Part shown: positions 1-64,000 of the stretch, piece after piece
Layout: every line of letters starts with the position of its first letter
Position numbering within the stretch: the first letter of the stretch is position 1
Source of the DNA: Pseudomonas sp. PDM18
Lineage (GTDB): Bacteria; Pseudomonadota; Gammaproteobacteria; Pseudomonadales; Pseudomonadaceae
Reading direction: 5' to 3'
DNA length: 64,000 nt
Assembly: GCF_014852585.1 (NCBI RefSeq)
Contig: NZ_JACVBX010000009.1
Coordinates: 62,001 to 126,000, forward strand
Notes under the pieces: model-generated
The model's input: the letters and a program-made list of their open reading frames with translations, nothing else
What the model was told of the DNA's origin: nothing
Database searches by the model: none
Made by a program: the position numbers and the translations under genes

Positions 1-38
1 GCGGTGTAGAGCTCGAGCTGGTCGATATCGAGGGACAT
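1..38 (-). CDS. 5' end of a gene running off the left edge
   Basis: Only the first 12 codons are inside the window (protein begins MSLDIDQLELYT). An ATG is preceded on the minus strand by AGGAAG at a normal Shine-Dalgarno distance, which supports a real start. The fragment is too short to assign a family. The downstream part of the gene lies outside the window. Confidence 0.5.
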   Translation of the reverse strand, partial: MSLDIDQLELYT

Positions 39-183
39 GGGGCTTCCTGGTGCACGAGTGAGGCCAGGCGATGTTCCCCGCTCCGGCCGGCGGATCGCAA
101 GCCCGAAGTAGCTTCATGCATGACAGGAATGCTCGCCAATTGCAGCACTCAGGCGAACAATCGGCACCGCTCGCCCCGGGTGG

Positions 184-576
184 TCAACGTGACCGGCGGG
201 TGCTGTTCTTCTTTTCGCTCTGGCGCTCGACGGCCTGGACGAAGAGTTCCTCGACCAGCAGGGACTGGATGGGCGCGCGGGTTTCCAACGACAGACTCAT
301 CGATTCCAACTTCTGGTTAACGCCGAGGCGGGCGATGCCGCACAGCAGGATGCGCTGGGCGCCGAAGATGCTGCCCTTGTCGACCAGAACTTCACGAGGT
401 TTTTCGCCGTCCAGGTAGCTGACCTTGAGGGCGATGGCGGTGTCGTCGCGCACAGCCAGGTTGAGCCAGGTGGCGACGTTGAACTCGACCACCCAGCCCA
501 GACCGGTCTTCTTGGCCACGGCTTCACGGACCAGATGAGCGGGAACCGGACCCAGGGGGGTGCTGTGGTTTTCCAT
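184..576 (-). CDS. hypothetical protein, 130 aa
   Basis: I do not recognise the family. The protein is soluble-looking, with no signal peptide or membrane segment. It has a compact hydrophobic middle (residues about 25-95) followed by a charged, Arg/Lys-rich C-terminus. The start at 576 (MENHSTPLG) is preferred over an in-frame start 13 codons upstream because the longer N-terminus is low complexity and an AGAAG element precedes the chosen ATG. Codon use is typical of the window. It is on the same strand as the partial gene to its left, separated by about 145 bases, so they could be co-transcribed. No function is inferred. Confidence 0.6.
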   Translation of the reverse strand: MENHSTPLGPVPAHLVREAVAKKTGLGWVVEFNVATWLNLAVRDDTAIALKVSYLDGEKPREVLVDKGSIFGAQRILLCGIARLGVNQKLESMSLSLETRAPIQSLLVEELFVQAVERQSEKKNSTRRSR

Positions 577-913
577 GGGGCTACTTCTGACTGCAGGGGG
601 TAGAGCGAAATGCACTATCGGAAGACTCGATTTTATGTGAAGCAGTTCAAGTTTTCAGTCGGATTTTTGTAAGACAACCGCTATTGAGTATGCGTGACGT
701 TACAGAAGCGAGCCGCTCTGGAATGCGACTCTGCTGCCTGAATGAGCTGAAGGAAGTGCCGCGGTAGCTACGGAATACCGAATACGGTCCGACGAAATGA
801 ATGAGAGGGCTCGTCGTCACGCAAGGCCGGTCCGGCGCCATGCCGAATCGACCTTGCCGTGTCTCCTTGGCTGGCGCAGGCGCCAGTGAGGCCGGGCCCT
901 GGGGCCCGCTTGC
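577..913. other. gene-poor interval
   Basis: No convincing coding frame or RNA gene was seen in this roughly 340-base stretch. It is somewhat less GC-rich around 620-730, which may hold the promoter of the minus-strand gene that starts at 576. Two GC-rich hairpins lie at its right end (listed separately). Confidence 0.4.
871..908 (-). terminator. two adjacent GC-rich hairpins downstream of a small ORF
   Basis: Two perfect 7-bp inverted repeats (871-877/880-886 and 893-899/902-908) sit immediately after the stop codon of the 51-residue ORF on the minus strand. The loops are only 2 bases as written and there is no T-run, so a factor-independent terminator is not assured. They may simply be structured 3' sequence. 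Confidence 0.25.
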
Positions 914-1069
914 TCAGGCCACGCCAGCAAAAATGCGGGGCCTGTGTTCGCCCGAGCGGTTCTTGCGCACTTCCCGGCGCTCTCTGAAGTCCAGTTCTTC
1001 CGGGGCGTCCATGCGTTCCCGCAGGTCTTCGATGACCTGCGGGGTCAACAGCTTGCGATGTCGAGTCAT
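914..1069 (-). CDS. small basic protein, 51 aa, unknown
   Basis: A 51-codon frame begins with an ATG at 1069 and is preceded by an excellent Shine-Dalgarno, AGGAGGTGCGT then ATG. The product starts MTRHRKLLTPQVIEDLRERM and is highly charged and mostly helical in appearance, rich in Arg and Glu, with a short hydrophobic C-terminus. There is no membrane segment or cysteine motif. The ribosome-binding site is stronger than that of most genes in the window, which is the main reason to call it. I know no family for it. It stands alone between the 130-aa hypothetical gene and the carboxypeptidase gene, on the same strand as both. Confidence 0.55.
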   Translation of the reverse strand: MTRHRKLLTPQVIEDLRERMDAPEELDFRERREVRKNRSGEHRPRIFAGVA

Positions 1070-1215
1070 ACGCACCTCCTGCGTGCTGATGCCTCATTAA
1101 TTGGACTAGCACGCGGGTACGAAGATTCAACATCCAGGCGGGACGGATTGACCAAACGGTCAGGCGGGCGAGGTGTAGGAACACCACGCGAAAGTGACAT
1201 GGCTGACGAACAACC

Positions 1216-1308
1216 TGTAGGAGCGAGGGGATGCCATCGTTACTGCTCGCGAACGAGTTCCCCTGCAGCGCCAACGTTGAGCTGTTCGCGAGCAAGCTCG
1301 CTCCTACA
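1216..1308. repeat. REP doublet (REPIN-like)
   Basis: The sequence GTTCGCGAGCAAGCTCGCTC (1284-1303) is followed by CTACA. A degenerate inverted copy begins TGTAGGAGCGAG at 1216 and ends TGCTCGCGAAC at 1253. The same 25-base unit recurs at 17054-17137 and 41552-41632. This is the REP-type palindrome common between Pseudomonas genes. The left copy here is interrupted. Confidence 0.8.
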
Positions 1309-1358
1309 AAGAGCCTGTACCACGGCGTACAACCACGAACGCTTGTACGTCTTACGAA

Positions 1359-2480
1359 TCAACGCAATTCGTCGATCAGGTCCGCCACCGTCACCAGCAC
1401 CGCTTCCGCCAGCACCTTCGAACGCGCCCCGCTCCACCCGGTGCGCGCATTGGGCGACAGGTTGTGGTCCTTGAACGGCATCTCCAGAGTCAGCGACAGG
1501 CAGTCGTAGGTACGGCCGACGTGGTTGCAGGCCAGGGTCAGGTTGGCCTGGCCGGGAGCGTCCTTCGGATAACCGTGCACGCTCTGGAATTCGCCGTTGG
1601 CTTCCAGACGCTCGCGGAACAGGCTTTCCAGGCGCTCCAGCCGCGGCGTGAACTCCGGGTTGCCTTCGCAGCCGGCGGCGAACACGAAGGGGATTTCCTC
1701 GTCGCCGTGTACGTCGAGGAATAGGTCCACGCCGTATTTGGCCATCTGCTGCTGGACGAACAGCACTTCGGGGCTTTTCTCGGCGCTGGGCGCGGCCCAG
1801 GCGCGGTTGAGGTCCTTGCCGGCGGCGTTGGTGCGCAGATGGCCGTGGAAGGCGCCATCCGGATTCATGTTCGGCACCAGGTAGAAGTCGGCGCGTTCCA
1901 GGAGACGCTGGACTTCGACGTCGCTGGATTGCAGGCGCTCGATCAACCCTTCCATGAACCACTCGGCCATGTGCTCGCCGGGGTGCTGCTGGGCGATCAG
2001 CCAGATCTTGCGCGCGCCTGCCGCGCCTTTACCGATGCGCAGCAGTGGCAGTTCGCGGCCTTCGAGGCTGTGGCCGGTGGCGAGCAGTTCGGCGCCATTG
2101 TCCTGGGCGCGCTTCACCAGTTCAGCGTGGCGTTCACGGCTGTAGGGCTCGAAGTAGGCGAACCAGGCCTGGGGCTGCTCGGCATCGAGGCTGAAGTGCA
2201 GGCCGTTGGAGTCGTAGGTGCTGGGCACACGGAACCAGTCACGCTGATCAAACGAAGCCACGGCGTTGTAGCCCGGCCAACCGCCGGTGTAGCTGGAATC
2301 GGGCGTGTTGGTCAGGCTGAACTGGTACTGCTGGCCGGGTTCGAGGCCCTCGGCCTTGAAGTGGAACCACTGGAAGTGCGGGCTTTTGGTGTCCGGCCGC
2401 AGTGCCAGACGCACGTGGCGCGGGTCGCTGTCGTCGATGACCTGGATGTTGCCACTGTCGAAATCGCAGTCGATCTTCAT
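1359..2480 (-). CDS. M14 family zinc carboxypeptidase (cytosolic carboxypeptidase type), 373 aa
   Basis: Metallocarboxypeptidase of the cytosolic CCP-like branch of peptidase family M14, with an N-terminal beta-sandwich domain (about residues 1-120) ahead of the catalytic domain. Zinc ligands are visible as HPGEH (His166, Glu169) and His258 in LDVHGDEE. The family's catalytic glutamate fits Glu333 in LTLEMPFK. The NMNPDGAFHG and DLNRAW segments match conserved substrate-pocket regions. There is no signal peptide, consistent with a cytoplasmic enzyme. The start at 2480 is chosen because GGAG lies 6 bases upstream, and the 55 codons upstream look non-coding. P. aeruginosa has a characterised homologue of this type. 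The natural substrate is unknown. It is divergent from lpd3, with about 210 bases between the starts. Confidence 0.88.
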   Translation of the reverse strand: MKIDCDFDSGNIQVIDDSDPRHVRLALRPDTKSPHFQWFHFKAEGLEPGQQYQFSLTNTPDSSYTGGWPGYNAVASFDQRDWFRVPSTYDSNGLHFSLDAEQPQAWFAYFEPYSRERHAELVKRAQDNGAELLATGHSLEGRELPLLRIGKGAAGARKIWLIAQQHPGEHMAEWFMEGLIERLQSSDVEVQRLLERADFYLVPNMNPDGAFHGHLRTNAAGKDLNRAWAAPSAEKSPEVLFVQQQMAKYGVDLFLDVHGDEEIPFVFAAGCEGNPEFTPRLERLESLFRERLEANGEFQSVHGYPKDAPGQANLTLACNHVGRTYDCLSLTLEMPFKDHNLSPNARTGWSGARSKVLAEAVLVTVADLIDELR

Positions 2481-2690
2481 GAATTCTCCGTAGGCGCACG
2501 AACCTGAGGCGCCAAAGCCCCACATTTTCGCCCTCCCCGCCGCTCCTGTCATGTTCGCGTGACTTGTGCCGCCACATACATTATGTTCGTAATATAAATC
2601 AGGTAACGCTATTCCCAGGCCCTGTGCTGGTGATCCGGCGGGCACGGACTAACCTCGAGTCACCCCTTTTCCAACTGCGGAGAACACTGC

Positions 2691-4091
2691 ATGAGCGCAT
2701 ACGATGTGATCGTCATTGGCGGCGGCCCCGGTGGCTACAACGCTGCGATTCGCGCGGGCCAGCTAGGTCTGAAAGTCGCCTGCGTAGAGGGCCGGGAGAC
2801 CCTGGGCGGCACCTGCCTGAACGTCGGCTGCATGCCGTCCAAGGCGCTGCTGCATGCGTCCGAGTTGTATGAGGCGGCAGCCGGCGGCGAGTTCGCCAAC
2901 CTCGGCATTCAGGTCAAGCCCAAGCTGGACCTGGCGCAGATGATGAAGCAGAAGGCCGAAAGCGTGACCGCGCTGACCAAGGGTGTGGAGTTCCTGTTCC
3001 GCAAGAACAAGGTGGACTGGGTGAAGGGCTGGGGCCGCATCGACGGGCCGGGCAAGGTCGAAGTGACCGGCGCTGAAGGCAGCAAGACCACGCTGACCGC
3101 CAAGGACATCATCATCGCCACCGGCTCGGAGCCCTCCCCGCTGCCGGGCGTCGAGGTGGACAACCAGCGCATCCTCGATTCCACCGGCGCGCTGTCCATC
3201 CCCGAGGTGCCCAAGCACCTGGTGGTGATCGGCGCCGGCGTCATCGGCCTGGAGCTGGGCTCGGTATGGCGCCGCCTGGGCGCGGAGGTCACAGTCATCG
3301 AGTACCTCGACCGCATCTGCCCCGGCATGGACCTGGAAACCGCCAAGACCTTCCAGCGTGCGCTCACCAAGCAGGGCATGAGCTTCAAGCTCGGCTCGAA
3401 GGTCACCCAGGCCAAAGTCAGCGGCAAGCAGGTGACCCTGAGCGTAGAGCCGGCCGCCGGCGGCGCGGCGGAGTCGATCGAGGCCGATTATGTATTGCTC
3501 GCCATCGGCCGCCGCCCCTATACCCAGGGGCTCGGGCTGGAGAGCGTGGGGCTGACCACCGACCAGCGCGGCATGCTGGAGAACCACGAGCACCGCAGCA
3601 GCGTGCCGGGCATCTGGGTGATCGGCGACGTCACCTCCGGCCCGATGCTCGCGCACAAGGCCGAGGACGAAGCCATCGCCTGCGTCGAGCTGATCGCCGG
3701 CAAGGCAGGGGAAGTGAACTACGACGTGATCCCCAGCGTGATCTACACCCACCCGGAAGTCGCGACCGTGGGCAAGACCGAGGAACAACTCAAGGCCGAG
3801 GGCCGCACCTACAAGGTGGGCAAGTTCCCCTTCACCGCCAACAGTCGGGCGAAGATCAACCACGAAACCGAGGGCTTCGTAAAAGTGCTGGCGGACGAGC
3901 GCAGCGACGAGATCCTCGGCGTGCACATGATCGGGCCGAACGTCGGCGACATGATCGCGGAGTACTGCGTGGCGATGGAATTCCGCGGAGCCGCCGAGGA
4001 CATCGCACGCACCTGTCACCCGCATCCGACCCGCTCCGAGGCATTGCGCCAGGCAGCGATGAATGTGGACGGCTGGGCCATGCAGGCCTGA
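2691..4091 (+). CDS. lpd3: dihydrolipoyl dehydrogenase
   Basis: FAD-dependent E3 component that reoxidises dihydrolipoyl groups of 2-oxo acid dehydrogenase or glycine cleavage complexes using NAD+. At 466 aa it has the usual length. The N-terminal FAD-binding motif is [10 protein letters not shown]. The redox disulfide is in [13 protein letters not shown] (Cys42, Cys47). A second Rossmann motif GAGVIGLE binds NAD. The C-terminal HPHPTRSE carries the catalytic His-Glu pair. A GGAG element precedes the ATG. Pseudomonas has several paralogues (LpdG, LpdV, Lpd3). The length and sequence fit Lpd3 best, and no E1 or E2 gene is adjacent, which also fits a stand-alone paralogue. The paralogue assignment is from memory. 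Confidence 0.88.
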
Positions 4092-4335
4092 CCGCCCGTC
4101 GCCTCTGACGAGCGGTAGGTGCGGCGCGACAGCGCACCCATCCTAGCGCTGCAGACCACGGCAGACGGGGCCTGCAGCGTTTAACATGGATTAATTTGCG
4201 ACTACTTTGTGTACAAACGCGACATAGGCTGTGACTTTCTTCGACTCTGAAACCATCAATTGCGTGAACGAACACGAAAGTGGATGAACCGCTTTCGCCA
4301 TCTTCGCAATGGATTACCGCAGAGAGATCACAACC

Positions 4336-4605
4336 ATGCATGCGACTCTTCGTTTCAACGAGGCTCTGCTGATCACCGGACGAGCCTTCCAACCCTTCCA
4401 CTGCGTGACCTGGGTTGACCAAGGGGGCGACGGCAGCCTCGACCTGTCCGTCCTGGATCGTACCGGTGCCCGTCTGCTGGGCCTCACCCGCATTCCCAGC
4501 TCCGCCTACTCCGACCCGGAGCAGCTCGAAGGCCTACTGAACCAGGCACGCGACGAACTGAACCGCGAAGGCTACCGCCTGCAGGAATGGCACATGCCCG
4601 CCTGA
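4336..4605 (+). CDS. hypothetical protein, 89 aa
   Basis: A small protein beginning MHATLRFNEALLITGRAF, followed by a glycine/aspartate turn and two predicted helices at the C-terminus. I do not recognise a named family. It has no signal peptide or transmembrane segment. The start at 4336 is preferred over an in-frame ATG at 4309 because a GAGAG element precedes it, while 4309 has none. A strong intrinsic terminator follows the stop, so it is a single-gene transcript. The 245-base upstream gap contains TTTGT-GT-ACAAA at about 4207, a short inverted repeat that could be a regulator site. Confidence 0.65.
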   Translation: MHATLRFNEALLITGRAFQPFHCVTWVDQGGDGSLDLSVLDRTGARLLGLTRIPSSAYSDPEQLEGLLNQARDELNREGYRLQEWHMPA

Positions 4606-4626
4606 TCGACCGACAGGTACCCCGTT

Positions 4627-4657
4627 GAAGCCCGGCCCGCGCCGGGCTTCTTCGTTT
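4627..4657 (+). terminator. intrinsic terminator after the 89-aa gene
   Basis: A perfect 10-bp stem (4627-4636 with 4641-4650) with a 4-base loop is followed by TTCGTTT. It lies 21 bases after the stop codon at 4605. Confidence 0.85.
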
Positions 4658-4920
4658 CCGACGCCAGCCGTCGGCCCCCGCTCAATTTCCCGCCTCCCAT
4701 GCCGATAGCAGATTATCGGTTGTCGTCCGGGCTCCATCGTTTCAGCTTCGAATCCGAACCCTGGCTTTCCGCTCGTCAGAATCCGCTCTCGTGGCGCGGG
4801 TTTCGCGGGCGCCACGACCGACAATGATGGCAATTTGCATCCATCCGGTGATTTGCTTCGCACTGACTCCCCAGTCTCGTCTTCCACCGGGCCTTCGGCA
4901 CGCAGTACGGTCTTCGTTCA
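4658..4920. other. leader region of the hybrid kinase gene
   Basis: About 260 bases with no gene. A 6-bp inverted repeat (4702-4707 with 4714-4719, CCGATA...TATCGG) is the only structure noted. No recognisable sigma-70 promoter was found with confidence. The promoter of the kinase-regulator pair should be here. Confidence 0.3.
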
Positions 4921-7900
4921 ATGCTCGATCTGCAGCGATATTTCTACAGCGGCGACACCCCTTCGCTGCTGGTTTTCGGCGAGCACAACCCGGCGCTGGT
5001 AGCGCTATCCATCCTCATAGCCATCTTCACTTCGGCCATGGCTCTGCAACTGTCGGGCGTAGCGCGGCTGGCGCGCAGCCCGTTCTACCGTCAGTTGGCC
5101 ATCGGCACCGGCGCGGTGGCGTTGGGCGGCGGCGTTTGGGCGATGCACTTCATCGGCATGCTGTCCTTCCAGCTCTGCGCGGCGGTGCGTTATGACCCGC
5201 TGATTACCCTTCTCTCCGGCCTGCCGAGCCTCTTCGCCTCGTGGATCGCCCTTAATCTTCTGGCTCGGCGCAACGTCAGCCGCCTACAGCTGATCGGCGG
5301 CGGCATTCTGGTCGGCGCCGGCATCGGCGCCATGCATTACAGCGGTATGGCGGCGATGCAAATGGCCCCGCTGCTGCGCTACAACCCGTGGATGTTCGCC
5401 CTGTCGATTCTCGTCGCCGTGGTCCTTGCAGTAATCGCGCTGTGGGTGCGCTTCGGCCTGCGCGGGCGGATGCGGCCGAACCTGACGATCCTGGTCAGCG
5501 GCATGGTGATGGGCCTGGCGATTGCCGGCATGCACTACACCGGGATGGCTGCAGCGCGCTTCGTCGGCAGGGAGGAGTTCGGCGTGCCGCAGGGCGTGCA
5601 GGGCAGCTTCTACCTGGCGATGGCGGTTTCCATGGCCACCATCAGCCTGAGCATCTGCGTCGCCGCGGTGAACGGCCTGCTGCGCTACCGCCAGCTGTTC
5701 CAGGAACTGCAGCGCCGGCGCAAGCACCTGGATTCGCTGCTCGACGCCGCCGTCGAGGCCATTCTCACCATCGACCACAGCGGCGTGATCCGCTCGGTCA
5801 ACCACGCCGTGCTGCGCCTGTTCGGCTGGCACCCCCACGAACTGGTCGGCCAGAGCATGCAGGTGCTGATGAACGAGGCCTACGGGCAGCAGTTCCGCAT
5901 TGCGCTGGAGAACTACAAGCGCAGCGGCGAGCGCCAGTTCCACAACTCCGAATTGGAGCTGGAAGGCCTGACCCGCGACGGCCGTGAATTCCCCGCGCGG
6001 GTCAGTCTTGGCGTCACCGACCACGACGGCAAACCCTGGTTCGTCGTGTTCGTCGCCGACATCAGCGAGCGCCGCGTGATGGAACAGGCCCTGCGCACCA
6101 GCGAGGAACAGTACCGCTCGCTGATCCGCAACATGCCCGGCATCGCCTTCCGAGTCCTGCCGGACGACGTCTGGAGCATCCTGTTCGTCAGCGACGCGGT
6201 CGAGGCCGTCACCGGTTGGTCGGCACAGGACTTTATCGACCGGCGCATCACCTTCGGCGAGCTATATCACCCCGATGACCAACCGGCGGTGAACGAAGAA
6301 GTCCGTCGCGCCATCGCTGAACACCGCAGCTATGTCGTCGAATACCGCCTGTTCGATCGCAGCGGCGCGGAGCATTGGATCTGGGAAGGCGGCAGCGCCT
6401 GCTACGACGAAGCCGGCAAGCCGCAGTGGATCGACGGCGTACTGCTCGACCAGACCGAAACCAAGCTGCTGAGCAACGAGTACGAAGGCAAAGTCACCGC
6501 CATCGGGCGCGCCATGGCGCTGATCGAGTTCGACCTGGACGGCCGCGTGCTCGCCGCCAACGAGAACATCCTCGAACTCTTCGGCTACACCGAAGCCGAG
6601 GTGCTGGGCCAGCACCACAGCCTGTTCTGCCCGCCGGACATCGCCGCCAGCGCCCGCTACCAGACGTTCTGGCAGGGACTGCGCGACGGCGAGTACAGTG
6701 CCGGCGAATACCGCCGCCTGGCCAAGGACGGGCGCGAAGTGTGGATCCACGCCACCTACAATCCGATCCTCGACTTCGACGGCAAGCCGGTGAAGGTGGT
6801 GAAACTGGCCACCGACCTCACCCCGCGCCGCGTCATGGAGCAGGAACTGCGCAGCGCCCGCGACCGCGCCGAACAGGCCGCCGCCGCACGCAGCAGCTTC
6901 CTCGCCAACATGAGCCACGAAATCCGCACGCCGATGAACGCCATCATGGGCTTCACCGAACTGCTGCTGGATTCGCCGCTGGAAGAAAACCAGCGGCGCT
7001 ACCTGACCACCGTGCAGAACGCCTCGCGCTCGCTGCTGGGCCTGCTCAACGACATCCTCGACACCGCTAAGCTCGACCGTGGCGCCATCGAACTGGAAGC
7101 CCTCGACTTCTCCCTGCCTGAGCTGTGCGAGCAGGTCTGCGCGGCGCTGCGACTGTCCGCCGAACGCAAGGGCCTGAGCCTGCAGATCGACTACGGCCAG
7201 CGGGCCGGCGAGTACTTCCAGGGCGACCCGCTGCGCCTGCAGCAGGTGCTGACCAACCTGCTGGGCAACGCGGTGAAATTCACCGAGCGCGGCGAAGTGC
7301 GACTGGTCATCAGCGGCGAACCCGGCGCCCTGCGCCTGGCCATCCGCGACACCGGCATCGGCATCGCCGCCGACCGCCTGGAACGCATCTTCGACCCCTT
7401 CGCCCAGGCCGACGCCTCCATGAGCCGGCGCTTCGGCGGCACCGGGCTGGGCACCACCATCTCCCGCCAGTTGGTGGAACTGATGGGCGGTCGCATCACC
7501 GTGGAAAGCGAAGTGGGCCGCGGCAGCGTGTTCACCGTCGACCTGCCGTTGCCGGCCGGGCGCAGCGTGCAACCGACGGCCCGCAGCCACGCGCCGAGCC
7601 TGCCACCGCTGCGCATTCTGGTAGCCGACGACGTACCGCAGAACGTAGAGCTGCTGGAGCTCAACCTGCGTCGCCTGGGCCACCTCCCGCACAGCGTCGG
7701 TGATGGCCACGCCGCCGTGGAAGCCTACAGCGCACAGGGCTTCGATCTGATCCTGATGGATGTTCAGATGCCCGGCATGGACGGCCTGGAAGCGACCCGG
7801 CGCATCCGCAGCATCGAACAGGAACGCGGCGTGGAAGCCGTGCCAATCATCGCCCTCACCGCCAGCGTGCTCGACCGCGACCGGCAGAACGCCCTGGACG

Positions 7901-8604
7901 CCGGGATGAACGGTTTCGCCAGCAAACCGCTGGAGCTGGCCGGCCTGCTGGATGAAATGGCCCGCCTGCTCGGCACCGCGCCGGCGGTTCGCAGCGCACT
8001 AGCCAGCCAGCCCGCACCGCTGGCGACCCTGGACTGGAACGTCGGCGCGCGCCTGTGGGGCGGCCCGCTGCCCATGGCTCGGGCCATCGCACGTTTCCTC
8101 GATGAACAAGAAGCCAGCCTGATCACTTTGGAAAACGCCGTGAACGATAGCGACCGCGCTGCCGTCACCGCCCTCGCCCACCGCCTGCGCGGTGCCGCTG
8201 CCAACCTCGCACTGCCGCGTCTGGCCGGCGCCATCGGCGCGCTGGAGGACGCCGCCGACCACGGTACAGCCGAGCAGCTGGGAACGGCATTGGAGCGGGT
8301 CCGCGGGGAGTTCGCCACCGTCCGCGAATCGGTGCCATTGGTGCCGGAAGCGGTTGCCGAAGCCGTAGGCCAGGCCGTGGGCGAAGCCGCCTCGCAGGAC
8401 CTGCGCGACGCGCTGCAAGCTCTGCAACTGGCCCTCTCTCGTGGCGGCCTGGACGACCAGGCACTGGAACGCCTGCGCCTGGGTACCGCACAGGGCGAAC
8501 ACCGCGAGGCCTTCGAAGCCCTGCGCTACGCCATCGACGATTTCGACTTCGACCAGGCCCTGGAATGGGTCTGGACCCTCGGCACCCGCCTGGAGCAAGC
8601 ATGA
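4921..8604 (+). CDS. MHYT/PAS hybrid sensor histidine kinase with receiver and HPt domains, 1227 aa
   Basis: Inner-membrane hybrid sensor kinase. The N-terminal 250 residues form an MHYT sensor with three motifs, MHFIGM (75), MHYSGM (138) and MHYTGM (204), each in a membrane helix. MHYT domains are proposed to bind a metal and sense diatomic gas. Three PAS/PAC units follow (about 270-390, 395-515, 520-645). Then come a HisKA domain with phosphoacceptor His666 in NMSHEIRTP and an HATPase_c domain (DTGIG, GGTGLGTTIS). A receiver domain has Asp947 in LILMDVQMPGMDG, and a C-terminal HPt domain has His1087 in AHRLRGAAANL. A complete His-Asp-His relay is therefore present. No strong Shine-Dalgarno precedes the chosen ATG. 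The stop overlaps the start of the HD-GYP regulator by 4 bases (ATGA), making that gene its likely phosphorylation target. Confidence 0.9.
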   Translation: MLDLQRYFYSGDTPSLLVFGEHNPALVALSILIAIFTSAMALQLSGVARLARSPFYRQLAIGTGAVALGGGVWAMHFIGMLSFQLCAAVRYDPLITLLSGLPSLFASWIALNLLARRNVSRLQLIGGGILVGAGIGAMHYSGMAAMQMAPLLRYNPWMFALSILVAVVLAVIALWVRFGLRGRMRPNLTILVSGMVMGLAIAGMHYTGMAAARFVGREEFGVPQGVQGSFYLAMAVSMATISLSICVAAVNGLLRYRQLFQELQRRRKHLDSLLDAAVEAILTIDHSGVIRSVNHAVLRLFGWHPHELVGQSMQVLMNEAYGQQFRIALENYKRSGERQFHNSELELEGLTRDGREFPARVSLGVTDHDGKPWFVVFVADISERRVMEQALRTSEEQYRSLIRNMPGIAFRVLPDDVWSILFVSDAVEAVTGWSAQDFIDRRITFGELYHPDDQPAVNEEVRRAIAEHRSYVVEYRLFDRSGAEHWIWEGGSACYDEAGKPQWIDGVLLDQTETKLLSNEYEGKVTAIGRAMALIEFDLDGRVLAANENILELFGYTEAEVLGQHHSLFCPPDIAASARYQTFWQGLRDGEYSAGEYRRLAKDGREVWIHATYNPILDFDGKPVKVVKLATDLTPRRVMEQELRSARDRAEQAAAARSSFLANMSHEIRTPMNAIMGFTELLLDSPLEENQRRYLTTVQNASRSLLGLLNDILDTAKLDRGAIELEALDFSLPELCEQVCAALRLSAERKGLSLQIDYGQRAGEYFQGDPLRLQQVLTNLLGNAVKFTERGEVRLVISGEPGALRLAIRDTGIGIAADRLERIFDPFAQADASMSRRFGGTGLGTTISRQLVELMGGRITVESEVGRGSVFTVDLPLPAGRSVQPTARSHAPSLPPLRILVADDVPQNVELLELNLRRLGHLPHSVGDGHAAVEAYSAQGFDLILMDVQMPGMDGLEATRRIRSIEQERGVEAVPIIALTASVLDRDRQNALDAGMNGFASKPLELAGLLDEMARLLGTAPAVRSALASQPAPLATLDWNVGARLWGGPLPMARAIARFLDEQEASLITLENAVNDSDRAAVTALAHRLRGAAANLALPRLAGAIGALEDAADHGTAEQLGTALERVRGEFATVRESVPLVPEAVAEAVGQAVGEAASQDLRDALQALQLALSRGGLDDQALERLRLGTAQGEHREAFEALRYAIDDFDFDQALEWVWTLGTRLEQA

Positions 8605-9602
8605 CCCTGACCGCCCACGATCATCGGCCCTGTCTGCTGCTGGTGGACGACGAAGCCACCAACCTCCAGGTGCTGCGCCACATCCTGCAGGACGATTACC
8701 GTCTGCTGTTCGCCAAGGACGGCGACAAGGCCCTGGAACTGGCCAACCGAGAGCGCCCCGACCTGGTCCTGCTGGACGTGATGATGCCCGGCATGACCGG
8801 CTTCGAGGTCTGCCAGCGGCTCAAGGCCGAGCAGGCCACCAGCGCTATCCCGGTGATCTTCGTCACCGCCCTGGCGGATGTGCCGGACGAGGCCAAGGGC
8901 TTCGAAGTAGGCGCGGTGGACTACATCACCAAGCCGGTCAGCCCGCCTATCGTCAAGGCCCGCGTGCGCACGCACCTTTCGCTGGTGAGCGTGGAGGAGC
9001 TGCGCGAGACGCGCCTGCAGATCGTCCAGCGCCTGGGCAAGGCATCCGAGTACAAGGATAACGAGACCGGCCTGCACGTCATTCGCATGAGCCACTACGC
9101 GCACCTCCTGGCACTGGCTGCCGGCTACTCGGAGAAGGCCGCCGACGACCTGCTCAACGCCGCGCCCATGCACGACGTGGGCAAGATCGGCATCCCCGAC
9201 GCCATCCTGCAGAAGCCTGGCCGGCTCGACGAGCGCGAATGGAAGGTGATGCGCCAGCACCCGGAGATCGGCGCACGGATCATCGGCGAACATGACTCCA
9301 ATCTGCTGCGCCTGGCCCGCAGCATCGCCCTCACCCACCACGAGCGCTGGGACGGCACCGGCTACCCGAAAGGTCTGCGCGGCGAGGAGATTCCCATCGA
9401 GGGGCGCATCGTCGCCATCGCCGACGTGTTCGACGCGCTGACCAGCGTGCGCCCCTACAAGCCGGCGTGGAGCATCGACGAGGCGGTGGAACTGCTGCGC
9501 CGGGAGAAAGGCAACCAGTTCGATCCCGATCTGGTGGAGCTGTTCCTTGGCTGCCTGCCCGACGTTCTCGCCGTGCGCGAGCGCTGGGCCGACGCTGGCT
9601 GA
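8601..9602 (+). CDS. response regulator with HD-GYP phosphodiesterase domain, 333 aa
   Basis: RpfG-type two-component output protein: an N-terminal receiver with phosphoacceptor Asp59 in LVLLDVMMPGMTG, then an HD-GYP domain. The metal-binding HD pair is His191-Asp192 in MHDVGKIG. The later HHERWDGTGYP segment contains the GYP signature (254-256). Both are intact, so an active c-di-GMP phosphodiesterase is expected from family knowledge. It begins in the ATGA overlap with the upstream hybrid kinase, which indicates coupled translation and a cognate pair. The longer in-frame start 12 codons earlier lies inside the kinase gene and is rejected. The pair would turn the MHYT/PAS input into c-di-GMP breakdown. 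Confidence 0.9.
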   Translation: MTLTAHDHRPCLLLVDDEATNLQVLRHILQDDYRLLFAKDGDKALELANRERPDLVLLDVMMPGMTGFEVCQRLKAEQATSAIPVIFVTALADVPDEAKGFEVGAVDYITKPVSPPIVKARVRTHLSLVSVEELRETRLQIVQRLGKASEYKDNETGLHVIRMSHYAHLLALAAGYSEKAADDLLNAAPMHDVGKIGIPDAILQKPGRLDEREWKVMRQHPEIGARIIGEHDSNLLRLARSIALTHHERWDGTGYPKGLRGEEIPIEGRIVAIADVFDALTSVRPYKPAWSIDEAVELLRREKGNQFDPDLVELFLGCLPDVLAVRERWADAG

Positions 9603-9665
9603 ACCTCGGCTCGCGCAAATCCTGCTTTACTCTCAGACCTTCAACCCCTGCCGAGAGTAAGCAAG

Positions 9666-10211
9666 ATGAATGCGAAACAGCACGACACCCTGCTGGCGAC
9701 ACTGCAGGCCCGCTTCGAACAGCACCCCGAGCGCCACCAGGGCATCCACTGGGCGGACGTCCAGGCGCGCCTGAAGGAGGCCCCAGCCAAACTCAAGGCC
9801 CTGGAGCAGATGGAAGCCACCGGCGGCGAGCCCGACGTGGTCGGCCGCGAGAGCGCCAGCGGCGCCATCCTGTTCTTCGACTGCTCCGCCGAGACCCCGG
9901 CCGGCCGCCGCAGCCTGTGCTACGACCGCGAGGCGCTGGACGCCCGCAAGAAGGACAAGCCCGCCGGCTGCGCCACTGAGCTGGCCGCGCAGATCGGCAT
10001 CGAGCTGCTGGACGAGGCGCAGTACCGCCAGTTGCAAGAGCTGGGCAGCTTCGATCAGAAGACTTCCAGCTGGCTGCGCACCCCCGGCTCCATGCGCAAA
10101 CTGGACGGTGCGCTGTTCGGCGACCGCCGCTACGAGCGGGTCTTCACCTACCACAACGGCGTGCAGTCGTATTACGCGGCACGGGGCTTCCGTGGCGTGC
10201 TGAAGGTCTGA
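9666..10211 (+). CDS. DUF4256 family protein, 181 aa
   Basis: The full length and the conserved blocks GIHWADVQARL, GGEPDVVGR, FFDCSAETPAGRRSLCYD and GFRGVLKV match the DUF4256 family as I recall it. It is a cytosolic protein of unknown function. It is acidic, has no signal peptide and contains three cysteines. A purine-rich GAGAGTAAG lies before the ATG. It is 63 bases after the HD-GYP gene on the same strand with no obvious terminator between them, so read-through is possible. A functional link to the two-component pair is not established. Confidence 0.8.
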   Translation: MNAKQHDTLLATLQARFEQHPERHQGIHWADVQARLKEAPAKLKALEQMEATGGEPDVVGRESASGAILFFDCSAETPAGRRSLCYDREALDARKKDKPAGCATELAAQIGIELLDEAQYRQLQELGSFDQKTSSWLRTPGSMRKLDGALFGDRRYERVFTYHNGVQSYYAARGFRGVLKV

Positions 10212-10362
10212 CGAAAGGCTGGATGAAGTCCGTTTCTGAACGATTCCTGTACCGCCGCTGAACTTTCCCTGGGCCGCCCGACGGCCCTTGATACAAGTCA
10301 GGCGGATTCCTCCGAGTGGCGCGCAGCCTTGGCGCATCCCACTCGATGACGAGGAATCTTCC

Positions 10363-11445
10363 GTGAAAACCCCCGTCTGCCTTCTGCTCGCCAGCCTGCT
10401 CGTCGGTTGCGGCCCGACGCCTTCGGTGCCGGCCGACAGCGTGCGCCCGGTGAAGCTCTACAGCGTGCCCGCCGCGGCTGCCGAAGGTGTGCGTCAGTTC
10501 CCCGGCCAACTGGTGGCCTCGGATGAAGTCGACCTGTCCTTCCGCCTCGCCGGGCATCTCAAGACCCTGGCGGTGAAGACCGGCCAGCGCGTGGAGCGCG
10601 GCCAGCTGATCGCCGAGCTGGATGATGCCGACCTGCGCCTGCGCCTGCGTGACCGCGAAGCCACTTTCAACCTGGCCCGCGCCCAGTACCAGCGCGTCGC
10701 CACGCTCAACCAGCGGCAACTGGTGGCGCGCGCCGAACTGGACCAGCGCAAGGCCCAGTTGGACTCCGCCGAGGCCGCGCTGAAGCTGGCCCGCCAAGAG
10801 CTCGGTTACGCTCGCCTGACCGCGCCATTCGACGGCGTCATCGCCCAACTACCGGTGCAGAACCACCAGATGCTGCAACCCAAGCAGCCGGTGGCCATCC
10901 TGCAGTCCGCCGATACCTATGACGTGCAGTTCCAGCTGCCGGAAAGCCTGCTGGAGCGGGTCGACGGCGCCAGCTTGCGCAGCGACTACCAGCCCATCGT
11001 GCGCCTGGCCCGCGTGCCTGGCCGCGACTTCCCCGCGCAATACAAGGAGCACAGCACCCGCCCCGATCCGGCGACCCTGAGCTACACCGTCACCCTGACC
11101 CTGCAGCGGCCAAAGGACGTCACCCTGCTGCCGGGCATGAGCGCCACCGTCGAGGTGGACTTCGCCCAGCTCGGCCGCGACGCCCAGACCAGCCTGCGCA
11201 TCCCGGTGGAAGCAGTGTTCAGCGCTGACGACGGCGCGCCGGGCCAGAGCCAGGTGTGGGTGGTGAAAGGTACTGGCGATGCGCTGCACGTCGAGCGCCG
11301 CGCGGTGCAGCTCGGCCAGCCGGGCGCCGAGGGCATCCAGATCCTTTCCGGGCTCGAGCCGGGTGAGCACATAGTCGCCGCCGGCACTGCCGAGCTGCGC
11401 GAAGGCCAGCGCGTGCGCCCATGGCAACGCGAACGGGGGCTGTGA
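10363..11445 (+). CDS. RND efflux periplasmic adaptor (membrane fusion lipoprotein), 360 aa
   Basis: HlyD/AcrA-type adaptor linking an RND pump to an outer-membrane channel. The N-terminus is a lipoprotein signal ending in the lipobox LLVGC. The lipoyl/barrel half-motifs (LAGHLKTLAVKTGQRVERGQ and APFDGVIAQLPVQNHQ) flank a coiled-coil hairpin at about residues 80-150. The start is a GTG at 10363 with GAGGA upstream. The earlier TTG frame would bury the lipoprotein signal, so it is rejected. A hairpin (about 10313-10349) lies in the leader. The stop codon shares one base with the start of the RND pump gene (TGATG). Confidence 0.88.
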   Translation: MKTPVCLLLASLLVGCGPTPSVPADSVRPVKLYSVPAAAAEGVRQFPGQLVASDEVDLSFRLAGHLKTLAVKTGQRVERGQLIAELDDADLRLRLRDREATFNLARAQYQRVATLNQRQLVARAELDQRKAQLDSAEAALKLARQELGYARLTAPFDGVIAQLPVQNHQMLQPKQPVAILQSADTYDVQFQLPESLLERVDGASLRSDYQPIVRLARVPGRDFPAQYKEHSTRPDPATLSYTVTLTLQRPKDVTLLPGMSATVEVDFAQLGRDAQTSLRIPVEAVFSADDGAPGQSQVWVVKGTGDALHVERRAVQLGQPGAEGIQILSGLEPGEHIVAAGTAELREGQRVRPWQRERGL

Positions 11446-14400
11446 TGGACATCAGCGGCTATTTCATCCACAACAAGGTCAGCAGCTGGATCGTCATCCT
11501 CCTGCTGGCCCTAGGCGGCCTCTACGCGATCCTCGAGATCGGCCGCCTGGAAGACCCGGCCTTCACCGTGAAGACCGCCGTGGTCGCCACCCGCTATGCC
11601 GGCGCCTCGCCGCAACAGGTCGAGGAAGAGGTCACCTACCCGCTGGAAAACGCCATCCAGCAGCTGGCCTACGTCAACAAGCTCACCTCGATTTCCAGCG
11701 CCGGGCTGTCGCAGATCACCGTCAACGTGAAGCCGCAGTATCGCGCAGGCGAGCTGCCGCAGATCTGGGACGAGCTGCGGCGCAAGGTCAACGACCTCGC
11801 CCCGCATCTGCCGCCGGGCGCTTCGCCGCCGCAGGTGAACGATGATTTCGGCGACGTCTACGGCATCCTCCTGTCGCTGTCCGGCGACGGCTATCGCTAC
11901 CAGGAACTGCGCGACTACGCCGACTATCTGCGCCGCGAACTGGTGCTGGTGCCGGGCGTGAGCAAGGTGGTGGTTTCCGGGCTGCAGGCCGAGCAGGTCC
12001 AGGTGGAGGTCTCGCGGGAGAAGATGAACGCCATGGGCGTGCCGCTGCAGCGTCTGGCGGACCTACTGAACCGGCAGAATGTGGTGTCCGACGCGGGCAG
12101 CCTGCGGGTCGGCAGCGAGAGCATCCGCCTGCACCCGACCGGCGAGTTCGCCGACGTCGGCGAGCTGGAGCGCCTGCTGGTCAGCGCGCCAGGCAGCGCC
12201 CAGTTGATCCGCCTAGCCGATATCGCCACGGTGAAGCGCGGCTTCACCGACACGCCCAGCCACCTCTGGCGCGCCGATGGCAAGCCGGCGCTGGCGCTGG
12301 GCATCGCCTTCGCCCCGCAGGTGAACGTGGTGAAAGTCGGCGACGCCGTGCACCAGCGCCTCGACCAACTGGAAAGCGAACGCCCGGCCGGCATGCAACT
12401 GACGCCCTTCTATGACCAGGCCGTGGAAGTGCATGGCGCGGTCAACGGCTTCCTGCTCAGCTTCGTCACCGCGTTGGCCATCGTCGTCGGTACGCTGCTG
12501 GTATTCATGGGCCTGCGCAGCGGGCTGGTGATCGCCGGGGTGCTGGCGCTCAACGTGCTGGGCAGCCTGCTGCTGATGTACCTGCTGGGCATCGAGTTGC
12601 AGCGCATCAGCCTCGGCGCGCTGATCATTTCCCTGTGCATGCTGGTGGACAACGCCATCGTCGTGGTCGAGGGCGTGCTGGTCGGCCGCCTGCGAGGCCA
12701 GGGCATCGACGCCGCGATCCGCCACATCGTCCGCCTCACTGCCCTGCCCCTGCTCGGCGCCACGGTGATCGCGGTGCTGGCCTTCGCCCCCATCGGCCTG
12801 TCCGCGGACTCCACCGGCGAATACTGCCGCTCGCTGTTCGACGTGCTGCTGGTGTCGCTGCTGCTCAGCTGGGTCACCGCCATGACCCTGGCGCCGCTGT
12901 TCGCCCGCTGGGCCTTCGCCAAAATGCCGGTGAAGGCGGACAGCGCCGAGCCGCACGCCGGCTGGCTGTACCGTGCCTACCGCAGCCTGCTGGAAGCCTG
13001 CCTGCGCCAGCGCGCGCTGACCCTCGGCGTACTCGCCGTGGCGCTGGCCGCCTCGCTGCTGGGCTTCTCCCAGGTGCGGCAGAACTTCTTCCCACCGGCC
13101 AACACGCCAATGTTCTTCGTCGACCTGTGGCTGCCCCAGGGCACCGCCATCGAGCACACCCGCGACCTGGCCGCCGAGATCGACCGGCACATCACCGCCC
13201 TGCCGGGCGTGGAGCGCACGGTCACCAGCATCGGCCAGGGCGCGCCGCGCTTCATCCTCACCTACGGCGCCGAGCGCCAGCACGCCAACTACGCCCAGGT
13301 GCTGGTGCGCACCGAGAACCGCGCGCAGATTCCGGGGCTGATCGCAGGCCTGCAGCACTACCTCGACGAGAACTACCCGCAGGTACAGACGGGGCTGAAA
13401 CGCCTGATGTTCGGCCCATCCAACGGCAGCGCCATCGAAGTGCGCCTGACCGGCCCGGACCCGCAGAAGCTGCGCCGCCTCGGCGCGCAGGTGGGCGACA
13501 TCCTCGCCGCCGACCCGGTGGCCACCGGCGTCAGCCACGACTGGCAGGCCCGTGCGCTGCTGGTCAGGCCGCAGTTCAATGAGGCCCGCGGCCGCGAGCT
13601 GGGCATCGACAAGCGCGACCTCGACAGCCTGCTGCGCATGAGCTTCAGCGGCCTGACCGTAGGCCTCTACCGCGACGGCACCCAGCAGATGCCGATCGTC
13701 GTGCGCGAACGCGACGTCGACGCCGGGCAGATCAACGACCTGATGCTGTGGAGCCCGGTGAGCCAGCGTTACCTGCCCATCGAGCAGGTGGTCGGCGGTT
13801 TCGACAGCGTCTGGGAGGACCCGCTGATCCTGCGCGAGGACCGCAAGCGCACGCTGACGGTGATGGCCGACGTCGCCCCGCAGAGCGGCGAGACCTCCTC
13901 GCAACTGCTGAATCGGGTGCGCCCGCAGATCGAGGCGCTGACCCTGCCGCCGGGCTACGAGCTGGCCTGGGGCGGCGACGTGGAAAGCTCCAGCGACGCC
14001 CGCAACGGCGTGCTCGGCAGCCTGCCCATGGCCTTCCTGGCGATGTTCATCATCACCGTGCTGATGTTCTCCTCGCCGCGCAAGGCGCTGCTGATCTGGC
14101 TGACCGTGCCGCTGGCGATGATCGGCGTGACCCTGGGCTTCCTGCTCACCGGCATCCCCTTCGGCTTCATGGCCCTGCTGGGGCTCCTGAGCCTGTCCGG
14201 CATGCTGGTGCGCAACGGCATCGTGCTGCTGGAAGAAGTGGACAACCTCGCCGAAAGCGGCCAGCCGCCCCGCGAGGCGCTGGTGAACGCTGCCTGCGCG
14301 AGGCTGCGGCCGATCTGCCTGACCGCGCTGACCACCATCCTCGGCCTGGCGCCGCTGCTGCTGGACGCCTTCTTCCAGAGCATGTCGGTGGTGATCATGT

Positions 14401-14498
14401 TCGGCCTGGGTTTCGCCACGCTGCTGACGCTGATCGTGCTGCCGGTGCTGTATGCCAGCGCCTACCGCCTCGGCGGTTCGAAGGGGGCTGCCCACTGA
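11445..14498 (+). CDS. RND family multidrug efflux inner-membrane transporter, 1017 aa
   Basis: Proton-driven resistance-nodulation-division pump. It has typical length, an N-terminal membrane helix (SSWIVILLLALGGLYAILEI), a large periplasmic porter domain with QQVEEEVTYPLENAIQQ, a second large loop after residue about 540, and twelve predicted transmembrane helices. The TM4 proton-relay region reads MLVDNAIVVVEGV, with Asp-Asn where many HAE1 pumps have Asp-Asp. This is common in the NolG/TriC-like branch. The start MDISGYF at 11445 overlaps the adaptor stop by one base. No outer-membrane factor gene is nearby, so it probably borrows an OprM-type channel. The substrate is unknown. Confidence 0.88.
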   Translation: MDISGYFIHNKVSSWIVILLLALGGLYAILEIGRLEDPAFTVKTAVVATRYAGASPQQVEEEVTYPLENAIQQLAYVNKLTSISSAGLSQITVNVKPQYRAGELPQIWDELRRKVNDLAPHLPPGASPPQVNDDFGDVYGILLSLSGDGYRYQELRDYADYLRRELVLVPGVSKVVVSGLQAEQVQVEVSREKMNAMGVPLQRLADLLNRQNVVSDAGSLRVGSESIRLHPTGEFADVGELERLLVSAPGSAQLIRLADIATVKRGFTDTPSHLWRADGKPALALGIAFAPQVNVVKVGDAVHQRLDQLESERPAGMQLTPFYDQAVEVHGAVNGFLLSFVTALAIVVGTLLVFMGLRSGLVIAGVLALNVLGSLLLMYLLGIELQRISLGALIISLCMLVDNAIVVVEGVLVGRLRGQGIDAAIRHIVRLTALPLLGATVIAVLAFAPIGLSADSTGEYCRSLFDVLLVSLLLSWVTAMTLAPLFARWAFAKMPVKADSAEPHAGWLYRAYRSLLEACLRQRALTLGVLAVALAASLLGFSQVRQNFFPPANTPMFFVDLWLPQGTAIEHTRDLAAEIDRHITALPGVERTVTSIGQGAPRFILTYGAERQHANYAQVLVRTENRAQIPGLIAGLQHYLDENYPQVQTGLKRLMFGPSNGSAIEVRLTGPDPQKLRRLGAQVGDILAADPVATGVSHDWQARALLVRPQFNEARGRELGIDKRDLDSLLRMSFSGLTVGLYRDGTQQMPIVVRERDVDAGQINDLMLWSPVSQRYLPIEQVVGGFDSVWEDPLILREDRKRTLTVMADVAPQSGETSSQLLNRVRPQIEALTLPPGYELAWGGDVESSSDARNGVLGSLPMAFLAMFIITVLMFSSPRKALLIWLTVPLAMIGVTLGFLLTGIPFGFMALLGLLSLSGMLVRNGIVLLEEVDNLAESGQPPREALVNAACARLRPICLTALTTILGLAPLLLDAFFQSMSVVIMFGLGFATLLTLIVLPVLYASAYRLGGSKGAAH

Positions 14499-14582
14499 TT
14501 TGGCAAGATCCGTGGGGTGACTGACGTTGCCGCCAGCGTCGGTCACCGCCACACTCGTGGCATCCAATGAACGAGCCTTGCC

Positions 14583-15587
14583 ATGGAATCGCCACGCCGT
14601 ATCGCCTGCCTGCTCTACCCCGAGGTCATGAGCCTGGACATCACCGGGCCGCTGCAGGTGTTCGCCTCCGCCAACGTCGAGCGCCAACGCCAAGGCCTGG
14701 CGCCGCTCTACGAGCTGCTGGTGCTGGGCGAACAGGCCGGGCCGGTGGCGACCTCGGCTGGCATCCGCATCTGCGCCGACCAGGCGTGGCGCGAAGTCGA
14801 TCCCTCGAGCCTGGACACCCTGCTGGTGCCCGGCGGGTTGGGCGTACCGGAACAATGCGGGAACAGCGAGCTGCTGCACTGGCTGGCAGCCGCCGAACCC
14901 CAGGTGCGCCGCCTCGGCTCGGTGTGCTCCGGTGCGCTGATCCTCGCCGCCGCCGGCGTGCTCAATGGCCGCCCGGCCACCACGCATTGGGCGGATGTCG
15001 ACGAACTGTGCGCCGGCTTCCCCGAAGTCCTGGTCCAGGGCGACCGTCTGCACACCTACGACCCGCAGCGCCGCGACGGCGACGATCACGTGTTCACCTC
15101 GGCGGGCGTCACCGCCGGTATCGACCTTGCCCTGGCGCTGGTGGAGACCGACCTCGGTCGCGCGCTGGCCCTGGCGGTCGCACGGCGACTGGTGATGTTT
15201 CTCAAGCGCCCCGGCGGACAGGCGCAGTTCAGCCACTGGCTGACCCCGGAGCCGACCCGCACGCCGCGCCTGGCCGCGCTGCTGGAATGGATACCGGCGC
15301 ACCTGGGCACCGACCTGTCGCTGGAAGCCCTGGCCGAGCAGGCCTGCATGAGCCCGCGCACGCTCTCGCGGGTATTCATCAACGAACTGGGCATGGGGCC
15401 CGGCCGCTACGTCGAACGGGTGCGCCTGGAAGCGGCGCGGGCGCTGCTGCAGGACGCCCAGGCGTCGATCAGCACGGTGTCGCGGCTGTGCGGTTTCGGT
15501 CATCCGGAAAACCTGCGCCGCACCTTCCACAAGCACCTGGCGATCAGCCCGCAGGAATACGCCGAGCGCTTCGGCCAGTTGCACTGA
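14583..15587 (+). CDS. GlxA family transcriptional regulator (DJ-1/PfpI plus AraC HTH), 334 aa
   Basis: An N-terminal DJ-1/PfpI-like domain (about 1-190) has the nucleophile-elbow sequence GSVCSGALILAAAG. It is followed by an AraC-type double helix-turn-helix (about 225-330) with LEALAEQACMSPRTLSRVF and ISTVSRLCGFGHPENLRRTF. Proteins of this architecture are usually cytoplasmic activators of amino acid, betaine or small-molecule catabolism. It is followed on the same strand by a DUF1272 gene and an MFS transporter gene at short spacing, which makes that transporter a plausible target. The effector is unknown. Confidence 0.88.
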   Translation: MESPRRIACLLYPEVMSLDITGPLQVFASANVERQRQGLAPLYELLVLGEQAGPVATSAGIRICADQAWREVDPSSLDTLLVPGGLGVPEQCGNSELLHWLAAAEPQVRRLGSVCSGALILAAAGVLNGRPATTHWADVDELCAGFPEVLVQGDRLHTYDPQRRDGDDHVFTSAGVTAGIDLALALVETDLGRALALAVARRLVMFLKRPGGQAQFSHWLTPEPTRTPRLAALLEWIPAHLGTDLSLEALAEQACMSPRTLSRVFINELGMGPGRYVERVRLEAARALLQDAQASISTVSRLCGFGHPENLRRTFHKHLAISPQEYAERFGQLH

Positions 15588-15616
15588 CAATGACAACCAC
15601 CCAAAGGAACATCGCC

Positions 15617-15859
15617 ATGCTCGAACTCCGCCCCGGCTGCGAGTGCTGCGACCGCGACCTGCCCGGCGACAGCGCCGACGCCCGCATCTGCAGCTTCGAA
15701 TGCACCTTCTGCACCGACTGCGCCGAGCAGGTGCTGAAAGGCCAATGCCCGAACTGCGGCGGTGAGCTGGTGCCGCGTCCGCGCCGGCCGCTGGCGAAGC
15801 TGGCGGCCAATCCGGCCTCGACCCAGCGGGTGCTCAAGCCCAACGGCTGCCAGGACTGA
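15617..15859 (+). CDS. DUF1272 cysteine-rich zinc-finger protein, 80 aa
   Basis: A small protein beginning MLELRPGCECCDRDLPG, with further cysteines in CSFECTFCTDCAEQ and CPNCGGELVPRP. This is the cysteine pattern of DUF1272, likely binding zinc through CxxC pairs. The function of the family is unknown. The C-terminal 25 residues are basic. An AAGGAAC Shine-Dalgarno precedes the ATG at 15617. It starts 29 bases after the GlxA-type regulator and is followed 9 bases later by the MFS gene, so the three form a probable operon. Confidence 0.87.
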   Translation: MLELRPGCECCDRDLPGDSADARICSFECTFCTDCAEQVLKGQCPNCGGELVPRPRRPLAKLAANPASTQRVLKPNGCQD

Positions 15860-15868
15860 GGACGGACC

Positions 15869-17035
15869 ATGCTGCTGCGCACCCCGGCAATCCGCCTGCT
15901 GTTCACCAGCCAGGCGCTGTACTGGTCCTGCTCGCTGATCGGTATCACCCTCACCTCGCTGGTGGGCGCCCAGCTCGCTCCACTCAACAGCCTGGCCACG
16001 CTGCCCCTGGCGATCCTGGTGCTGGGCAATCTGCTGGCGGTGCAGCCGCTGTCGCTGTTCATGCAGCGCCACGGGCGCCGGCGCGGCCTGCTGCTGGGCG
16101 CCGCCTGCGGCGTGCTCGGCGGCCTGCTCTGCGCGCTGGGGGTGTGGCTGGCGGATTTCCTGCTGTTCTGTCTCGGCGCGCTGCCCATCGGCGCGTACCA
16201 GGCCTCGGCGATGTACTACCGCTTTGCCGCGCTGGAGGCGGTCGATGAAACCCACAAGGGCCGTGCGACGGCCTATGTGATCGGCGGCGGCGTGCTCGCG
16301 GCACTGCTGGCGCCGAGCCTGGCACTGTGGTCACGCAACGCCCTGCCCGCTCCCTTCGTGGGTTCCTACCTGGCGATTGCCGCGCTGGCGCTGGTCGCCA
16401 TCGCGGTGCTCAGTCGCTTGCCGGAGGGTGCGGCGCCCGCGCCATCCACCGGCGGCTGGAAGGTGATGCGCGAACTGCTGTCGCGCCCAGCGGTCCGCGC
16501 GGCCATGGCCTGCACCGCCGCCGGCCATGGGCTGATGATCCTGATCATGAACGCCACGCCGCTGGCGATGAGCTTCTGCGGGCTGCCGCTGGAGCGCTCG
16601 GTGAGCGTGATTCAGTGGCACGTGCTGGGGATGTTCCTGCCCGCCTTCGTCGCCGGTCCGCTGGTGGACAGGTTGGGCGGACGCCGCGTGGCATGGGTAG
16701 GCATGGCGCTGCTGGCGGTGAGCGCCGCGGTGGCCCTGAGCGGTCAGTCGGTAGCGCAGTTCCTGGTCAGCTCGCTGCTGCTGGGTATGGGCTGGAACTT
16801 GATGCTGGTGGCGGGCACCACGCTGCTTGCCTTTGGCCACACGCCACAGGAGCGCGGCCATGCCCAAGGCCTGATGGAGCTGGGCAATGGCAGCCTGGCG
16901 GCGCTGATGTCCTTCAGCTCCGGCGCGCTGATCACCAGCGTCGGCTGGAGCGCGGTGAACCTGCTGGTATGGCCGGTGCTGCTGGTGGCGCTGGTGATGG
17001 TCTGGTCGGGACGGCGGGAGTTAGCGCAGGCCTGA
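15869..17035 (+). CDS. MFS transporter, 388 aa
   Basis: Major facilitator superfamily permease with twelve hydrophobic segments. The loop 2-3 signature is degenerate (MQRHGRRRGLLLG) and its second-half equivalent is VDRLGGRRVAW. The first helix begins within FTSQALYWSCSLIGITLTSL. GAGGACG precedes the ATG. It is the third gene of a likely operon with the GlxA-type regulator and the DUF1272 gene. A P. aeruginosa PAO1 MFS gene sits next to nfuA in the same way. The substrate cannot be told from sequence. REP repeats follow the stop. Confidence 0.85.
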   Translation: MLLRTPAIRLLFTSQALYWSCSLIGITLTSLVGAQLAPLNSLATLPLAILVLGNLLAVQPLSLFMQRHGRRRGLLLGAACGVLGGLLCALGVWLADFLLFCLGALPIGAYQASAMYYRFAALEAVDETHKGRATAYVIGGGVLAALLAPSLALWSRNALPAPFVGSYLAIAALALVAIAVLSRLPEGAAPAPSTGGWKVMRELLSRPAVRAAMACTAAGHGLMILIMNATPLAMSFCGLPLERSVSVIQWHVLGMFLPAFVAGPLVDRLGGRRVAWVGMALLAVSAAVALSGQSVAQFLVSSLLLGMGWNLMLVAGTTLLAFGHTPQERGHAQGLMELGNGSLAALMSFSSGALITSVGWSAVNLLVWPVLLVALVMVWSGRRELAQA

Positions 17036-17053
17036 TAGCTCCTGCGCCTATGC

Positions 17054-17137
17054 GGTTCGCGAGCAAGAACTAGGCGTCCCCCTCGCTCCTACAGGTCGGG
17101 TTCGCGCTTTTCGTAGGAGCGAGCTTGCTCGCGAACC
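17054..17137. repeat. REP doublet (REPIN-like)
   Basis: A partial left copy (GGTTCGCGAGCAAG at 17054 and TCGCTCCTAC ending at 17092, split by an insertion) faces a complete inverted copy at 17113-17137 (starting GTAGGAGCGAGCTTGCTCGC). It is the same family as the repeats at 1216-1308 and 41552-41632. Confidence 0.8.
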
Positions 17138-17148
17138 TTGGCCACAAT

Positions 17149-17182
17149 GGCGGATAACGCCTGGGGCGTTATGCGCCCTACG
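17149..17182. repeat. second intergenic repeat family (GGCGGATAAC / CGCCCTACG)
   Basis: The unit GGCGGATAAC...GTTATGCGCCCTACG is found here once. It occurs as an inverted pair at 33619-33700. It lies directly beside the REP doublet, between the MFS and nfuA genes. Confidence 0.65.
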
Positions 17183-17213
17183 ATTTGGCCCTGCGGTGAA
17201 AACAACCCCAACA

Positions 17214-17241
17214 AAAAAGGCGACTCGAAGGTCGCCTTTTT
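17214..17241 (-). terminator. intrinsic terminator of nfuA
   Basis: An 11-bp perfect stem (17214-17224 with 17231-17241) ends in A/T runs on both sides. It lies 16 bases beyond the nfuA stop codon. It could work in both directions, but nfuA is the nearest gene. Confidence 0.9.
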
Positions 17242-17257
17242 GCTGCCGGACGCCAAC

Positions 17258-17842
17258 TCAGTAGTAGGCGTTCTCGCGGTTGCTGTGGTCGGTGACGTCA
17301 CGCACGCCTTTCAGCTCCGGGATGCGCTCGATCAGGGTCTTTTCGACGCCATCCTTCAGGGTCATCTCGACCGCGCCGCAGCCCTGGCAACCACCGCCGA
17401 AACGCAGCACGGCGATGTTGTCCTCGACCACGTCCACCAGGCTTACCTGGCCGCCGTGGCTGGCAAGCCCTGGGTTGATCTCGGTCTGCAGGTAGTAGTT
17501 GATGCGCTCGGTGAGCGGGCTGTCTTCGTTGACCATCGGCACCTTGGCGTTGGGCGCCTTGATGGTCAGCTGGCCGCCCATGCGGTCGGTGGCGTAATCG
17601 ACCACGGCGTCGTCCAGGAACGGCTCGCTGATGGCGTCGATGTAGGCGGTGAAGGCTTTCAGGCCGACCGGGGTGTCTTCCGGCTTCTGCTCGCCCGGCT
17701 TGCAATAGGCGATGCAGGTTTCGGCGTACTGGGTGCCCGGCTGGGTGATGAAGATGCGAATGCCGATGCCGGGAGTGTCCTGCTTGGACAGCAGCTCGGC
17801 CAGGTAATCCTGTGCGGCTTCGGTGATGGTGATAGCGCTCAT
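17258..17842 (-). CDS. nfuA: Fe-S biogenesis protein NfuA
   Basis: Carrier that receives a [4Fe-4S] cluster and delivers it to client enzymes. The protein is 194 aa. The N-terminal degenerate A-type (IscA-like) domain spans residues about 1-100. The C-terminal NifU-like domain has the cluster-binding CxxC in [14 protein letters not shown]. The start MSAITITE at 17842 is chosen because GAGGAG lies just upstream. A CCTAC-N7-GTAGG inverted repeat about 58 bases upstream may be an IscR site. The gene is monocistronic, with its own terminator. Confidence 0.93.
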
Positions 17843-17892
17843 GGCAACTCCTCGCAAACGTGGCGCCAGTTTACGCCATTCGGGGGGACGGG

Positions 17893-17922
17893 ATAAAGCC
17901 CTACCGTTTTAGTAGGAATAAT
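17893..17922 (-). promoter_or_regulatory. possible IscR-type operator upstream of nfuA
   Basis: An inverted repeat CCTAC-N7-GTAGG (17900-17904 and 17912-17916) is set in an A/T-rich context, 58 bases before the nfuA start. Spacing and composition resemble type 1 IscR sites. NfuA is, from memory, an IscR target in P. aeruginosa. Assignment is by eye only. Confidence 0.4.
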
Positions 17923-17949
17923 TCGCAGCTGTGGATTTCGCAACACATC

Positions 17950-17994
17950 CTGCAGGAGCGGCCCTTTTCTAGATAATCACGGGCGCTCCCGCAG
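17950..17994 (-). terminator. hairpin downstream of cti
   Basis: A long imperfect stem (CTGCAGGAGCGGCCC paired with GGGCGCTCCCGCAG) encloses an A/T-rich loop, 12 bases after the cti stop on the minus strand. It lacks a clear T-run, so it may be a 3' stabiliser or a repeat. Confidence 0.4.
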
Positions 17995-18006
17995 GGGGCG
18001 AGAGGA

Positions 18007-20295
18007 TCAGAGGTTCTCGTAGCGGTTCATGTCCAGCACGCCCGCTTCCACCGGCTCGGTTTCGCGCAGGTAAGCATCCAGGTCGTGGAAGTAGAACCAG
18101 AACTGCGGATGGCTGCGGCGTATGCCCCAGCGGTCGGCGACCTTCTCGAAGTCCGCGGCGCTCTTCACCTGCTCCAGCGCGGCGACGAAATCGCTCACCT
18201 CGGCGGCCTTCAGGTTGAACATGAAGTTCGGGTAACTCGACAGCACGCCGGGGTAGATGGTCAGCGTGTCCAGCCCTGGCTGGTAGCGCAGGGATTCACC
18301 CGTGATAAAAGCGACGTTGCTGTGCGCTCGGTTGCGCAGCACCGTGTAGATCTCTCGCTGCCCGCCCGGCAGTTCCACACGCAGGATCGTTGCCTCCGGG
18401 AACTGGTCGATCACCGGAAGCCCCGCGGCAGGACGGCTGACCAGCCGGCTGAAGGCCTGCTCGGCATCCTGCAGCGGCGCGGCGACGGTGTTGCGGTAGC
18501 AGGCGCCGTTCTCGCACAGGTTGATCGGGTCGGGCCGCGCATTGAGCGCCACGTAGTTCTTCAGCAACTGCCTGGCGAAGGCCAGCTTGGCGCCCTTCTC
18601 CGGCAGGAACAGCCCGGTCGGCTCATCACTGTCGTTGTTGTAGTAGTCGGCCCACATCTTCAGCTTGCCGCTGCTCTGGTACCAGTCGTCGAGCAGCTTC
18701 CTGCGTGCACCGACGGGCATCAGGCGCAGGAAGTTCTGCTCGGCGCCGTTGCGGATCAGGTCGAAGTACAGTCGTGTCTGCGCCTGGTGGGCAACGTTGC
18801 CGAACACATCGAAGTTCACCACCAGCCCGTAGTAGGTGCGCTCCAGCAGCGGATAGTCCAGCCACCAGATGGTCTGCGGCACGCCGCCGATCAGGCCCTT
18901 GCGCACCGACGCGCTGTCGTACTGGCGGAAGATGCTCAGCACCGCGTTGTCGTTGCCGGCCCAGATGTCGGCCCAGGTCGGCGGCGGCGCATCGTCATAG
19001 ACGTCCTGGCGCAGTTCTTCGTACTTGTTGCGCTTGTCGCGGTAGGAACGCCACTGCGACAGCATGGCGCCCATGTCATCGATCTGCCCTGGCAACGCCA
19101 GCAGCGGCGAGGCCTGGCGCTGGAATTTCGGGTCGGTGACGTAGAGGTCGTGGTCCGGATCCTGGAACAGCGCCCAGAAGTTGTCGCGGATCACGTCGGT
19201 GGCGATCTGCCCGCGGCACACCGGCCCGCGTATGAAGGTGCGGACGAAGTACTCGGCGTTGTCCAGCATGAACTGGTAGCGCGCCCGCGCCGGGATCGCC
19301 TCGAAGGTCACGAAGGGGTTTGCGCGGTGCTGCAGGCCGTAGCCGGGAACCTTGTCGGTGTTCCAGTTGGTACCGTAGAACAACTCCTGGTTGCGCTTGA
19401 GGCGCGAGTCATTGAGAGGATAGGTGATGTGGGTCTTGTGCACGATCACGCCCTGGATGGGCCACAAGCGGTAATAGAAGGTATTGCCCGGATCGTCGTT
19501 CGGCCGGCGCGTGGCGATCGGGTCGATGGGCTGGCCGCTGGGCGTGCGCGAACGCACCAGCTGGAAGAAATGCCCCGGCTCGCCGCGCTCGGTGAAGTAC
19601 AGGTGAGCGAGGAACAGGTGCTCGTAGATCCAGCGCTGCACCAGGCTCTGGCGCGCTCCGGGCTGGTTGAGGAAGGCTTCCCAGTCGGCGATCTGCGCAG
19701 CTTCGCCAGCGCTTGGCTGCCAGGCGTTTTCGTCTACCGGCGCGCCCTGGGCCAGCCAGGTCTTGATGGTCTTGAGCTGCCTGTCGCTCAGGCCGGTAAC
19801 GGCGAAAGGCATGCCGCTGCGCGGGTTCTTGGCCACGAAGTCGTCGATGGACTCGGGCGTCGGGCACTGGTTGGTGCGGTTGATCGACAGGTCCAGCCCG
19901 TCGGGAATCTTCGCGTTGGGCACCAGGGGGTGCTCACGTCCCAAGTCGATCATCCGTGCCATCAGCGCCGCCTGGCTGCCGCGGCCGTCGAGCACCGACC
20001 AGAAGTCCTTGCGCCGCCAGGCATCCGCGCCGTGGGCATCGAGGAACAGCCTCGTCGGATCCTGCGCCTTGCTGCGTCCACCGTCGTAGACCGGCAGCTT
20101 GTTCGCTCCGCGCTGCGCACCTTCAGCGGCCGTCAGGTTGAGCTGGCAAGGCGAGTCGTAGCAGGCGTGGCAGGCCACGCATTTCTCGGTGAAGATCGGC
20201 TGGATGTCCTTGGTGTAGGACAGCCCTCCCGCCAGGGCCTGCATCGAAAACACAAGGGACGCGATGAGCAACGTGAAGCGGGCTCGCAGGGACAT
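18007..20295 (-). CDS. cti: fatty acid cis/trans isomerase
   Basis: Periplasmic haem enzyme that converts cis-unsaturated acyl chains of membrane phospholipids to trans, a fast response to solvents, heat and other membrane stress in Pseudomonas. The 762-aa protein begins with a signal peptide (hydrophobic residues about 8-22, ALA cleavage region). A c-type haem-binding CVACH motif follows within CVACHACYDSPC (about residue 38). Length and sequence match the family. GGAG lies 8 bases before the ATG. It is divergent from metH, with only 171 bases between the starts. In PAO1 the tse1/tsi1 pair lies in this gap, from memory; here there is none. Confidence 0.93.
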   Translation of the reverse strand: MSLRARFTLLIASLVFSMQALAGGLSYTKDIQPIFTEKCVACHACYDSPCQLNLTAAEGAQRGANKLPVYDGGRSKAQDPTRLFLDAHGADAWRRKDFWSVLDGRGSQAALMARMIDLGREHPLVPNAKIPDGLDLSINRTNQCPTPESIDDFVAKNPRSGMPFAVTGLSDRQLKTIKTWLAQGAPVDENAWQPSAGEAAQIADWEAFLNQPGARQSLVQRWIYEHLFLAHLYFTERGEPGHFFQLVRSRTPSGQPIDPIATRRPNDDPGNTFYYRLWPIQGVIVHKTHITYPLNDSRLKRNQELFYGTNWNTDKVPGYGLQHRANPFVTFEAIPARARYQFMLDNAEYFVRTFIRGPVCRGQIATDVIRDNFWALFQDPDHDLYVTDPKFQRQASPLLALPGQIDDMGAMLSQWRSYRDKRNKYEELRQDVYDDAPPPTWADIWAGNDNAVLSIFRQYDSASVRKGLIGGVPQTIWWLDYPLLERTYYGLVVNFDVFGNVAHQAQTRLYFDLIRNGAEQNFLRLMPVGARRKLLDDWYQSSGKLKMWADYYNNDSDEPTGLFLPEKGAKLAFARQLLKNYVALNARPDPINLCENGACYRNTVAAPLQDAEQAFSRLVSRPAAGLPVIDQFPEATILRVELPGGQREIYTVLRNRAHSNVAFITGESLRYQPGLDTLTIYPGVLSSYPNFMFNLKAAEVSDFVAALEQVKSAADFEKVADRWGIRRSHPQFWFYFHDLDAYLRETEPVEAGVLDMNRYENL

Positions 20296-20466
20296 GAAGG
20301 ACTCCGGACATCAGGATGGAGCGGATTCTAGCGGGAGTGCCGGCGCAATGCGCTCCAACCAAAGACTGAACATGAGGAATTTTCATGTAAAACCGCGCGC
20401 GGTCAAATTTCCTGCAGCTTTGTTATCATCAGCGACCTTTCGTCACGCCTTTTTCCGAGAACTCCA

Positions 20467-24159
<3,693 letters not shown>

Positions 24160-24166
24160 GCAACCC

Positions 24167-24196
24167 ATGTCGCGACCGGGCCCACCCGGCGCGACA
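24167..24196 (+). terminator. GC-rich hairpin after metH
   Basis: An inverted repeat (ATGTCGCG at 24167-24174 with CGCGACAT at 24189-24196, extended by CCGG pairs) begins 8 bases after the metH stop. No T-run follows, so termination efficiency is uncertain. Confidence 0.4.
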
Positions 24197-24344
24197 TCCT
24201 CGTCAGGGCTTTCCACTGCCCGGGCAAAACCTTCGCTGCACTTGCGCCGCAGATGCGGGATAATCCCGCCATCCTGGGTACCCCTGGGCCACAACGGATC
24301 GAAGCCGGCCACCCGCCAGGCTTCCGCTGACGAGAGCAATACGA

Positions 24345-24695
24345 ATGAAATACCTCACCCCCGAACAGATGGCCAAACCGCGCAAGCGCCGCCTGCTGAA
24401 GAAACTGCGCCTGGCCGAGTTCCAGGAGTTCGGCTTCAGCCTGGAAGTGAACTACAGCGGCGACCTGGATGACGTGCTCGACCAGTGGATCGCCTTCGTC
24501 GAGTCCGAGGGCTGGGTCTTCGTCGGCGGCGCCACCGAAGATGGAGAGTTCACCGGCTACCTGTGCCTGAACGCCGTCGGCAGCCTGACCGAGGCCGACC
24601 GCGAAACCACCCGCCTGTGGCTGGAAAAACAGTCTTGGGCAAAGTCCTTCGAACTGGGCGAGCTGAGCGACTGCTGGCACGGCCTGTTCGAATAA
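24345..24695 (+). CDS. yggL: YggL family 50S ribosome-binding protein, 116 aa
   Basis: The protein belongs to the YggL (former DUF469) family. It shares KPRKRRLLKKL, AEFQEFGFS, DEFTGYLCLN-like and WLEKQSW blocks with E. coli YggL. YggL-type proteins are reported to associate with the 50S subunit, but the role is unclear. The protein has a very basic N-terminus (residues 11-22) and an acidic remainder. It is preceded by a GAGAGCAATACGA region and followed by a strong terminator, so it is likely its own unit after metH. Confidence 0.85.
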   Translation: MKYLTPEQMAKPRKRRLLKKLRLAEFQEFGFSLEVNYSGDLDDVLDQWIAFVESEGWVFVGGATEDGEFTGYLCLNAVGSLTEADRETTRLWLEKQSWAKSFELGELSDCWHGLFE

Positions 24696-24704
24696 GAGCG
24701 ACTA

Positions 24705-24733
24705 CAAGGCGACCCACGGGTCGCCTTGTTGTT
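24705..24733 (+). terminator. intrinsic terminator after yggL
   Basis: A 10-bp stem (24705-24714 with 24719-24728) is followed by TTGTTTT. It lies 9 bases beyond the yggL stop codon. Confidence 0.88.
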
Positions 24734-24868
24734 TTGCATGCCGGGGCTTTCCGTCCGGCGCGACAATCGATGGAATCGCACGATGCGATCAAAGATTCCT
24801 TTGTCATATGGTTGTCAGTCATTCCTCGCTCTGCGAACCTGCCCCGATCCGAACAGGGAGCGGGTTGC

Positions 24869-26230
24869 ATGGAACACATCGCCATCATCGGCAGCGGATT
24901 CTGCGGTACAGCACTGGCCATCCAGTTGCTGCGAAATGCCAGGGGCCCACTGCGCCTCAGCCTGATCAACCGTTCCGGGCGTCTTGCCCGCGGCCTGGCC
25001 TACGGTACCCGCTCCGCCAGCCACATCCTCAATGTGCCGGCCGAACGCATGAGCCTGTTCCCCGATCGGCCATCGGACTTCCTCGAATTCGCTCGAAAAC
25101 AAATGCCCGAGGCGAAACCAAGCGACTTCCTGCCCCGCCGCTTCTACGGCGACTATCTGCAGGACCGTCTCGGCCACGCCATCGCCGAAGCCGCTCCCGG
25201 CGTCCGTTTCAGCAGCCACTGCCAGCAAGTGCTGGAACTGTCCGATCAAGGCGATCACCTGCGCCTGCTGCTTGATGACGGCCAGCCGCTGGACAGCGCG
25301 AAAGTCGTCATCGCTACCGGCAACTTCGCCCCGGCCACTCCCGGCCCGCTCAAGGTGCTGGAAGACGATCCACGCTACCTGCGTGATCCATGGACGCCAG
25401 GCGCCCTGGCAAGCATTCCGGCCGATGCCGAGATACTGCTGCTGGGGGCCGGCCTGACCATGTACGACATGGCGCTGGCGCTGCAGGACCAGGGCCATCG
25501 CGGCCCGCTGCGGGCTCTCTCCCGCCGCGCACTGCTGCCCCAGGCGCACCGTGACAACGCGAGCCATCCGCAATTGCCGGAGCTGCCGGAGGCATTCCTG
25601 CGTGAAATGGGGTTGAACCAGCGACTTCGCAGCCTGCGCGTTCTAATCCGTCAGGCAGCCGCAGACGGCCACGATTGGCGCGACGTGATCGCCGCACTGC
25701 GCCCGGTCACGTCACAACTCTGGCAGGTACTGGATGACCGCGAGCGCAGCCGATTCCTGCGGCATCTGCAGCCGTACTGGGATGTTCACCGTCACCGCGC
25801 CGCGCCGCCCGTGGCCCAGCGCATCAATGACCTGCGCGACAGCGGTCAACTGAGCGTTCGGGCAGGCCGCGTATTGTCAGCGAGTAAGGCGCAAGGAGGC
25901 ATCGAGCTGGAAATCCGCCAACGCGGGACCGATAAGTCGCAGCGGCAACGCTTCGATTACCTGATCAACTGCACCGGCCCCTGTACCAACCTGCGCACCG
26001 TGAACGAACCAATGCTCAATGGACTGCTGGAGCACGGCGTGATCCGCCAGGACAAGCAAGGACTGGGGTTGGATACCGACAGCGGCTTTCGCCTGCTGGA
26101 CGCCGAGGGCACGGCCAACCCGAACCTTTACCTGCTCAGCCCTATGCTGCGCGCCAGCCACTGGGAAGCAACCGCCGTACCTGAGTTGCGCAACTACGCG
26201 GCTCGCCTAGCCGAGTTGCTGCTGGCCTGA
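24869..26230 (+). CDS. FAD/NAD(P)-binding oxidoreductase-like protein, 453 aa
   Basis: Begins MEHIAIIGSGFCGTALAIQ, an N-terminal FAD-binding Rossmann motif (GSGFCG), with a second dinucleotide motif at about residues 190-205 (LLLGAGLTMYDMALALQ). This layout matches the NAD_binding_9 family, including hydroxyacylglutathione- or siderophore-type oxygenase relatives. The exact reaction is unknown. There is no membrane segment. The start at 24869 has GGGAG upstream. The 128 codons before it in frame overlap yggL and its terminator and are rejected. It is convergent with the GTPase/Roadblock operon, with a shared bidirectional hairpin between them. Confidence 0.8.
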   Translation: MEHIAIIGSGFCGTALAIQLLRNARGPLRLSLINRSGRLARGLAYGTRSASHILNVPAERMSLFPDRPSDFLEFARKQMPEAKPSDFLPRRFYGDYLQDRLGHAIAEAAPGVRFSSHCQQVLELSDQGDHLRLLLDDGQPLDSAKVVIATGNFAPATPGPLKVLEDDPRYLRDPWTPGALASIPADAEILLLGAGLTMYDMALALQDQGHRGPLRALSRRALLPQAHRDNASHPQLPELPEAFLREMGLNQRLRSLRVLIRQAAADGHDWRDVIAALRPVTSQLWQVLDDRERSRFLRHLQPYWDVHRHRAAPPVAQRINDLRDSGQLSVRAGRVLSASKAQGGIELEIRQRGTDKSQRQRFDYLINCTGPCTNLRTVNEPMLNGLLEHGVIRQDKQGLGLDTDSGFRLLDAEGTANPNLYLLSPMLRASHWEATAVPELRNYAARLAELLLA

Positions 26231-26235
26231 AACGC

Positions 26236-26258
26236 GACTGGCCCGCAAAGGGCCAGTC
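26236..26258. terminator. bidirectional hairpin between FAD protein and Roadblock operon
   Basis: A perfect 9-bp stem (26236-26244 with 26250-26258) with a 5-base loop lies 5 bases after the FAD gene stop and 53 bases beyond the last gene of the minus-strand operon. On the minus strand it is followed by GCGTTTC. It is a plausible terminator for both converging transcripts. Confidence 0.6.
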
Positions 26259-26311
26259 GGGTACGACGAAGACGGGCAGACCTCCCCGTCCGCCTGTCGA
26301 TCACGCGAGGC

Positions 26312-26671
26312 TCAGATCGCCATCTGCCCCTCCACCTCCTGCAGCTTGCGCCGAGCCAGGGCGAGGTTGGCTTTCACCTTGTCCAGCACGTAGTACATGA
26401 ACACGCCTTCGTGCTTCGCCATTGGGCGGATGATGTGGTACTGGCGGCCGAGGGTGATGAGGATGTCCTCGATCACATCATTGAGCGCCAGCGACTTCAT
26501 GGTCTTGAGCTTGGCGCGGACCACTTCGGTGTTGCCGGCCGCCGCCAGTTCCAGGTCCACGCCACCACCCGCCTGCCCGAGCAGCATGCCGCTCTTGGCA
26601 TCCACCACGGCCGACGCCAGGGCACCATCCAGGTTCAGCAGTTCGTCCAGCGATTGTTGCAGTGCTGCCAT
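26312..26671 (-). CDS. Roadblock/LC7 domain protein, 119 aa
   Basis: A small cytosolic Roadblock/LC7 fold protein. The conserved pattern is visible as LNLDGALASAVVDAKSGMLLG (residues about 12-32, written here in two halves: LNLDGALAS and AVVDAKSGMLLG), a central helix, then the strand-rich YHIIRP and GVFMYYVLD. Such proteins bind small GTPases as dimers and act as GAPs or scaffolds (MglB, CvnB). It is the last of four minus-strand genes with the second Roadblock gene, the GTPase and a wHTH-like protein. GAGGAG precedes the ATG. Two different Roadblock proteins in one operon suggest a heterodimer or separate roles. Confidence 0.85.
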   Translation of the reverse strand: MAALQQSLDELLNLDGALASAVVDAKSGMLLGQAGGGVDLELAAAGNTEVVRAKLKTMKSLALNDVIEDILITLGRQYHIIRPMAKHEGVFMYYVLDKVKANLALARRKLQEVEGQMAI

Positions 26672-26742
26672 AGCGATAACTCCTCGAGTGCGCGTCCTGT
26701 TGTAGGGGCCCCGCAGCCGCGCGCGCCGCGACGCCTTTTGTC

Positions 26743-27153
26743 TCAGCCGGCCAGCGACAGATCCGCCAGCCGTGTTGCCATACGTTTTGCCTGGTAGAGC
26801 ACCTGGCCGAGCATCTCCTCGCGGTCGGCGACCAGGTTGAGGATCATCGGGTGGCTCGGGTGCGGGATATCGACGATGACGATGTAGCCTTCGCTCGCCT
26901 CGACGATCACGTTCTGGTGCGGCCCGACTTCGCTCTCCTGGCCGACCATCGCGCCGAGGGCGGAGATCGAGCAGGCCATTGCCGCCAGCTTGGAAACCTC
27001 CAGCCCCTTGCCGGCGCGGGAGGCCACTTCGAAACCATCGGTGGTGGCAATCACCGCCGCGCTCAGCCGGCCCAGGCTGGCGCCCAGTTCATCCAGCGCC
27101 CGCTCGGCGTCGTGGCGCAGTCTTTCCGGCAGGCTCATCAGGGCTTGTTCCAT
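26743..27153 (-). CDS. Roadblock/LC7 domain protein, 136 aa
   Basis: The second Roadblock/LC7 protein, with SAAVIATTDGFEVASRAGKG (residues about 30-49), SISALGAMVGQESEVG and IVEASEGYIVIVDI, the classical pattern seen in MglB and CvnB. The N-terminal helix is amphipathic. The start at 27153 (MEQALMSLPERL) is preferred because TGGAGT lies upstream. A longer frame of 16 codons overlaps the GTPase spacing. It sits 32 bases after the GTPase stop and 71 bases before the other Roadblock gene. From family knowledge this is the better candidate of the two for the GTPase regulator. Confidence 0.87.
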   Translation of the reverse strand: MEQALMSLPERLRHDAERALDELGASLGRLSAAVIATTDGFEVASRAGKGLEVSKLAAMACSISALGAMVGQESEVGPHQNVIVEASEGYIVIVDIPHPSHPMILNLVADREEMLGQVLYQAKRMATRLADLSLAG

Positions 27154-27185
27154 GATTGACTCCAGTCGGTGGCGAACATCAGGCC

Positions 27186-27716
27186 TCAGGCCGCCGTGCA
27201 TTCCAGTTGCAGCAGGAGCAGGTCAAGCAGCAGCCGCACCTGCTCGGCTTCGCGTACGTCTACCTCGATCACCGGGAAGCTGTATCCGGCCTGCGCCAGG
27301 GCGGCCGCATAGTCGTCCAAGCCCGGATGGGGATTGCCCGGCAGGCGGCCCACACCGATCACACAGGGCGCGCGGCCGATGCAATCGGCGAAACCATCGA
27401 GGTAGACGCGCAGGTCGCCCAGCGGGTCGGGCCTTGAGTTGTCGATCAGGATTACCAGCCCGAGCGCACCTCGGGCGAGGATTCCCCACATGAAGGCGAA
27501 GCGGGCCTGGCCGGGAGTGCCGTACAGGCGCAGGCGCTCGTCCGTGCCAAGCACCACTTCGCCGTAGTCCAGGCCGACGGTGGTGCGCGCCTTGTCCAGG
27601 CTCGGGTCGTTGTTCTGCACATCGGTGCTGACCGGCTCGATATCGCTGAACGCGGCGATGGCTGTGGTCTTGCCGGCGCCCATCGTGCCGGTGAAAAGGA
27701 TCTTGTATTCCCTCAT
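27186..27716 (-). CDS. small Ras-like GTPase (MglA/CvnD type), 176 aa
   Basis: A single-domain small GTP-binding protein. P-loop G1 is GTMGAGKT (residues 10-17). The switch I candidate is TTVGLDYGEV (45-54). The G3/switch II region is YGTPGQARF (65-73), a form shared with bacterial conservon and MglA-like GTPases. The expected G4 position reads VIGVGRLPGN (118-127), so the canonical N/TKxD is absent. The start at 27716 has GGAGG seven bases upstream. It overlaps the stop of the upstream wHTH-like gene by 4 bases (ATGA). With two Roadblock genes directly downstream it forms a GTPase-regulator module. Membrane anchoring motifs are not seen. Confidence 0.88.
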   Translation of the reverse strand: MREYKILFTGTMGAGKTTAIAAFSDIEPVSTDVQNNDPSLDKARTTVGLDYGEVVLGTDERLRLYGTPGQARFAFMWGILARGALGLVILIDNSRPDPLGDLRVYLDGFADCIGRAPCVIGVGRLPGNPHPGLDDYAAALAQAGYSFPVIEVDVREAEQVRLLLDLLLLQLECTAA

Positions 27717-28312
27717 CGGCCATCCTCCATAGCACCACCCAGGCCAAGATGACGACGGATGCGCGCCAGCAGGCCGATGGGCGCAGTGGTTTGCTGCGCA
27801 GGTGCAACAGGCATGGCCTCGGTGTGCTGAAGCAGCTCCCGGGCGCCCATCAGGCGAACGAAGCTCTCCGCCACCTGGCGCGACACGCCCGAGCGCTCGC
27901 ACAACTCATCCAGGCTCATGGCCCGCGCGCAGAGCAGCGTGGCCAGGCGCACATAACGATGATCTCCCTTGAGCAGGGAGGCCGCCGGCCAATGCTTCAG
28001 GCGCAACGCTCCGCCGGGAGTCTCCACCGGCCGGTGGCCAATGGCGCGAGCGGCTCGCTCCAGGCAGTCGAAGACTTCACTGGCGCGTAACGGCCAGTGC
28101 ACCCAGAAGGGTTCACCCTCCGCGATGCGCAACTGCACCCGTGGCTCGCCTTCCTCACCCTCCACCAGCAGGTCGGCCGGACCGTCGACATAGGCCCAGT
28201 TGGCCAGCGTGCGGCCGCTGAGCAGCCCGACGATGGACTTGAACACCACCTGATCCCGCAACGACATCCGGGCGAACCCGTAGGTATATTGAACCTGATA
28301 CGGCTGATTCAT
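27713..28312 (-). CDS. unknown protein with C-terminal winged-helix-like region, 199 aa
   Basis: First gene of the GTPase/Roadblock operon. The N-terminal half (residues 1-100) is mixed alpha/beta with no family I recognise. The segment about 120-165 (LLKGDHRYVRLATLLCARAM, then SLDELCERSGVSRQVAESFV) looks like a winged helix-turn-helix. The C-terminus ends in a basic RIRRHLGLG helix. In actinobacterial conservons the equivalent slot is filled by a DUF742 winged-helix protein, so this may be a functional analogue. The start MNQPYQVQ at 28312 has GGGAG upstream. A TTG eight codons earlier is less likely. Its leader holds the c-di-GMP riboswitch. Confidence 0.75.
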   Translation of the reverse strand: MNQPYQVQYTYGFARMSLRDQVVFKSIVGLLSGRTLANWAYVDGPADLLVEGEEGEPRVQLRIAEGEPFWVHWPLRASEVFDCLERAARAIGHRPVETPGGALRLKHWPAASLLKGDHRYVRLATLLCARAMSLDELCERSGVSRQVAESFVRLMGARELLQHTEAMPVAPAQQTTAPIGLLARIRRHLGLGGAMEDGR

Positions 28313-28341
28313 CGGCGCGCTCCCTTTGGCCAACAAACACC

Positions 28342-28361
28342 ATCAACCTGCACGGGTTGAT
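28342..28361 (-). promoter_or_regulatory. hairpin in the riboswitch expression platform
   Basis: A perfect 7-bp inverted repeat (28342-28348 with 28355-28361) lies between the aptamer and the first start codon. On the minus-strand RNA it is followed by GGUGUUUGUU. Just upstream in the RNA is GCCUCCUG, complementary to part of the ribosome-binding site GGGAG. It could form either a weak terminator or a Shine-Dalgarno sequester. Confidence 0.4.
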
Positions 28362-28431
28362 CAGGAGGCTCACCGGGACGTTGGAAGATGCCGAGCGCAA
28401 GCTCGCAGAAGGCGCGGACGAACATCCGGCC

Positions 28432-28520
28432 TGCTTGGCAACCCCGCGGTCATGGCCCTTCCGGGCTGTAGATCGGTGGCTTTGCGTCCCTGGCTTTCGC
28501 ACAGGTTTGCCCTGGTCAAT
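28432..28520 (-). ncRNA. cyclic-di-GMP-I riboswitch (GEMM-I)
   Basis: Read on the minus strand, this leader carries every signature of the class I c-di-GMP aptamer in order. GGGCAAA is at 28512-28506. A P2 hairpin CCTG...CAGG is capped by a GAAA tetraloop. GACGCAAAGCC follows at 28488-28478. The P3 arm contains GCCC-GGAA-GGGC. The closing GGGGTTGCC is at 28445-28437. The order and spacing match the V. cholerae Vc2 type as I remember it. It lies about 125-210 bases before the first gene of the wHTH/GTPase/Roadblock operon on the same strand, which is its only possible target. Whether c-di-GMP turns the operon on or off cannot be read with certainty. Confidence 0.9.
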
Positions 28521-28540
28521 TGAATCTCAGCGTAGTACGC

Positions 28541-28568
28541 CGATTTCGTTCGCCAAGGCGAAAAATCG
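28541..28568. promoter_or_regulatory. palindrome upstream of the riboswitch
   Basis: TTCGCC-AA-GGCGAA (28549-28562) is a perfect 6-bp inverted repeat. It is extended on each side by CGATTT and AAATCG with a 2-base offset, giving 12 paired positions. It lies in the gap between the riboswitch operon and the divergent MATE gene, where promoters are expected, and could be an operator. Confidence 0.4.
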
Positions 28569-28642
28569 TGATACACCTCACACAAATATCGGAAATATCG
28601 CCGGAACAACTTCGCAATATTCGTAGGCATATTCCGTTCTAA

Positions 28643-28665
28643 AAGGGGGCATGAAACGCCCCCTT
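28643..28665 (-). terminator. terminator-like hairpin in a divergent intergenic region
   Basis: AAGGGGGC (28643-28650) pairs with GCCCCCTT (28658-28665) around a 7-base loop. On the minus strand it is followed by TTTTAG, giving an intrinsic terminator shape. No annotated minus-strand gene ends here, so it may mark the end of an antisense or small RNA, or be a leader hairpin of the MATE gene. Confidence 0.5.
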
Positions 28666-28751
28666 CGGCTAGGATTTCCTACAGCGGAGTCCCACCGGCA
28701 CGGGCCCGCCGGATGTCCAGAACAGGCCGGAGCTCACTGCCCAGAGACGCC

Positions 28752-30077
28752 ATGCTAGAGCGCCAGCGGTTCCAGAATATTCTCAGCCTGGGCTTGCCGA
28801 TCATCGGCGGGATGCTCAGTCAGAGCCTGCTTAACCTGGTGGATGCGGCCATGGTCGGCCACCTCGGGGAAAAGTCCCTCGCCGGGGTCGGTATCGGCAG
28901 CTACGCCAACTTCGTCGCCATCTCGCTGGTGATGGGCCTGGGCGCAGGCGTGCAGGCACTGGTGGCGCGCCGGCGGGGTGAAGGCCGCAACGCCGAGCTC
29001 GCCGCTCCGTTGAACTGCGGGCTGCTGGTGGCGCTGGGCCTATCGCTGCCGATAACGCTGATCTGCCTGTTGTTCGCCGAGCCAATCGTCCGCGCGCTGT
29101 CCAACGATCCCGAAGTGCTCGCGGTTGGTATCCCGTACTTCGAATGGCGTGCCTTGTCGGTGCTTGCCGTCGGCCTCAATTTCTCATTCCGCGGCTACTG
29201 GAACGGCACTCGCCGCTCGGGCATGTACATGCGCACCCTGGTGGTGATGCACCTGGCTAACGCGACTATCAGCTACAGCCTGATCCATGGCCTGTTCGGC
29301 CTGCCACGGATGGGCGCGGTGGGCAGCGGCCTGGGCACCACGCTGGCGCTGTACCTCGGCTCGCTGATATACACCTGGATCACCTGGCGCGACGCCCGAG
29401 CCCAGGGCTTTCACCCGCACCCACCAAGCGAAAGGGACATCCGCACTCTGCTGCGCCTGTCGCTGCCAAACTCGTTGCAGCAGTTCTTCTTCGCCGCGGG
29501 CATCACCCTGCTGTTCTGGATCATCGCCCAGGTCGGCACTCGCGAGTTGGCGGTGGCCCACGTGCTGATCAACCTCGCGCTATTCCTGATCCTGCCTGGC
29601 GTCGGCCTGGGGATGGCGGCGACCACGCTGGTCAGCCAGAGCATGGGCGAGCGCGACTTCGACAGCGCGCACCGCTGGGGCTGGGACGTGGTGAAGGTGG
29701 CGGCCTGCGGCCTGGCGCTGCTGGGCGCCCCGTTCTGGATTTTCCCCGAAACCATCCTGCGGCTGTTTGTAAGCGACCACGCGCTGATCGAACTGGGCCG
29801 CGTGCCACTGATGCTGACCGGCATGGGCATGGTGATCGATGCCACCGCGCTGGTGCTGACCCAGGCGCTGCTGGGCGCGGGCGCCGTGCGCACGGTGATG
29901 GCGGTCAGCCTGGGTAATCAATGGCTGTTCTTCCTGCCGCTGGCCTACCTGGTCGGCCCGGTGCTGGGCGGCGGGCTGCTGGCGATCTGGAGCATGCAGA
30001 TACTGCAGCGCGGGCTGGCCTCGGCGATCTTCGCGGTGATGTGGCAGAAACGCCAGTGGACGCAGATCGAACTCTAG
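28752..30077 (+). CDS. MATE family efflux transporter, 441 aa
   Basis: Twelve-helix multidrug and toxin extrusion transporter of the NorM/DinF type, usually Na+ or H+ coupled. The twofold pattern is clear: GLPIIGGMLSQSLLNLVDAA in the first half and LSLPNSLQQFFFAAGITLLF in the second. VDAAMVGHLG matches the conserved family motif. The start at 28752 (MLERQRF) is chosen for homology to family N-termini. An in-frame ATG at 28713 also exists, and neither has a strong Shine-Dalgarno. It is divergent from the riboswitch operon. A DUF2970 gene follows at 49 bases. The substrate is unknown. Confidence 0.87.
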   Translation: MLERQRFQNILSLGLPIIGGMLSQSLLNLVDAAMVGHLGEKSLAGVGIGSYANFVAISLVMGLGAGVQALVARRRGEGRNAELAAPLNCGLLVALGLSLPITLICLLFAEPIVRALSNDPEVLAVGIPYFEWRALSVLAVGLNFSFRGYWNGTRRSGMYMRTLVVMHLANATISYSLIHGLFGLPRMGAVGSGLGTTLALYLGSLIYTWITWRDARAQGFHPHPPSERDIRTLLRLSLPNSLQQFFFAAGITLLFWIIAQVGTRELAVAHVLINLALFLILPGVGLGMAATTLVSQSMGERDFDSAHRWGWDVVKVAACGLALLGAPFWIFPETILRLFVSDHALIELGRVPLMLTGMGMVIDATALVLTQALLGAGAVRTVMAVSLGNQWLFFLPLAYLVGPVLGGGLLAIWSMQILQRGLASAIFAVMWQKRQWTQIEL

Positions 30078-30126
30078 CGTTCGCTCCGTCAGGCGCTAGG
30101 CTTGCAGGCAAAAAGGAGGACCACCG

Positions 30127-30342
30127 ATGGACGAGCAACAGAATAAGCCGCCAAGCTTCTGGCAGATGCTCCACAGCGTGCTGGCCGCGGCCTTCGGCGT
30201 ACAGAGCGGGCGCAATCGCGCGCGCGATTTCACCCACGGCAAGCCCAGTCATTTCATCGCCATGGGCATTCTCTTCACGCTGGTCTTCGCGCTGCTGCTC
30301 TACGGGCTGGTGCAGTTGGTGCTGCATTTCGCCGGGCTGTAG
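30127..30342 (+). CDS. DUF2970 small membrane protein, 71 aa
   Basis: A short protein with a polar N-terminus containing SFWQMLHSVLAAAFGVQS, a basic stretch RNRARDF, then one transmembrane helix (GILFTLVFALLLYGLVQLVL). This is the pattern of DUF2970 proteins, an inner-membrane family of unknown role. An AAAAAGGAGG Shine-Dalgarno lies 7 bases from the ATG, one of the strongest in the window. It follows the MATE gene on the same strand and may be co-transcribed with it. Confidence 0.85.
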   Translation: MDEQQNKPPSFWQMLHSVLAAAFGVQSGRNRARDFTHGKPSHFIAMGILFTLVFALLLYGLVQLVLHFAGL

Positions 30343-30402
30343 GAAAGCCGGCTGAAAGATGAGGTACCGGGCGGGCCGCAGGACGACCCGCCGGCACCGC
30401 TG

Positions 30403-30516
30403 TCACTGGTGGCTGACCCAGAACACGGCGGTCGCGACCACCAGCAGGATCAGAATGAATGCGGCGCGGGCATCGACGACGCTGTCGCTGGTCTTGTTGG
30501 ACGTTTCTTCGCTCAT
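30403..30516 (-). CDS. small single-pass membrane protein, 37 aa
   Basis: A 37-codon frame begins MSEETSNKTSDSVVDARAAF and continues into one hydrophobic helix ending in FWVSHQ. GGGGGAAGC precedes the ATG at 30516. A polar tail plus one membrane helix and a good ribosome-binding site make it a credible small membrane protein. I recall no named family. It lies between the convergent DUF2970 gene and the divergent thioesterase gene. Confidence 0.65.
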   Translation of the reverse strand: MSEETSNKTSDSVVDARAAFILILLVVATAVFWVSHQ

Positions 30517-30657
30517 GCTTCCCCCATCTTCTCGTTATTGGCTGAAGGACCACAGGCAAGAGTTAAGACCAGCCCGGCCCGCTGCTCAAGGAACTGCCCC
30601 TTTCCGCCGCTGCGCAAATGCCGTTAGGCTGCTGGCTCCATAAGAACAAGCGAGTGG

Positions 30658-31155
30658 ATGAAGCACGTGGAATCACTGCAAGACACTGTCGCGCCGGAAG
30701 GCGTCTGCTATGGCTGCGGAGGCAGCAACCCGCACGGACTGCACATCAAGAGCCGCTGGCACGAGGACGGCATCCACGTCGTTGCCGAGCACCTGCCCGA
30801 AGCCAAGTACTGCGGCTGGCCGGAACTGGTCTACGGCGGCCTGATCGCCATGCTGGTGGACTGCCACTCGAACTGGACTGCCATGGCCCACCACTACCGC
30901 GCCGAAGGCCGAGAGCCGGGCAGTCTGCCGCGCATCGACTGCGTGACCGGCAACCTGGGCGTCAAATACATCAAACCGACGCCCATGGGCGTGCCGCTGA
31001 CCCTGAAGGCTTATGTAGAAGGTGAAGTCGGGCGCAAGAGCCGGATTATCTGCGAGGTCTACGCCGGGGATGTGCTGACTTGCGTCGGCGACTCGATCTT
31101 CGTCCGCGTCGACACCTCGCAGTTGCGTGACGCCGCCCACGGCCGCGATGCCTGA
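30658..31155 (+). CDS. PaaI/hotdog-fold thioesterase, 165 aa
   Basis: A hotdog-fold acyl-CoA thioesterase-like protein. The conserved helix/strand is VYGGLIAMLVDCHSNWTAMA, where this family usually has HGG(x)nD. An N-terminal CYGCGGSNPHGLHIK looks like a cysteine-containing family-specific extension. TGNLGVKYIKPTPMG is the typical second strand. It is the counterpart of the gene next to cysI in P. aeruginosa (PA1840 from memory). The substrate is unknown. A stem GTTGCGC/GCGCAAC (31165-31197) follows the stop without a T-run. Confidence 0.8.
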   Translation: MKHVESLQDTVAPEGVCYGCGGSNPHGLHIKSRWHEDGIHVVAEHLPEAKYCGWPELVYGGLIAMLVDCHSNWTAMAHHYRAEGREPGSLPRIDCVTGNLGVKYIKPTPMGVPLTLKAYVEGEVGRKSRIICEVYAGDVLTCVGDSIFVRVDTSQLRDAAHGRDA

Positions 31156-31411
31156 TCGACTCCCGTTGCGCCGCCGTCGATAGCCAGGCAGCGCAACCGA
31201 GGAACTGACGCCCTGCTTCAAGTCCCCGTCCCGCTTGAGTTTCAGGCCTGGCGCGACTTATACCCGAAAGTTCTCGCCATATACTCAAACATCACTTTTG
31301 CGCATATTCCCGAACTGGTATCGTGCGCCCCACTCCGCGTGGAGCGCGTTGCCGTGCGCGCTGGGATACGCAATACGCCCTGAGCGCTATAGCCTGACAG
31401 CAGGATGATTC

Positions 31412-33070
31412 ATGTACGTATATGACGAATACGATCAGAGGATCGTAGAAGATCGCGTCAAGCAGTTCCGCGATCAGACCCACCGTTACCTGGCGGGCGA
31501 ACTGACCGGCGAGGAATTCCGCCCGCTGCGTCTGCAGAATGGCCTGTACATCCAGCGCTACGCGCCCATGCTCCGAGTGGCTGTGCCTTACGGCCTGCTG
31601 TCCTCCCGGCAGGTTCGCAAGCTGGCGCAGATCGCCCGCGACTACGACAAGGGCTACGCGCACATCAGCACCCGCCAGAACGTCCAGTACAACTGGCCGG
31701 AACTGGAAGATGTGCCGGAAATCCTCGCGGAGCTGGCCACCGTGCAGATGCATGCGATCCAGACCAGCGGCAACTGCATCCGCAACACCACCACCGACCA
31801 GTTCGCCGGCGTCGCCCGCGATGAACTCGTGGACCCGCGCCCCTGGTGCGAGATCATCCGCCAGTGGTCGACCTTCCACCCCGAATTCGCCCACCTGCCG
31901 CGCAAGTTCAAGATCGCCGTCAACGGCGCCGTGAGTGACCGCGCGGCCATCGAGGTGCACGACATCGGCCTGGAAGCGGTGCAGAACGAAGCCGGCGAGC
32001 TGGGCTTCCGCGTCTCCGTCGGTGGCGGCCTGGGCCGTACTCCGATCGTCGGCAGCTTCATCAATGAATTCCTGCCCTGGCAGCACCTGCTGTCCTACCT
32101 GGACGCCATCCTGCGCGTGTACAACCGCTATGGCCGTCGGGACAACAAGTACAAGGCGCGCATCAAGATCCTGGTCAAGGCGCTGACGCCGGAAGTCTTC
32201 GCCCAGAAGGTCGACGCAGAATGGGCGAACCTGAAGGACGGCCCGAGCACCCTGACCGACGCCGAACTGCAGCGCGTGGCTGCTCACTTCGTCGATCCGG
32301 CCTACCAGGCCCTGGAAGACCAGGACGCCGCCCTCGCCCAGCTGGACGCCGAGAACCCCGGCTTCGCCCGCTGGCGCACCCGCAACACCTTCGCCCACAA
32401 GAAACCCGGCTACGTCGCCGTGACCCTGTCGCTCAAGCCCACCGGCGTGGCGCCTGGCGACATCACCGACAAGCAGCTGGACGCAGTCGCCGACCTCGCC
32501 GACCGCTACAGCTTCGGCGAAGTGCGCAACAGCCATAACCAGAACATCATCCTCGCCGACGTCGAGCAGGCGCAGCTCTTCACCCTCTGGGGCGAACTGC
32601 GCGAGAACGGTTTCGCCACCCCGAACGTGGGCCTGCTCACCGACCTCATCTGCTGCCCGGGCGGTGATTTCTGCTCCCTGGCCAACGCCAAGTCGCTGCC
32701 GGTAGCCGAAGCCATCCAACGTCGCTTCGATGACCTTGACTACCTGTTCGACATCGGCGACCTCGACCTCAACATCTCCGGCTGCATGAACGCCTGTGGC
32801 CACCACCACGTTGGCCACATCGGCATCCTCGGCGTGGACAAGAAGGGCGAGGAGTTCTACCAGGTCTCCCTCGGCGGCAGCGCCAGCCGTGAGGCGAGCC
32901 TCGCGCAGATCCTCGGCCCGTCGTTCGCCCAGGACCAGATGGCCGACGTGATCGAGAAGATCATCAACGTCTACGTGGAACAGCGCACCGAAGAGGAACG
33001 CTTCCTCGATACCTACCGTCGCATCGGCATCGACCCCTTCAAGGAGCGCGTATATGCAGCGAATCATTAA
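31412..33070 (+). CDS. cysI: sulfite/nitrite reductase haemoprotein (assimilatory)
   Basis: Sirohaem and [4Fe-4S] reductase that makes sulfide for cysteine synthesis. Two ferredoxin-like halves (for example FRPLRLQNGLYIQRYAPMLR and KKPGYVAVTLSLKPTG) are typical. The cluster/sirohaem cysteines are in CCPGGDFCSLANAK and SGCMNACGHHH near the C-terminus. The 552-aa length is that of the single-subunit Pseudomonas type, which probably uses ferredoxin or NADPH through a separate donor. AGCAGG precedes the ATG. It overlaps the DUF934 gene by 17 bases, so the two are one operon. CysB control is expected from the pathway but no site was identified. Confidence 0.92.
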   Translation: MYVYDEYDQRIVEDRVKQFRDQTHRYLAGELTGEEFRPLRLQNGLYIQRYAPMLRVAVPYGLLSSRQVRKLAQIARDYDKGYAHISTRQNVQYNWPELEDVPEILAELATVQMHAIQTSGNCIRNTTTDQFAGVARDELVDPRPWCEIIRQWSTFHPEFAHLPRKFKIAVNGAVSDRAAIEVHDIGLEAVQNEAGELGFRVSVGGGLGRTPIVGSFINEFLPWQHLLSYLDAILRVYNRYGRRDNKYKARIKILVKALTPEVFAQKVDAEWANLKDGPSTLTDAELQRVAAHFVDPAYQALEDQDAALAQLDAENPGFARWRTRNTFAHKKPGYVAVTLSLKPTGVAPGDITDKQLDAVADLADRYSFGEVRNSHNQNIILADVEQAQLFTLWGELRENGFATPNVGLLTDLICCPGGDFCSLANAKSLPVAEAIQRRFDDLDYLFDIGDLDLNISGCMNACGHHHVGHIGILGVDKKGEEFYQVSLGGSASREASLAQILGPSFAQDQMADVIEKIINVYVEQRTEEERFLDTYRRIGIDPFKERVYAANH

Positions 33071-33557
33071 GAACCGTGAGGTCGTCGACGATCGCTGGCA
33101 CCTGCTGCCCAAGGACGCGACCCTCGAGACCGTGCCCAACTGCGACGACGTGATCATCCCGCTGAACCTGTGGCTGGAACACGGCCCAGCCCTGCGCGGC
33201 CGTGACGGCGGCCTGGGCGTATGGCTGGACGCGGACGAAGAGCCCGAGGCCATCGCCGGCGACCTGGACAACTTCAGGGTAATCGCCGTGAACTTCCCCG
33301 CCTTCACCGACGGTCGCGGCTTCAGCACCGCGCGCCTGCTGCGCGAGCGCTTCGGCTACAAGGGCGAAGTGCGCGCCATCGGCGACGTGCTGCGTGATCA
33401 GCTGTTCTTCATGCAAAGCTGCGGTTTCGACGCCTATGCCATCCGCGCCGACCGCGACCCGCAAGCGGCGCTGGCCGGCCTGGACGACTTCTCCGAGGTC
33501 TACCAGACCTCGGTGACCCAGCCGCAACCGCTGTTCCGTCGCCGTCAGCTCGCCTGA
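33054..33557 (+). CDS. DUF934 protein of the sulfite reductase operon, 167 aa
   Basis: DUF934 proteins are almost always encoded directly after cysI in Pseudomonas and related bacteria and are linked to sulfur assimilation. The biochemical role is not settled. The protein is acidic and soluble. The family core is visible as FPAFTDGRGFSTARLLRERF and GEVRAIGDVLRDQLFFMQ. The start lies inside cysI (17-base overlap), indicating translational coupling. An intrinsic terminator follows the stop. Confidence 0.9.
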   Translation: MQRIIKNREVVDDRWHLLPKDATLETVPNCDDVIIPLNLWLEHGPALRGRDGGLGVWLDADEEPEAIAGDLDNFRVIAVNFPAFTDGRGFSTARLLRERFGYKGEVRAIGDVLRDQLFFMQSCGFDAYAIRADRDPQAALAGLDDFSEVYQTSVTQPQPLFRRRQLA

Positions 33558-33569
33558 TTAAGCGACAGG

Positions 33570-33596
33570 AAAAAGCCCCGCACTGCGGGGCTTTTT
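33570..33596 (+). terminator. intrinsic terminator of the cysI operon
   Basis: A 12-bp perfect stem (33570-33581 with 33585-33596) has A-runs on the left and T-runs on the right, 12 bases after the DUF934 stop. Confidence 0.93.
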
Positions 33597-33618
33597 CATT
33601 TCTGCTCGGCACGTTTCT

Positions 33619-33700
33619 CGTAGGGCGCATAACGCGCCAGCGTTATCCGCCATTAACTAGTAGGACGGCGGATAACCTGTTCCACGTTATTCGCCCTACG
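33619..33700. repeat. inverted pair of CGTAGGGCG...GGCGGATAAC repeats
   Basis: The left arm (33619-33651) runs from CGTAGGGCGCATAAC to TTATCCGCC. The right arm (33667-33700) begins GGCGGATAAC and ends TTATTCGCCCTACG. A 15-base A/T-rich centre separates them. A single unit of the same family lies at 17149-17182. It sits between the cysI terminator and the converging TetR gene. Confidence 0.7.
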
Positions 33701-33715
33701 ATCACGTAGTGACCT

Positions 33716-34294
33716 TCAAGCTCGCACGCTCTCCCACGCGATCTGAGCCAGTTGCTCGCGGCACTCGATCAGATCCACCCGCGTGCGCCCGGCCAGCCAG
33801 TTGCGCGCGTAGTCCTGGCTCGGACCGATCACCACCGAATTGAACAATTCCGGCGCGAGCTCCTTGAATGCGCCGGCCTTGCGGTGCTCGGAAAGCAGCC
33901 CGGCAATGCGCCGCCCCTGCTCGCGGTTGGCCTCGCGCAACGCCTCGCCCACCTCTCCCGCCTCGACACGGCCGCGGCTGTGCAGAATGAAACGCGCCCA
34001 GTTCGGATTGGCCGCCACCCAGTCGACGTAGCTGGTGACGAACAGCTTCACGCAGGCCTCCGCGCTCATCCCCTCCTCGACTCCAGCGTCCAGCAGCGCC
34101 GCGTACTGGCCAACGCCCGTGAGGTACAGCGCGCCGATGATCCGCTCCTTGTTGCCGTAATGGTGATAGAGGCTGCCGATGCTGGCGCCGGAGCGGTCGC
34201 GGATCATCTCGATGGTGGTGGCGTCTACGCCGGATTCACTGAAGCAGGCGAGCGCGGCCTGGAGGATGTCGTCTTTACGGGAAGGTCGGGCCAT
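33716..34294 (-). CDS. TetR/AcrR family transcriptional regulator, 192 aa
   Basis: An N-terminal TetR helix-turn-helix (residues about 8-52) includes ILQAALACFSESGVDATTIE and GASIGSLYHHYGNKERI. The rest is a helical ligand-binding and dimerisation domain. AGGACC precedes the ATG. It is transcribed divergently from a thioesterase-hydrolase pair. A perfect 16-bp inverted repeat lies between them, so the regulator probably represses itself and those genes. The ligand is likely a lipid, acyl-CoA or related thioester judging from the neighbours, but this is inference. Confidence 0.88.
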   Translation of the reverse strand: MARPSRKDDILQAALACFSESGVDATTIEMIRDRSGASIGSLYHHYGNKERIIGALYLTGVGQYAALLDAGVEEGMSAEACVKLFVTSYVDWVAANPNWARFILHSRGRVEAGEVGEALREANREQGRRIAGLLSEHRKAGAFKELAPELFNSVVIGPSQDYARNWLAGRTRVDLIECREQLAQIAWESVRA

Positions 34295-34321
34295 GGGGGT
34301 CCTGATTCGGGAATTGGGTCC

Positions 34322-34360
34322 AGAAAGTAATTCTAGAATATTTTTCTAGAATTACTTTCT
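34322..34360. promoter_or_regulatory. perfect palindromic operator between the TetR gene and its divergent operon
   Basis: Sixteen bases at 34322-34337 (AGAAAGTAATTCTAGA) are repeated exactly in inverted form at 34345-34360, with a 7-base A/T spacer. A TATACT -10 element for the divergent operon lies at 34369-34374, so its -35 region falls within the right arm. This is the arrangement expected of a TetR repressor site. Confidence 0.85.
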
Positions 34361-34420
34361 AATCTTCGTATACTGCCTGGGCGCGCATCCTTCTTCAATC
34401 CGCTTTATCCCGGAGTTGCC

Positions 34421-34858
34421 ATGAGTCAGATGATGCAAATGTACCAGCAGGCCGGCCCCGCGCAGTTCAGCGCCATGATCGGCCAGGTAGCCCCCTACTT
34501 CGCCAGCATCGCGCCGCTGTTCGTCGAGCTGCGTCCGGGCTATGCAGAAGTCACCTTCCCCAAACGCCGCGAAGTGCTCAATCACATCGGCACCGTGCAC
34601 GCCATTGCCCTGTGCAATGCGGCCGAGCTGGCCGCAGGAACCATGACCGACGTGTCGATCCCCAAAGGCCGGCGCTGGATTCCCCGCGGCATGACCGTGG
34701 AATACCTGGCCAAGGCCGAGGGCGATGTGCGCGCCGTGGCCGACGGTCAAGCGATCGACTGGAACCAGGAAGGCGACGTCATCGTCCCGGTGCTCGCCTA
34801 CGTCGGTGACAAGAAGGTCTTCCGCGCCGACATCACCATGTACATCAGCCAGGCCTGA
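34421..34858 (+). CDS. hotdog-fold protein (DUF4442-type), 145 aa
   Basis: A small hotdog-fold thioesterase-like protein. VEYLAKAEGDVRAVAD and the central helix HIGTVHAIALCNAAELAAG are typical of the DUF4442/PaaI group. The usual catalytic Asp/Glu position is occupied by an Asn/Glu pair (CNAAE). It is the first gene of an operon with the alpha/beta hydrolase, 11 bases apart, and is under the palindromic operator. It is cytosolic with unknown substrate, likely an acyl-CoA. Confidence 0.8.
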   Translation: MSQMMQMYQQAGPAQFSAMIGQVAPYFASIAPLFVELRPGYAEVTFPKRREVLNHIGTVHAIALCNAAELAAGTMTDVSIPKGRRWIPRGMTVEYLAKAEGDVRAVADGQAIDWNQEGDVIVPVLAYVGDKKVFRADITMYISQA

Positions 34859-34869
34859 GGGTCCCCGCC

Positions 34870-35724
34870 ATGATCACCCCGCTCCCCCGCCCACTGGACA
34901 ACGGAAACGGCCACAGCCTCTCCAGCCACTGGTACTACCCGCCCGGCGAGGCTCGCGGAGCGGTGCTGATCGTCCCCGCCATGGGCGTCGAACAGCGCTT
35001 CTACGCAGCCTTCGCACACTGGCTGGCCGAGCGCGGCTTCCTCGCCGTGACCTTCGACTACACCGGCATGGGCAAGTCCCGCACCGGCCATCTGCGCGAC
35101 CTGGATATCGACATACTGGCCTGGGGCAACCACGATTGCAGCGCTATGCTCGACGCGGTGGTCGAGGCCGCTGGCGAGCTGCCCGTGTACTGGATCGGCC
35201 ACAGCCTCGGCGGGCAGATCCTGCCCTTCGTGCGCGGCACCGAGCGAATCCACCGCGCCTTTACCATCGCTACCGGCAGCGGCTACTGGCGCGAGAACAC
35301 CAAGGGCCTAAGACACAAGGCCTGGCTGCTCTGGTACCTGCTGGCGCCAACCATCACGCCAGTGCTGGGCTACTTCCCCGGCAAGCGCCTGGGCGTGGTC
35401 GGCGACCTGCCGCGCGGCGTGATCGAACAATGGCGGCGCTGGTGCCTGAATCCCGAGTACTCGGTGGGCGCGGAAGGCGGTGCGGTGCGCGAGGCGTATT
35501 CATCGGTGCGCACGCCCATCACCTCCATCTCCTTCACCGACGACGAGATGATGTCCGGCCGCAACACCGAGTCGCTGCACGGTTTCTACCGTGGCTCACC
35601 CAAGACCGTGAAGAGAATTGCCCCGCAGGACATCGGCGTGAAGCGCATCGGCCACTTCGGCTTCTTCCGCAGCCAATTCGCCGATTCGCTGTGGACGGGT
35701 TACCTGTTGCCGGACCTGGGCTGA
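34870..35724 (+). CDS. alpha/beta hydrolase, 284 aa
   Basis: A serine hydrolase of the alpha/beta fold. The nucleophile elbow is GHSLGGQ (Ser at about residue 115), and the oxyanion region is AMGVEQRFY near residue 40. A candidate acid (TDDE) and His (GHFGFF) lie near the C-terminus. TGAGGG precedes the ATG. It follows the hotdog protein by 11 bases and is controlled with it by the TetR site. Its likely role is esterase or thioesterase action on lipids. Confidence 0.83.
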   Translation: MITPLPRPLDNGNGHSLSSHWYYPPGEARGAVLIVPAMGVEQRFYAAFAHWLAERGFLAVTFDYTGMGKSRTGHLRDLDIDILAWGNHDCSAMLDAVVEAAGELPVYWIGHSLGGQILPFVRGTERIHRAFTIATGSGYWRENTKGLRHKAWLLWYLLAPTITPVLGYFPGKRLGVVGDLPRGVIEQWRRWCLNPEYSVGAEGGAVREAYSSVRTPITSISFTDDEMMSGRNTESLHGFYRGSPKTVKRIAPQDIGVKRIGHFGFFRSQFADSLWTGYLLPDLG

Positions 35725-35757
35725 CACCCAAGCCCGGCAGAGGCATCGAACGAAGAA

Positions 35758-36750
35758 TCAGTCCAGCGTCACCAGCACCCGGCCGACCAGCTTGCCGGCG
35801 AGGATCTGGTGGATGGCAGCCGGCAGGTCGTCGAGTTTGACCTCGCGCACTGCCGCTTCGAGGTTGTCGAGCTTCCACTGCAGGGACAGCTTGTCCCACA
35901 TGGAAGCCTTGACCACCAGCGGCAGCTCCACCGAGTCCACGCCCAGCAGGTTCACGCCGCGCAGGATGAAGGGCAGTACGGTGGCCTTGAAGGCGGCGCC
36001 GGCGGTCAGGCCGCAGCAGGCGACGCTGCCGCCGTATTGCAGCGACTTGACCACGTTGAACAAGATGTCGCCGCCCACGGTATCCACCGCGCCGGCCCAC
36101 TGCTCGCGCAGCAGCGGCTTGTCGACGCCATCGGAGACGGTGGCGCGGTCGAGAATCTGCCGGGCGCCGAGGCGGTTCAGCAGTTCGGCCTGCTCCAGCT
36201 TGCCGGTGGCGGCGGCCACGGTGTAGCCCAGTTGCGCCAGCAGCATCACCGCGATGCTACCCACGCCGCCGGTAGCGCCCGTGACCAGGATCGGGCCCGC
36301 GGACGGCGTGACGCCAGCACGCTCCAACTTGTCGACGCACAGCGCGGCGGTCAGGCCGGCGGTACCGAGGATCATCGACTCGCGCAGCGAAAGGCCCTGT
36401 GGGCGCTTGATCAGCCAGGCCGCAGGCACGCGGATGTACTGGCCGAAGCCACCGGGCGTATTCATGCCCAGGTCGTAGCCGGTGACAATGACTTCGTCGC
36501 CGGCAGAGAATTCGCCCACCGAAGACTCTTCCACCACGCCGGCCGCATCAATACCGGGAGTGTGCGGGTACTTGCGGGTGACGCCACGGTTGCCACTGGC
36601 GGACAGCGCATCCTTGTAGTTCAGCGAGGAATACTTCACCCGCACCAGCACTTCACCCGCGGGCAGATCGGCAACCTGCCGCTCGGCCACCTGCAGGTCA
36701 TACACGCCATGCGCGCTCTCCGTGACCCACAACGCCTTGAATGCACTCAT
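35758..36750 (-). CDS. YhdH/AcuI-type zinc-independent medium-chain oxidoreductase, 330 aa
   Basis: NADPH-dependent quinone/acrylyl-CoA reductase-like MDR protein of the YhdH/YhfP (AcuI) family. The nucleotide-binding motif is VTGATGGVGSIAVMLLAQLG and the N-terminal GroES-like fold contains NYKDALSASG. It lacks the zinc cysteines of alcohol dehydrogenases, as expected. GAGGAGG precedes the ATG. E. coli YhdH reduces acrylyl-CoA. That activity is likely but not certain here. It is convergent with the hydrolase gene. Confidence 0.87.
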   Translation of the reverse strand: MSAFKALWVTESAHGVYDLQVAERQVADLPAGEVLVRVKYSSLNYKDALSASGNRGVTRKYPHTPGIDAAGVVEESSVGEFSAGDEVIVTGYDLGMNTPGGFGQYIRVPAAWLIKRPQGLSLRESMILGTAGLTAALCVDKLERAGVTPSAGPILVTGATGGVGSIAVMLLAQLGYTVAAATGKLEQAELLNRLGARQILDRATVSDGVDKPLLREQWAGAVDTVGGDILFNVVKSLQYGGSVACCGLTAGAAFKATVLPFILRGVNLLGVDSVELPLVVKASMWDKLSLQWKLDNLEAAVREVKLDDLPAAIHQILAGKLVGRVLVTLD

Positions 36751-36824
36751 CTCGACCCTCCTCTTTCGAATTCGCTAAAACGGGCGCAATCCCGGCGCCC
36801 GACACCCGATCTTTGCCAGACGAG

Positions 36825-37853
36825 TCACTGCCAGAAGCGGCTGCGGCCCAGGCGGTCCCACCAGGTCACCAGTACGCGATCGACCACGCCGCTGACGCCC
36901 ACGCCAAAGCGCTCCTGGATGGACTTCTTCTGTACATAACTGAGCTGGTAGACATCCGCCTCGCGGGCGCGTTCGGCCAGGTACTCGTCACTGGTCTTGA
37001 GCTCGTCGACCAGCTTCTTGCCCAGCGCCGCCTGGCCCAGCCAGACCTCGCCGGTGGCGATCTCGTCGATGGCCAGTTGCGGGCGGTAGTGGACGACAAA
37101 GCGCTTGAACAGCTCGTGGGTGGTTTCCAGGTCTTCCTGGAACTTCTCCCGGCCCTTGTCGGTGTTCTCGCCGAACACGGTCAGGGTGCGCTTGTACTCG
37201 CCAGCAGTGAGCACCTCGAAATCGACGTCGTGCTTCTTCAGCAGGCGATGGATGTTGGGCAACTGAGCCACCACGCCGATGGAGCCGAGGATGGCGAAGG
37301 GCGCGGAAAGGATGCGCTCGCCGATACAGGCCATCATGTAGCCGCCACTGGCTGCAACCTTGTCGACGCAGACGGTCAGCGGTACGCCGGCCTGGCGGAT
37401 GCGCGCCAGCTGGGAAGCAGCAAGGCCATAGCCGTGGACCATGCCGCCGCCACTCTCCAGGCGCAGAACCACTTCGTCGCGCGGGGTGGCCAGGGTCAGC
37501 AGCGCGGTCACTTCATGGCGCAGCTGCTCGGTGGCCGAAGCCTTGATGTCGCCGTCGAAGTCGAGCACATAGACGCGATTCTTCTCGCCGCCCTTCTTCT
37601 TTTTCGCTTCCTTCAGGTTTTTCGCCTCGGACTTGCGCAGCGCCTTGAGCTTGGTCTTTTCCAATACGCTATGTTGCAGGCGCTCGCGCAGCTCCTTGTA
37701 GAAGTCGTTGAGCTTGTGCACCTCGAGATGCCCGCTCCCGCCGCGACGGCCGCGGCCGCGCAGTGCGGCGATCACCACCAGGACGATGACGATGGCCACC
37801 ACCACGGTGAAGGTCTTGGCTAGGAAACCCGCGTAATCCGCTAGAAACTCCAC
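36825..37853 (-). CDS. sohB: protease SohB (S49 family)
   Basis: Membrane-bound signal-peptide-peptidase-like serine protease. The 342-aa protein has an N-terminal membrane helix (TFTVVVAIVIVLVVIAALRG), a basic linker and a catalytic S49 domain. The nucleophile serine is in KVAASGGYMMA, and the basic GSIGVVAQL region is typical of the family. Its active site is periplasmic. The start is a GTG at 37853 with AGGGGA upstream. It is 74 bases upstream of the AcuI-like gene on the same strand. The substrate is not known in Pseudomonas. Confidence 0.9.
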   Translation of the reverse strand: MEFLADYAGFLAKTFTVVVAIVIVLVVIAALRGRGRRGGSGHLEVHKLNDFYKELRERLQHSVLEKTKLKALRKSEAKNLKEAKKKKGGEKNRVYVLDFDGDIKASATEQLRHEVTALLTLATPRDEVVLRLESGGGMVHGYGLAASQLARIRQAGVPLTVCVDKVAASGGYMMACIGERILSAPFAILGSIGVVAQLPNIHRLLKKHDVDFEVLTAGEYKRTLTVFGENTDKGREKFQEDLETTHELFKRFVVHYRPQLAIDEIATGEVWLGQAALGKKLVDELKTSDEYLAERAREADVYQLSYVQKKSIQERFGVGVSGVVDRVLVTWWDRLGRSRFWQ

Positions 37854-38064
37854 TCACATCCCCTTTTACAATTCTGGTCGAGCCCGCCAGGCGAGCGCAG
37901 CGAATCCCGCAAGCATACCCACGCCGCAGGCCCGCCACCAGCGCTGGCAAACCGCTGCATCAGTCCAGCGAATGCCATTCAAACAAGCGTATGTTTTTTC
38001 GTTGACAGCCCCAGGTGATCCTCATAACCTCGCCGGAACTTTCAGCCCTGCCGGGATACTGCGC

Positions 38065-38775
38065 GTGGGAAGCATCTACCTGATTCGACATGGCCAGGCT
38101 TCGTTCGGCGCCGACGACTACGATGTGCTCTCGGCCACCGGCGTACGCCAGGCCCAAATCCTCGGCGAGCACTTGGCTGGCCTGGGCCTGCGCTTCGATC
38201 GCTGCGTAGCCGGCGACCTGCGCCGCCAACGCCACACCGCCGAAGCGGTGATGGGTCGGCTGAATGAAGCCGGGATCGAAACCCCCGCCCTGGAAATCGA
38301 CTCCGCCTTCAACGAATTCGAAGCCGACGCGGTGATCCGCGCGCACCTGCCGGACCTGCTCGAGATCGAGCCGCAGGCACTGCACATCATGCGCAACGCC
38401 GCCGACCACCGCGCCGAGTTCCAGCGCCTGTTCTCCACCGTGATCGCCCGCTGGGTTTCCGGCGACCACGACAAGGACGGCCTGGTCAGCTGGGCAGAAT
38501 TCCTCGACACCGTGCACGGCGGCCTCCAACGTCTGCTGGAGTCGGCCAGCGGCAAGGACAACATCGGCGTGTTCACCTCCGGCGGCACCATCACTGCGGT
38601 CCTCCAGCACGTGACCGGGATTCCGGCGCTGAACGCCTTCGAACTCAACTGGCAGATCGTCAACACCTCGCTCAACCGCCTGAAGTTCCGCGGCAGCGAA
38701 GTGGCCCTGGCTTCCTTCAACAGTCACGTGCATCTGGAACTGTTGAGGGCGCCGGAACTCATCACCTATCGTTGA
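38065..38775 (+). CDS. histidine phosphatase superfamily protein, 236 aa
   Basis: Phosphoglycerate-mutase-like enzyme. The phosphoacceptor motif is IYLIRHGQAS near the N-terminus, with a conserved second Arg in DLRRQRHTAE and the late SGGTITA segment. The start is taken as a GTG at 38065 because the upstream codons are not conserved-looking and the motif is normally within 15 residues of the start. The substrate is unknown (phospho-sugar or nucleotide). The SCP2 gene follows at 58 bases. Confidence 0.85.
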   Translation: MGSIYLIRHGQASFGADDYDVLSATGVRQAQILGEHLAGLGLRFDRCVAGDLRRQRHTAEAVMGRLNEAGIETPALEIDSAFNEFEADAVIRAHLPDLLEIEPQALHIMRNAADHRAEFQRLFSTVIARWVSGDHDKDGLVSWAEFLDTVHGGLQRLLESASGKDNIGVFTSGGTITAVLQHVTGIPALNAFELNWQIVNTSLNRLKFRGSEVALASFNSHVHLELLRAPELITYR

Positions 38776-38833
38776 GTACCGGCCCATTGCGACGCGAGCG
38801 TCGCGCGAGAAAACCTAGAAAAGGAATAGAACC

Positions 38834-39145
38834 ATGAGTGTTGCTGACATCGTTTCCACCATGCAGAGCAAGTTCAACGCCAGCGCGGCCGCCGGCCTGG
38901 ATCTGGTGTTCCAGTTCAACATCGAAGACGGCGACAACCACTACCTGGTCGTCAAGGACGGTACCTGCCAGGTCGTACAGGGCGACGCCGAGTCCCCCAA
39001 CGTCACCCTGATCATGGACAGCGAAACCCTCAAGGGCATCACCAGCGGCGAAACCGACGGCATGCAGGCCTTCATGGCTGGCAAGCTGCGCGCCGAAGGC
39101 GACATGATGCTGGCGATGAAGCTGGGCGAACTGTTCCCGGTCTGA
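38834..39145 (+). CDS. SCP2 sterol-binding/lipid-carrier domain protein, 103 aa
   Basis: A stand-alone SCP2 fold protein. The sequence QFNIEDGDNHYLVVKDG, followed by VTLIMDSETLKGITSGE and MLAMKLGELFP, is the family pattern (beta sheet with a lipid tunnel). It probably binds acyl-CoA or other lipids. AAAGGAATAG precedes the ATG. In P. aeruginosa it is next to a phosphotransferase and SDR genes, an association with fatty-acid or alcohol degradation. It ends at a strong terminator. Confidence 0.88.
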   Translation: MSVADIVSTMQSKFNASAAAGLDLVFQFNIEDGDNHYLVVKDGTCQVVQGDAESPNVTLIMDSETLKGITSGETDGMQAFMAGKLRAEGDMMLAMKLGELFPV

Positions 39146-39176
39146 TCCGAGGAAAACCTGCCCGCGCAGCACGAAG

Positions 39177-39204
39177 AACCGGAGTCCATGGCTCCGGTTT
39201 TTTT
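39177..39204 (+). terminator. intrinsic terminator after the SCP2 gene
   Basis: An 8-bp stem (39177-39184 with 39192-39199) is followed by an uninterrupted run of seven T residues. Confidence 0.93.
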
Positions 39205-39479
39205 ATGCCCGCGCCCCGCTGCAAGGCCCGGATCAGGCAGCCTGATCGGGGTGCAACACGAACGCCAATAAGGGCTTTGTGTGCTTGTGACGGACAGGGC
39301 CGGACATTAGATTAGCCAATGATCACCCGGCGCCATCATTGCTTTGCCTGATCCTGCCGCACCCCATCGGGCTAGACAAAGACGCCGGCCTGCGCGCACC
39401 TCGCCAGGAGCCCTGGGCCCTCGCGAGGAGATCAGTACGAGCCAGTACAAGACGAGCTCCTAGATAAAAAGGGACCAGC
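39205..39479 (+). promoter_or_regulatory. leader of the phosphotransferase gene
   Basis: A 275-base gene-free stretch. It contains a 7-bp inverted repeat GATCAGG-CAG-CCTGATC (39231-39247), a candidate regulator site. No recognisable sigma-70 hexamers were fixed with confidence. Confidence 0.35.
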
Positions 39480-40547
39480 ATGTCGTTGACCGACCAGACC
39501 ATCCGCTCCCGCGAAGGCGAAGAACTCGATGCCGCCGTGATCGACGGCTATCTCAAGGACCACATTCCCGGCCTGCAGGGTCAGCCGCGCATCAGCCAGT
39601 TCCCCGGTGGCGCCTCGAACCTGACCTATCTGATCCAGTACGATAACCAGGAACTGGTCCTGCGCCGCCCGCCGTTCGGCAAGAAGGCCAAGTCTGCCCA
39701 TGACATGGGCCGCGAATACCGCATCCTGAATCAGCTCAAGGACGGTTTCCCTTACTGCCCCAAGGCGTACGCTTACTGCACCGACGAGTCGGTGATCGGC
39801 GCCGAGTTCTACGTCATGGAGCGGGTCAACGGCATCATCCTGCGCAGCGACCTGCCCAAGGAACTGAACCTCGATGCCGGGAAAACCACCGCCTTGTGCA
39901 AGAGCTTCATCGACAAGTTCGTCGACCTGCACAACGTCGACTACAACGCCTGCGGCCTGGGCGACCTGGGCAAGCCCGAGGGCTATGTGCAGCGTCAGAT
40001 CGGTGGCTGGATCGATCGCTACGAGAAGTCCCTGACCCCCGACGCGCCGGCCTGGGAACAGGTGAAGGTGTGGCTGCGCGAGAAGATGCCGGCCGACCAC
40101 CACAAACCTGGCATCGTCCACAACGACTACCGCTTCGACAACGTCATCCTCGACCCGAACAACCCGATGCAGATCATTGGCGTGCTCGACTGGGAGATGA
40201 CGACCATCGGCGACCCGCTGATGGACCTGGGCAATACCCTCGCCTACTGGATCCAGGCCGACGACCCGCAGCCGATGCAGATGCTGCGCCGCCAACCCAG
40301 CCACGAGCCGGGCATGCTGACCCGCCAGCAGTTCGCCGACTACTACGCAGAGCGCGCCGGCATCCAGATCGACAACCTCGATTACTACTACACCTACGGC
40401 CTGTTCCGCCTGGCCGGCATCATGCAGCAGATCTACTACCGCTTCTTCCACGGCCAGACCCAGGACAAGCGCTTCGCCACCTTCATCCACGCCAACAAGC
40501 TGCTGGAACAGGTGAGCCTGCAGGTCATCGGCAAGTCCCGCCTGTGA
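39480..40547 (+). CDS. APH-like phosphotransferase family protein, 355 aa
   Basis: Aminoglycoside-phosphotransferase fold kinase related to the kinase domain of ACAD10/ACAD11. The catalytic loop HNDYRFDN (Brenner motif) and the metal-binding DWEMTTIGDP are intact, so ATP-dependent phosphorylation of a hydroxyl substrate is expected. In the ACAD10/11 group the substrates are 4-hydroxy acyl-CoAs, and a following SDR gene fits a related catabolic role. AAAAGGGA precedes the ATG. It has no signal peptide. Confidence 0.85.
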   Translation: MSLTDQTIRSREGEELDAAVIDGYLKDHIPGLQGQPRISQFPGGASNLTYLIQYDNQELVLRRPPFGKKAKSAHDMGREYRILNQLKDGFPYCPKAYAYCTDESVIGAEFYVMERVNGIILRSDLPKELNLDAGKTTALCKSFIDKFVDLHNVDYNACGLGDLGKPEGYVQRQIGGWIDRYEKSLTPDAPAWEQVKVWLREKMPADHHKPGIVHNDYRFDNVILDPNNPMQIIGVLDWEMTTIGDPLMDLGNTLAYWIQADDPQPMQMLRRQPSHEPGMLTRQQFADYYAERAGIQIDNLDYYYTYGLFRLAGIMQQIYYRFFHGQTQDKRFATFIHANKLLEQVSLQVIGKSRL

Positions 40548-40561
40548 GAGTCGACTGTCGA

Positions 40562-40681
40562 CCTGGCGAGCTAGAGCCGTACAAGGCGGAAGCCGGACGA
40601 AGAGCGGAGTTTACCGATTGTAAATGAGCATCTGAGTCCGGCTTCCAACGCAGTACGGCCGACGCGCAGCCGGTCGCCAGG
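40562..40681 (+). repeat. structured intergenic element, copy 1
   Basis: A three-tier hairpin begins 14 bases after the phosphotransferase stop. The outer stem is CCTGGCGA (40562) with TCGCCAGG (ending 40681). The middle stem is GCCGTAC (40575) with GTACGGC (40653). The inner stem is GGAAGCCGGA with TCCGGCTTCC. The apex is CGGAGTTTAC...TGTAAATGAGCA. The single-stranded motifs GCGAGCT, ACAAGGC, AACGC and GCCGACGCGCAGC are shared with the copy at 43221-43358, while the stems differ yet pair in both. Confidence 0.75.
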
Positions 40682-40715
40682 CGACTCTCGCGGCCCAAAA
40701 ACAAGGAGAATTTCC

Positions 40716-41483
40716 ATGTCCAAGACCCAACTGTTCGACCTCGACGGCAAGATCGCCTTCGTCTCCGGCGCCAGCCGAGGCATCGGCGAGGCCATTGCCA
40801 AACTGCTGGCCCAACAGGGCGCCCAAGTGATCGTTTCCAGCCGCAAGATCGACGGCTGCCAGGCCGTGGCTGACGAAATCGTCGCCGCCGGCGGCAAGGC
40901 CACCGCGATTGCCTGCCACATCGGCGAGATGGAGCAGATTCAGGCCGTCTTCGCGCAGATCCGCGAGCAGTTTGGTCGCCTGGACATCCTGGTCAACAAC
41001 GCCGCCACCAACCCGCAGTTCTGCAACGTGCTGGACACCGACCTGTCGGCCTTCCAGAAGACCGTCGACGTGAACATCCGCGGCTACTACTTCATGTCCA
41101 TCGAAGGCGGCAAGCTGATGAAGGCCAACGGCGGCGGCAGCATCATCAACGTCGCCTCGGTCAACGGCGTCACCCCGGGCGAGTTCCAGGGCATCTACTC
41201 GGTGACCAAGGCTGCGGTGATCAGCATGACCAAGGTTTTCGCCAAGGAATGCGCGCAGTTCAACATCCGCTGCAACGCCTTGCTGCCGGGCCTGACCGAC
41301 ACCAAGTTCGCCTCGGCGCTGGTAAGCAACGACGCGATTCGCAACGTCGCCCTGCAGCGCATCCCGCTCAAGCGTGTGGCAGACCCAAGCGAAATGGCCG
41401 GCGCCGTGCTGTACCTCGCCAGCGACGCATCCAGCTACACCACTGGCGTAACGCTGAACGTTGACGGCGGGTTCCTCGCCTAA
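40716..41483 (+). CDS. short-chain dehydrogenase/reductase, 255 aa
   Basis: Classical SDR. The cofactor motif is SGASRGIGEAIA (TGxxxGxG type). The NAD(P) sensing NNAAT and the catalytic Ser (VASVNG), Tyr and Lys (YSVTK) are all present. The C-terminus DGGFLA is typical. An acidic or serine/arginine mix after the first fold (SSRK) leans towards NADPH. AAGGAG precedes the ATG. It follows the APH-like kinase gene, with the structured element between them. It is likely an oxidoreductase for hydroxy-fatty acids or similar. Confidence 0.87.
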   Translation: MSKTQLFDLDGKIAFVSGASRGIGEAIAKLLAQQGAQVIVSSRKIDGCQAVADEIVAAGGKATAIACHIGEMEQIQAVFAQIREQFGRLDILVNNAATNPQFCNVLDTDLSAFQKTVDVNIRGYYFMSIEGGKLMKANGGGSIINVASVNGVTPGEFQGIYSVTKAAVISMTKVFAKECAQFNIRCNALLPGLTDTKFASALVSNDAIRNVALQRIPLKRVADPSEMAGAVLYLASDASSYTTGVTLNVDGGFLA

Positions 41484-41500
41484 GCGTGGTCGCGGAAACG

Positions 41501-41528
41501 AAAAAGGGAGCCGTTCGGCTCCCTTTTT
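41501..41528 (+). terminator. intrinsic terminator after the SDR gene
   Basis: A 12-bp perfect stem (41501-41512 with 41517-41528) with A/T flanks lies 17 bases after the stop. Confidence 0.93.
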
Positions 41529-41551
41529 CATGGGCGGGGATTGGGCTTTTC

Positions 41552-41632
41552 GTAGGAGCGAGCTTGCTCGCGAACCGCATCGCACTCTCTATCTCCAGCG
41601 GGAAGCAGGTTCGCGAGCAAGCTCGCTCCTAC
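41552..41632. repeat. REP doublet (REPIN-like)
   Basis: Two complete and nearly perfect inverted copies of the 25-base REP unit (41552-41576 and 41608-41632) are separated by 31 bases. It is the best preserved of the three REP sites in the window. Confidence 0.88.
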
Positions 41633-41636
41633 AATG

Positions 41637-42281
41637 TCACTGCCAATCCTTGAGCGCCTGGTTCGCCGCCGCATTCATCGGCTCGGCGGTCAGCCCGCCG
41701 GCTCCGTAGCGCACTGCAAAAACAGCCTGATCGGCCATCGGCAGGTAGGTCACCCGGCCCGCCTTGGGCACGAAGGTCAGCAGATCATGCTGGCCGTCGC
41801 GCAGCCAGCGCCACAGGTCGACACCCAGCGCGTCATCCGCCAGCGCCACCTTGCGCCCCAGGCTCTGTTGTTCCACAGCCAGGAAGCGGCCGCTGAGGTC
41901 CTGCAGGCGATAACCCGGCGCCATCCCTATCAACCGCGCCAGGCCTTTCCACTCCAGTACCCGCGCGTCCAGCTGCCAGAGGTCGCCTGCCAGTTCCACG
42001 CGGCGCTCGTCATTACCCTGCAACAGCGTGACGTCATAGCGCTGCTCGCCCACTTTGTGAAAGCTCAGCGTCGCCAGCGGGCGCTCTGCCGGCAGCGGGT
42101 CGTAGCTACGCAGGTCCCAGGCTACCAACGCCACAAGCGCGGCCACGGCCACGAACAACATTCCTGCCGTGCCCCGCAGCCAGCCGAGGAACCAGTGACG
42201 GTCGATGAGAATGCGGGCGGCTACCACCAGCGCCAACAGCGCCAAGAAGGCAACGACCCAGGCCAGACCGTCGTACTGCAT
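41637..42281 (-). CDS. two-helix membrane protein of unknown function, 214 aa
   Basis: Two N-terminal transmembrane helices (WVVAFLALLALVVAARIL and LFVAVAALVALVAWDLRS) are followed by a soluble domain of about 150 residues. That domain is rich in beta strands and probably periplasmic. I recall homologues in Pseudomonas labelled only as multidrug-transporter-like, without evidence. GAGGAAGGAAA precedes the ATG. No catalytic motif is seen. It is divergent from the TSUP gene and sits beside a REP doublet. Confidence 0.7.
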   Translation of the reverse strand: MQYDGLAWVVAFLALLALVVAARILIDRHWFLGWLRGTAGMLFVAVAALVALVAWDLRSYDPLPAERPLATLSFHKVGEQRYDVTLLQGNDERRVELAGDLWQLDARVLEWKGLARLIGMAPGYRLQDLSGRFLAVEQQSLGRKVALADDALGVDLWRWLRDGQHDLLTFVPKAGRVTYLPMADQAVFAVRYGAGGLTAEPMNAAANQALKDWQ

Positions 42282-42436
42282 CGAATGATTTCCTTCCTCG
42301 TAGAATTGCCGGCATTATGCGCACCGCGTACCTGCACGGCCAGCCAGACCGTCGCAGCTTTCGGGCCCGTTAACGTTTCCCGCGCACCACTCTTTACGAG
42401 AGAGTGGCGCCACGGGCCCCCGATCAAGGCGGACCC

Positions 42437-43219
42437 ATGCCCTTCGAACTCGTCGTAGACCCGACCACTCTTGTCATCCTCGCCGGCGTTGCCTTCCTTG
42501 CCGGTTTCATCGACGCCATCGCCGGCGGTGGCGGCCTGCTGACCATCCCCGCCCTGCTCACTGCCGGCGTGCCGCCGCATCTTGCTTTGGGCACCAACAA
42601 GCTGAGCTCGACCTTTGGCGCCGCCGTGGCCAGCTACACCTTCTATCGACGCAAACTGTTCCAGCCGCGCCAGTGGCGCAACGGCCTGATCGCCACAGCC
42701 ATCGGCGCAGCGCTCGGCGCCTGGGCTGCCCACCTGATGCCGGCGGAATGGCTCAACCGCATGCTGCCCGTGGTGGTCTTCGGTTGCGGCCTGTACCTGC
42801 TGTTCGGCAAGACGCCCGAAGCGCCGCTGGACGCCAACCCACGCATCGCCCAGCGCCGTCAGTGGCCGCAGGGCCTCGGTCTGGGCTTCTACGACGGAGT
42901 GGCCGGCCCCGGCACCGGTGCATTCTGGACCGTCAGCACCCTGCTGATGTACCCGCTCGACCTGGTCCGCGCCAGCGGCGTGGCGCGCAGCATGAACTTC
43001 GTCAGCAACATCGTGGCGCTGGCGGTGTTCATCGCCTCGGGTCAGGTGGTCTGGCTGATGGGCCTGTGCATGGGCAGTTCGCTGATGATCGGCGCCTACT
43101 TCGGCGCGCGCACGGCTATTGGCGGCGGCGCCAAGTTCATCCGCCCGGTGTTCATCCTGGTTGTACTCGCCCTGACCGTGCGCCTGGCCTGGCAGCACTG
43201 GTTTACCGCCGCAGCCTGA
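42437..43219 (+). CDS. TSUP (TauE/SafE) family membrane transporter, 260 aa
   Basis: An eight-helix permease of the sulfite exporter TauE/SafE family. The N-terminal FLAGFIDAIAGGGGLLTIPA, GTNKLSSTFGA and the repeat GLGFYDGVAGPGTGAFW are the two conserved family halves. The substrate may be a sulfonate, sulfite or organic anion. The start MPFELVVDP at 42437 has AAGGCGG upstream. It is convergent with nudC, and the second structured repeat lies between them. Confidence 0.88.
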   Translation: MPFELVVDPTTLVILAGVAFLAGFIDAIAGGGGLLTIPALLTAGVPPHLALGTNKLSSTFGAAVASYTFYRRKLFQPRQWRNGLIATAIGAALGAWAAHLMPAEWLNRMLPVVVFGCGLYLLFGKTPEAPLDANPRIAQRRQWPQGLGLGFYDGVAGPGTGAFWTVSTLLMYPLDLVRASGVARSMNFVSNIVALAVFIASGQVVWLMGLCMGSSLMIGAYFGARTAIGGGAKFIRPVFILVVLALTVRLAWQHWFTAAA

Positions 43220-43220
43220 G

Positions 43221-43358
43221 AACCCGGTTATGATCTGCTGCGCGTCGGCAGAACGGCGTTAAAAACAGGCTCGGACTGCTCATTTACAGCACGTAAACTC
43301 CGAATCCTCGCCTGTTTTTGCCTTGTTCTGCGCGAGCTCGCGAGATAGTAACCAGGTT
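43221..43358 (-). repeat. structured intergenic element, copy 2
   Basis: Same element as at 40562-40681 but on the minus strand, beginning 28 bases after the nudC stop. Stems in its own orientation are outer AACCTGGTTA with TAACCGGGTT, middle GCAGAAC with GTTCTGC, and inner AAAAACAGGC with GCCTGTTTTT. The apex is again CGGAGTTTAC...TGTAAATGAGCA. Compared with copy 1, bases change on both sides of each stem so that pairing is kept. Confidence 0.75.
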
Positions 43359-43386
43359 CTGAGACAGGCCGGAGCGGCGCCCGGGT

Positions 43387-44226
43387 TCAGGCGCCGCCGG
43401 GTAGGACAGGATCGGGACGACCGGCGCGGCGCGCCAGGTAGACCTCGATCAGGTAGCGGGCGATGGAGCGCTCGGCCGGCAGGCGCGGCAGCTCGTCGAC
43501 GTGGAACCAGCGGGCATCCTCGATCTCGTCCGGCTGCATGACGATCTCGCCGCTGACGTACTCGGCGTGGTAGCCGAACATCAACGAATGCGGGAACGGC
43601 CAGGGCTGGCTGCCCATGTAGCGGATATTGCCGATCTCGACGCCCACCTCTTCGCGCACCTCGCGCGCAACGCAGTGCTCCACCGACTCACCCGGCTCGA
43701 CGAAGCCGGCCAGGGTGCTGTACATCCCCGGCACGAAGCGCGGCGAACGCGCCAGCAGCACTTCATCGCCACGGGTCACCAGCACGATCATGCTCGGCGA
43801 CAGCAGCGGGTAGCGCTGGATGCCGCAGCTTTCGCAGTGCATGGCGCGGTCACGGGGCATGCGCAGGCTGGGCTGGCCGCAGCTGCCGCAGAAGCGGTTC
43901 TGCCGCCACCAGATACCGATCTGGCTGGCGAAGCCGAGCATGGCGAAGATGTCTTCTTCGGCCTGCATCATGAACTGGCGCAGGCCGATCCAGCTGGCGC
44001 CTTCGAGCGGGTCGGTACGGTCGACTTCCAGCAGGTAGACCGGCTCGCCGTCGAACTGCCCGACGGCGTGCTCGGAGAGCACCGAAAGATCCTGGCGCTT
44101 GAGCCAGTCACGGGGGAACAGCACGCCGTTGCTGTCGGCGAGGAACTGCTGCTGGCAGTGGGCGAGCGCCCAGCCGCCGTTGGCAGCGACCTCGAACATC
44201 GAGGATTCCCAGCGTCCGGTACGCAT
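43387..44226 (-). CDS. nudC: NAD(H) pyrophosphatase NudC (Nudix)
   Basis: Nudix hydrolase that cleaves NADH/NAD+ to the mononucleotide plus AMP (and decaps NAD-RNA in E. coli). The 279-aa protein has a zinc ribbon (FCGSCGQP and HCESCG). The Nudix box is [20 protein letters not shown]. The NudC-specific [11 protein letters not shown] motif is present. The start at 44226 shares one base with the fimL stop (TGATG). An alternative start 9 codons later is possible. It is transcribed with fimL. Confidence 0.9.
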
Positions 44227-45899
44227 CAGGCTGCCACCGTCAGGCCCAGGGCCTTGACGCTCTCGCTGGCGACGTCGAGGACGTCGGGTTGACCTTCAGG
44301 CCGCATCATGGCTCCACCCTCCAGGTAGTACTCCAGGCCGGTCAGCGCATCCGCCAGGGTTTCCAGCATCTGCTCGGACGGCATCTGGGTCGTCTCGATC
44401 ATCTGCCCCTGAATGTAATCGGCACAGGCGCCCACGAGCAATGCCGCGCGCTCTTGGCCGAGGAACCACAGACCACCGCGCACCGCTTGCAGGCTGATCG
44501 GTACGTTGGCCAGGTGCAGCTTGTCACCGTTGGACTCCAGGTACGCGGTGATCGCGCGCTTGGCCAGCGCCAGGCCCGCCTGGGCCTCGTCGATTACCAC
44601 GATGCGCGCTTCGGCGAGTTGGTGCACGGCGAAAGAATCGTCCTCGCCCACCGGCGCCGGACGCGCGCTCATGCGCTCGCCCCGCTCCAGATTGCCGACC
44701 ATGCTCTCGACGTACAGCAGCGCATCGGCCAGGGCGTTGAGTGCGGCCGGTTCGTCCACCGAGCCCTTGGCAACCCAGCCGGCGACCACGCCATGCTGGT
44801 GCTGCAGCGAGGTGGCGGCGGAGTTCAAGCCGACCATGCCCAGGGTCTTGGCCAGCTTGCCCAGCTGGGTGTGCAGGATGCCCAGCGCATCGGCCTGGGA
44901 CACGCCGCGCTCGATCAGGTCGAGCTGGTCCTTCACCGCCGTGAGTTCCTCGCGGATCGCCACCGAGAGCGAACGCATCACCGACTTGCCCGGGCCGGAC
45001 AGGCGCTGCGACTCATCTTCGAGCAAGTGATCGGTGAACGGCAGCGGCGCCAGGCCGAACACCTGGCGCAGTTCGGTAGCTCGCACGCCGCTGGTGTCTG
45101 CCAGCGCGGTGAGATACAGCAGCTCCTTGAGCAACTGGCGCGGCGTTTCGTATTGCGGGTTGGCGATCAGTTGCTTCAGCTCGCGATCCAGGCGCGCGAA
45201 CACCTGCTTGCGCGTCTTGCGCGGCAGCATCTGCGCGTCCACCAGCGACTCCAGCGCACCTGCTCCAACCCAGCACAGACGGGTGCGCGCGGCGCTGCCC
45301 AGCAGCACGTCGAGCTTGCCCAGTGCGCGGCCCATGAGCTTGAGACTGGGGTAGAGATTCTGCTCGCGGATCAGTCCCACCAGGCCGACCTGGTACATCT
45401 GCCGCAGGCGGCGGACTTCGCGGGCCGGGTCTTCCACCTGCGGCGCGGTGACGGCGCGCAGCGGGCGCGGCAGGTCCAGGCGCGCGCTGAAGAAGAAGCT
45501 CTCCGGCAGCGCGGGCTGGCCAGCGGCCTGGCGCACATCGTTGATCGCCGGCAGCAGCAGCTCGGGGATTTCCTGGCGGTGCGCCTCGAGGTTTTCCAGG
45601 TAGCGGCGCAGCACGTAGAGCGCATTGCCGAGCGCTGCCAGCTGACCGTCGCGGTCTTCACTGACCCCGGTCGGAATGTCGGTGGCCAGGTCCAGCGCTT
45701 CCTGCGCCAGCAGTTCGGCGCCGGCGAGCTCGATGAGATTCAGCGTGCCGCGAATCTGGCTCAGACAATCGACGGAATGTTGCAGCAGGCTGCCGTTCTG
45801 GCGCTCGGCGATGAAGTGCTCGAGATTCTGCTCGGCCTCCTCCATCGTTGCGAACAGCTCGTCGCGGACCAGACTGAGGGACGTGGCTCCAGTAACCAT
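44226..45899 (-). CDS. fimL: type IV pilus/virulence regulator FimL
   Basis: The 557-aa protein matches FimL, which resembles the N-terminal HPt-containing part of ChpA but lacks the phosphotransfer histidine. In P. aeruginosa FimL supports adenylate cyclase CyaB activity and so Vfr, twitching and type III secretion, working with FimV and the Pil-Chp surface-sensing system. The protein is almost entirely helical, soluble and cytosolic. It is immediately upstream of nudC with a one-base overlap, the arrangement also seen in P. aeruginosa. Confidence 0.9.
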
Positions 45900-45941
45900 C
45901 GGCCTAGTGCGCCTCCTGCGCGCGAGAAGAGTGGGCGGACA

Positions 45942-46754
45942 TCAATCGGCGAACTCGGGGGTCTTCTTGCTCATGTGCGCCATCATGGCGGCCTGCAGGT
46001 CAGCGGACTGCAGCATCGCGGCGTTCCAGGTGGCGATGTATTCGAGGCCATCCTCGACGCGGTGGTCGCGGGCATAGCCGATCATTTCCTTGGTGCCGCG
46101 GATCGCGATCGGCGATTTGGCGGCGATCTGCCGGGCCAGCTCCATCACGCCGTCCTGCAGCGCGGAATGGTCGGCGTACACGCTGTTGACCAGGCCAATG
46201 CGCTGCGCTTCCTCGGCGCTGACGTTGCGCCCGGTGTAGGCCAGCTCCCGCATGATGCCATCGCCGATCAGCCTCGGCAGGCGTTGCAGGGTGCCGACAT
46301 CGGCCGCCATGCCCATGTCGATTTCCTTGATGGAGAACTGCGCGTCCGCGCTGCAGTAGCGCATGTCGCAAGCGGAGATCAGGTCGATGCCGCCGCCGAT
46401 GCAGTAGCCCTGGACCGCCGCGAGGACTGGCTTGCTGCACTTGTCCACGGCATTGAAGGAGCCCTGCAGTTGCAGGATGGTCTTGCGCAGGGCGCGGGCG
46501 TTGCGGCCGACGTCCTTGCCCAGGTGGCTGGCGGCCTGGGCCAGCAGGGCAAGGTCGATACCGGCGGAGAAGTGCTTGCCGGCGCCGCTGAGGACGACGA
46601 CGCGGACTTCATCCGTTTCATCGGCCCACTGGAAGATATCGATGATTTCCTTCCAGAAATCGGCGTTCATCGCGTTGAGTTTTTCCGGGCGGTTGATCTG
46701 CACATGGGCGATCTTGTCCGCCAGTTCAACGCGGAAGGCTTTGTATTCGGTCAC
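45942..46754 (-). CDS. enoyl-CoA hydratase/isomerase (crotonase) family protein, 270 aa
   Basis: Crotonase fold. The oxyanion-hole segments are SGAGKHFSAGIDLALLA and VQGYCIGGGIDLISACDMR, and the DMGMAADVGTLQRLPR helix is family-typical. The acidic Asp in the second segment and an Asp at the mature catalytic site resemble delta(3,5)-delta(2,4)-dienoyl-CoA isomerases, so isomerase activity is as likely as hydration. The start is a GTG at 46754 with GAGGA upstream. A good promoter lies about 112 bases upstream. Confidence 0.87.
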   Translation of the reverse strand: MTEYKAFRVELADKIAHVQINRPEKLNAMNADFWKEIIDIFQWADETDEVRVVVLSGAGKHFSAGIDLALLAQAASHLGKDVGRNARALRKTILQLQGSFNAVDKCSKPVLAAVQGYCIGGGIDLISACDMRYCSADAQFSIKEIDMGMAADVGTLQRLPRLIGDGIMRELAYTGRNVSAEEAQRIGLVNSVYADHSALQDGVMELARQIAAKSPIAIRGTKEMIGYARDHRVEDGLEYIATWNAAMLQSADLQAAMMAHMSKKTPEFAD

Positions 46755-46865
46755 GGGAGATGTCCTCGGGAATGCCCTGCTTCTCGTCTGGGTGCGGCGC
46801 GCTGCCGCTGGAGCCCGGGCCGACAGTTCTTATGGGTGCTGGATACAGATTTTTGGCATCGCGCC

Positions 46866-46893
46866 ACTATAACAAGGCAAGACTAAAAGTCGA
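46866..46893 (-). promoter_or_regulatory. sigma-70-like promoter of the crotonase gene
   Basis: On the minus strand, TCGACT (-35) and TATAGT (-10) are separated by 16 bases. The -35 overlaps the base of the preceding terminator hairpin. Transcription would begin about 110 bases before the crotonase start. Confidence 0.45.
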
Positions 46894-46924
46894 TGCCGCG
46901 GTCTGTGACACAGGCCACGGCATC
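46892..46924 (-). terminator. hairpin between permease and crotonase genes
   Basis: A long inverted repeat GATGCCG...CGGCATC with an internal CTGTG/CACAG pairing is followed on the minus strand by GACTTTTAG. It is a plausible end for the permease transcript. Confidence 0.55.
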
Positions 46925-46992
46925 GGTCGTGAATCCGCTCGCCATTCGCTCAGCAACTGCTTGATCTGGCAGGAAGGCGGTCGCCGCGGCAA

Positions 46993-48336
46993 TCAGTCGC
47001 CAGCGGCCATCGGCAGCCCCTGTGCGCGGTTGCGGTACTGGCGCCAGGTGTACATCGGGATGCCCGCCATGAACACCAGGAAGCCCCAGAAGATCGCCTG
47101 CTGACCCGTGCCATAGAGCGCCCACAGCGAGTAGAGGAAGCCCAGGCAACCAATCGCCAGCACCTGCGGACGCGAGCGCGGAGAGAAGGACTCGGGCTTC
47201 ACCGCCAGCATCTGGATCAACGCGGCAGTGCAGAAGGCATAGGGCACGACGCCGGTCATGGTGCCGAGCAGGATGATGACGTTAAACACCTCCACCAGCT
47301 CGCCATGACCATCGACCATCACCAGCGCGGTGACCAGCAACCCTGATGACAGAAGGCCGTTGGCCGGCGCACCGTTCTTGTTGAGCTTGCCCAGGGACTC
47401 GGGGAACAGCCCGTCGCGGGCCGGCGCCACCGGAATCTGGCCCTGCAGCAGCACCCAGCCGTTGAGCGCGCCCAGGCAGGCGATCACCGCGCCGCCAGCC
47501 ACCAGGTAATAGCCCCAGGTGCCCAGCAGGATGCGCGCGGCATCGGCGAACGGCGAGGTGGACTTGGCCAGCACATCCGGTGGCATCAGGCCCTGCACGG
47601 CCGTGATCGACAGGATGTACACCGCAGCGGCGGCCAGGGTGCCGAACAGCGTGGCGCGGGGGATGGTCTTCTTCGGGTCGCGCACATCGTCCGCCGGCAC
47701 GGTGGCCGACTCCAGGCCGATAAACGACCAGAGCGTCAACGCCGCCGTGGTGGCGATCGCCTGGGCGTAGCCCATGTTCGGCAGCTCGCTGGGCGCCGGG
47801 ATAGTCAGGTAGTCGGGGTTGAAGTGGAACCAGCCGAGGATGCCCACCAGCAGCAGCGGGATCAGCTTGAGCGCGGTCAGGCAGTTCTGCACGACAGCGA
47901 AGGCAGTGATGCCGCGCAGGTTGATCAGGGTGCACAGCCAGATGGCGCCGATGGCTGTGGCGACCATCAACAGTGGGTCGGCCAGCGCCGGGATGAACAC
48001 CCGCAGGTAGCCCACCAGCGTGACGGCGATGGCTGCGTTGCCGATCCACGCAGCCTTCCAGTACGTCCAGGCACAGAGATAGCCGGCAAAGCTGCCGAAG
48101 CCGTCGCGGGTATAGGCGTAAGGCCCGCCAGCGCCAGGATTGAGCCGCGCCAGCCGAGCGAAAGTGAAGGCCAGGATCACCGCCCCGGTACTCGACACCA
48201 GCCAGCCGAACAGACTGAGCCCACCGAACGCCGCCAGGCTCGACGGCAGCAGAAACACCCCCGACCCCACCATGTTGCCAACCACCAGCGCGGTGCAGCT
48301 CCAGAAACCCATGCTGCCCTTTTTCGCTTCCGCCAT
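46993..48336 (-). CDS. APC family basic amino acid/polyamine antiporter, 447 aa
   Basis: Twelve-helix amino acid-polyamine-organocation transporter. GNMVGSGVFLLPSSLAAFGG is the helix-1 signature of the AdiC/CadB/PotE group, and helix 6 is WSFIGLESATVPADDVRDPK. AAGGAG precedes the ATG. In P. aeruginosa the equivalent gene is near ldcA. Here a GGDEF-EAL gene lies between them. An arginine-agmatine or lysine-cadaverine exchange is likely by family and context, but specificity cannot be proved from sequence. Confidence 0.85.
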   Translation of the reverse strand: MAEAKKGSMGFWSCTALVVGNMVGSGVFLLPSSLAAFGGLSLFGWLVSSTGAVILAFTFARLARLNPGAGGPYAYTRDGFGSFAGYLCAWTYWKAAWIGNAAIAVTLVGYLRVFIPALADPLLMVATAIGAIWLCTLINLRGITAFAVVQNCLTALKLIPLLLVGILGWFHFNPDYLTIPAPSELPNMGYAQAIATTAALTLWSFIGLESATVPADDVRDPKKTIPRATLFGTLAAAAVYILSITAVQGLMPPDVLAKSTSPFADAARILLGTWGYYLVAGGAVIACLGALNGWVLLQGQIPVAPARDGLFPESLGKLNKNGAPANGLLSSGLLVTALVMVDGHGELVEVFNVIILLGTMTGVVPYAFCTAALIQMLAVKPESFSPRSRPQVLAIGCLGFLYSLWALYGTGQQAIFWGFLVFMAGIPMYTWRQYRNRAQGLPMAAGD

Positions 48337-48527
48337 CTGCGCTCCTTAGAAGCCCGCGATCTGTATTTTCGTGTTATCGCCCCGCCCGTGGAAAAGTCCC
48401 AGAGCGGCGATCTGTCCTACAGGGTAGACAGCGCCGGGCAAAGGAGGAAACCGTTTTGCAGGACGAGACCGCCCGTTTCGAGCGATTTCGCCCCGCGCGG
48501 TCAATGCCGCTGCAGAAATTCCGCCGC

Positions 48528-50714
48528 TCAGGCGGAGCCGACCCGCCGCGTGCCGATCTCGTAGAGCTGCTCGAACTGCATCGACGGCATCGGCTTGGCG
48601 AACAGGTAGCCCTGCCCTTCGGTGCAGCGCTCGGCGCGCAGGCGGTCGCGCTGGGCGGAGGTTTCGATGCCTTCGGCGATGGTCTCCAGGTCGAAGCTGC
48701 GGGCCATGTCGAGGATCGCGCGGATCACCGAGAGGTCCTGCTGGGTCTCCAGCATGCCGATGACGAAGGTGCGGTCGATCTTGATGCGGCTCAGCGGATA
48801 GGTCTTGAGCAGGCTGAGGGAGGCGTAGCCGGTGCCGAAGTCGTCGAAAGCGATCCCGACCCCATAGGAGCGCAGGCTCTGCAGGGTACTGAGAACGGTG
48901 TCGTCGTGATTGAGCACGATGTTCTCGGTAATCTCCAGCTCCAGCGCCTCCGCCGGCAGGCCGTGCCGTTCCAGCGCCTCCAGCACCTGAGTGACCAGGT
49001 TGCCCATGCGGAACTGCGCTCCGAACAGATTCACCCCCATGCGCAGGTCGGGCGCACCGTTGCGCCGCCAGTAGGCAGCCTGGGCGCAGGCCTCATCCAG
49101 TATCCAGGCGCCGACGATGGCCGCCAGAGGCCCGCCCTCCAGCGACGGCAGGAAGGCCGCCGGCGACAGCAGGCCGCGCTGTGGATGCTGCCAGCGGATC
49201 AGCGCCTCGGCCCCGCGCAGGGAGCCGTCGCGCAGGCTGACCTGGGGCTGGTAGAACAACAGGAACTCGCCGTTGGCGACGGCGCGATGCAACTCCATGC
49301 CATACAGGTGCCGCGCCGCCGCTTCCATCTTCAGCGCCGGAAGGAACACGAACGCGTGGCTGCGACCGCTGCTCTTGGCCTTGAACAGCGCCAGGTCGGC
49401 GTCACCCACCAGCTCCAGCGCTTCCTGCGCGTGCAGAGGCGCCAGAGCCACGCCGCAACTGGCAGCGACCCGCACCTCATGAGCGTCGATGACAATAGGT
49501 TCGGCAATGCTGGCGATCACCGCCTGGGCAAGGCGCATGGCGTGCTCGGGTGAAAGCAGGTTCGGCTCGAGGATGGCGAACTCGTCGCCACCGATGCGCG
49601 CAACAGTGGCGCCAGCGCTGGCCAGCCGGGCCAGTCGCGCGGCAACCTGCCGCAGAATGCCGTCGCCGACGGCATGGCCGAGGGAGTCATTGACGTCCTT
49701 GAAGCCGTCCAGGTCAATCATCAGCACCGCCGCCGGGCGTGACTGCACCAGGACTTCCTCGGTGCGCCGGTAGAACTGGCCGCGGTTGGCCAGACCGGTG
49801 AGCACGTCGACGCTGGCCAACTGACGCAGCGCCTCCTCCTCCAGATGGCGGGCAGTGAGGTCCTTGAGCACCGCTTCGAACTTGAGCTTGCCCCTTTCCG
49901 ACCAACTGAACAGCGTCAGGCCCAGCGAGAGTTCGGAACCGTCCTTACGCAGGCCGGAGATTTCCCCGGGCACAGGCATGCCGTCGAGGGACGTGGCATC
50001 GCTGGCCCCGCTGATCAGGGCGCGGAAGGACTGGCGGCTGCGCTCGGGCAGCAGCAATTCGAAGGACTGGCCGCTGCCTTCGATCAAGTCGTAGCCAAAC
50101 AGGTTGGCCGCCGCCTCGTTCCAGGCGACGATCTCGCCCCAGCAGTCGAACCACACCACGGGCGTTGGCGAAGTGCCTGCATATTCCTCGAACAGCGGCC
50201 GGGTACGCGAGGAGGCCACTTCGATGCGGCGCAATTCGAGCCGGTCCGACGCCATGCGCGCCAGCTCGACCAGGCGCTCGCGGTCCTCGCCGGAAAAGTC
50301 TTCGTGGGGCTGGCTGTCGATGATGCACAGCGCGCCCAGCGCCTGTCCCTCGACCGAGAGCAACGGCACGCCCGCGTAGAAGCGCACGCCATTGGGCGCC
50401 GTCACCAGCGGGTTGTCGTGGAAGCGCTCATCGCGGCTGGCGTCGCCCACCACCATCACGCCGTCCTGGGCGATGGCATGGGCGCAGAAGGATACGTCGC
50501 GCCCCATGTCGACTTCGCCGATGCCAGTGGCGGCGGCGAAGAACACGTGGTCACTGCCGATCATGTTCACCGCTGCGACCGGCATGCCAAACATGCGGAC
50601 AGCGATCTGCACCACCGGGTCAAGGCTGGGCAGCAGGCTTTCGTCGTCGAATCCGTAATCGGAGAGCGCACTCAGGCGCTCGCTCTCATTCGGCAACGTC
50701 ACGGGACAGCGCAT
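48528..50714 (-). CDS. GAF-PAS-GGDEF-EAL c-di-GMP metabolic enzyme, 728 aa
   Basis: A dual-domain c-di-GMP protein with no membrane segment. An N-terminal GAF domain (about 20-165) comes first, then a PAS domain (about 175-290). The GGDEF domain has the full active site RIGGDEF (375-379), and the EAL domain has Glu503 in AEALIRW. LEITENIVL, DDFGTGYASL and IKIDRTF complete the phosphodiesterase site. Both domains are therefore potentially active. The net direction cannot be told. AGGGAGG precedes the ATG. It lies between a polyamine-type permease and lysine decarboxylase, so it might respond to their metabolites. Confidence 0.9.
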   Translation of the reverse strand: MRCPVTLPNESERLSALSDYGFDDESLLPSLDPVVQIAVRMFGMPVAAVNMIGSDHVFFAAATGIGEVDMGRDVSFCAHAIAQDGVMVVGDASRDERFHDNPLVTAPNGVRFYAGVPLLSVEGQALGALCIIDSQPHEDFSGEDRERLVELARMASDRLELRRIEVASSRTRPLFEEYAGTSPTPVVWFDCWGEIVAWNEAAANLFGYDLIEGSGQSFELLLPERSRQSFRALISGASDATSLDGMPVPGEISGLRKDGSELSLGLTLFSWSERGKLKFEAVLKDLTARHLEEEALRQLASVDVLTGLANRGQFYRRTEEVLVQSRPAAVLMIDLDGFKDVNDSLGHAVGDGILRQVAARLARLASAGATVARIGGDEFAILEPNLLSPEHAMRLAQAVIASIAEPIVIDAHEVRVAASCGVALAPLHAQEALELVGDADLALFKAKSSGRSHAFVFLPALKMEAAARHLYGMELHRAVANGEFLLFYQPQVSLRDGSLRGAEALIRWQHPQRGLLSPAAFLPSLEGGPLAAIVGAWILDEACAQAAYWRRNGAPDLRMGVNLFGAQFRMGNLVTQVLEALERHGLPAEALELEITENIVLNHDDTVLSTLQSLRSYGVGIAFDDFGTGYASLSLLKTYPLSRIKIDRTFVIGMLETQQDLSVIRAILDMARSFDLETIAEGIETSAQRDRLRAERCTEGQGYLFAKPMPSMQFEQLYEIGTRRVGSA

Positions 50715-50820
50715 GGGGGAAACCTCCCTTTTTCCTCAATTTCTCCCTTTACCGATGCGCACAAGGATAGTTCCACTTTTCATACAGTGATGTATGTCGC
50801 TGTCGTCAGTAGCCGGACGG

Positions 50821-53073
50821 TCACTTGCAGCACTCCACGGTGTAGCGCTTCTCGCCGTCTACCTCGCGCACTTGCAGGCCATGGACGTCTGAATCGAAGC
50901 CGGGGAAGTTGCGCTCGAAACTCTGCGCGAAGGCCAGGTAATCGAGTATGGAGCGGGTGGATTCGGTGAACCGCTCGCCCGGCATGATCAGCGGGATACC
51001 TGGCGGATAGGGCACCAGCATCACCGCGGCGACGCGCCCTTCCAACCGATCGATGGGCACCGCTTCGACCTCGCCGCGCACCAGTTGCGCGTAAGCGTCC
51101 GCCGGGCGCATGGCGATCTCCGGCAGCACCGTGTACATGCGTTTCATCGCCTTGGCGGTGGCGTGGTCGCGGTAGCAGCGGTGCAGCTCGTCGCAGAGGT
51201 CGCGCAGGCCCATGCCCGCATAACGCGCGCCGCCGGCCTGGGCGACGCTGGGCAGTGCGTCCGCCAGCGGCTGGTTGGCGTCGTAACTGCGCTTGAACTC
51301 CAGCAGCTCGGTGACCAGGGTGCTCCACTTGCCCTTGGTCACCCCCATGGAGAACAGTACGAGGAAGGAGTACAGCCCAGTCTTCTCCACCACCAGCCCG
51401 CGTTCCCAGAGGAAGCGGCTGACCACCGCGGCCGGAATTCCGCGCGAATCCAGGCGCCCGCCGGCGGTGAGCCCCGGCGTGGCCAGGGTGACCTTGATCG
51501 GATCGAGCAGCACGTAGTCTTCCACTGCATCGCCGAAGCCGTGCCAGTCGGCATTGGGCTCCAGCACCCAGTCGCGGGTCTTCACCTCGTCGGTACCCTC
51601 CACGCCCGGCGGCTGCCAGACGCAGAACCACCAGTCGTCCTCGACAAGATTCTGCTGCACGTTGGCCAGGGCGCGGCGGAAGCTCAGGGCCTCGTCGAAG
51701 GTCTCCTGGATCAGCGAACGCCCCGCCGGGCCTTCCATCATCGCCGAGGCCACGTCCAGCGAGGCGATGATGCCGTACTGCGGCGAAGTGGAGATGTGCA
51801 TCATGAAGGCTTCGTTGAAGCGCGCCTGCTCGAAGCGCCGCGCGCCGGCATCCTGCACGTGGATCATCGAGGCCTGGCTGAAGGCGGCGAGCATCTTGTG
51901 CGTGGAGTGGGTGGTGAACACCAGCGGGCCGCTGTCGTCACGGCTGGTGCCCATACCGTAGCGTCCGGCGTAGAACTCGTGGAAGGCCGCATAGGCGTAC
52001 CAGGCTTCGTCGAAATGCAGCACCTCGACGCTGTCGCCCAGGGCCTGCTTGATCATCTGTGCGTTGTAGCAAAGGCCGTCGTAGGTGGAATTGGTCACCA
52101 CCGCCAGCCGCACCTTGGGCTCGCGGCCGCGCGCCAGCGGGCTGGCCTCGATCTTCGCGGCGATGGATTCACGACTGAATTCGGACAGCGGGATCGGCCC
52201 GATGATGCCCAGCTCGTTGCGCTCCGGCGTCAGGTACAGCGGGATGGCGCCAGTCATGATGATCGAATGGAGGATCGACTTGTGGCAGTTTCGATCCACC
52301 AGCACCAGGTCGTCGCGGCAGACCATGGAGTGCCAGACGATCTTGTTCGCCGTGGAGGTGCCGTTGATCACGAAGTAGGTGTGATCGGCGCCGAAATTGC
52401 GCGCCGCGCGGGCTTCCGCCTCCGCCAGCGGACCGGTGTGATCGAGCAGCGAGCCCAGTTCGGGCACCGAGACGGAGAGATCCGAGCGCAGGGTATTCTC
52501 CCCGAAGAACTGGTGGAACGCCTGCCCCACCGGACTCTTGCGATAGGCCACGCCGCCGCCATGGCCGGGCGTGTGCCAGGAATAGTTGGACTGCGCGGTG
52601 TGCTCCACCAGCGCGCGGAAGAACGGCGGCAGCAGGCATTCCAGGTACTTGCGTGCGGCGCGGCTGACCTGGCGGGCGAGGAAGGGCACGGTGTCTTCGA
52701 ACAGGTAGAGGATGCCACGCAGCTGGTGCAGGTCAGCCATGGACTCAGCCGGCGCGTTCTCGATGGTCATCTGCTCACCGAGGGCGAAGATCGGCAACTT
52801 CGGCGCACGCACCCGCGCCATGCGGATCAGTTCCACCACATCCTGCAGAAGACGCTGATTCTCCCCCGCCCCCTCGGCGGCGACCAGAATGCAGGCGAGA
52901 CCGTGGTGGGTCGAGGCGACGATGCGCCCTTCAGCGGAGCTGGCGGTGGAAAGAATGCTGAAGCCGTCCTGCTCCAGCTCCCGCGCGATATCCCTCACCC
53001 GGTCGCCGGCCACGGTATCGGCCTTGATGTCGCGGTGAACGATGAGAATGGGGAATTTCAAGTCTTTGTACAT
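50821..53073 (-). CDS. ldcA: lysine (Orn/Lys/Arg) decarboxylase LdcA
   Basis: PLP-dependent fold-type I decarboxylase with an N-terminal receiver-like wing domain (residues about 1-130), the catalytic domain and a C-terminal domain. The PLP lysine is Lys393 in STHKMLAAF. HTPGHGGG near residue 170 and FDEAWYAYA are family signatures. The 750-aa length and sequence match P. aeruginosa LdcA, which makes cadaverine from lysine and is induced by arginine through ArgR there. The leader has no clear ArgR site by eye. The permease gene two positions downstream is a natural partner. Confidence 0.92.
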   Translation of the reverse strand: MYKDLKFPILIVHRDIKADTVAGDRVRDIARELEQDGFSILSTASSAEGRIVASTHHGLACILVAAEGAGENQRLLQDVVELIRMARVRAPKLPIFALGEQMTIENAPAESMADLHQLRGILYLFEDTVPFLARQVSRAARKYLECLLPPFFRALVEHTAQSNYSWHTPGHGGGVAYRKSPVGQAFHQFFGENTLRSDLSVSVPELGSLLDHTGPLAEAEARAARNFGADHTYFVINGTSTANKIVWHSMVCRDDLVLVDRNCHKSILHSIIMTGAIPLYLTPERNELGIIGPIPLSEFSRESIAAKIEASPLARGREPKVRLAVVTNSTYDGLCYNAQMIKQALGDSVEVLHFDEAWYAYAAFHEFYAGRYGMGTSRDDSGPLVFTTHSTHKMLAAFSQASMIHVQDAGARRFEQARFNEAFMMHISTSPQYGIIASLDVASAMMEGPAGRSLIQETFDEALSFRRALANVQQNLVEDDWWFCVWQPPGVEGTDEVKTRDWVLEPNADWHGFGDAVEDYVLLDPIKVTLATPGLTAGGRLDSRGIPAAVVSRFLWERGLVVEKTGLYSFLVLFSMGVTKGKWSTLVTELLEFKRSYDANQPLADALPSVAQAGGARYAGMGLRDLCDELHRCYRDHATAKAMKRMYTVLPEIAMRPADAYAQLVRGEVEAVPIDRLEGRVAAVMLVPYPPGIPLIMPGERFTESTRSILDYLAFAQSFERNFPGFDSDVHGLQVREVDGEKRYTVECCK

Positions 53074-53221
53074 TGTGAACCCCTGAATGACGTACGACTG
53101 CGTCGATCCCTTTCAGAGTATGGACTCACGGAATGTAGGGGAATGTAGCCGGCTGACGGCTGTAATAAAACGTCGCGTGGCTGACAGGCCACAGTGAAGC
53201 TGCGCGCTCCTATGAAAAACA

Positions 53222-53247
53222 AAAAGGCCCCTGTTCAGGGGCCTTTT
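53222..53247 (-). terminator. intrinsic terminator of dnaQ
   Basis: An 11-bp stem (53222-53232 with 53237-53247) carries A-rich and T-rich flanks, 18 bases beyond the dnaQ stop on the minus strand. Confidence 0.9.
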
Positions 53248-53265
53248 CTCAGGTAGCGAGGAGGA

Positions 53266-54003
53266 TCACTCCTTCGGGGCTTCCATCTGCGCCCACAGCG
53301 ACGGACCACCGGCGGACTTCTCGATCACCGCCAGGCGCGCCAGATGCGCCTCGATCTCCGCATCACTCGCACGAATCACACGGGTCAGCCCACGATCCGC
53401 CGCCAGGCGACGAATCGCCGAGGCCGTGGCACGACCGCTGCCATCCCCTTCGGCACCATTGCCAGCCAGCGACAGGCTGGTCTGGCCACCGGTCATCGCC
53501 AGGTAGACGTCGGCGAGAATCTCGGCATCGAGCAGTGCGCCGTGCAGGTCACGGCCGGAGTTGTCGACGCCATAGCGCTTGCACAGGGCGTCGAGGTTAT
53601 TGCGCTGACCCGGATGGCGCTCGCGAGCCATCAGCAGGGTGTCGAGGATGCCGCAGTAGTCAGCGACGTCCGCGCGCTCGGACTGCCCCAGCAGGGCGAA
53701 CTCGTTGTTGATGAAACCAACGTCGAACGCCGCGTTGTGGATGATCAGTTGGGCGCCCTTGATGAACTCGAAGAAGTCATCCGCCACTTCGCGGAAGCGC
53801 GGCATGTCCTTGACGTATTCATTGGTGATGCCGTGGACCGCGATCGCACCTTCGTCGATCTCGCGATCAGGCTGCAGGTAGACGTGGAAATGCCGGCCGG
53901 TGAGGCGGCGACCGTCGAGTTCGACGCAACCGATCTCGATGATCCGGTGGCCGTCGGTGACCGGCATACCGGTCGTTTCAGTATCGAGTACGACGCTGCG
54001 CAT
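53266..54003 (-). CDS. dnaQ: DNA polymerase III epsilon subunit (proofreading exonuclease)
   Basis: 3'-5' exonuclease of the replicative polymerase core. The DEDDh motifs are visible: VVLDTETTGMP (Exo I), IIHNAAFDVGFIN (Exo II), and HGALLDAEILADVY (Exo III with His and Asp). The C-terminal tail LWAQMEAP fits the alpha-binding segment. The 245-aa length is normal. It is followed by its own terminator and preceded on the same strand by rnhA at 72 bases, the usual pair in proteobacteria. Confidence 0.95.
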   Translation of the reverse strand: MRSVVLDTETTGMPVTDGHRIIEIGCVELDGRRLTGRHFHVYLQPDREIDEGAIAVHGITNEYVKDMPRFREVADDFFEFIKGAQLIIHNAAFDVGFINNEFALLGQSERADVADYCGILDTLLMARERHPGQRNNLDALCKRYGVDNSGRDLHGALLDAEILADVYLAMTGGQTSLSLAGNGAEGDGSGRATASAIRRLAADRGLTRVIRASDAEIEAHLARLAVIEKSAGGPSLWAQMEAPKE

Positions 54004-54075
54004 TCTGTGTGAAACCTTCTTGCAATTGATTCGCCCGGATGGCTTCGGGCGACCTTGATTCTGAGAGTCGGACGC

Positions 54076-54519
54076 TTAGCGCGGCAGTTCGCTCACACCA
54101 CGGTTGGCGAGCATATCGGCGCGCTCGTTGCCGGGGTGGCCGGTGTGGCCGCGCACCCAGCGCCACTCGACATTATGCCGGTTCACCTGTTCGTCCAGCG
54201 CCTGCCACAGGTCGGCATTCTTCACCGGCTGCTTGGCGGCGGTCTTCCAGCCACGCTTCTTCCAGTTGACCATCCACTCGGTGATGCCCTGCATGACGTA
54301 CTGCGAGTCGGTGACGATGCGCACGTCGCAATGCCGCTTGAGCGCCGCGAGGGCCATGATGGCGGCCATCAGTTCCATGCGGTTGTTGGTGGTTTCGGGC
54401 TCGCCGCCCCACAGTTCGCGCTCGGCGCCCTTGTAGAACAGCACGGCGCCCCAGCCACCTGGGCCCGGGTTACCCTTGCAGGCGCCGTCGGTGTAGATCT
54501 CGACTTTCTCTTCGCTCAT
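54076..54519 (-). CDS. rnhA: ribonuclease HI
   Basis: Degrades RNA in RNA-DNA hybrids. The 147-aa protein has the four acidic residues in [32 protein letters not shown] and GHPGNERAD. The start [11 protein letters not shown] at 54519 is supported by an AGCGAG element. A longer frame of almost 900 bases upstream is out of the family and overlaps the methyltransferase, so it is rejected. It lies 11 bases after the methyltransferase stop, so the two are likely co-transcribed with dnaQ. Confidence 0.95.
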
Positions 54520-54530
54520 TTGGCTCGCTT

Positions 54531-55289
54531 TCAGGACTCGGAATCGCGGCGGCTGACCTTGGCCACCGGCAGCGGCACCAGTTGGCCGCGCGGCTCGCGA
54601 CGGGGCTGACGCAGGGGCCGCAGACCGACCACCAGCTTGCGCGCCACCAATAGATAGAAGCCGGCGCCGGAGCCCTGCAGGACGGGGCCCCAGGTCTCCA
54701 TGCGGGCCAGACGGCCCTGCCATTTCGCCGATGCAAGCGGCGGACGATAACACCCGAAGCGGCGTTTCTCCAGCGCGAAGCCCAGCAGATTGAGCCAGTC
54801 GCAGACCCGGCTCGGCGCGATACAGCGCGCGCGGCGCAAGGCATCGCGGGCGAAGTAATGGCGAATGCCCCAGGCGCTCCAGGGATTCACCCCGACCACC
54901 AGCAGGTGCCCTCCCGGACGCACGCTGCGCGCGGCTTCGCGCAACAGGCGGTGCGGCGACAGGCAGAAATCCAGGCCATGCTGCAGCAGCACCACGTCGG
55001 CGGCATGCTCGCCCAGCGGCCAGGCCGCCTCGTCGCAGGCGATTTCCACCCCGGGCAAAGGTGGCCCGAGGCGCACGCCGCGCTGGATGTTGCCGACACT
55101 GGCCGGCAGCTCGGCATGCGGCCCGTAATGCACCAGATAGCCGCCGAAATAGCGCTCCAGTTCGTCGATCAGCAATTGCTGCTCTTCGGCGAGCATCATT
55201 CCGCCGATCGGTCCCGACAGCCAGTGGCGTGCCTGGTCGATCAGTTCGAGCCAGTCGGCATCGGCCTGGGCGAAGGGTTCTTCGATCAT
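54531..55289 (-). CDS. class I SAM-dependent methyltransferase-like protein, 252 aa
   Basis: A Rossmann-like methyltransferase fold. The middle of the protein (residues about 70-140) contains [20 protein letters not shown] and [16 protein letters not shown], which resemble the later motifs of methyltransferase domain 11. The classical glycine-rich SAM loop at the start is weak, so cofactor binding is not certain. The start [13 protein letters not shown] at 55289 has AGGGGG upstream. It is upstream of rnhA-dnaQ and divergent from gloB, as in P. aeruginosa. The substrate is unknown. Confidence 0.78.
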
Positions 55290-55375
55290 CACTACCCCCT
55301 GTGGGACAGCGCGACACAAAAGTGTGTATCCGCACTACTATGCGCCAATGCCCACCACTTGGCGACTTTCCACCC

Positions 55376-56170
55376 ATGATACAGATAGATGCTCTGCCCG
55401 CCTTTTCTGACAACTACCTCTGGCTGTTGCAGGATGTGACCCGCCGCGAATGTGCCGTAGTCGATCCGGGCGACGCCGCGCCGGTCGAGCAATGGCTGCA
55501 GGTCCATCCCGGCTGGAAACTGACCGACATCATCATCACCCACCACCATGCCGACCACGTCGGCGGCGTCGCCCGCCTCAAGGCGGAAACCGGCGCCCGT
55601 GTGCTGGGCCCGGCCGGGGAAAAGATTCCGGGACGCGACGTGGCGCTGGAGGGCGGCGACCGGGTCGAAGTGCTCGGCCTGGGCTTCGAAGTCATCCACG
55701 TGCCCGGCCATACGTTGGGGCACATCGCCTATTTCCATGCAACGGATAGCCATGGTGACGAACAGCAGCCGCTGCTGTTCTGCGGCGACACGCTGTTCGC
55801 CGCCGGTTGCGGCCGCCTGTTCGAAGGCACGCCGGCGCAGATGCATGCATCGCTGAGCCGGCTGGCCGCCCTGCCCGGTCGCACCGCCGTGTACTGCGCC
55901 CACGAATACACGCTGAGCAACCTGCGCTTCGCCTGTGCAGTCGAACCGGAGAATCCCGAAGTCCTCGCACGTTTCGAAGAAGTCAGCCGCTGGCGCGAAC
56001 AAGGGAAGATCAGTCTTCCTTCTTCCATTGCCCTGGAGCGCGCGACGAATCCTTTCCTTCGCGTGTCGGAAACATCCGTTAAGAAAGTCGCCGACGAGCG
56101 GAGCGGCCAGCAAATCCGCACGCCGGAAGAGGTCTTTGCGACCATTCGCCGCTGGAAGGACCAGTTCTGA
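55376..56170 (+). CDS. gloB: hydroxyacylglutathione hydrolase (glyoxalase II)
   Basis: Metallo-beta-lactamase-fold enzyme that hydrolyses S-D-lactoylglutathione in methylglyoxal detoxification. The binuclear site [10 protein letters not shown], the later HVPGHTLGH and [12 protein letters not shown], and the [11 protein letters not shown] glutathione-binding motif are all present. The 264-aa length is typical. The start [10 protein letters not shown] at 55376 follows the family N-terminus. No clear Shine-Dalgarno is visible, so the start is set by homology. Confidence 0.94.
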
Positions 56171-56184
56171 AGGCTGGCGAAATC

Positions 56185-56213
56185 TTGACCAGGGCCGGCT
56201 CGGTTTCTAGAAT
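56185..56213 (+). promoter_or_regulatory. sigma-70 promoter of mltD
   Basis: TTGACC (-35, 56185-56190) and TAGAAT (-10, 56208-56213) have the ideal 17-base spacer. The mltD start is about 37 bases downstream of the -10. Confidence 0.7.
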
Positions 56214-56249
56214 CGCCGAAATTTTTGCCCCGGACATAGTCATCAGCCA

Positions 56250-57860
56250 ATGCCGCCAAAGACCAGAAAAACCTCCGATCTAGACGCATTGGCACGCGCC
56301 ATCCGAGTCTCTATTGTCCTCCTCGCGGCGGGCCTGGCGGGCTGCCAGTCGACCCAGCAGACCGCCAGCAACAACCAGGCCCGCAGCGCCTCCCGCGCCG
56401 TCGACGTGCAGTTCAACCCCGCCTGGAACCAGGCCCAGAACGATATCTGGGAACGCATGCGCGGCGGCTTCCAACTGCAGGACCAGCTCAATACCAACCC
56501 GCGTATCGAGCGTCAGCGCCTGTGGTTCATGAGCAACCAGTCGTTCCTGGAAAACGCCAGCGAGCGCGGCGCGCCGTACATGCACTACGTCGTCGAGCGC
56601 CTGGAAGAGCGCGACATGCCGCTGGAACTGGCGCTGTTGCCGATGATCGAGAGCTCGTACAACCCGATGGCCGTGTCGCGCGCCCAGGCCGTGGGCCTGT
56701 GGCAGTTCATCCCAAGCACCGGTACGCACTTCAACCTGCGCCAGACCAACTTCTATGACGGCCGCCGCGACATCACCGCGTCGACCAACGCTGCGCTGAC
56801 CTACCTGAACCGCCTGCACGACATGTTCAACGGCGACTGGCTGCTCGCGCTGGCCGCCTACAACGCCGGCGAAGGTACCGTCAGCCGCGCGATCGAGCGC
56901 AACGAGCGCCTCGGCCTGCCCACCGACTACTGGAACCTGCCGCTGCCGCAGGAAACCCAGGACTACGTGCCCAAGCTGCTGGCCCTGTCGCAGCTGGTGA
57001 ATGCCCCGACCATCTACGGCATCAACCTCAGCCCGATCGCCAACCAGCCTTACTTCACCTCGATCCGCGTCAAGCCGGGCCTGGACCTCTCCCAGGTCGC
57101 CGCCGCAGGCGATCTGGACCAGGACGAACTGCAGCAGCTCAACCCCGCCTTCAAACGCGGCGTGACCCTGGATGGCCCGCATCACCTGCTGGTGCCGCTG
57201 GCCAAGGCGGATTCGCTCAAGGCCGGCGTCGCCAACCTGGAGCCGGTGCAGGTCAAACCGCTGGTGGCTTCGAACAACGGCCATTACCGCGTGCGCAAAG
57301 GCGACAGCCTGCACAGCATCGCCCAGCGTTACCGTCTTAGCGTCGCCGAGCTCAAGGCCGCCAACCGCCTGAGCGCCAACCGCCTGCGCAATGGCCAGAC
57401 CCTGGTCATCCCGGGACAGCCCGGCCGTCCGACCATCGAGCCGGAGAGCCCGCGCCAACTGGCCCAGGTCGAAAGCTCGAAGACCATTGCCAGCGCCCGT
57501 GTCGCTACTCGCAACTACACCGTGAAGAATGGCGACACCCTGTGGAACATCGCCAAGAAGAATGGCGTCGAGGTTGCGGACCTCAAGCGCTGGAACGGCC
57601 TGGACAGCCATGGCGTCAAGCCGGGCCAGACCCTCAAGATGCAAAGCGCCGCCGCCACCCAGCTGGCTTCCAGCAGCAAGAGCAAGGCCAAGCAGGACAC
57701 CGCAACCTACTACAAGGTCAAGCAGGGCGATTCGATGTACCTGATCGCCAAGCGCTTCAACGTCGAGATGCAGCACATCAAGCGCTGGAACCCGCGCAGC
57801 GGCCAGGCCCTGAAGCCGGGCCAGACCATCATGCTGTACCTCGATACCGCCAGCCGCTGA
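56250..57860 (+). CDS. mltD: membrane-bound lytic murein transglycosylase D
   Basis: Outer-membrane lipoprotein that cleaves peptidoglycan to 1,6-anhydromuropeptides. The lipobox LAGC is within a signal sequence near residue 32. The SLT domain has the catalytic Glu in LLPMIESSYNP, followed by AVGLWQFIPSTGTHF. Three C-terminal LysM repeats (HYRVRKGDSLHSIAQRY, NYTVKNGDTLWNIAKK, YYKVKQGDSMYLIAKRF) bind glycan. The 536-aa length matches the Pseudomonas protein. A GC-rich hairpin follows the stop. Confidence 0.94.
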   Translation: MPPKTRKTSDLDALARAIRVSIVLLAAGLAGCQSTQQTASNNQARSASRAVDVQFNPAWNQAQNDIWERMRGGFQLQDQLNTNPRIERQRLWFMSNQSFLENASERGAPYMHYVVERLEERDMPLELALLPMIESSYNPMAVSRAQAVGLWQFIPSTGTHFNLRQTNFYDGRRDITASTNAALTYLNRLHDMFNGDWLLALAAYNAGEGTVSRAIERNERLGLPTDYWNLPLPQETQDYVPKLLALSQLVNAPTIYGINLSPIANQPYFTSIRVKPGLDLSQVAAAGDLDQDELQQLNPAFKRGVTLDGPHHLLVPLAKADSLKAGVANLEPVQVKPLVASNNGHYRVRKGDSLHSIAQRYRLSVAELKAANRLSANRLRNGQTLVIPGQPGRPTIEPESPRQLAQVESSKTIASARVATRNYTVKNGDTLWNIAKKNGVEVADLKRWNGLDSHGVKPGQTLKMQSAAATQLASSSKSKAKQDTATYYKVKQGDSMYLIAKRFNVEMQHIKRWNPRSGQALKPGQTIMLYLDTASR

Positions 57861-57872
57861 GTTCCACCTTGC

Positions 57873-57893
57873 GCCGGGGCGCACAGCCCCGGC
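57873..57893 (+). terminator. hairpin after mltD
   Basis: A perfect 8-bp stem GCCGGGGC/GCCCCGGC with a 5-base loop lies 12 bases after the stop. Only a weak T-rich stretch follows. Confidence 0.5.
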
Positions 57894-57976
57894 CGCATGT
57901 CTTCTGGCAGCAAGGACAAGCTGCTACTGTACGACGCTAACCTCCTTCAGCCAGCCGGGATCGGATCCTACGCCTG

Positions 57977-59806
57977 ATGCGTCGCTTGTCTCTCCTGCTC
58001 CTGGGACTCTTCCTGGGCCACCCTGCCTCCGCCCAGATCACCGAGAGCCACGGCTACGCCCAGTTCGGCGACCTCAAGTACCCGGCCAGCTTCGAGCACT
58101 TCGACTGGGTCAACCCCAGGGCGCCCAAGGGCGGCCTGCTGCGGCTGATGGGCCTGGGCACCTTCGACACACTCAATCCCTACACATTCAAGGGCAGTCC
58201 GCCGGTCAGCACCGCGGATTTCCTGCAGTACGGCGTCAGCGAGCTGAACGAGCCGCTGATGGTCGGCACCGGCCTATACGACCCGTCCGGCGACGAGCCG
58301 GCCTCCAGCTACGGCCTCATCGCGCGCAGCGTGGAATACGCCGAGGACCGCAGTTGGGTGGTGTTCAACCTGCGCCCGGAAGCCCGTTTCCACGACGGCA
58401 AGCCGATCACCGCCTACGACGTGGCGTTCTCCTATCGCACGCTGCTGCACCACGGCCACCCGATGTACCGCACCAATCTGCAGGAAGTGCAGCGGGTCGA
58501 TATCCTCTCGCCGCAGAGCATCCGCTTCGTCTTCAAGCGTCACGACAACCCGCTGCTGATCCTGCGCCTGGGCGAGATGCCGGTACTCCCCCAGCATTAT
58601 TGGAAGGGCCGCGACTTTCAGGCCACCACCTTCGAACCACCGCTAGGCAGCGGGCCGTACAAGATCACCGAGGTGGAGCCGGGACGCCGCCTGGTGTTCG
58701 AGCGGGTCAAGGACTGGTGGGGCAAGGATCTGCCAGTGAATCGTGGCAAGTACAACTTTGACCGCGTCGAGGTGGACTTCTACCGTGACGCCGGCATCGC
58801 CTTCGAAGCCTTCAAGGCCGGCGAGTTCGACGTCTACATCGAACACCAGGCGAAGAACTGGCGCAGCAACTACCGCTTCCTGGCGGTGCGCCGGGGCGAC
58901 GTGGTGAAGGCGGAAATCCCCCACCAGATTCCCACCCAGACCCAGGCACTGTTCCTCAATACTCGCCGCGCGACGTTCTCCGACCGCCGCGTGCGCGAGG
59001 CTCTGGGGATGATGTTCGACTTCGAATGGACCAACCGCGCGCTGTTCAACGATGCGTACGTGCGCGCCAGCAGCTACTACCCCAACAGCACGCTCGCGGC
59101 CACCGGCGTACCTCAGGGCCAGGAGTGGCTGCTGCTCTCGCCGTACCGCTCGCAACTGCCCGAAGCGCTGTTCAAGCGCCCCTTCACCGTGCCGGTGACC
59201 AAGGGTGCCGGCATCCCGCGGGAAACCCTGCGCCACGCTTTGGGTCTACTGGGCGAAGCCGGCTGGAAGCTCTCCGGCGACCGCCTGCTGGACGCCAACG
59301 GCAAGCAACTGCGCTTCGAGATCCTGCTGGTCAACCCCAGCCTGGAACGCATTCTCCAGCCGTATCGCGAGAACCTCGCCAGCATTGGTATCGATGCGAG
59401 CTTGCGCACCGTGGACCGCGCCCAGTACAAACAGCGTCTGGACCAGTTCGACTACGACATGATTCTGATGACCCTGCCCCAGACCCTGAGCCCCGGCCTT
59501 GAACAATGGCAGTACTTCCACTCCAGCCAGGTGGCAGTCAAGGGCAGCAAGAACTACGCAGGCATTGCCAACCCCGTGGTGGACGCGATGCTCGAGAAAC
59601 TGCTTGGCGCCAGCGACCGCGACCAGCAGGAAGCCGCTGCACGCGCCCTGGACCGCGTGCTGCTGTGGCAGCACTACAGCATTCCCAACTGGTACCTGAA
59701 CAAGCACCGACTGGCGTACCGCAACCGCTTCGCTTTCGTCACCACGCCACCCTATACGCTGGGCCTGCGAGCCTGGTGGCAAAAAGACCAGGAGAAAACC
59801 CTATGA
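57977..59806 (+). CDS. nppA1: peptide ABC transporter substrate-binding protein NppA1-like, 609 aa
   Basis: Periplasmic solute-binding protein of the dipeptide/oligopeptide (SBP_bac_5) cluster. It has a signal peptide (residues about 1-22) and conserved blocks such as VFNLRPEARFHDGKPITAYD and GSGPYKITEVEPGRR. It is the first of two paralogous binding proteins (the next starts in a 4-base ATGA overlap). This two-binding-protein layout is that of the P. aeruginosa NppA1A2BCD system, reported to import peptidyl nucleoside antibiotics. The same job is likely here. No strong Shine-Dalgarno was seen. Confidence 0.88.
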   Translation: MRRLSLLLLGLFLGHPASAQITESHGYAQFGDLKYPASFEHFDWVNPRAPKGGLLRLMGLGTFDTLNPYTFKGSPPVSTADFLQYGVSELNEPLMVGTGLYDPSGDEPASSYGLIARSVEYAEDRSWVVFNLRPEARFHDGKPITAYDVAFSYRTLLHHGHPMYRTNLQEVQRVDILSPQSIRFVFKRHDNPLLILRLGEMPVLPQHYWKGRDFQATTFEPPLGSGPYKITEVEPGRRLVFERVKDWWGKDLPVNRGKYNFDRVEVDFYRDAGIAFEAFKAGEFDVYIEHQAKNWRSNYRFLAVRRGDVVKAEIPHQIPTQTQALFLNTRRATFSDRRVREALGMMFDFEWTNRALFNDAYVRASSYYPNSTLAATGVPQGQEWLLLSPYRSQLPEALFKRPFTVPVTKGAGIPRETLRHALGLLGEAGWKLSGDRLLDANGKQLRFEILLVNPSLERILQPYRENLASIGIDASLRTVDRAQYKQRLDQFDYDMILMTLPQTLSPGLEQWQYFHSSQVAVKGSKNYAGIANPVVDAMLEKLLGASDRDQQEAAARALDRVLLWQHYSIPNWYLNKHRLAYRNRFAFVTTPPYTLGLRAWWQKDQEKTL

Positions 59807-61668
59807 AAAGCCCCCGCCGCGCCGCGCTCTGCGCCGGCCTGTTGCTGGGACTGCTGGGCAGTGCGCAGGCCGCGCCGCAGCACGCCATCACCCTGTATGA
59901 CGAGGCGCCGAAGTACCCGGCAAACTTCAAGCACTTCGACTTCGTCAATGCCGATGCACCCAAGGGCGGCACGCTGCGCCTCTCCGACTTCGGCGGCTTC
60001 GACAGCCTCAATCCCTTTATCGCCAAGGGCAACTCCGCTCCGCAGATCAACCTGATCTACGACACCCTGACCTTCCACTCCCTCGACGAACCCTTCACCG
60101 AATACGGCCTGCTCGCCGAGAAGATCGAGAAGGACCCGGAGCACCGCTTCGTCCGCTACTACCTGCGCCCCGAGGCGAAGTTCCAGGACGGCACACCGGT
60201 CACCGCCGAAGACGTCGTGTTCACCTTCGAGACGCTGATGAAGGACGGCGACCCGATGTACCGCAACTATTACGCGGATGTCGACAAGGTGGTGGCCGAG
60301 GACAAGCTGCGCGTGCGCTTCGACTTCAAGCACGGCGACAACCGCGAGCTGCCGCTCATCCTCGGCCAGCTGTCGATCCTGCCCAAGCACTGGTGGGCCA
60401 GCCGCGACTTCAACAAGACCAACATGGAACCACCACTGGGCAGCGGCCCGTACCGCATCGCCAAGGTCGAGGCGGGCCGTTCGATCCGCTACGAGAAGGT
60501 CAAGGACTGGTGGGGAGAGAAACTGCCGGTGAATCGTGGCTTCAACAACTTCGACGCCGTGGTGGTGGAGTCCTACCGCGACCTCACCGTCGCCCTGGAA
60601 GCCTTCAAGGCCGGGCAGTTCGACTTCAACGACGAGCGCATCGCGAAAAACTGGGCAACCGCCTACGACTCGCCCGCCGTGCGCGACGGCCGCATCGTCC
60701 GCGAGGAGCCGGTGAACGGCAACCCGTGGGGCATGCAGGCGTATGCCTTCAACATCCGCCGCCCGGTGTTCCAGGACCCGCACGTGCGTGAAGCGATCAC
60801 AAACCTGTTCGACTTCGAGTGGACCAACAAGCAGCTGTTCTTCGGCTCCTATCTGCGCGACGGCAGCTACTTCGAGAACTCCGAGATGGCCGCCAAGGAG
60901 CTGCCCGACGCCGAGGAGCTGAAGATTCTCGAGCCGCTGCGCGACAAGCTGCCGCCGGAAGTCTTCACCCGGGTCTACGTGCCGCCCACCAGCGATGGCA
61001 GCGGCATCATCCGCGAGCAGAAGCGCAAGGCCTACCAGCTGCTGCTGGATGCCGGCTACAAGATCGAGAACGACAAGATGGTCGGCCCCGACGGCAAGCA
61101 GCTGAGCTTCGAGTTCATGCTCGCCCAGGCCGACTTCGAGCGCGTGCTGCTGCCCTTCAAGCGCAACCTCGCGGAGCTGGGCATCGACATGCAGCTGCGC
61201 CGCGTCGACGTCTCGCAATACATCAACCGCCTGCGCTCGCGCGACTACGACATGATCGTCAGCAGCTGGCCGCAGTCCAGCTCGCCCGGTAACGAACAGC
61301 GTGAGTTCTGGCACTCCAGCAGCGCCGACAAGCCCGGCAGCCGCAACTTCATCGGCCTGCGCGATCCGGGCATCGATGCCCTGGTGGAAGGCCTGATCAA
61401 CGCCAGCTCCCGCGAAAGCCTGGTGCGCCACGCCCGCGCCCTCGATCGCGCGCTGCTCTGGGGCCACTACGTGGTGCCCAACTGGTACCTGGGCAACTGG
61501 CGCATCGCCTACTGGAACCGCATCGCCCACCCGGAAAAACTGCCGCCCTACAGCTACGCGCTGCAGACTTGGTGGCAAGCCCGCGACAAGGCCGTACCGA
61601 CCAAGACGGATACCAATGCCGCGAGCGAAACGCCGGCAGACGGCGCCGTCGCCCAAGGGACCCACTGA
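59803..61668 (+). CDS. nppA2: peptide ABC transporter substrate-binding protein NppA2-like, 621 aa
   Basis: The second periplasmic binding protein of the operon. It has a clear signal peptide ([17 protein letters not shown]) and the same SBP_bac_5 blocks ([34 protein letters not shown]). It is close in sequence to NppA1 and presumably arose by duplication. The start at 59803 overlaps the NppA1 stop. The stop shares one base with the next gene. GGAGAAAA precedes the ATG. Confidence 0.88.
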
Positions 61669-62750
61669 TGCTGGCCTACATCCTGCGGCGCCTGCTGCTG
61701 ATCATCCCCACCCTGTTCGGCATCCTGCTGATCAACTTCATCATCATCCAGGCCGCCCCCGGCGGCCCGGTGGAACAGATGATCGCCAAGCTGGAAGGCT
61801 TCGATGCCGCCAGCGGCGGCGCCACCGGGCGCATTTCCGGCGGCGGCGGTGAAGTCGCCTCCGCCGGCACGCACTACCGCGGCGCCCAGGGCCTGGACCC
61901 GGAACTGGTGAAGGAAATCGAGCGCATGTACGGCTTCGACAAGCCGGCACCCGAGCGCTTCTGGATCATGCTCAAGAACTACGTGCACCTGGACTTCGGC
62001 CAGAGCTTCTTCCGCGATGCCAAGGTCACCGACCTGATCGTCGAGAAACTCCCCGTGTCCATCTCCCTCGGGTTGTGGAGCACGCTGATCATGTACCTGG
62101 TGTCGATCCCGCTGGGCATCGCCAAGGCAGTGCGCCACGGCAGCCACTTCGACGTCTGGACCAGCTCGGCGATCATCGTCGGTTACGCCATCCCCGCCTT
62201 CCTCTTCGCCATCCTGCTGGTGGTGCTGTTCGCCGGCGGCAGCTACTGGGACTGGTTCCCCTTGCGCGGGCTGACTTCCAACAACTTCGACGAGCTGACC
62301 TGGGGCGGCAAGGTCCGCGACTATTTCTGGCACCTCGCGCTGCCCATCACCGCGCTGGTGATCGGCAACTTCGCCACCATCACCCTGCTGACCAAGAACA
62401 GTTTCCTCGACGAGATCGGCAAGCAGTACGTGGTCACCGCCCGCGCCAAGGGCCTGACCGAGCGTCGCGTGCTTTACGGCCACGTATTCCGCAACGCCAT
62501 GCTGCTGATCATCGCCGGCCTGCCTTCGGCCCTGCTGGGCATCTTCTTCACCGGCTCGCTGCTGATCGAGGTGATCTTCTCCCTCGACGGCCTGGGCCTG
62601 CTCAGCTTCGAGGCGGCGCTGAACCGCGACTATCCGGTGGTGTTCGGCACGCTGTTCATCTTCACCCTGTTCGGCCTGATCATGAAGCTGGTCAGCGACG
62701 TCCTCTATACGTTGGTCGATCCGCGCATCGACTTCGAGAACCGGGAGTAA
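61668..62750 (+). CDS. nppB: peptide ABC transporter permease NppB-like (YejB type), 360 aa
   Basis: Inner-membrane DppB/YejB permease. The N-terminal helix is [20 protein letters not shown]. About six helices are present, with an unusually long periplasmic loop after helix 1 ([17 protein letters not shown]). The EAA motif region is [20 protein letters not shown]. Start and stop overlaps (TGATG with the previous gene, 4-base gap to the next) show a tight operon. Confidence 0.9.
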
Positions 62751-62754
62751 TCCG

Positions 62755-63774
62755 ATGCGCCTGTCTCCCATCAATCAGCGCCGCTGGGCGCGCTTCAAGG
62801 CCAACAAGCGCGGCTGGTGGTCACTCTGGCTGTTCCTCACGCTGTTCATCCTGAGCCTGGGCGCCGAGCTGATCGCCAACGACAAGCCACTGGCGATCCG
62901 TTACGACGGCGAGTGGTACTTCCCGGTGGCCAAGCGCTACCCGGAAACTGCCTTCGGCGGCGAGTTCCCCATGGAGGCGAACTACAAGAGCCCGTACATG
63001 CGTGAGCAGATCGCGCAGAAGAACGGCTGGATTCTCTGGCCGCCGATCGCCTACAGCTACGACACCATCAACTACGACCTGCGAGTACCGGCTCCCTCAG
63101 CGCCCAGCGCGGAGAACTGGCTGGGCACCGACGACCAGGCGCGCGACGTCATGGCGCGAGTAATCTACGGCTTCCGCGTGTCGGTGCTGTTCGCCCTGAT
63201 CCTCACCGTGCTCAGCTCCATCGTCGGCGTCGCCGTGGGCGCGCTGCAAGGCTTCTACGGCGGCTGGATCGACCTGCTCGGCCAGCGCTTCCTCGAAATC
63301 TGGTCGGGCCTGCCGGTGCTCTACCTGCTGATCATCCTCGCCAGCTTCGTACAGCCGGGTTTCTGGTGGCTGCTGGGCATCATGCTGCTGTTTTCCTGGA
63401 TGAGCCTGGTGGACGTGGTGCGCGCCGAGTTCCTCCGTGGCCGCAACCTCGAGTACGTACGCGCCGCCCGCGCCCTGGGCATGCGCAACGGGGCGATCAT
63501 GTTCCGCCACATCCTGCCCAACGCGATGATCTCCACCCTGACCTTCATGCCCTTCATCCTCACCGGCGCGATCGGCACCCTGACCTCCCTGGACTTCCTC
63601 GGCTTCGGCCTGCCCGCCGGCGCGCCGTCGCTGGGCGAGCTGGTTGCCCAGGGCAAGTCCAACCTGCAGGCGCCCTGGCTGGGCATCACCGCCTTCGTGG
63701 TGCTGGCCGTGATGCTGAGCCTGCTGGTGTTCATCGGCGAAGCCGCCCGCGATGCCTTCGACCCGAGGAAGTGA
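62755..63774 (+). CDS. nppC: peptide ABC transporter permease NppC-like (YejE type), 339 aa
   Basis: The second membrane subunit (DppC/YejE). The first helix is [20 protein letters not shown]. The EAA loop is [20 protein letters not shown]. The final helix is [19 protein letters not shown]. The unusually long first periplasmic segment is typical of YejE-like permeases. GGGAG lies just before the ATG at 62755. It is followed directly by the ATPase gene. Confidence 0.9.
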
Positions 63775-63775
63775 C

Positions 63776-64000
63776 ATGAGCCAGAACGAGAACCTCATCG
63801 AAGTCCGCGACCTCTCCGTCGACTTCCTCTGCGGCGACGAACAGGTCCGCGCGGTGGAACACATCAGCTTCGACATCCGCAAGGGCGAGACCCTCGCGCT
63901 GGTAGGCGAAAGCGGCTCCGGCAAGTCAGTCACCGCGCACTCCATCCTGCGCCTGCTGCCCTACCCCACCGCCAGCCATCCCTCCGGCAGCATCCACTAC
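63776..64000 (+). CDS. nppD: peptide ABC transporter ATP-binding protein NppD-like (partial)
   Basis: The first 75 codons of the ATPase, beginning [17 protein letters not shown]. The Walker A motif GESGSGKSV is complete. The rest lies beyond the right edge. In YejF-type systems this is a double-length ATPase, which cannot be confirmed here. It starts one base after the permease stop, so it belongs to the same operon. Confidence 0.9.

Follow-up and report, generated by a model that had tools for sequence, protein, structure and literature searches.

A predicted class I c-di-GMP riboswitch upstream of a small GTPase/Roadblock operon in Pseudomonas

Group 3 MglA systems, a little-studied kind of GTPase switch, are conserved among beta- and gamma-proteobacteria. 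As set out in the available portion of the survey by Wuichet and Sogaard-Andersen 2014 (PMC4316618), the hallmarks of their GTPases are a GTPGQ motif, a G2 motif without the intrinsic arginine finger, absence of the usual [NT]KxD G4 motif and a DAR-like G5; the gene neighbourhood consists of MglA, one or two MglB proteins and an unknown protein that combines a receiver-like part with a winged helix. We found no report of a signal that governs these systems. The accessible parts of related work record that MglA stimulates type IV pili in M. xanthus (PMC7519303) and that an orphan mglB mutant of Snodgrassella, a Group 3 carrier, shows altered spreading on soft agar (PMC11112851). In GEMM-I riboswitches the base equivalent to G20 of Vc2 influences the preference for c-di-GMP versus cGAMP (excerpts of PMC6456294 and PMC9262584). 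According to the same excerpts, the ligand of a Geobacter GEMM-Ib riboswitch changes from cGAMP to c-di-GMP upon an A20G mutation (PMC6456294), G11 of Cd1 is equated with Vc2 G20, and the position is a selectivity factor, not a hard filter (PMC9262584).

We analysed a 64-kb stretch of DNA (the window, which always refers to the whole stretch) from a genome close to Pseudomonas nitroreducens. A preliminary description had proposed that a class I c-di-GMP riboswitch on the minus strand controls a GTPase/Roadblock operon. In our view the locus as a whole is likely to consist of a Group 3 MglA-type module whose expression is set by a class I c-di-GMP riboswitch in the minus-strand leader.

In a scan with 4227 Rfam families (cmscan), RF01051 (c-di-GMP-I) gave the sole match above gathering score in the window. 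The match runs from 28521 to 28434 on the minus strand over the full length of the model (1–87 of 87), with 76.5 bits against a cut-off of 35 and an E-value of 2.9e-13, which is the outcome of the Infernal check that had been proposed for this site. The landmarks on which the riboswitch had been called (GGGCAAA, a GAAA-capped P2, GACGCAAAGCC, a GCCC-GGAA-GGGC arm and GGGGTTGCC) are all present in the RF01051 alignment, and the boundaries drawn earlier are off by at most two bases. The window's match is the only one to RF01051 in its own genome; class II c-di-GMP riboswitches gave no match there, in a search whose control also had no match anywhere.

Pairing was scored in 11 operon-linked aptamers over 25 pairs, three of which belong to a P1 helix added by eye. 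Standard pairs make up 94.9% of the 274 pair cells. Changes on both sides occur at nine of the 25 pairs, a number reached by none of 500 shuffles, and sliding the pairing by 1–3 columns leaves only 1–3 pairs with such changes; helices P2 and P3 are backed by this covariation. That a GC-rich sequence merely scores accidentally as an aptamer has a negligible probability given the E-value from a whole-library scan and the conservation across lineages with covariation. Together with the recurrence of RF01051 in 12 of the 25 genus genomes (below), the score and the covariation refute a chance look-alike.

Table 1. Features of the riboswitch–operon locus, in window coordinates
Feature	Position	Strand	Basis
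CRP/Vfr-like palindrome TGTGA-N6-TCAC	28568..28582		Lies between the operon and the divergent MATE gene
CTACGCT, candidate -10 element	28529..28535	-	CGTACTACGCT invariant in 12/12 genomes
c-di-GMP-I (GEMM-I) riboswitch aptamer	28434..28521	-	RF01051 full length, covariation, G at model position 11
Aptamer-to-start-codon leader, 121 nt, presumed expression platform	28313..28433	-	Sequence
Weak terminator-like hairpin, 7 pairs (3 G-C), then GGTGTTTGTT	28342..28361	-	1 found vs 1.2 expected in shuffles
Winged-helix-type protein, 199 aa	27713..28312	-	AlphaFold2, fold comparison, alignment A4 of 32
MglA-type small GTPase, 176 aa	27186..27716	-	G motifs, profile matches to PDB Ras/Rab GTPases
Roadblock/LC7 protein 1 (MglB-like), 136 aa	26743..27153	-	Relatives' Robl_LC7 matches, profile hits to Roadblock structures
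Divergent Roadblock protein 2, 119 aa	26312..26671	-	Predicted fold

The aptamer lies 121 nt 5′ of the first operon gene, on the same strand. The operon reads winged-helix protein, GTPase, Roadblock 1 and Roadblock 2 on the minus strand and is followed by a gene on the other strand, as the preliminary description had stated (a wHTH-like protein, a small GTPase, two Roadblock proteins and none further). A divergent MATE transporter gene (28713–30077) lies upstream of the operon. The ATG of the first gene is preceded by AAAGGGAGCGCGCCG, and its stop codon is overlapped by the GTPase ATG by 4 nt. These results support the riboswitch call, the class assignment and the link to a GTPase/Roadblock operon.

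The GTPase carries G1 GTMGAGKTT, G3 GTPGQ, a degenerate G4 (region GVGRL) with no [NT]KxD, and DVR, not DAR, at G5. In the alignment of 14 GTPases (A7), GTPGQ is found in all 14, and in all 14 a TT pair places a threonine where the intrinsic arginine finger of G2 would be. Deviations among the relatives are NVT in L099, L104 and L112 and an NK-type G4 in L124 and L126. The gene neighbourhood agrees with that of Group 3. The module is not new and fits the description of Group 3 MglA systems given by Wuichet and Sogaard-Andersen 2014 (PMC4316618).

Roadblock 1 matches Robl_LC7 weakly in the window protein (16.2 bits versus a Pfam cut-off of 23). Its identity is supported by its relatives: every one of the 15 sequences in alignment A6 matches Robl_LC7 at E 0.01, with the window protein falling below the Pfam cut-off. 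The profile reaches Roadblock structures with a best E-value of 1.7e-10, and an Asp-Gly pair (D39-G40) is invariant. Roadblock 2, among the module's two best conserved proteins, has no Robl_LC7 match in Pfam for the window protein, and its profile reaches a Roadblock structure at E 0.059; in a profile–profile comparison the two Roadblock alignments did not align (probability 0.8%). The predicted fold of Roadblock 2 is that of Roadblock proteins (alpha-beta-beta-alpha-beta-beta-beta-alpha), and it is this prediction alone that settles its identity; for Roadblock 1 the fold is assigned from the sequence profile only.

The AlphaFold2 model and fold comparison give the first protein an alpha/beta N-terminal domain followed by a winged helix at about residues 96–165; the mean pLDDT is 81.8, and a pTM of 0.52 leaves the domain arrangement uncertain. 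Foldseek returned no match to it at E 0.001. All 32 aligned relatives, otherwise 15–89% identical to the window protein, carry a basic amphipathic C-terminal tail of the LL-x2-IR-x2-LG type (an expression composed after viewing the alignment), located in the window at 27740–27775 (codons 180–191). The tail possibly serves in membrane or GTPase binding. As modelled, the protein is a candidate regulator, either GEF-like or transcriptional. Were it a DNA-binding protein gated by the GTPase, the output of the module would be transcription and the riboswitch would control a transcription factor operon. Such an output was proposed for Group 3 systems in the available text of PMC4316618, and among the 32 relatives there are one or two matches to each of four helix-turn-helix-type Pfam families. 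We regard a transcriptional output as possible, at clearly less than even chances; it is compatible with a riboswitch-controlled Group 3 module, the reading that we prefer.

Within the genus, RF01051 is present in 12 of 25 genomes, and the same 12 encode the GTPase at 86% identity or more (86–97%; 100% in the window's own genome). The remaining 13 genomes comprise one with a 38% relative of the GTPase (G001) and 12 with no GTPase. The nearest named GTPase loci are those of P. nitroreducens 381H and Pseudomonas sp. 21 (97% each). A family sample of 398 genomes contains RF01051 in 24 and a GTPase match at E 1e-10 or better in 29. In all 14 family genomes with a GTPase of at least 66% identity, RF01051 lies ∼0.8 kb upstream, before the winged-helix gene, and it occurs somewhere in 10 of the other 384; the association of aptamer and GTPase in this sample has a Fisher p of 9e-20, a value inflated by shared ancestry. 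Weaker family relatives of the GTPase (38–55% identity) showed no Rfam match at 16 loci, with four further places outside this count. One locus of the same genus (L025, 1112–2942) encodes a 122-aa winged-helix-like protein, a GTPase (38%), a Roadblock protein and, judged by eye, a protoglobin-like protein, and has no riboswitch. The GTPase operon looks like an unusual GEMM-I target in the family, because other GEMM-I aptamers inspected in the family (L039, L041, L042 and L043, from other Pseudomonadaceae) lie near long repeat-like, adhesin-like proteins, again judged by eye.

A GTPase search of genome contigs yielded 66 loci encoding a relative. An aptamer model built from 18 aptamers (R1) matched 10 of them (L061–L067, L090, L091 and L126; E 3e-17 or better) and none of the other 56 at E 0.1; Rfam, run on 18 of the 66, agrees. 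All four proteins were found by tblastn (E 0.001, with window and Marinobacter proteins) at 10 of the 10 aptamer-bearing loci and at 39 of the 56 aptamer-less ones, the latter mostly from Comamonadaceae and other Burkholderiales; the rest of the 56 lacked a hit to the winged-helix protein or to one Roadblock protein. Since 56 of 66 GTPase loci have no aptamer match, the riboswitch is an add-on to a widespread module. The pair of aptamer and operon recurs in more distant members of Pseudomonas, and around the intact cassette the upstream gene varies (by eye), being MATE in the window and L062 and other genes in L067, L090 and L091.

Outside Pseudomonas, an 81.7-bit aptamer was found in Marinobacter lipolyticus (L126), 257 nt upstream of the Roadblock 2 gene. 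The gene order there is Roadblock 2 (51% identical to the window's), a longer protein, GTPase and Roadblock 1 (34% identical). The similarity of the longer protein to the window's winged-helix protein is not significant (BLAST E 0.046); in the alignment the two share mainly a WP motif and the C-terminal tail. Gene order and aptamer position differ from those in Pseudomonas, which suggests that the aptamer was gained separately a second time. A Roadblock 2 match occurs in 10 of 124 Marinobacter genomes, and an aptamer was found, with 1.5-kb flanks, only at the M. lipolyticus locus. The Marinobacter gene order, with Roadblock 2 first, also occurs in an Ectothiorhodospiraceae MAG (L124, 2493–4959), with no aptamer match.

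In a sample of 390 genomes of the order, 51 (four from the window's genus) have RF01051 at E 0.001 or better. No operon protein was detected by tblastn at E 0.01 in 66 RF01051 neighbourhoods from genomes of the order's other genera (26 with 1.5-kb flanks and 40 mostly with 4-kb flanks, omitting one place each in G462 and G727). Roadblock 2 matched in 40 of the 390 genomes. An R1 search of 30 such loci gave a best E-value of 0.5; with its 1.5-kb flanks this search could reveal the Marinobacter gene order only, and four of the 30 loci belong to the window's genus, where the aptamer lies beyond the flanks.

The window aptamer has a G at model position 11, which we take to be the equivalent of Vc2 G20 and thus a c-di-GMP-type base, by alignment with Vc2 and not by structure. 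It therefore lacks the A that marks GEMM-Ib (cGAMP) aptamers at the selectivity position. The G, mapped in this way, is shared by all 12 nitroreducens-type aptamers (the window's and 11 others), L067 and L126, which argues against the element sensing 3′,3′-cGAMP, or both dinucleotides, rather than c-di-GMP alone. What speaks for cGAMP is an A at this position in L090 and L091, as well as in L045 and L028 from the family sample, along with the Geobacter A20G ligand switch (PMC6456294) and the description of the position as a selectivity factor (PMC9262584), as given in the excerpts cited above; we consider it very unlikely and keep c-di-GMP as the presumed ligand of the window element. The aptamers of L090 (3134–3219) and L091 (3133–3219), in which A replaces G, are operon-linked. 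Judging from this base they may prefer cGAMP or be promiscuous, and as the ligand-preference base differs in them, ‘c-di-GMP control’ may not apply to every carrier.

The leader contains a Shine-Dalgarno-like AAAGGGAG shortly before the ATG. It is largely conserved in the 12 nitroreducens-type genomes (L002 and L009 being the most divergent) and not between lineages. No convincing intrinsic terminator was found in it. The terminator-like hairpin listed in Table 1 was rejected as evidence for an expression platform, being at chance level and not formed in L002; in L009 it is weaker. When the aptamer was forced in folding, at a cost of 10–20 kcal/mol relative to the free fold, accessibility fell for the Shine-Dalgarno element in 11 of 12 leaders and rose for the AUG region in 10 of 12; since the two trends contradict each other, we do not count them as evidence for a platform. 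A downstream duplex with the 3′ strand of the aptamer reaches -24.3 kcal/mol in nine of 12 leaders. It was compared with dinucleotide shuffles, taking the best duplex anywhere in the leader, in eight of 15 Pseudomonas leaders. The numbers of shuffles (out of 300) that did equally well or better were 81 for L001, 194 for L002, 75 for L004, 280 for L009, 43 for L012, 114 for L067, 45 for L091 and 8 for L090; with only L090 below 5%, this pairing was likewise rejected as platform evidence.

These results bear on whether a genuine aptamer survives here as a relic, or regulates only weakly, having been inherited with the operon in front of a leader without a working expression platform. The lack of a convincing terminator, an alternative pairing that does not clearly outperform shuffles and a leader that is not conserved between lineages downstream of the aptamer would all fit such a history. 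It is nevertheless unlikely in our judgement, as the aptamer is nearly letter-for-letter identical between L001-type loci and L067 where leader and upstream DNA are largely different, shows compensatory changes in the wider set (the L091-type aptamer is more diverged) and is kept in all 12 genus genomes that have the operon. A working riboswitch remains the reading that we favour.

The palindrome TGTGA-N6-TCAC is the sole match to this pattern in the window, where 0.29 are expected and 21 of 100 window shuffles hold at least one. In the 6.4-Mb genome the pattern has 10 matches (two overlapping) versus seven for a backwards control pattern, a slight enrichment. Given that enrichment and the shuffles, the case for a CRP/Vfr site rests on conservation: the palindrome is exact in 11 of 12 genomes (one mismatch in L003) and starts 61 bp before the aptamer in 11 of 12 (59 bp in L009), with varying middle bases. 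A CRP/Vfr orthologue is encoded in the genome (366 bits, cut-off 266). The CTACGCT box, which we take to resemble RpoS-type -10 elements, lies in a region where no sigma-70-type promoter was found. If the putative transcription start is placed from this box, the centre of the palindrome is ∼53 bp upstream of it, which is not a classical CRP distance; the palindrome could serve the MATE gene instead.

With aptamer, operon, conservation and module identity (by sequence and fold) as observed above, we infer ligand, level of control, coupling, CRP input and output as follows. Transcription would start just upstream of the aptamer, possibly aided by cAMP-bound CRP/Vfr at its site. The aptamer would fold behind the advancing RNA polymerase and bind c-di-GMP, and binding would alter how readily ribosomes reach the first gene, most likely by translational or Rho-dependent control, which is favoured because no convincing intrinsic terminator was found. 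The 4-nt overlap would couple the GTPase to the first gene; the alpha/beta plus winged-helix protein may load or steer the GTPase, and the two MglB-like Roadblock proteins would act as GAP or scaffold. By analogy with Myxococcus MglA, the module would act on cell-surface behaviour, most likely on type IV pili or polarity. As for the direction of the c-di-GMP effect, our guess leans slightly to ON. The sequence evidence suggests that c-di-GMP sets the amount of an MglA-like GTPase switch made, in a group of Pseudomonas species and in one Marinobacter species.

The only GEMM-I element found in this genome points at the module, which offers c-di-GMP level as an input that can be tested and a way into the module's function. 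If the proposal is true, module expression should depend on whether a strain has high or low c-di-GMP, and a Ras-like GTPase would be linked to c-di-GMP and perhaps to cAMP surface-sensing circuits in Pseudomonas. A bolder version, which we offer as speculation and think more probably wrong than right, is that cyclic-dinucleotide riboswitches were gained at least twice independently before Group 3 MglA modules (before the winged-helix gene in Pseudomonas and before Roadblock 2 in Marinobacter). The Pseudomonas operon, being also under cAMP-Vfr, would then be a two-messenger coincidence device that sets a polarity/pilus G-protein switch on surfaces, and one lineage would have shifted towards cGAMP.

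The preliminary description had held a riboswitch driving a small G-protein module to be undescribed. This stands for the combination: in the openly licensed literature, covered by titles and starts of abstracts with subscription literature outside, we found no report of riboswitch control of an MglA/Roadblock-type module. It does not stand for the module, which is known as Group 3 MglA. Riboswitch and module are each of known kinds, and the new point is their combination, in two gene orders.

Compared with known systems, the window element shares with the RF01051 riboswitches Vc1 and Vc2 of Vibrio cholerae and Cd1 of C. difficile the whole aptamer, the conserved core, the P2 GAAA tetraloop and GACGCAAAGCC, as well as the c-di-GMP-type G and a position 5′ of a same-strand operon; it differs from them in its target, an MglA-type G-protein module, and in an expression platform that is not recognisable. 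The Geobacter GEMM-Ib cGAMP riboswitches (excerpts of PMC6456294 and PMC9262584) share their A with the relatives L090 and L091, whereas the window has G. The actinobacterial conservons/AGPS (CvnA-D) likewise join a small GTPase, a Roadblock protein and a third protein in a single operon, and their CvnC-type protein is a likely GEF; they belong to a different phylum, and the accessible part of PMC13343842 mentions no riboswitch. A CvnA-type histidine kinase is not among the four genes of the window operon, and the next gene is on the opposite strand. The eukaryotic Rag GTPase–Ragulator–GATOR1 system shows fold resemblance only, with an RNA polymerase III winged helix tied in the comparison, and is a lead, not kinship. 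Closest are the Group 3 MglA systems, which, going by the available portion of PMC4316618, share with the window the winged-helix unknown protein, the MglA GTPase, two MglB proteins and an occurrence in beta/gamma-proteobacteria, and with its GTPase GTPGQ, the missing G2 arginine finger, the degenerate G4 and a DxR-like G5. What sets the window operon apart from Group 3 as described in that portion, where RNA control is not mentioned, is the riboswitch in front of it.
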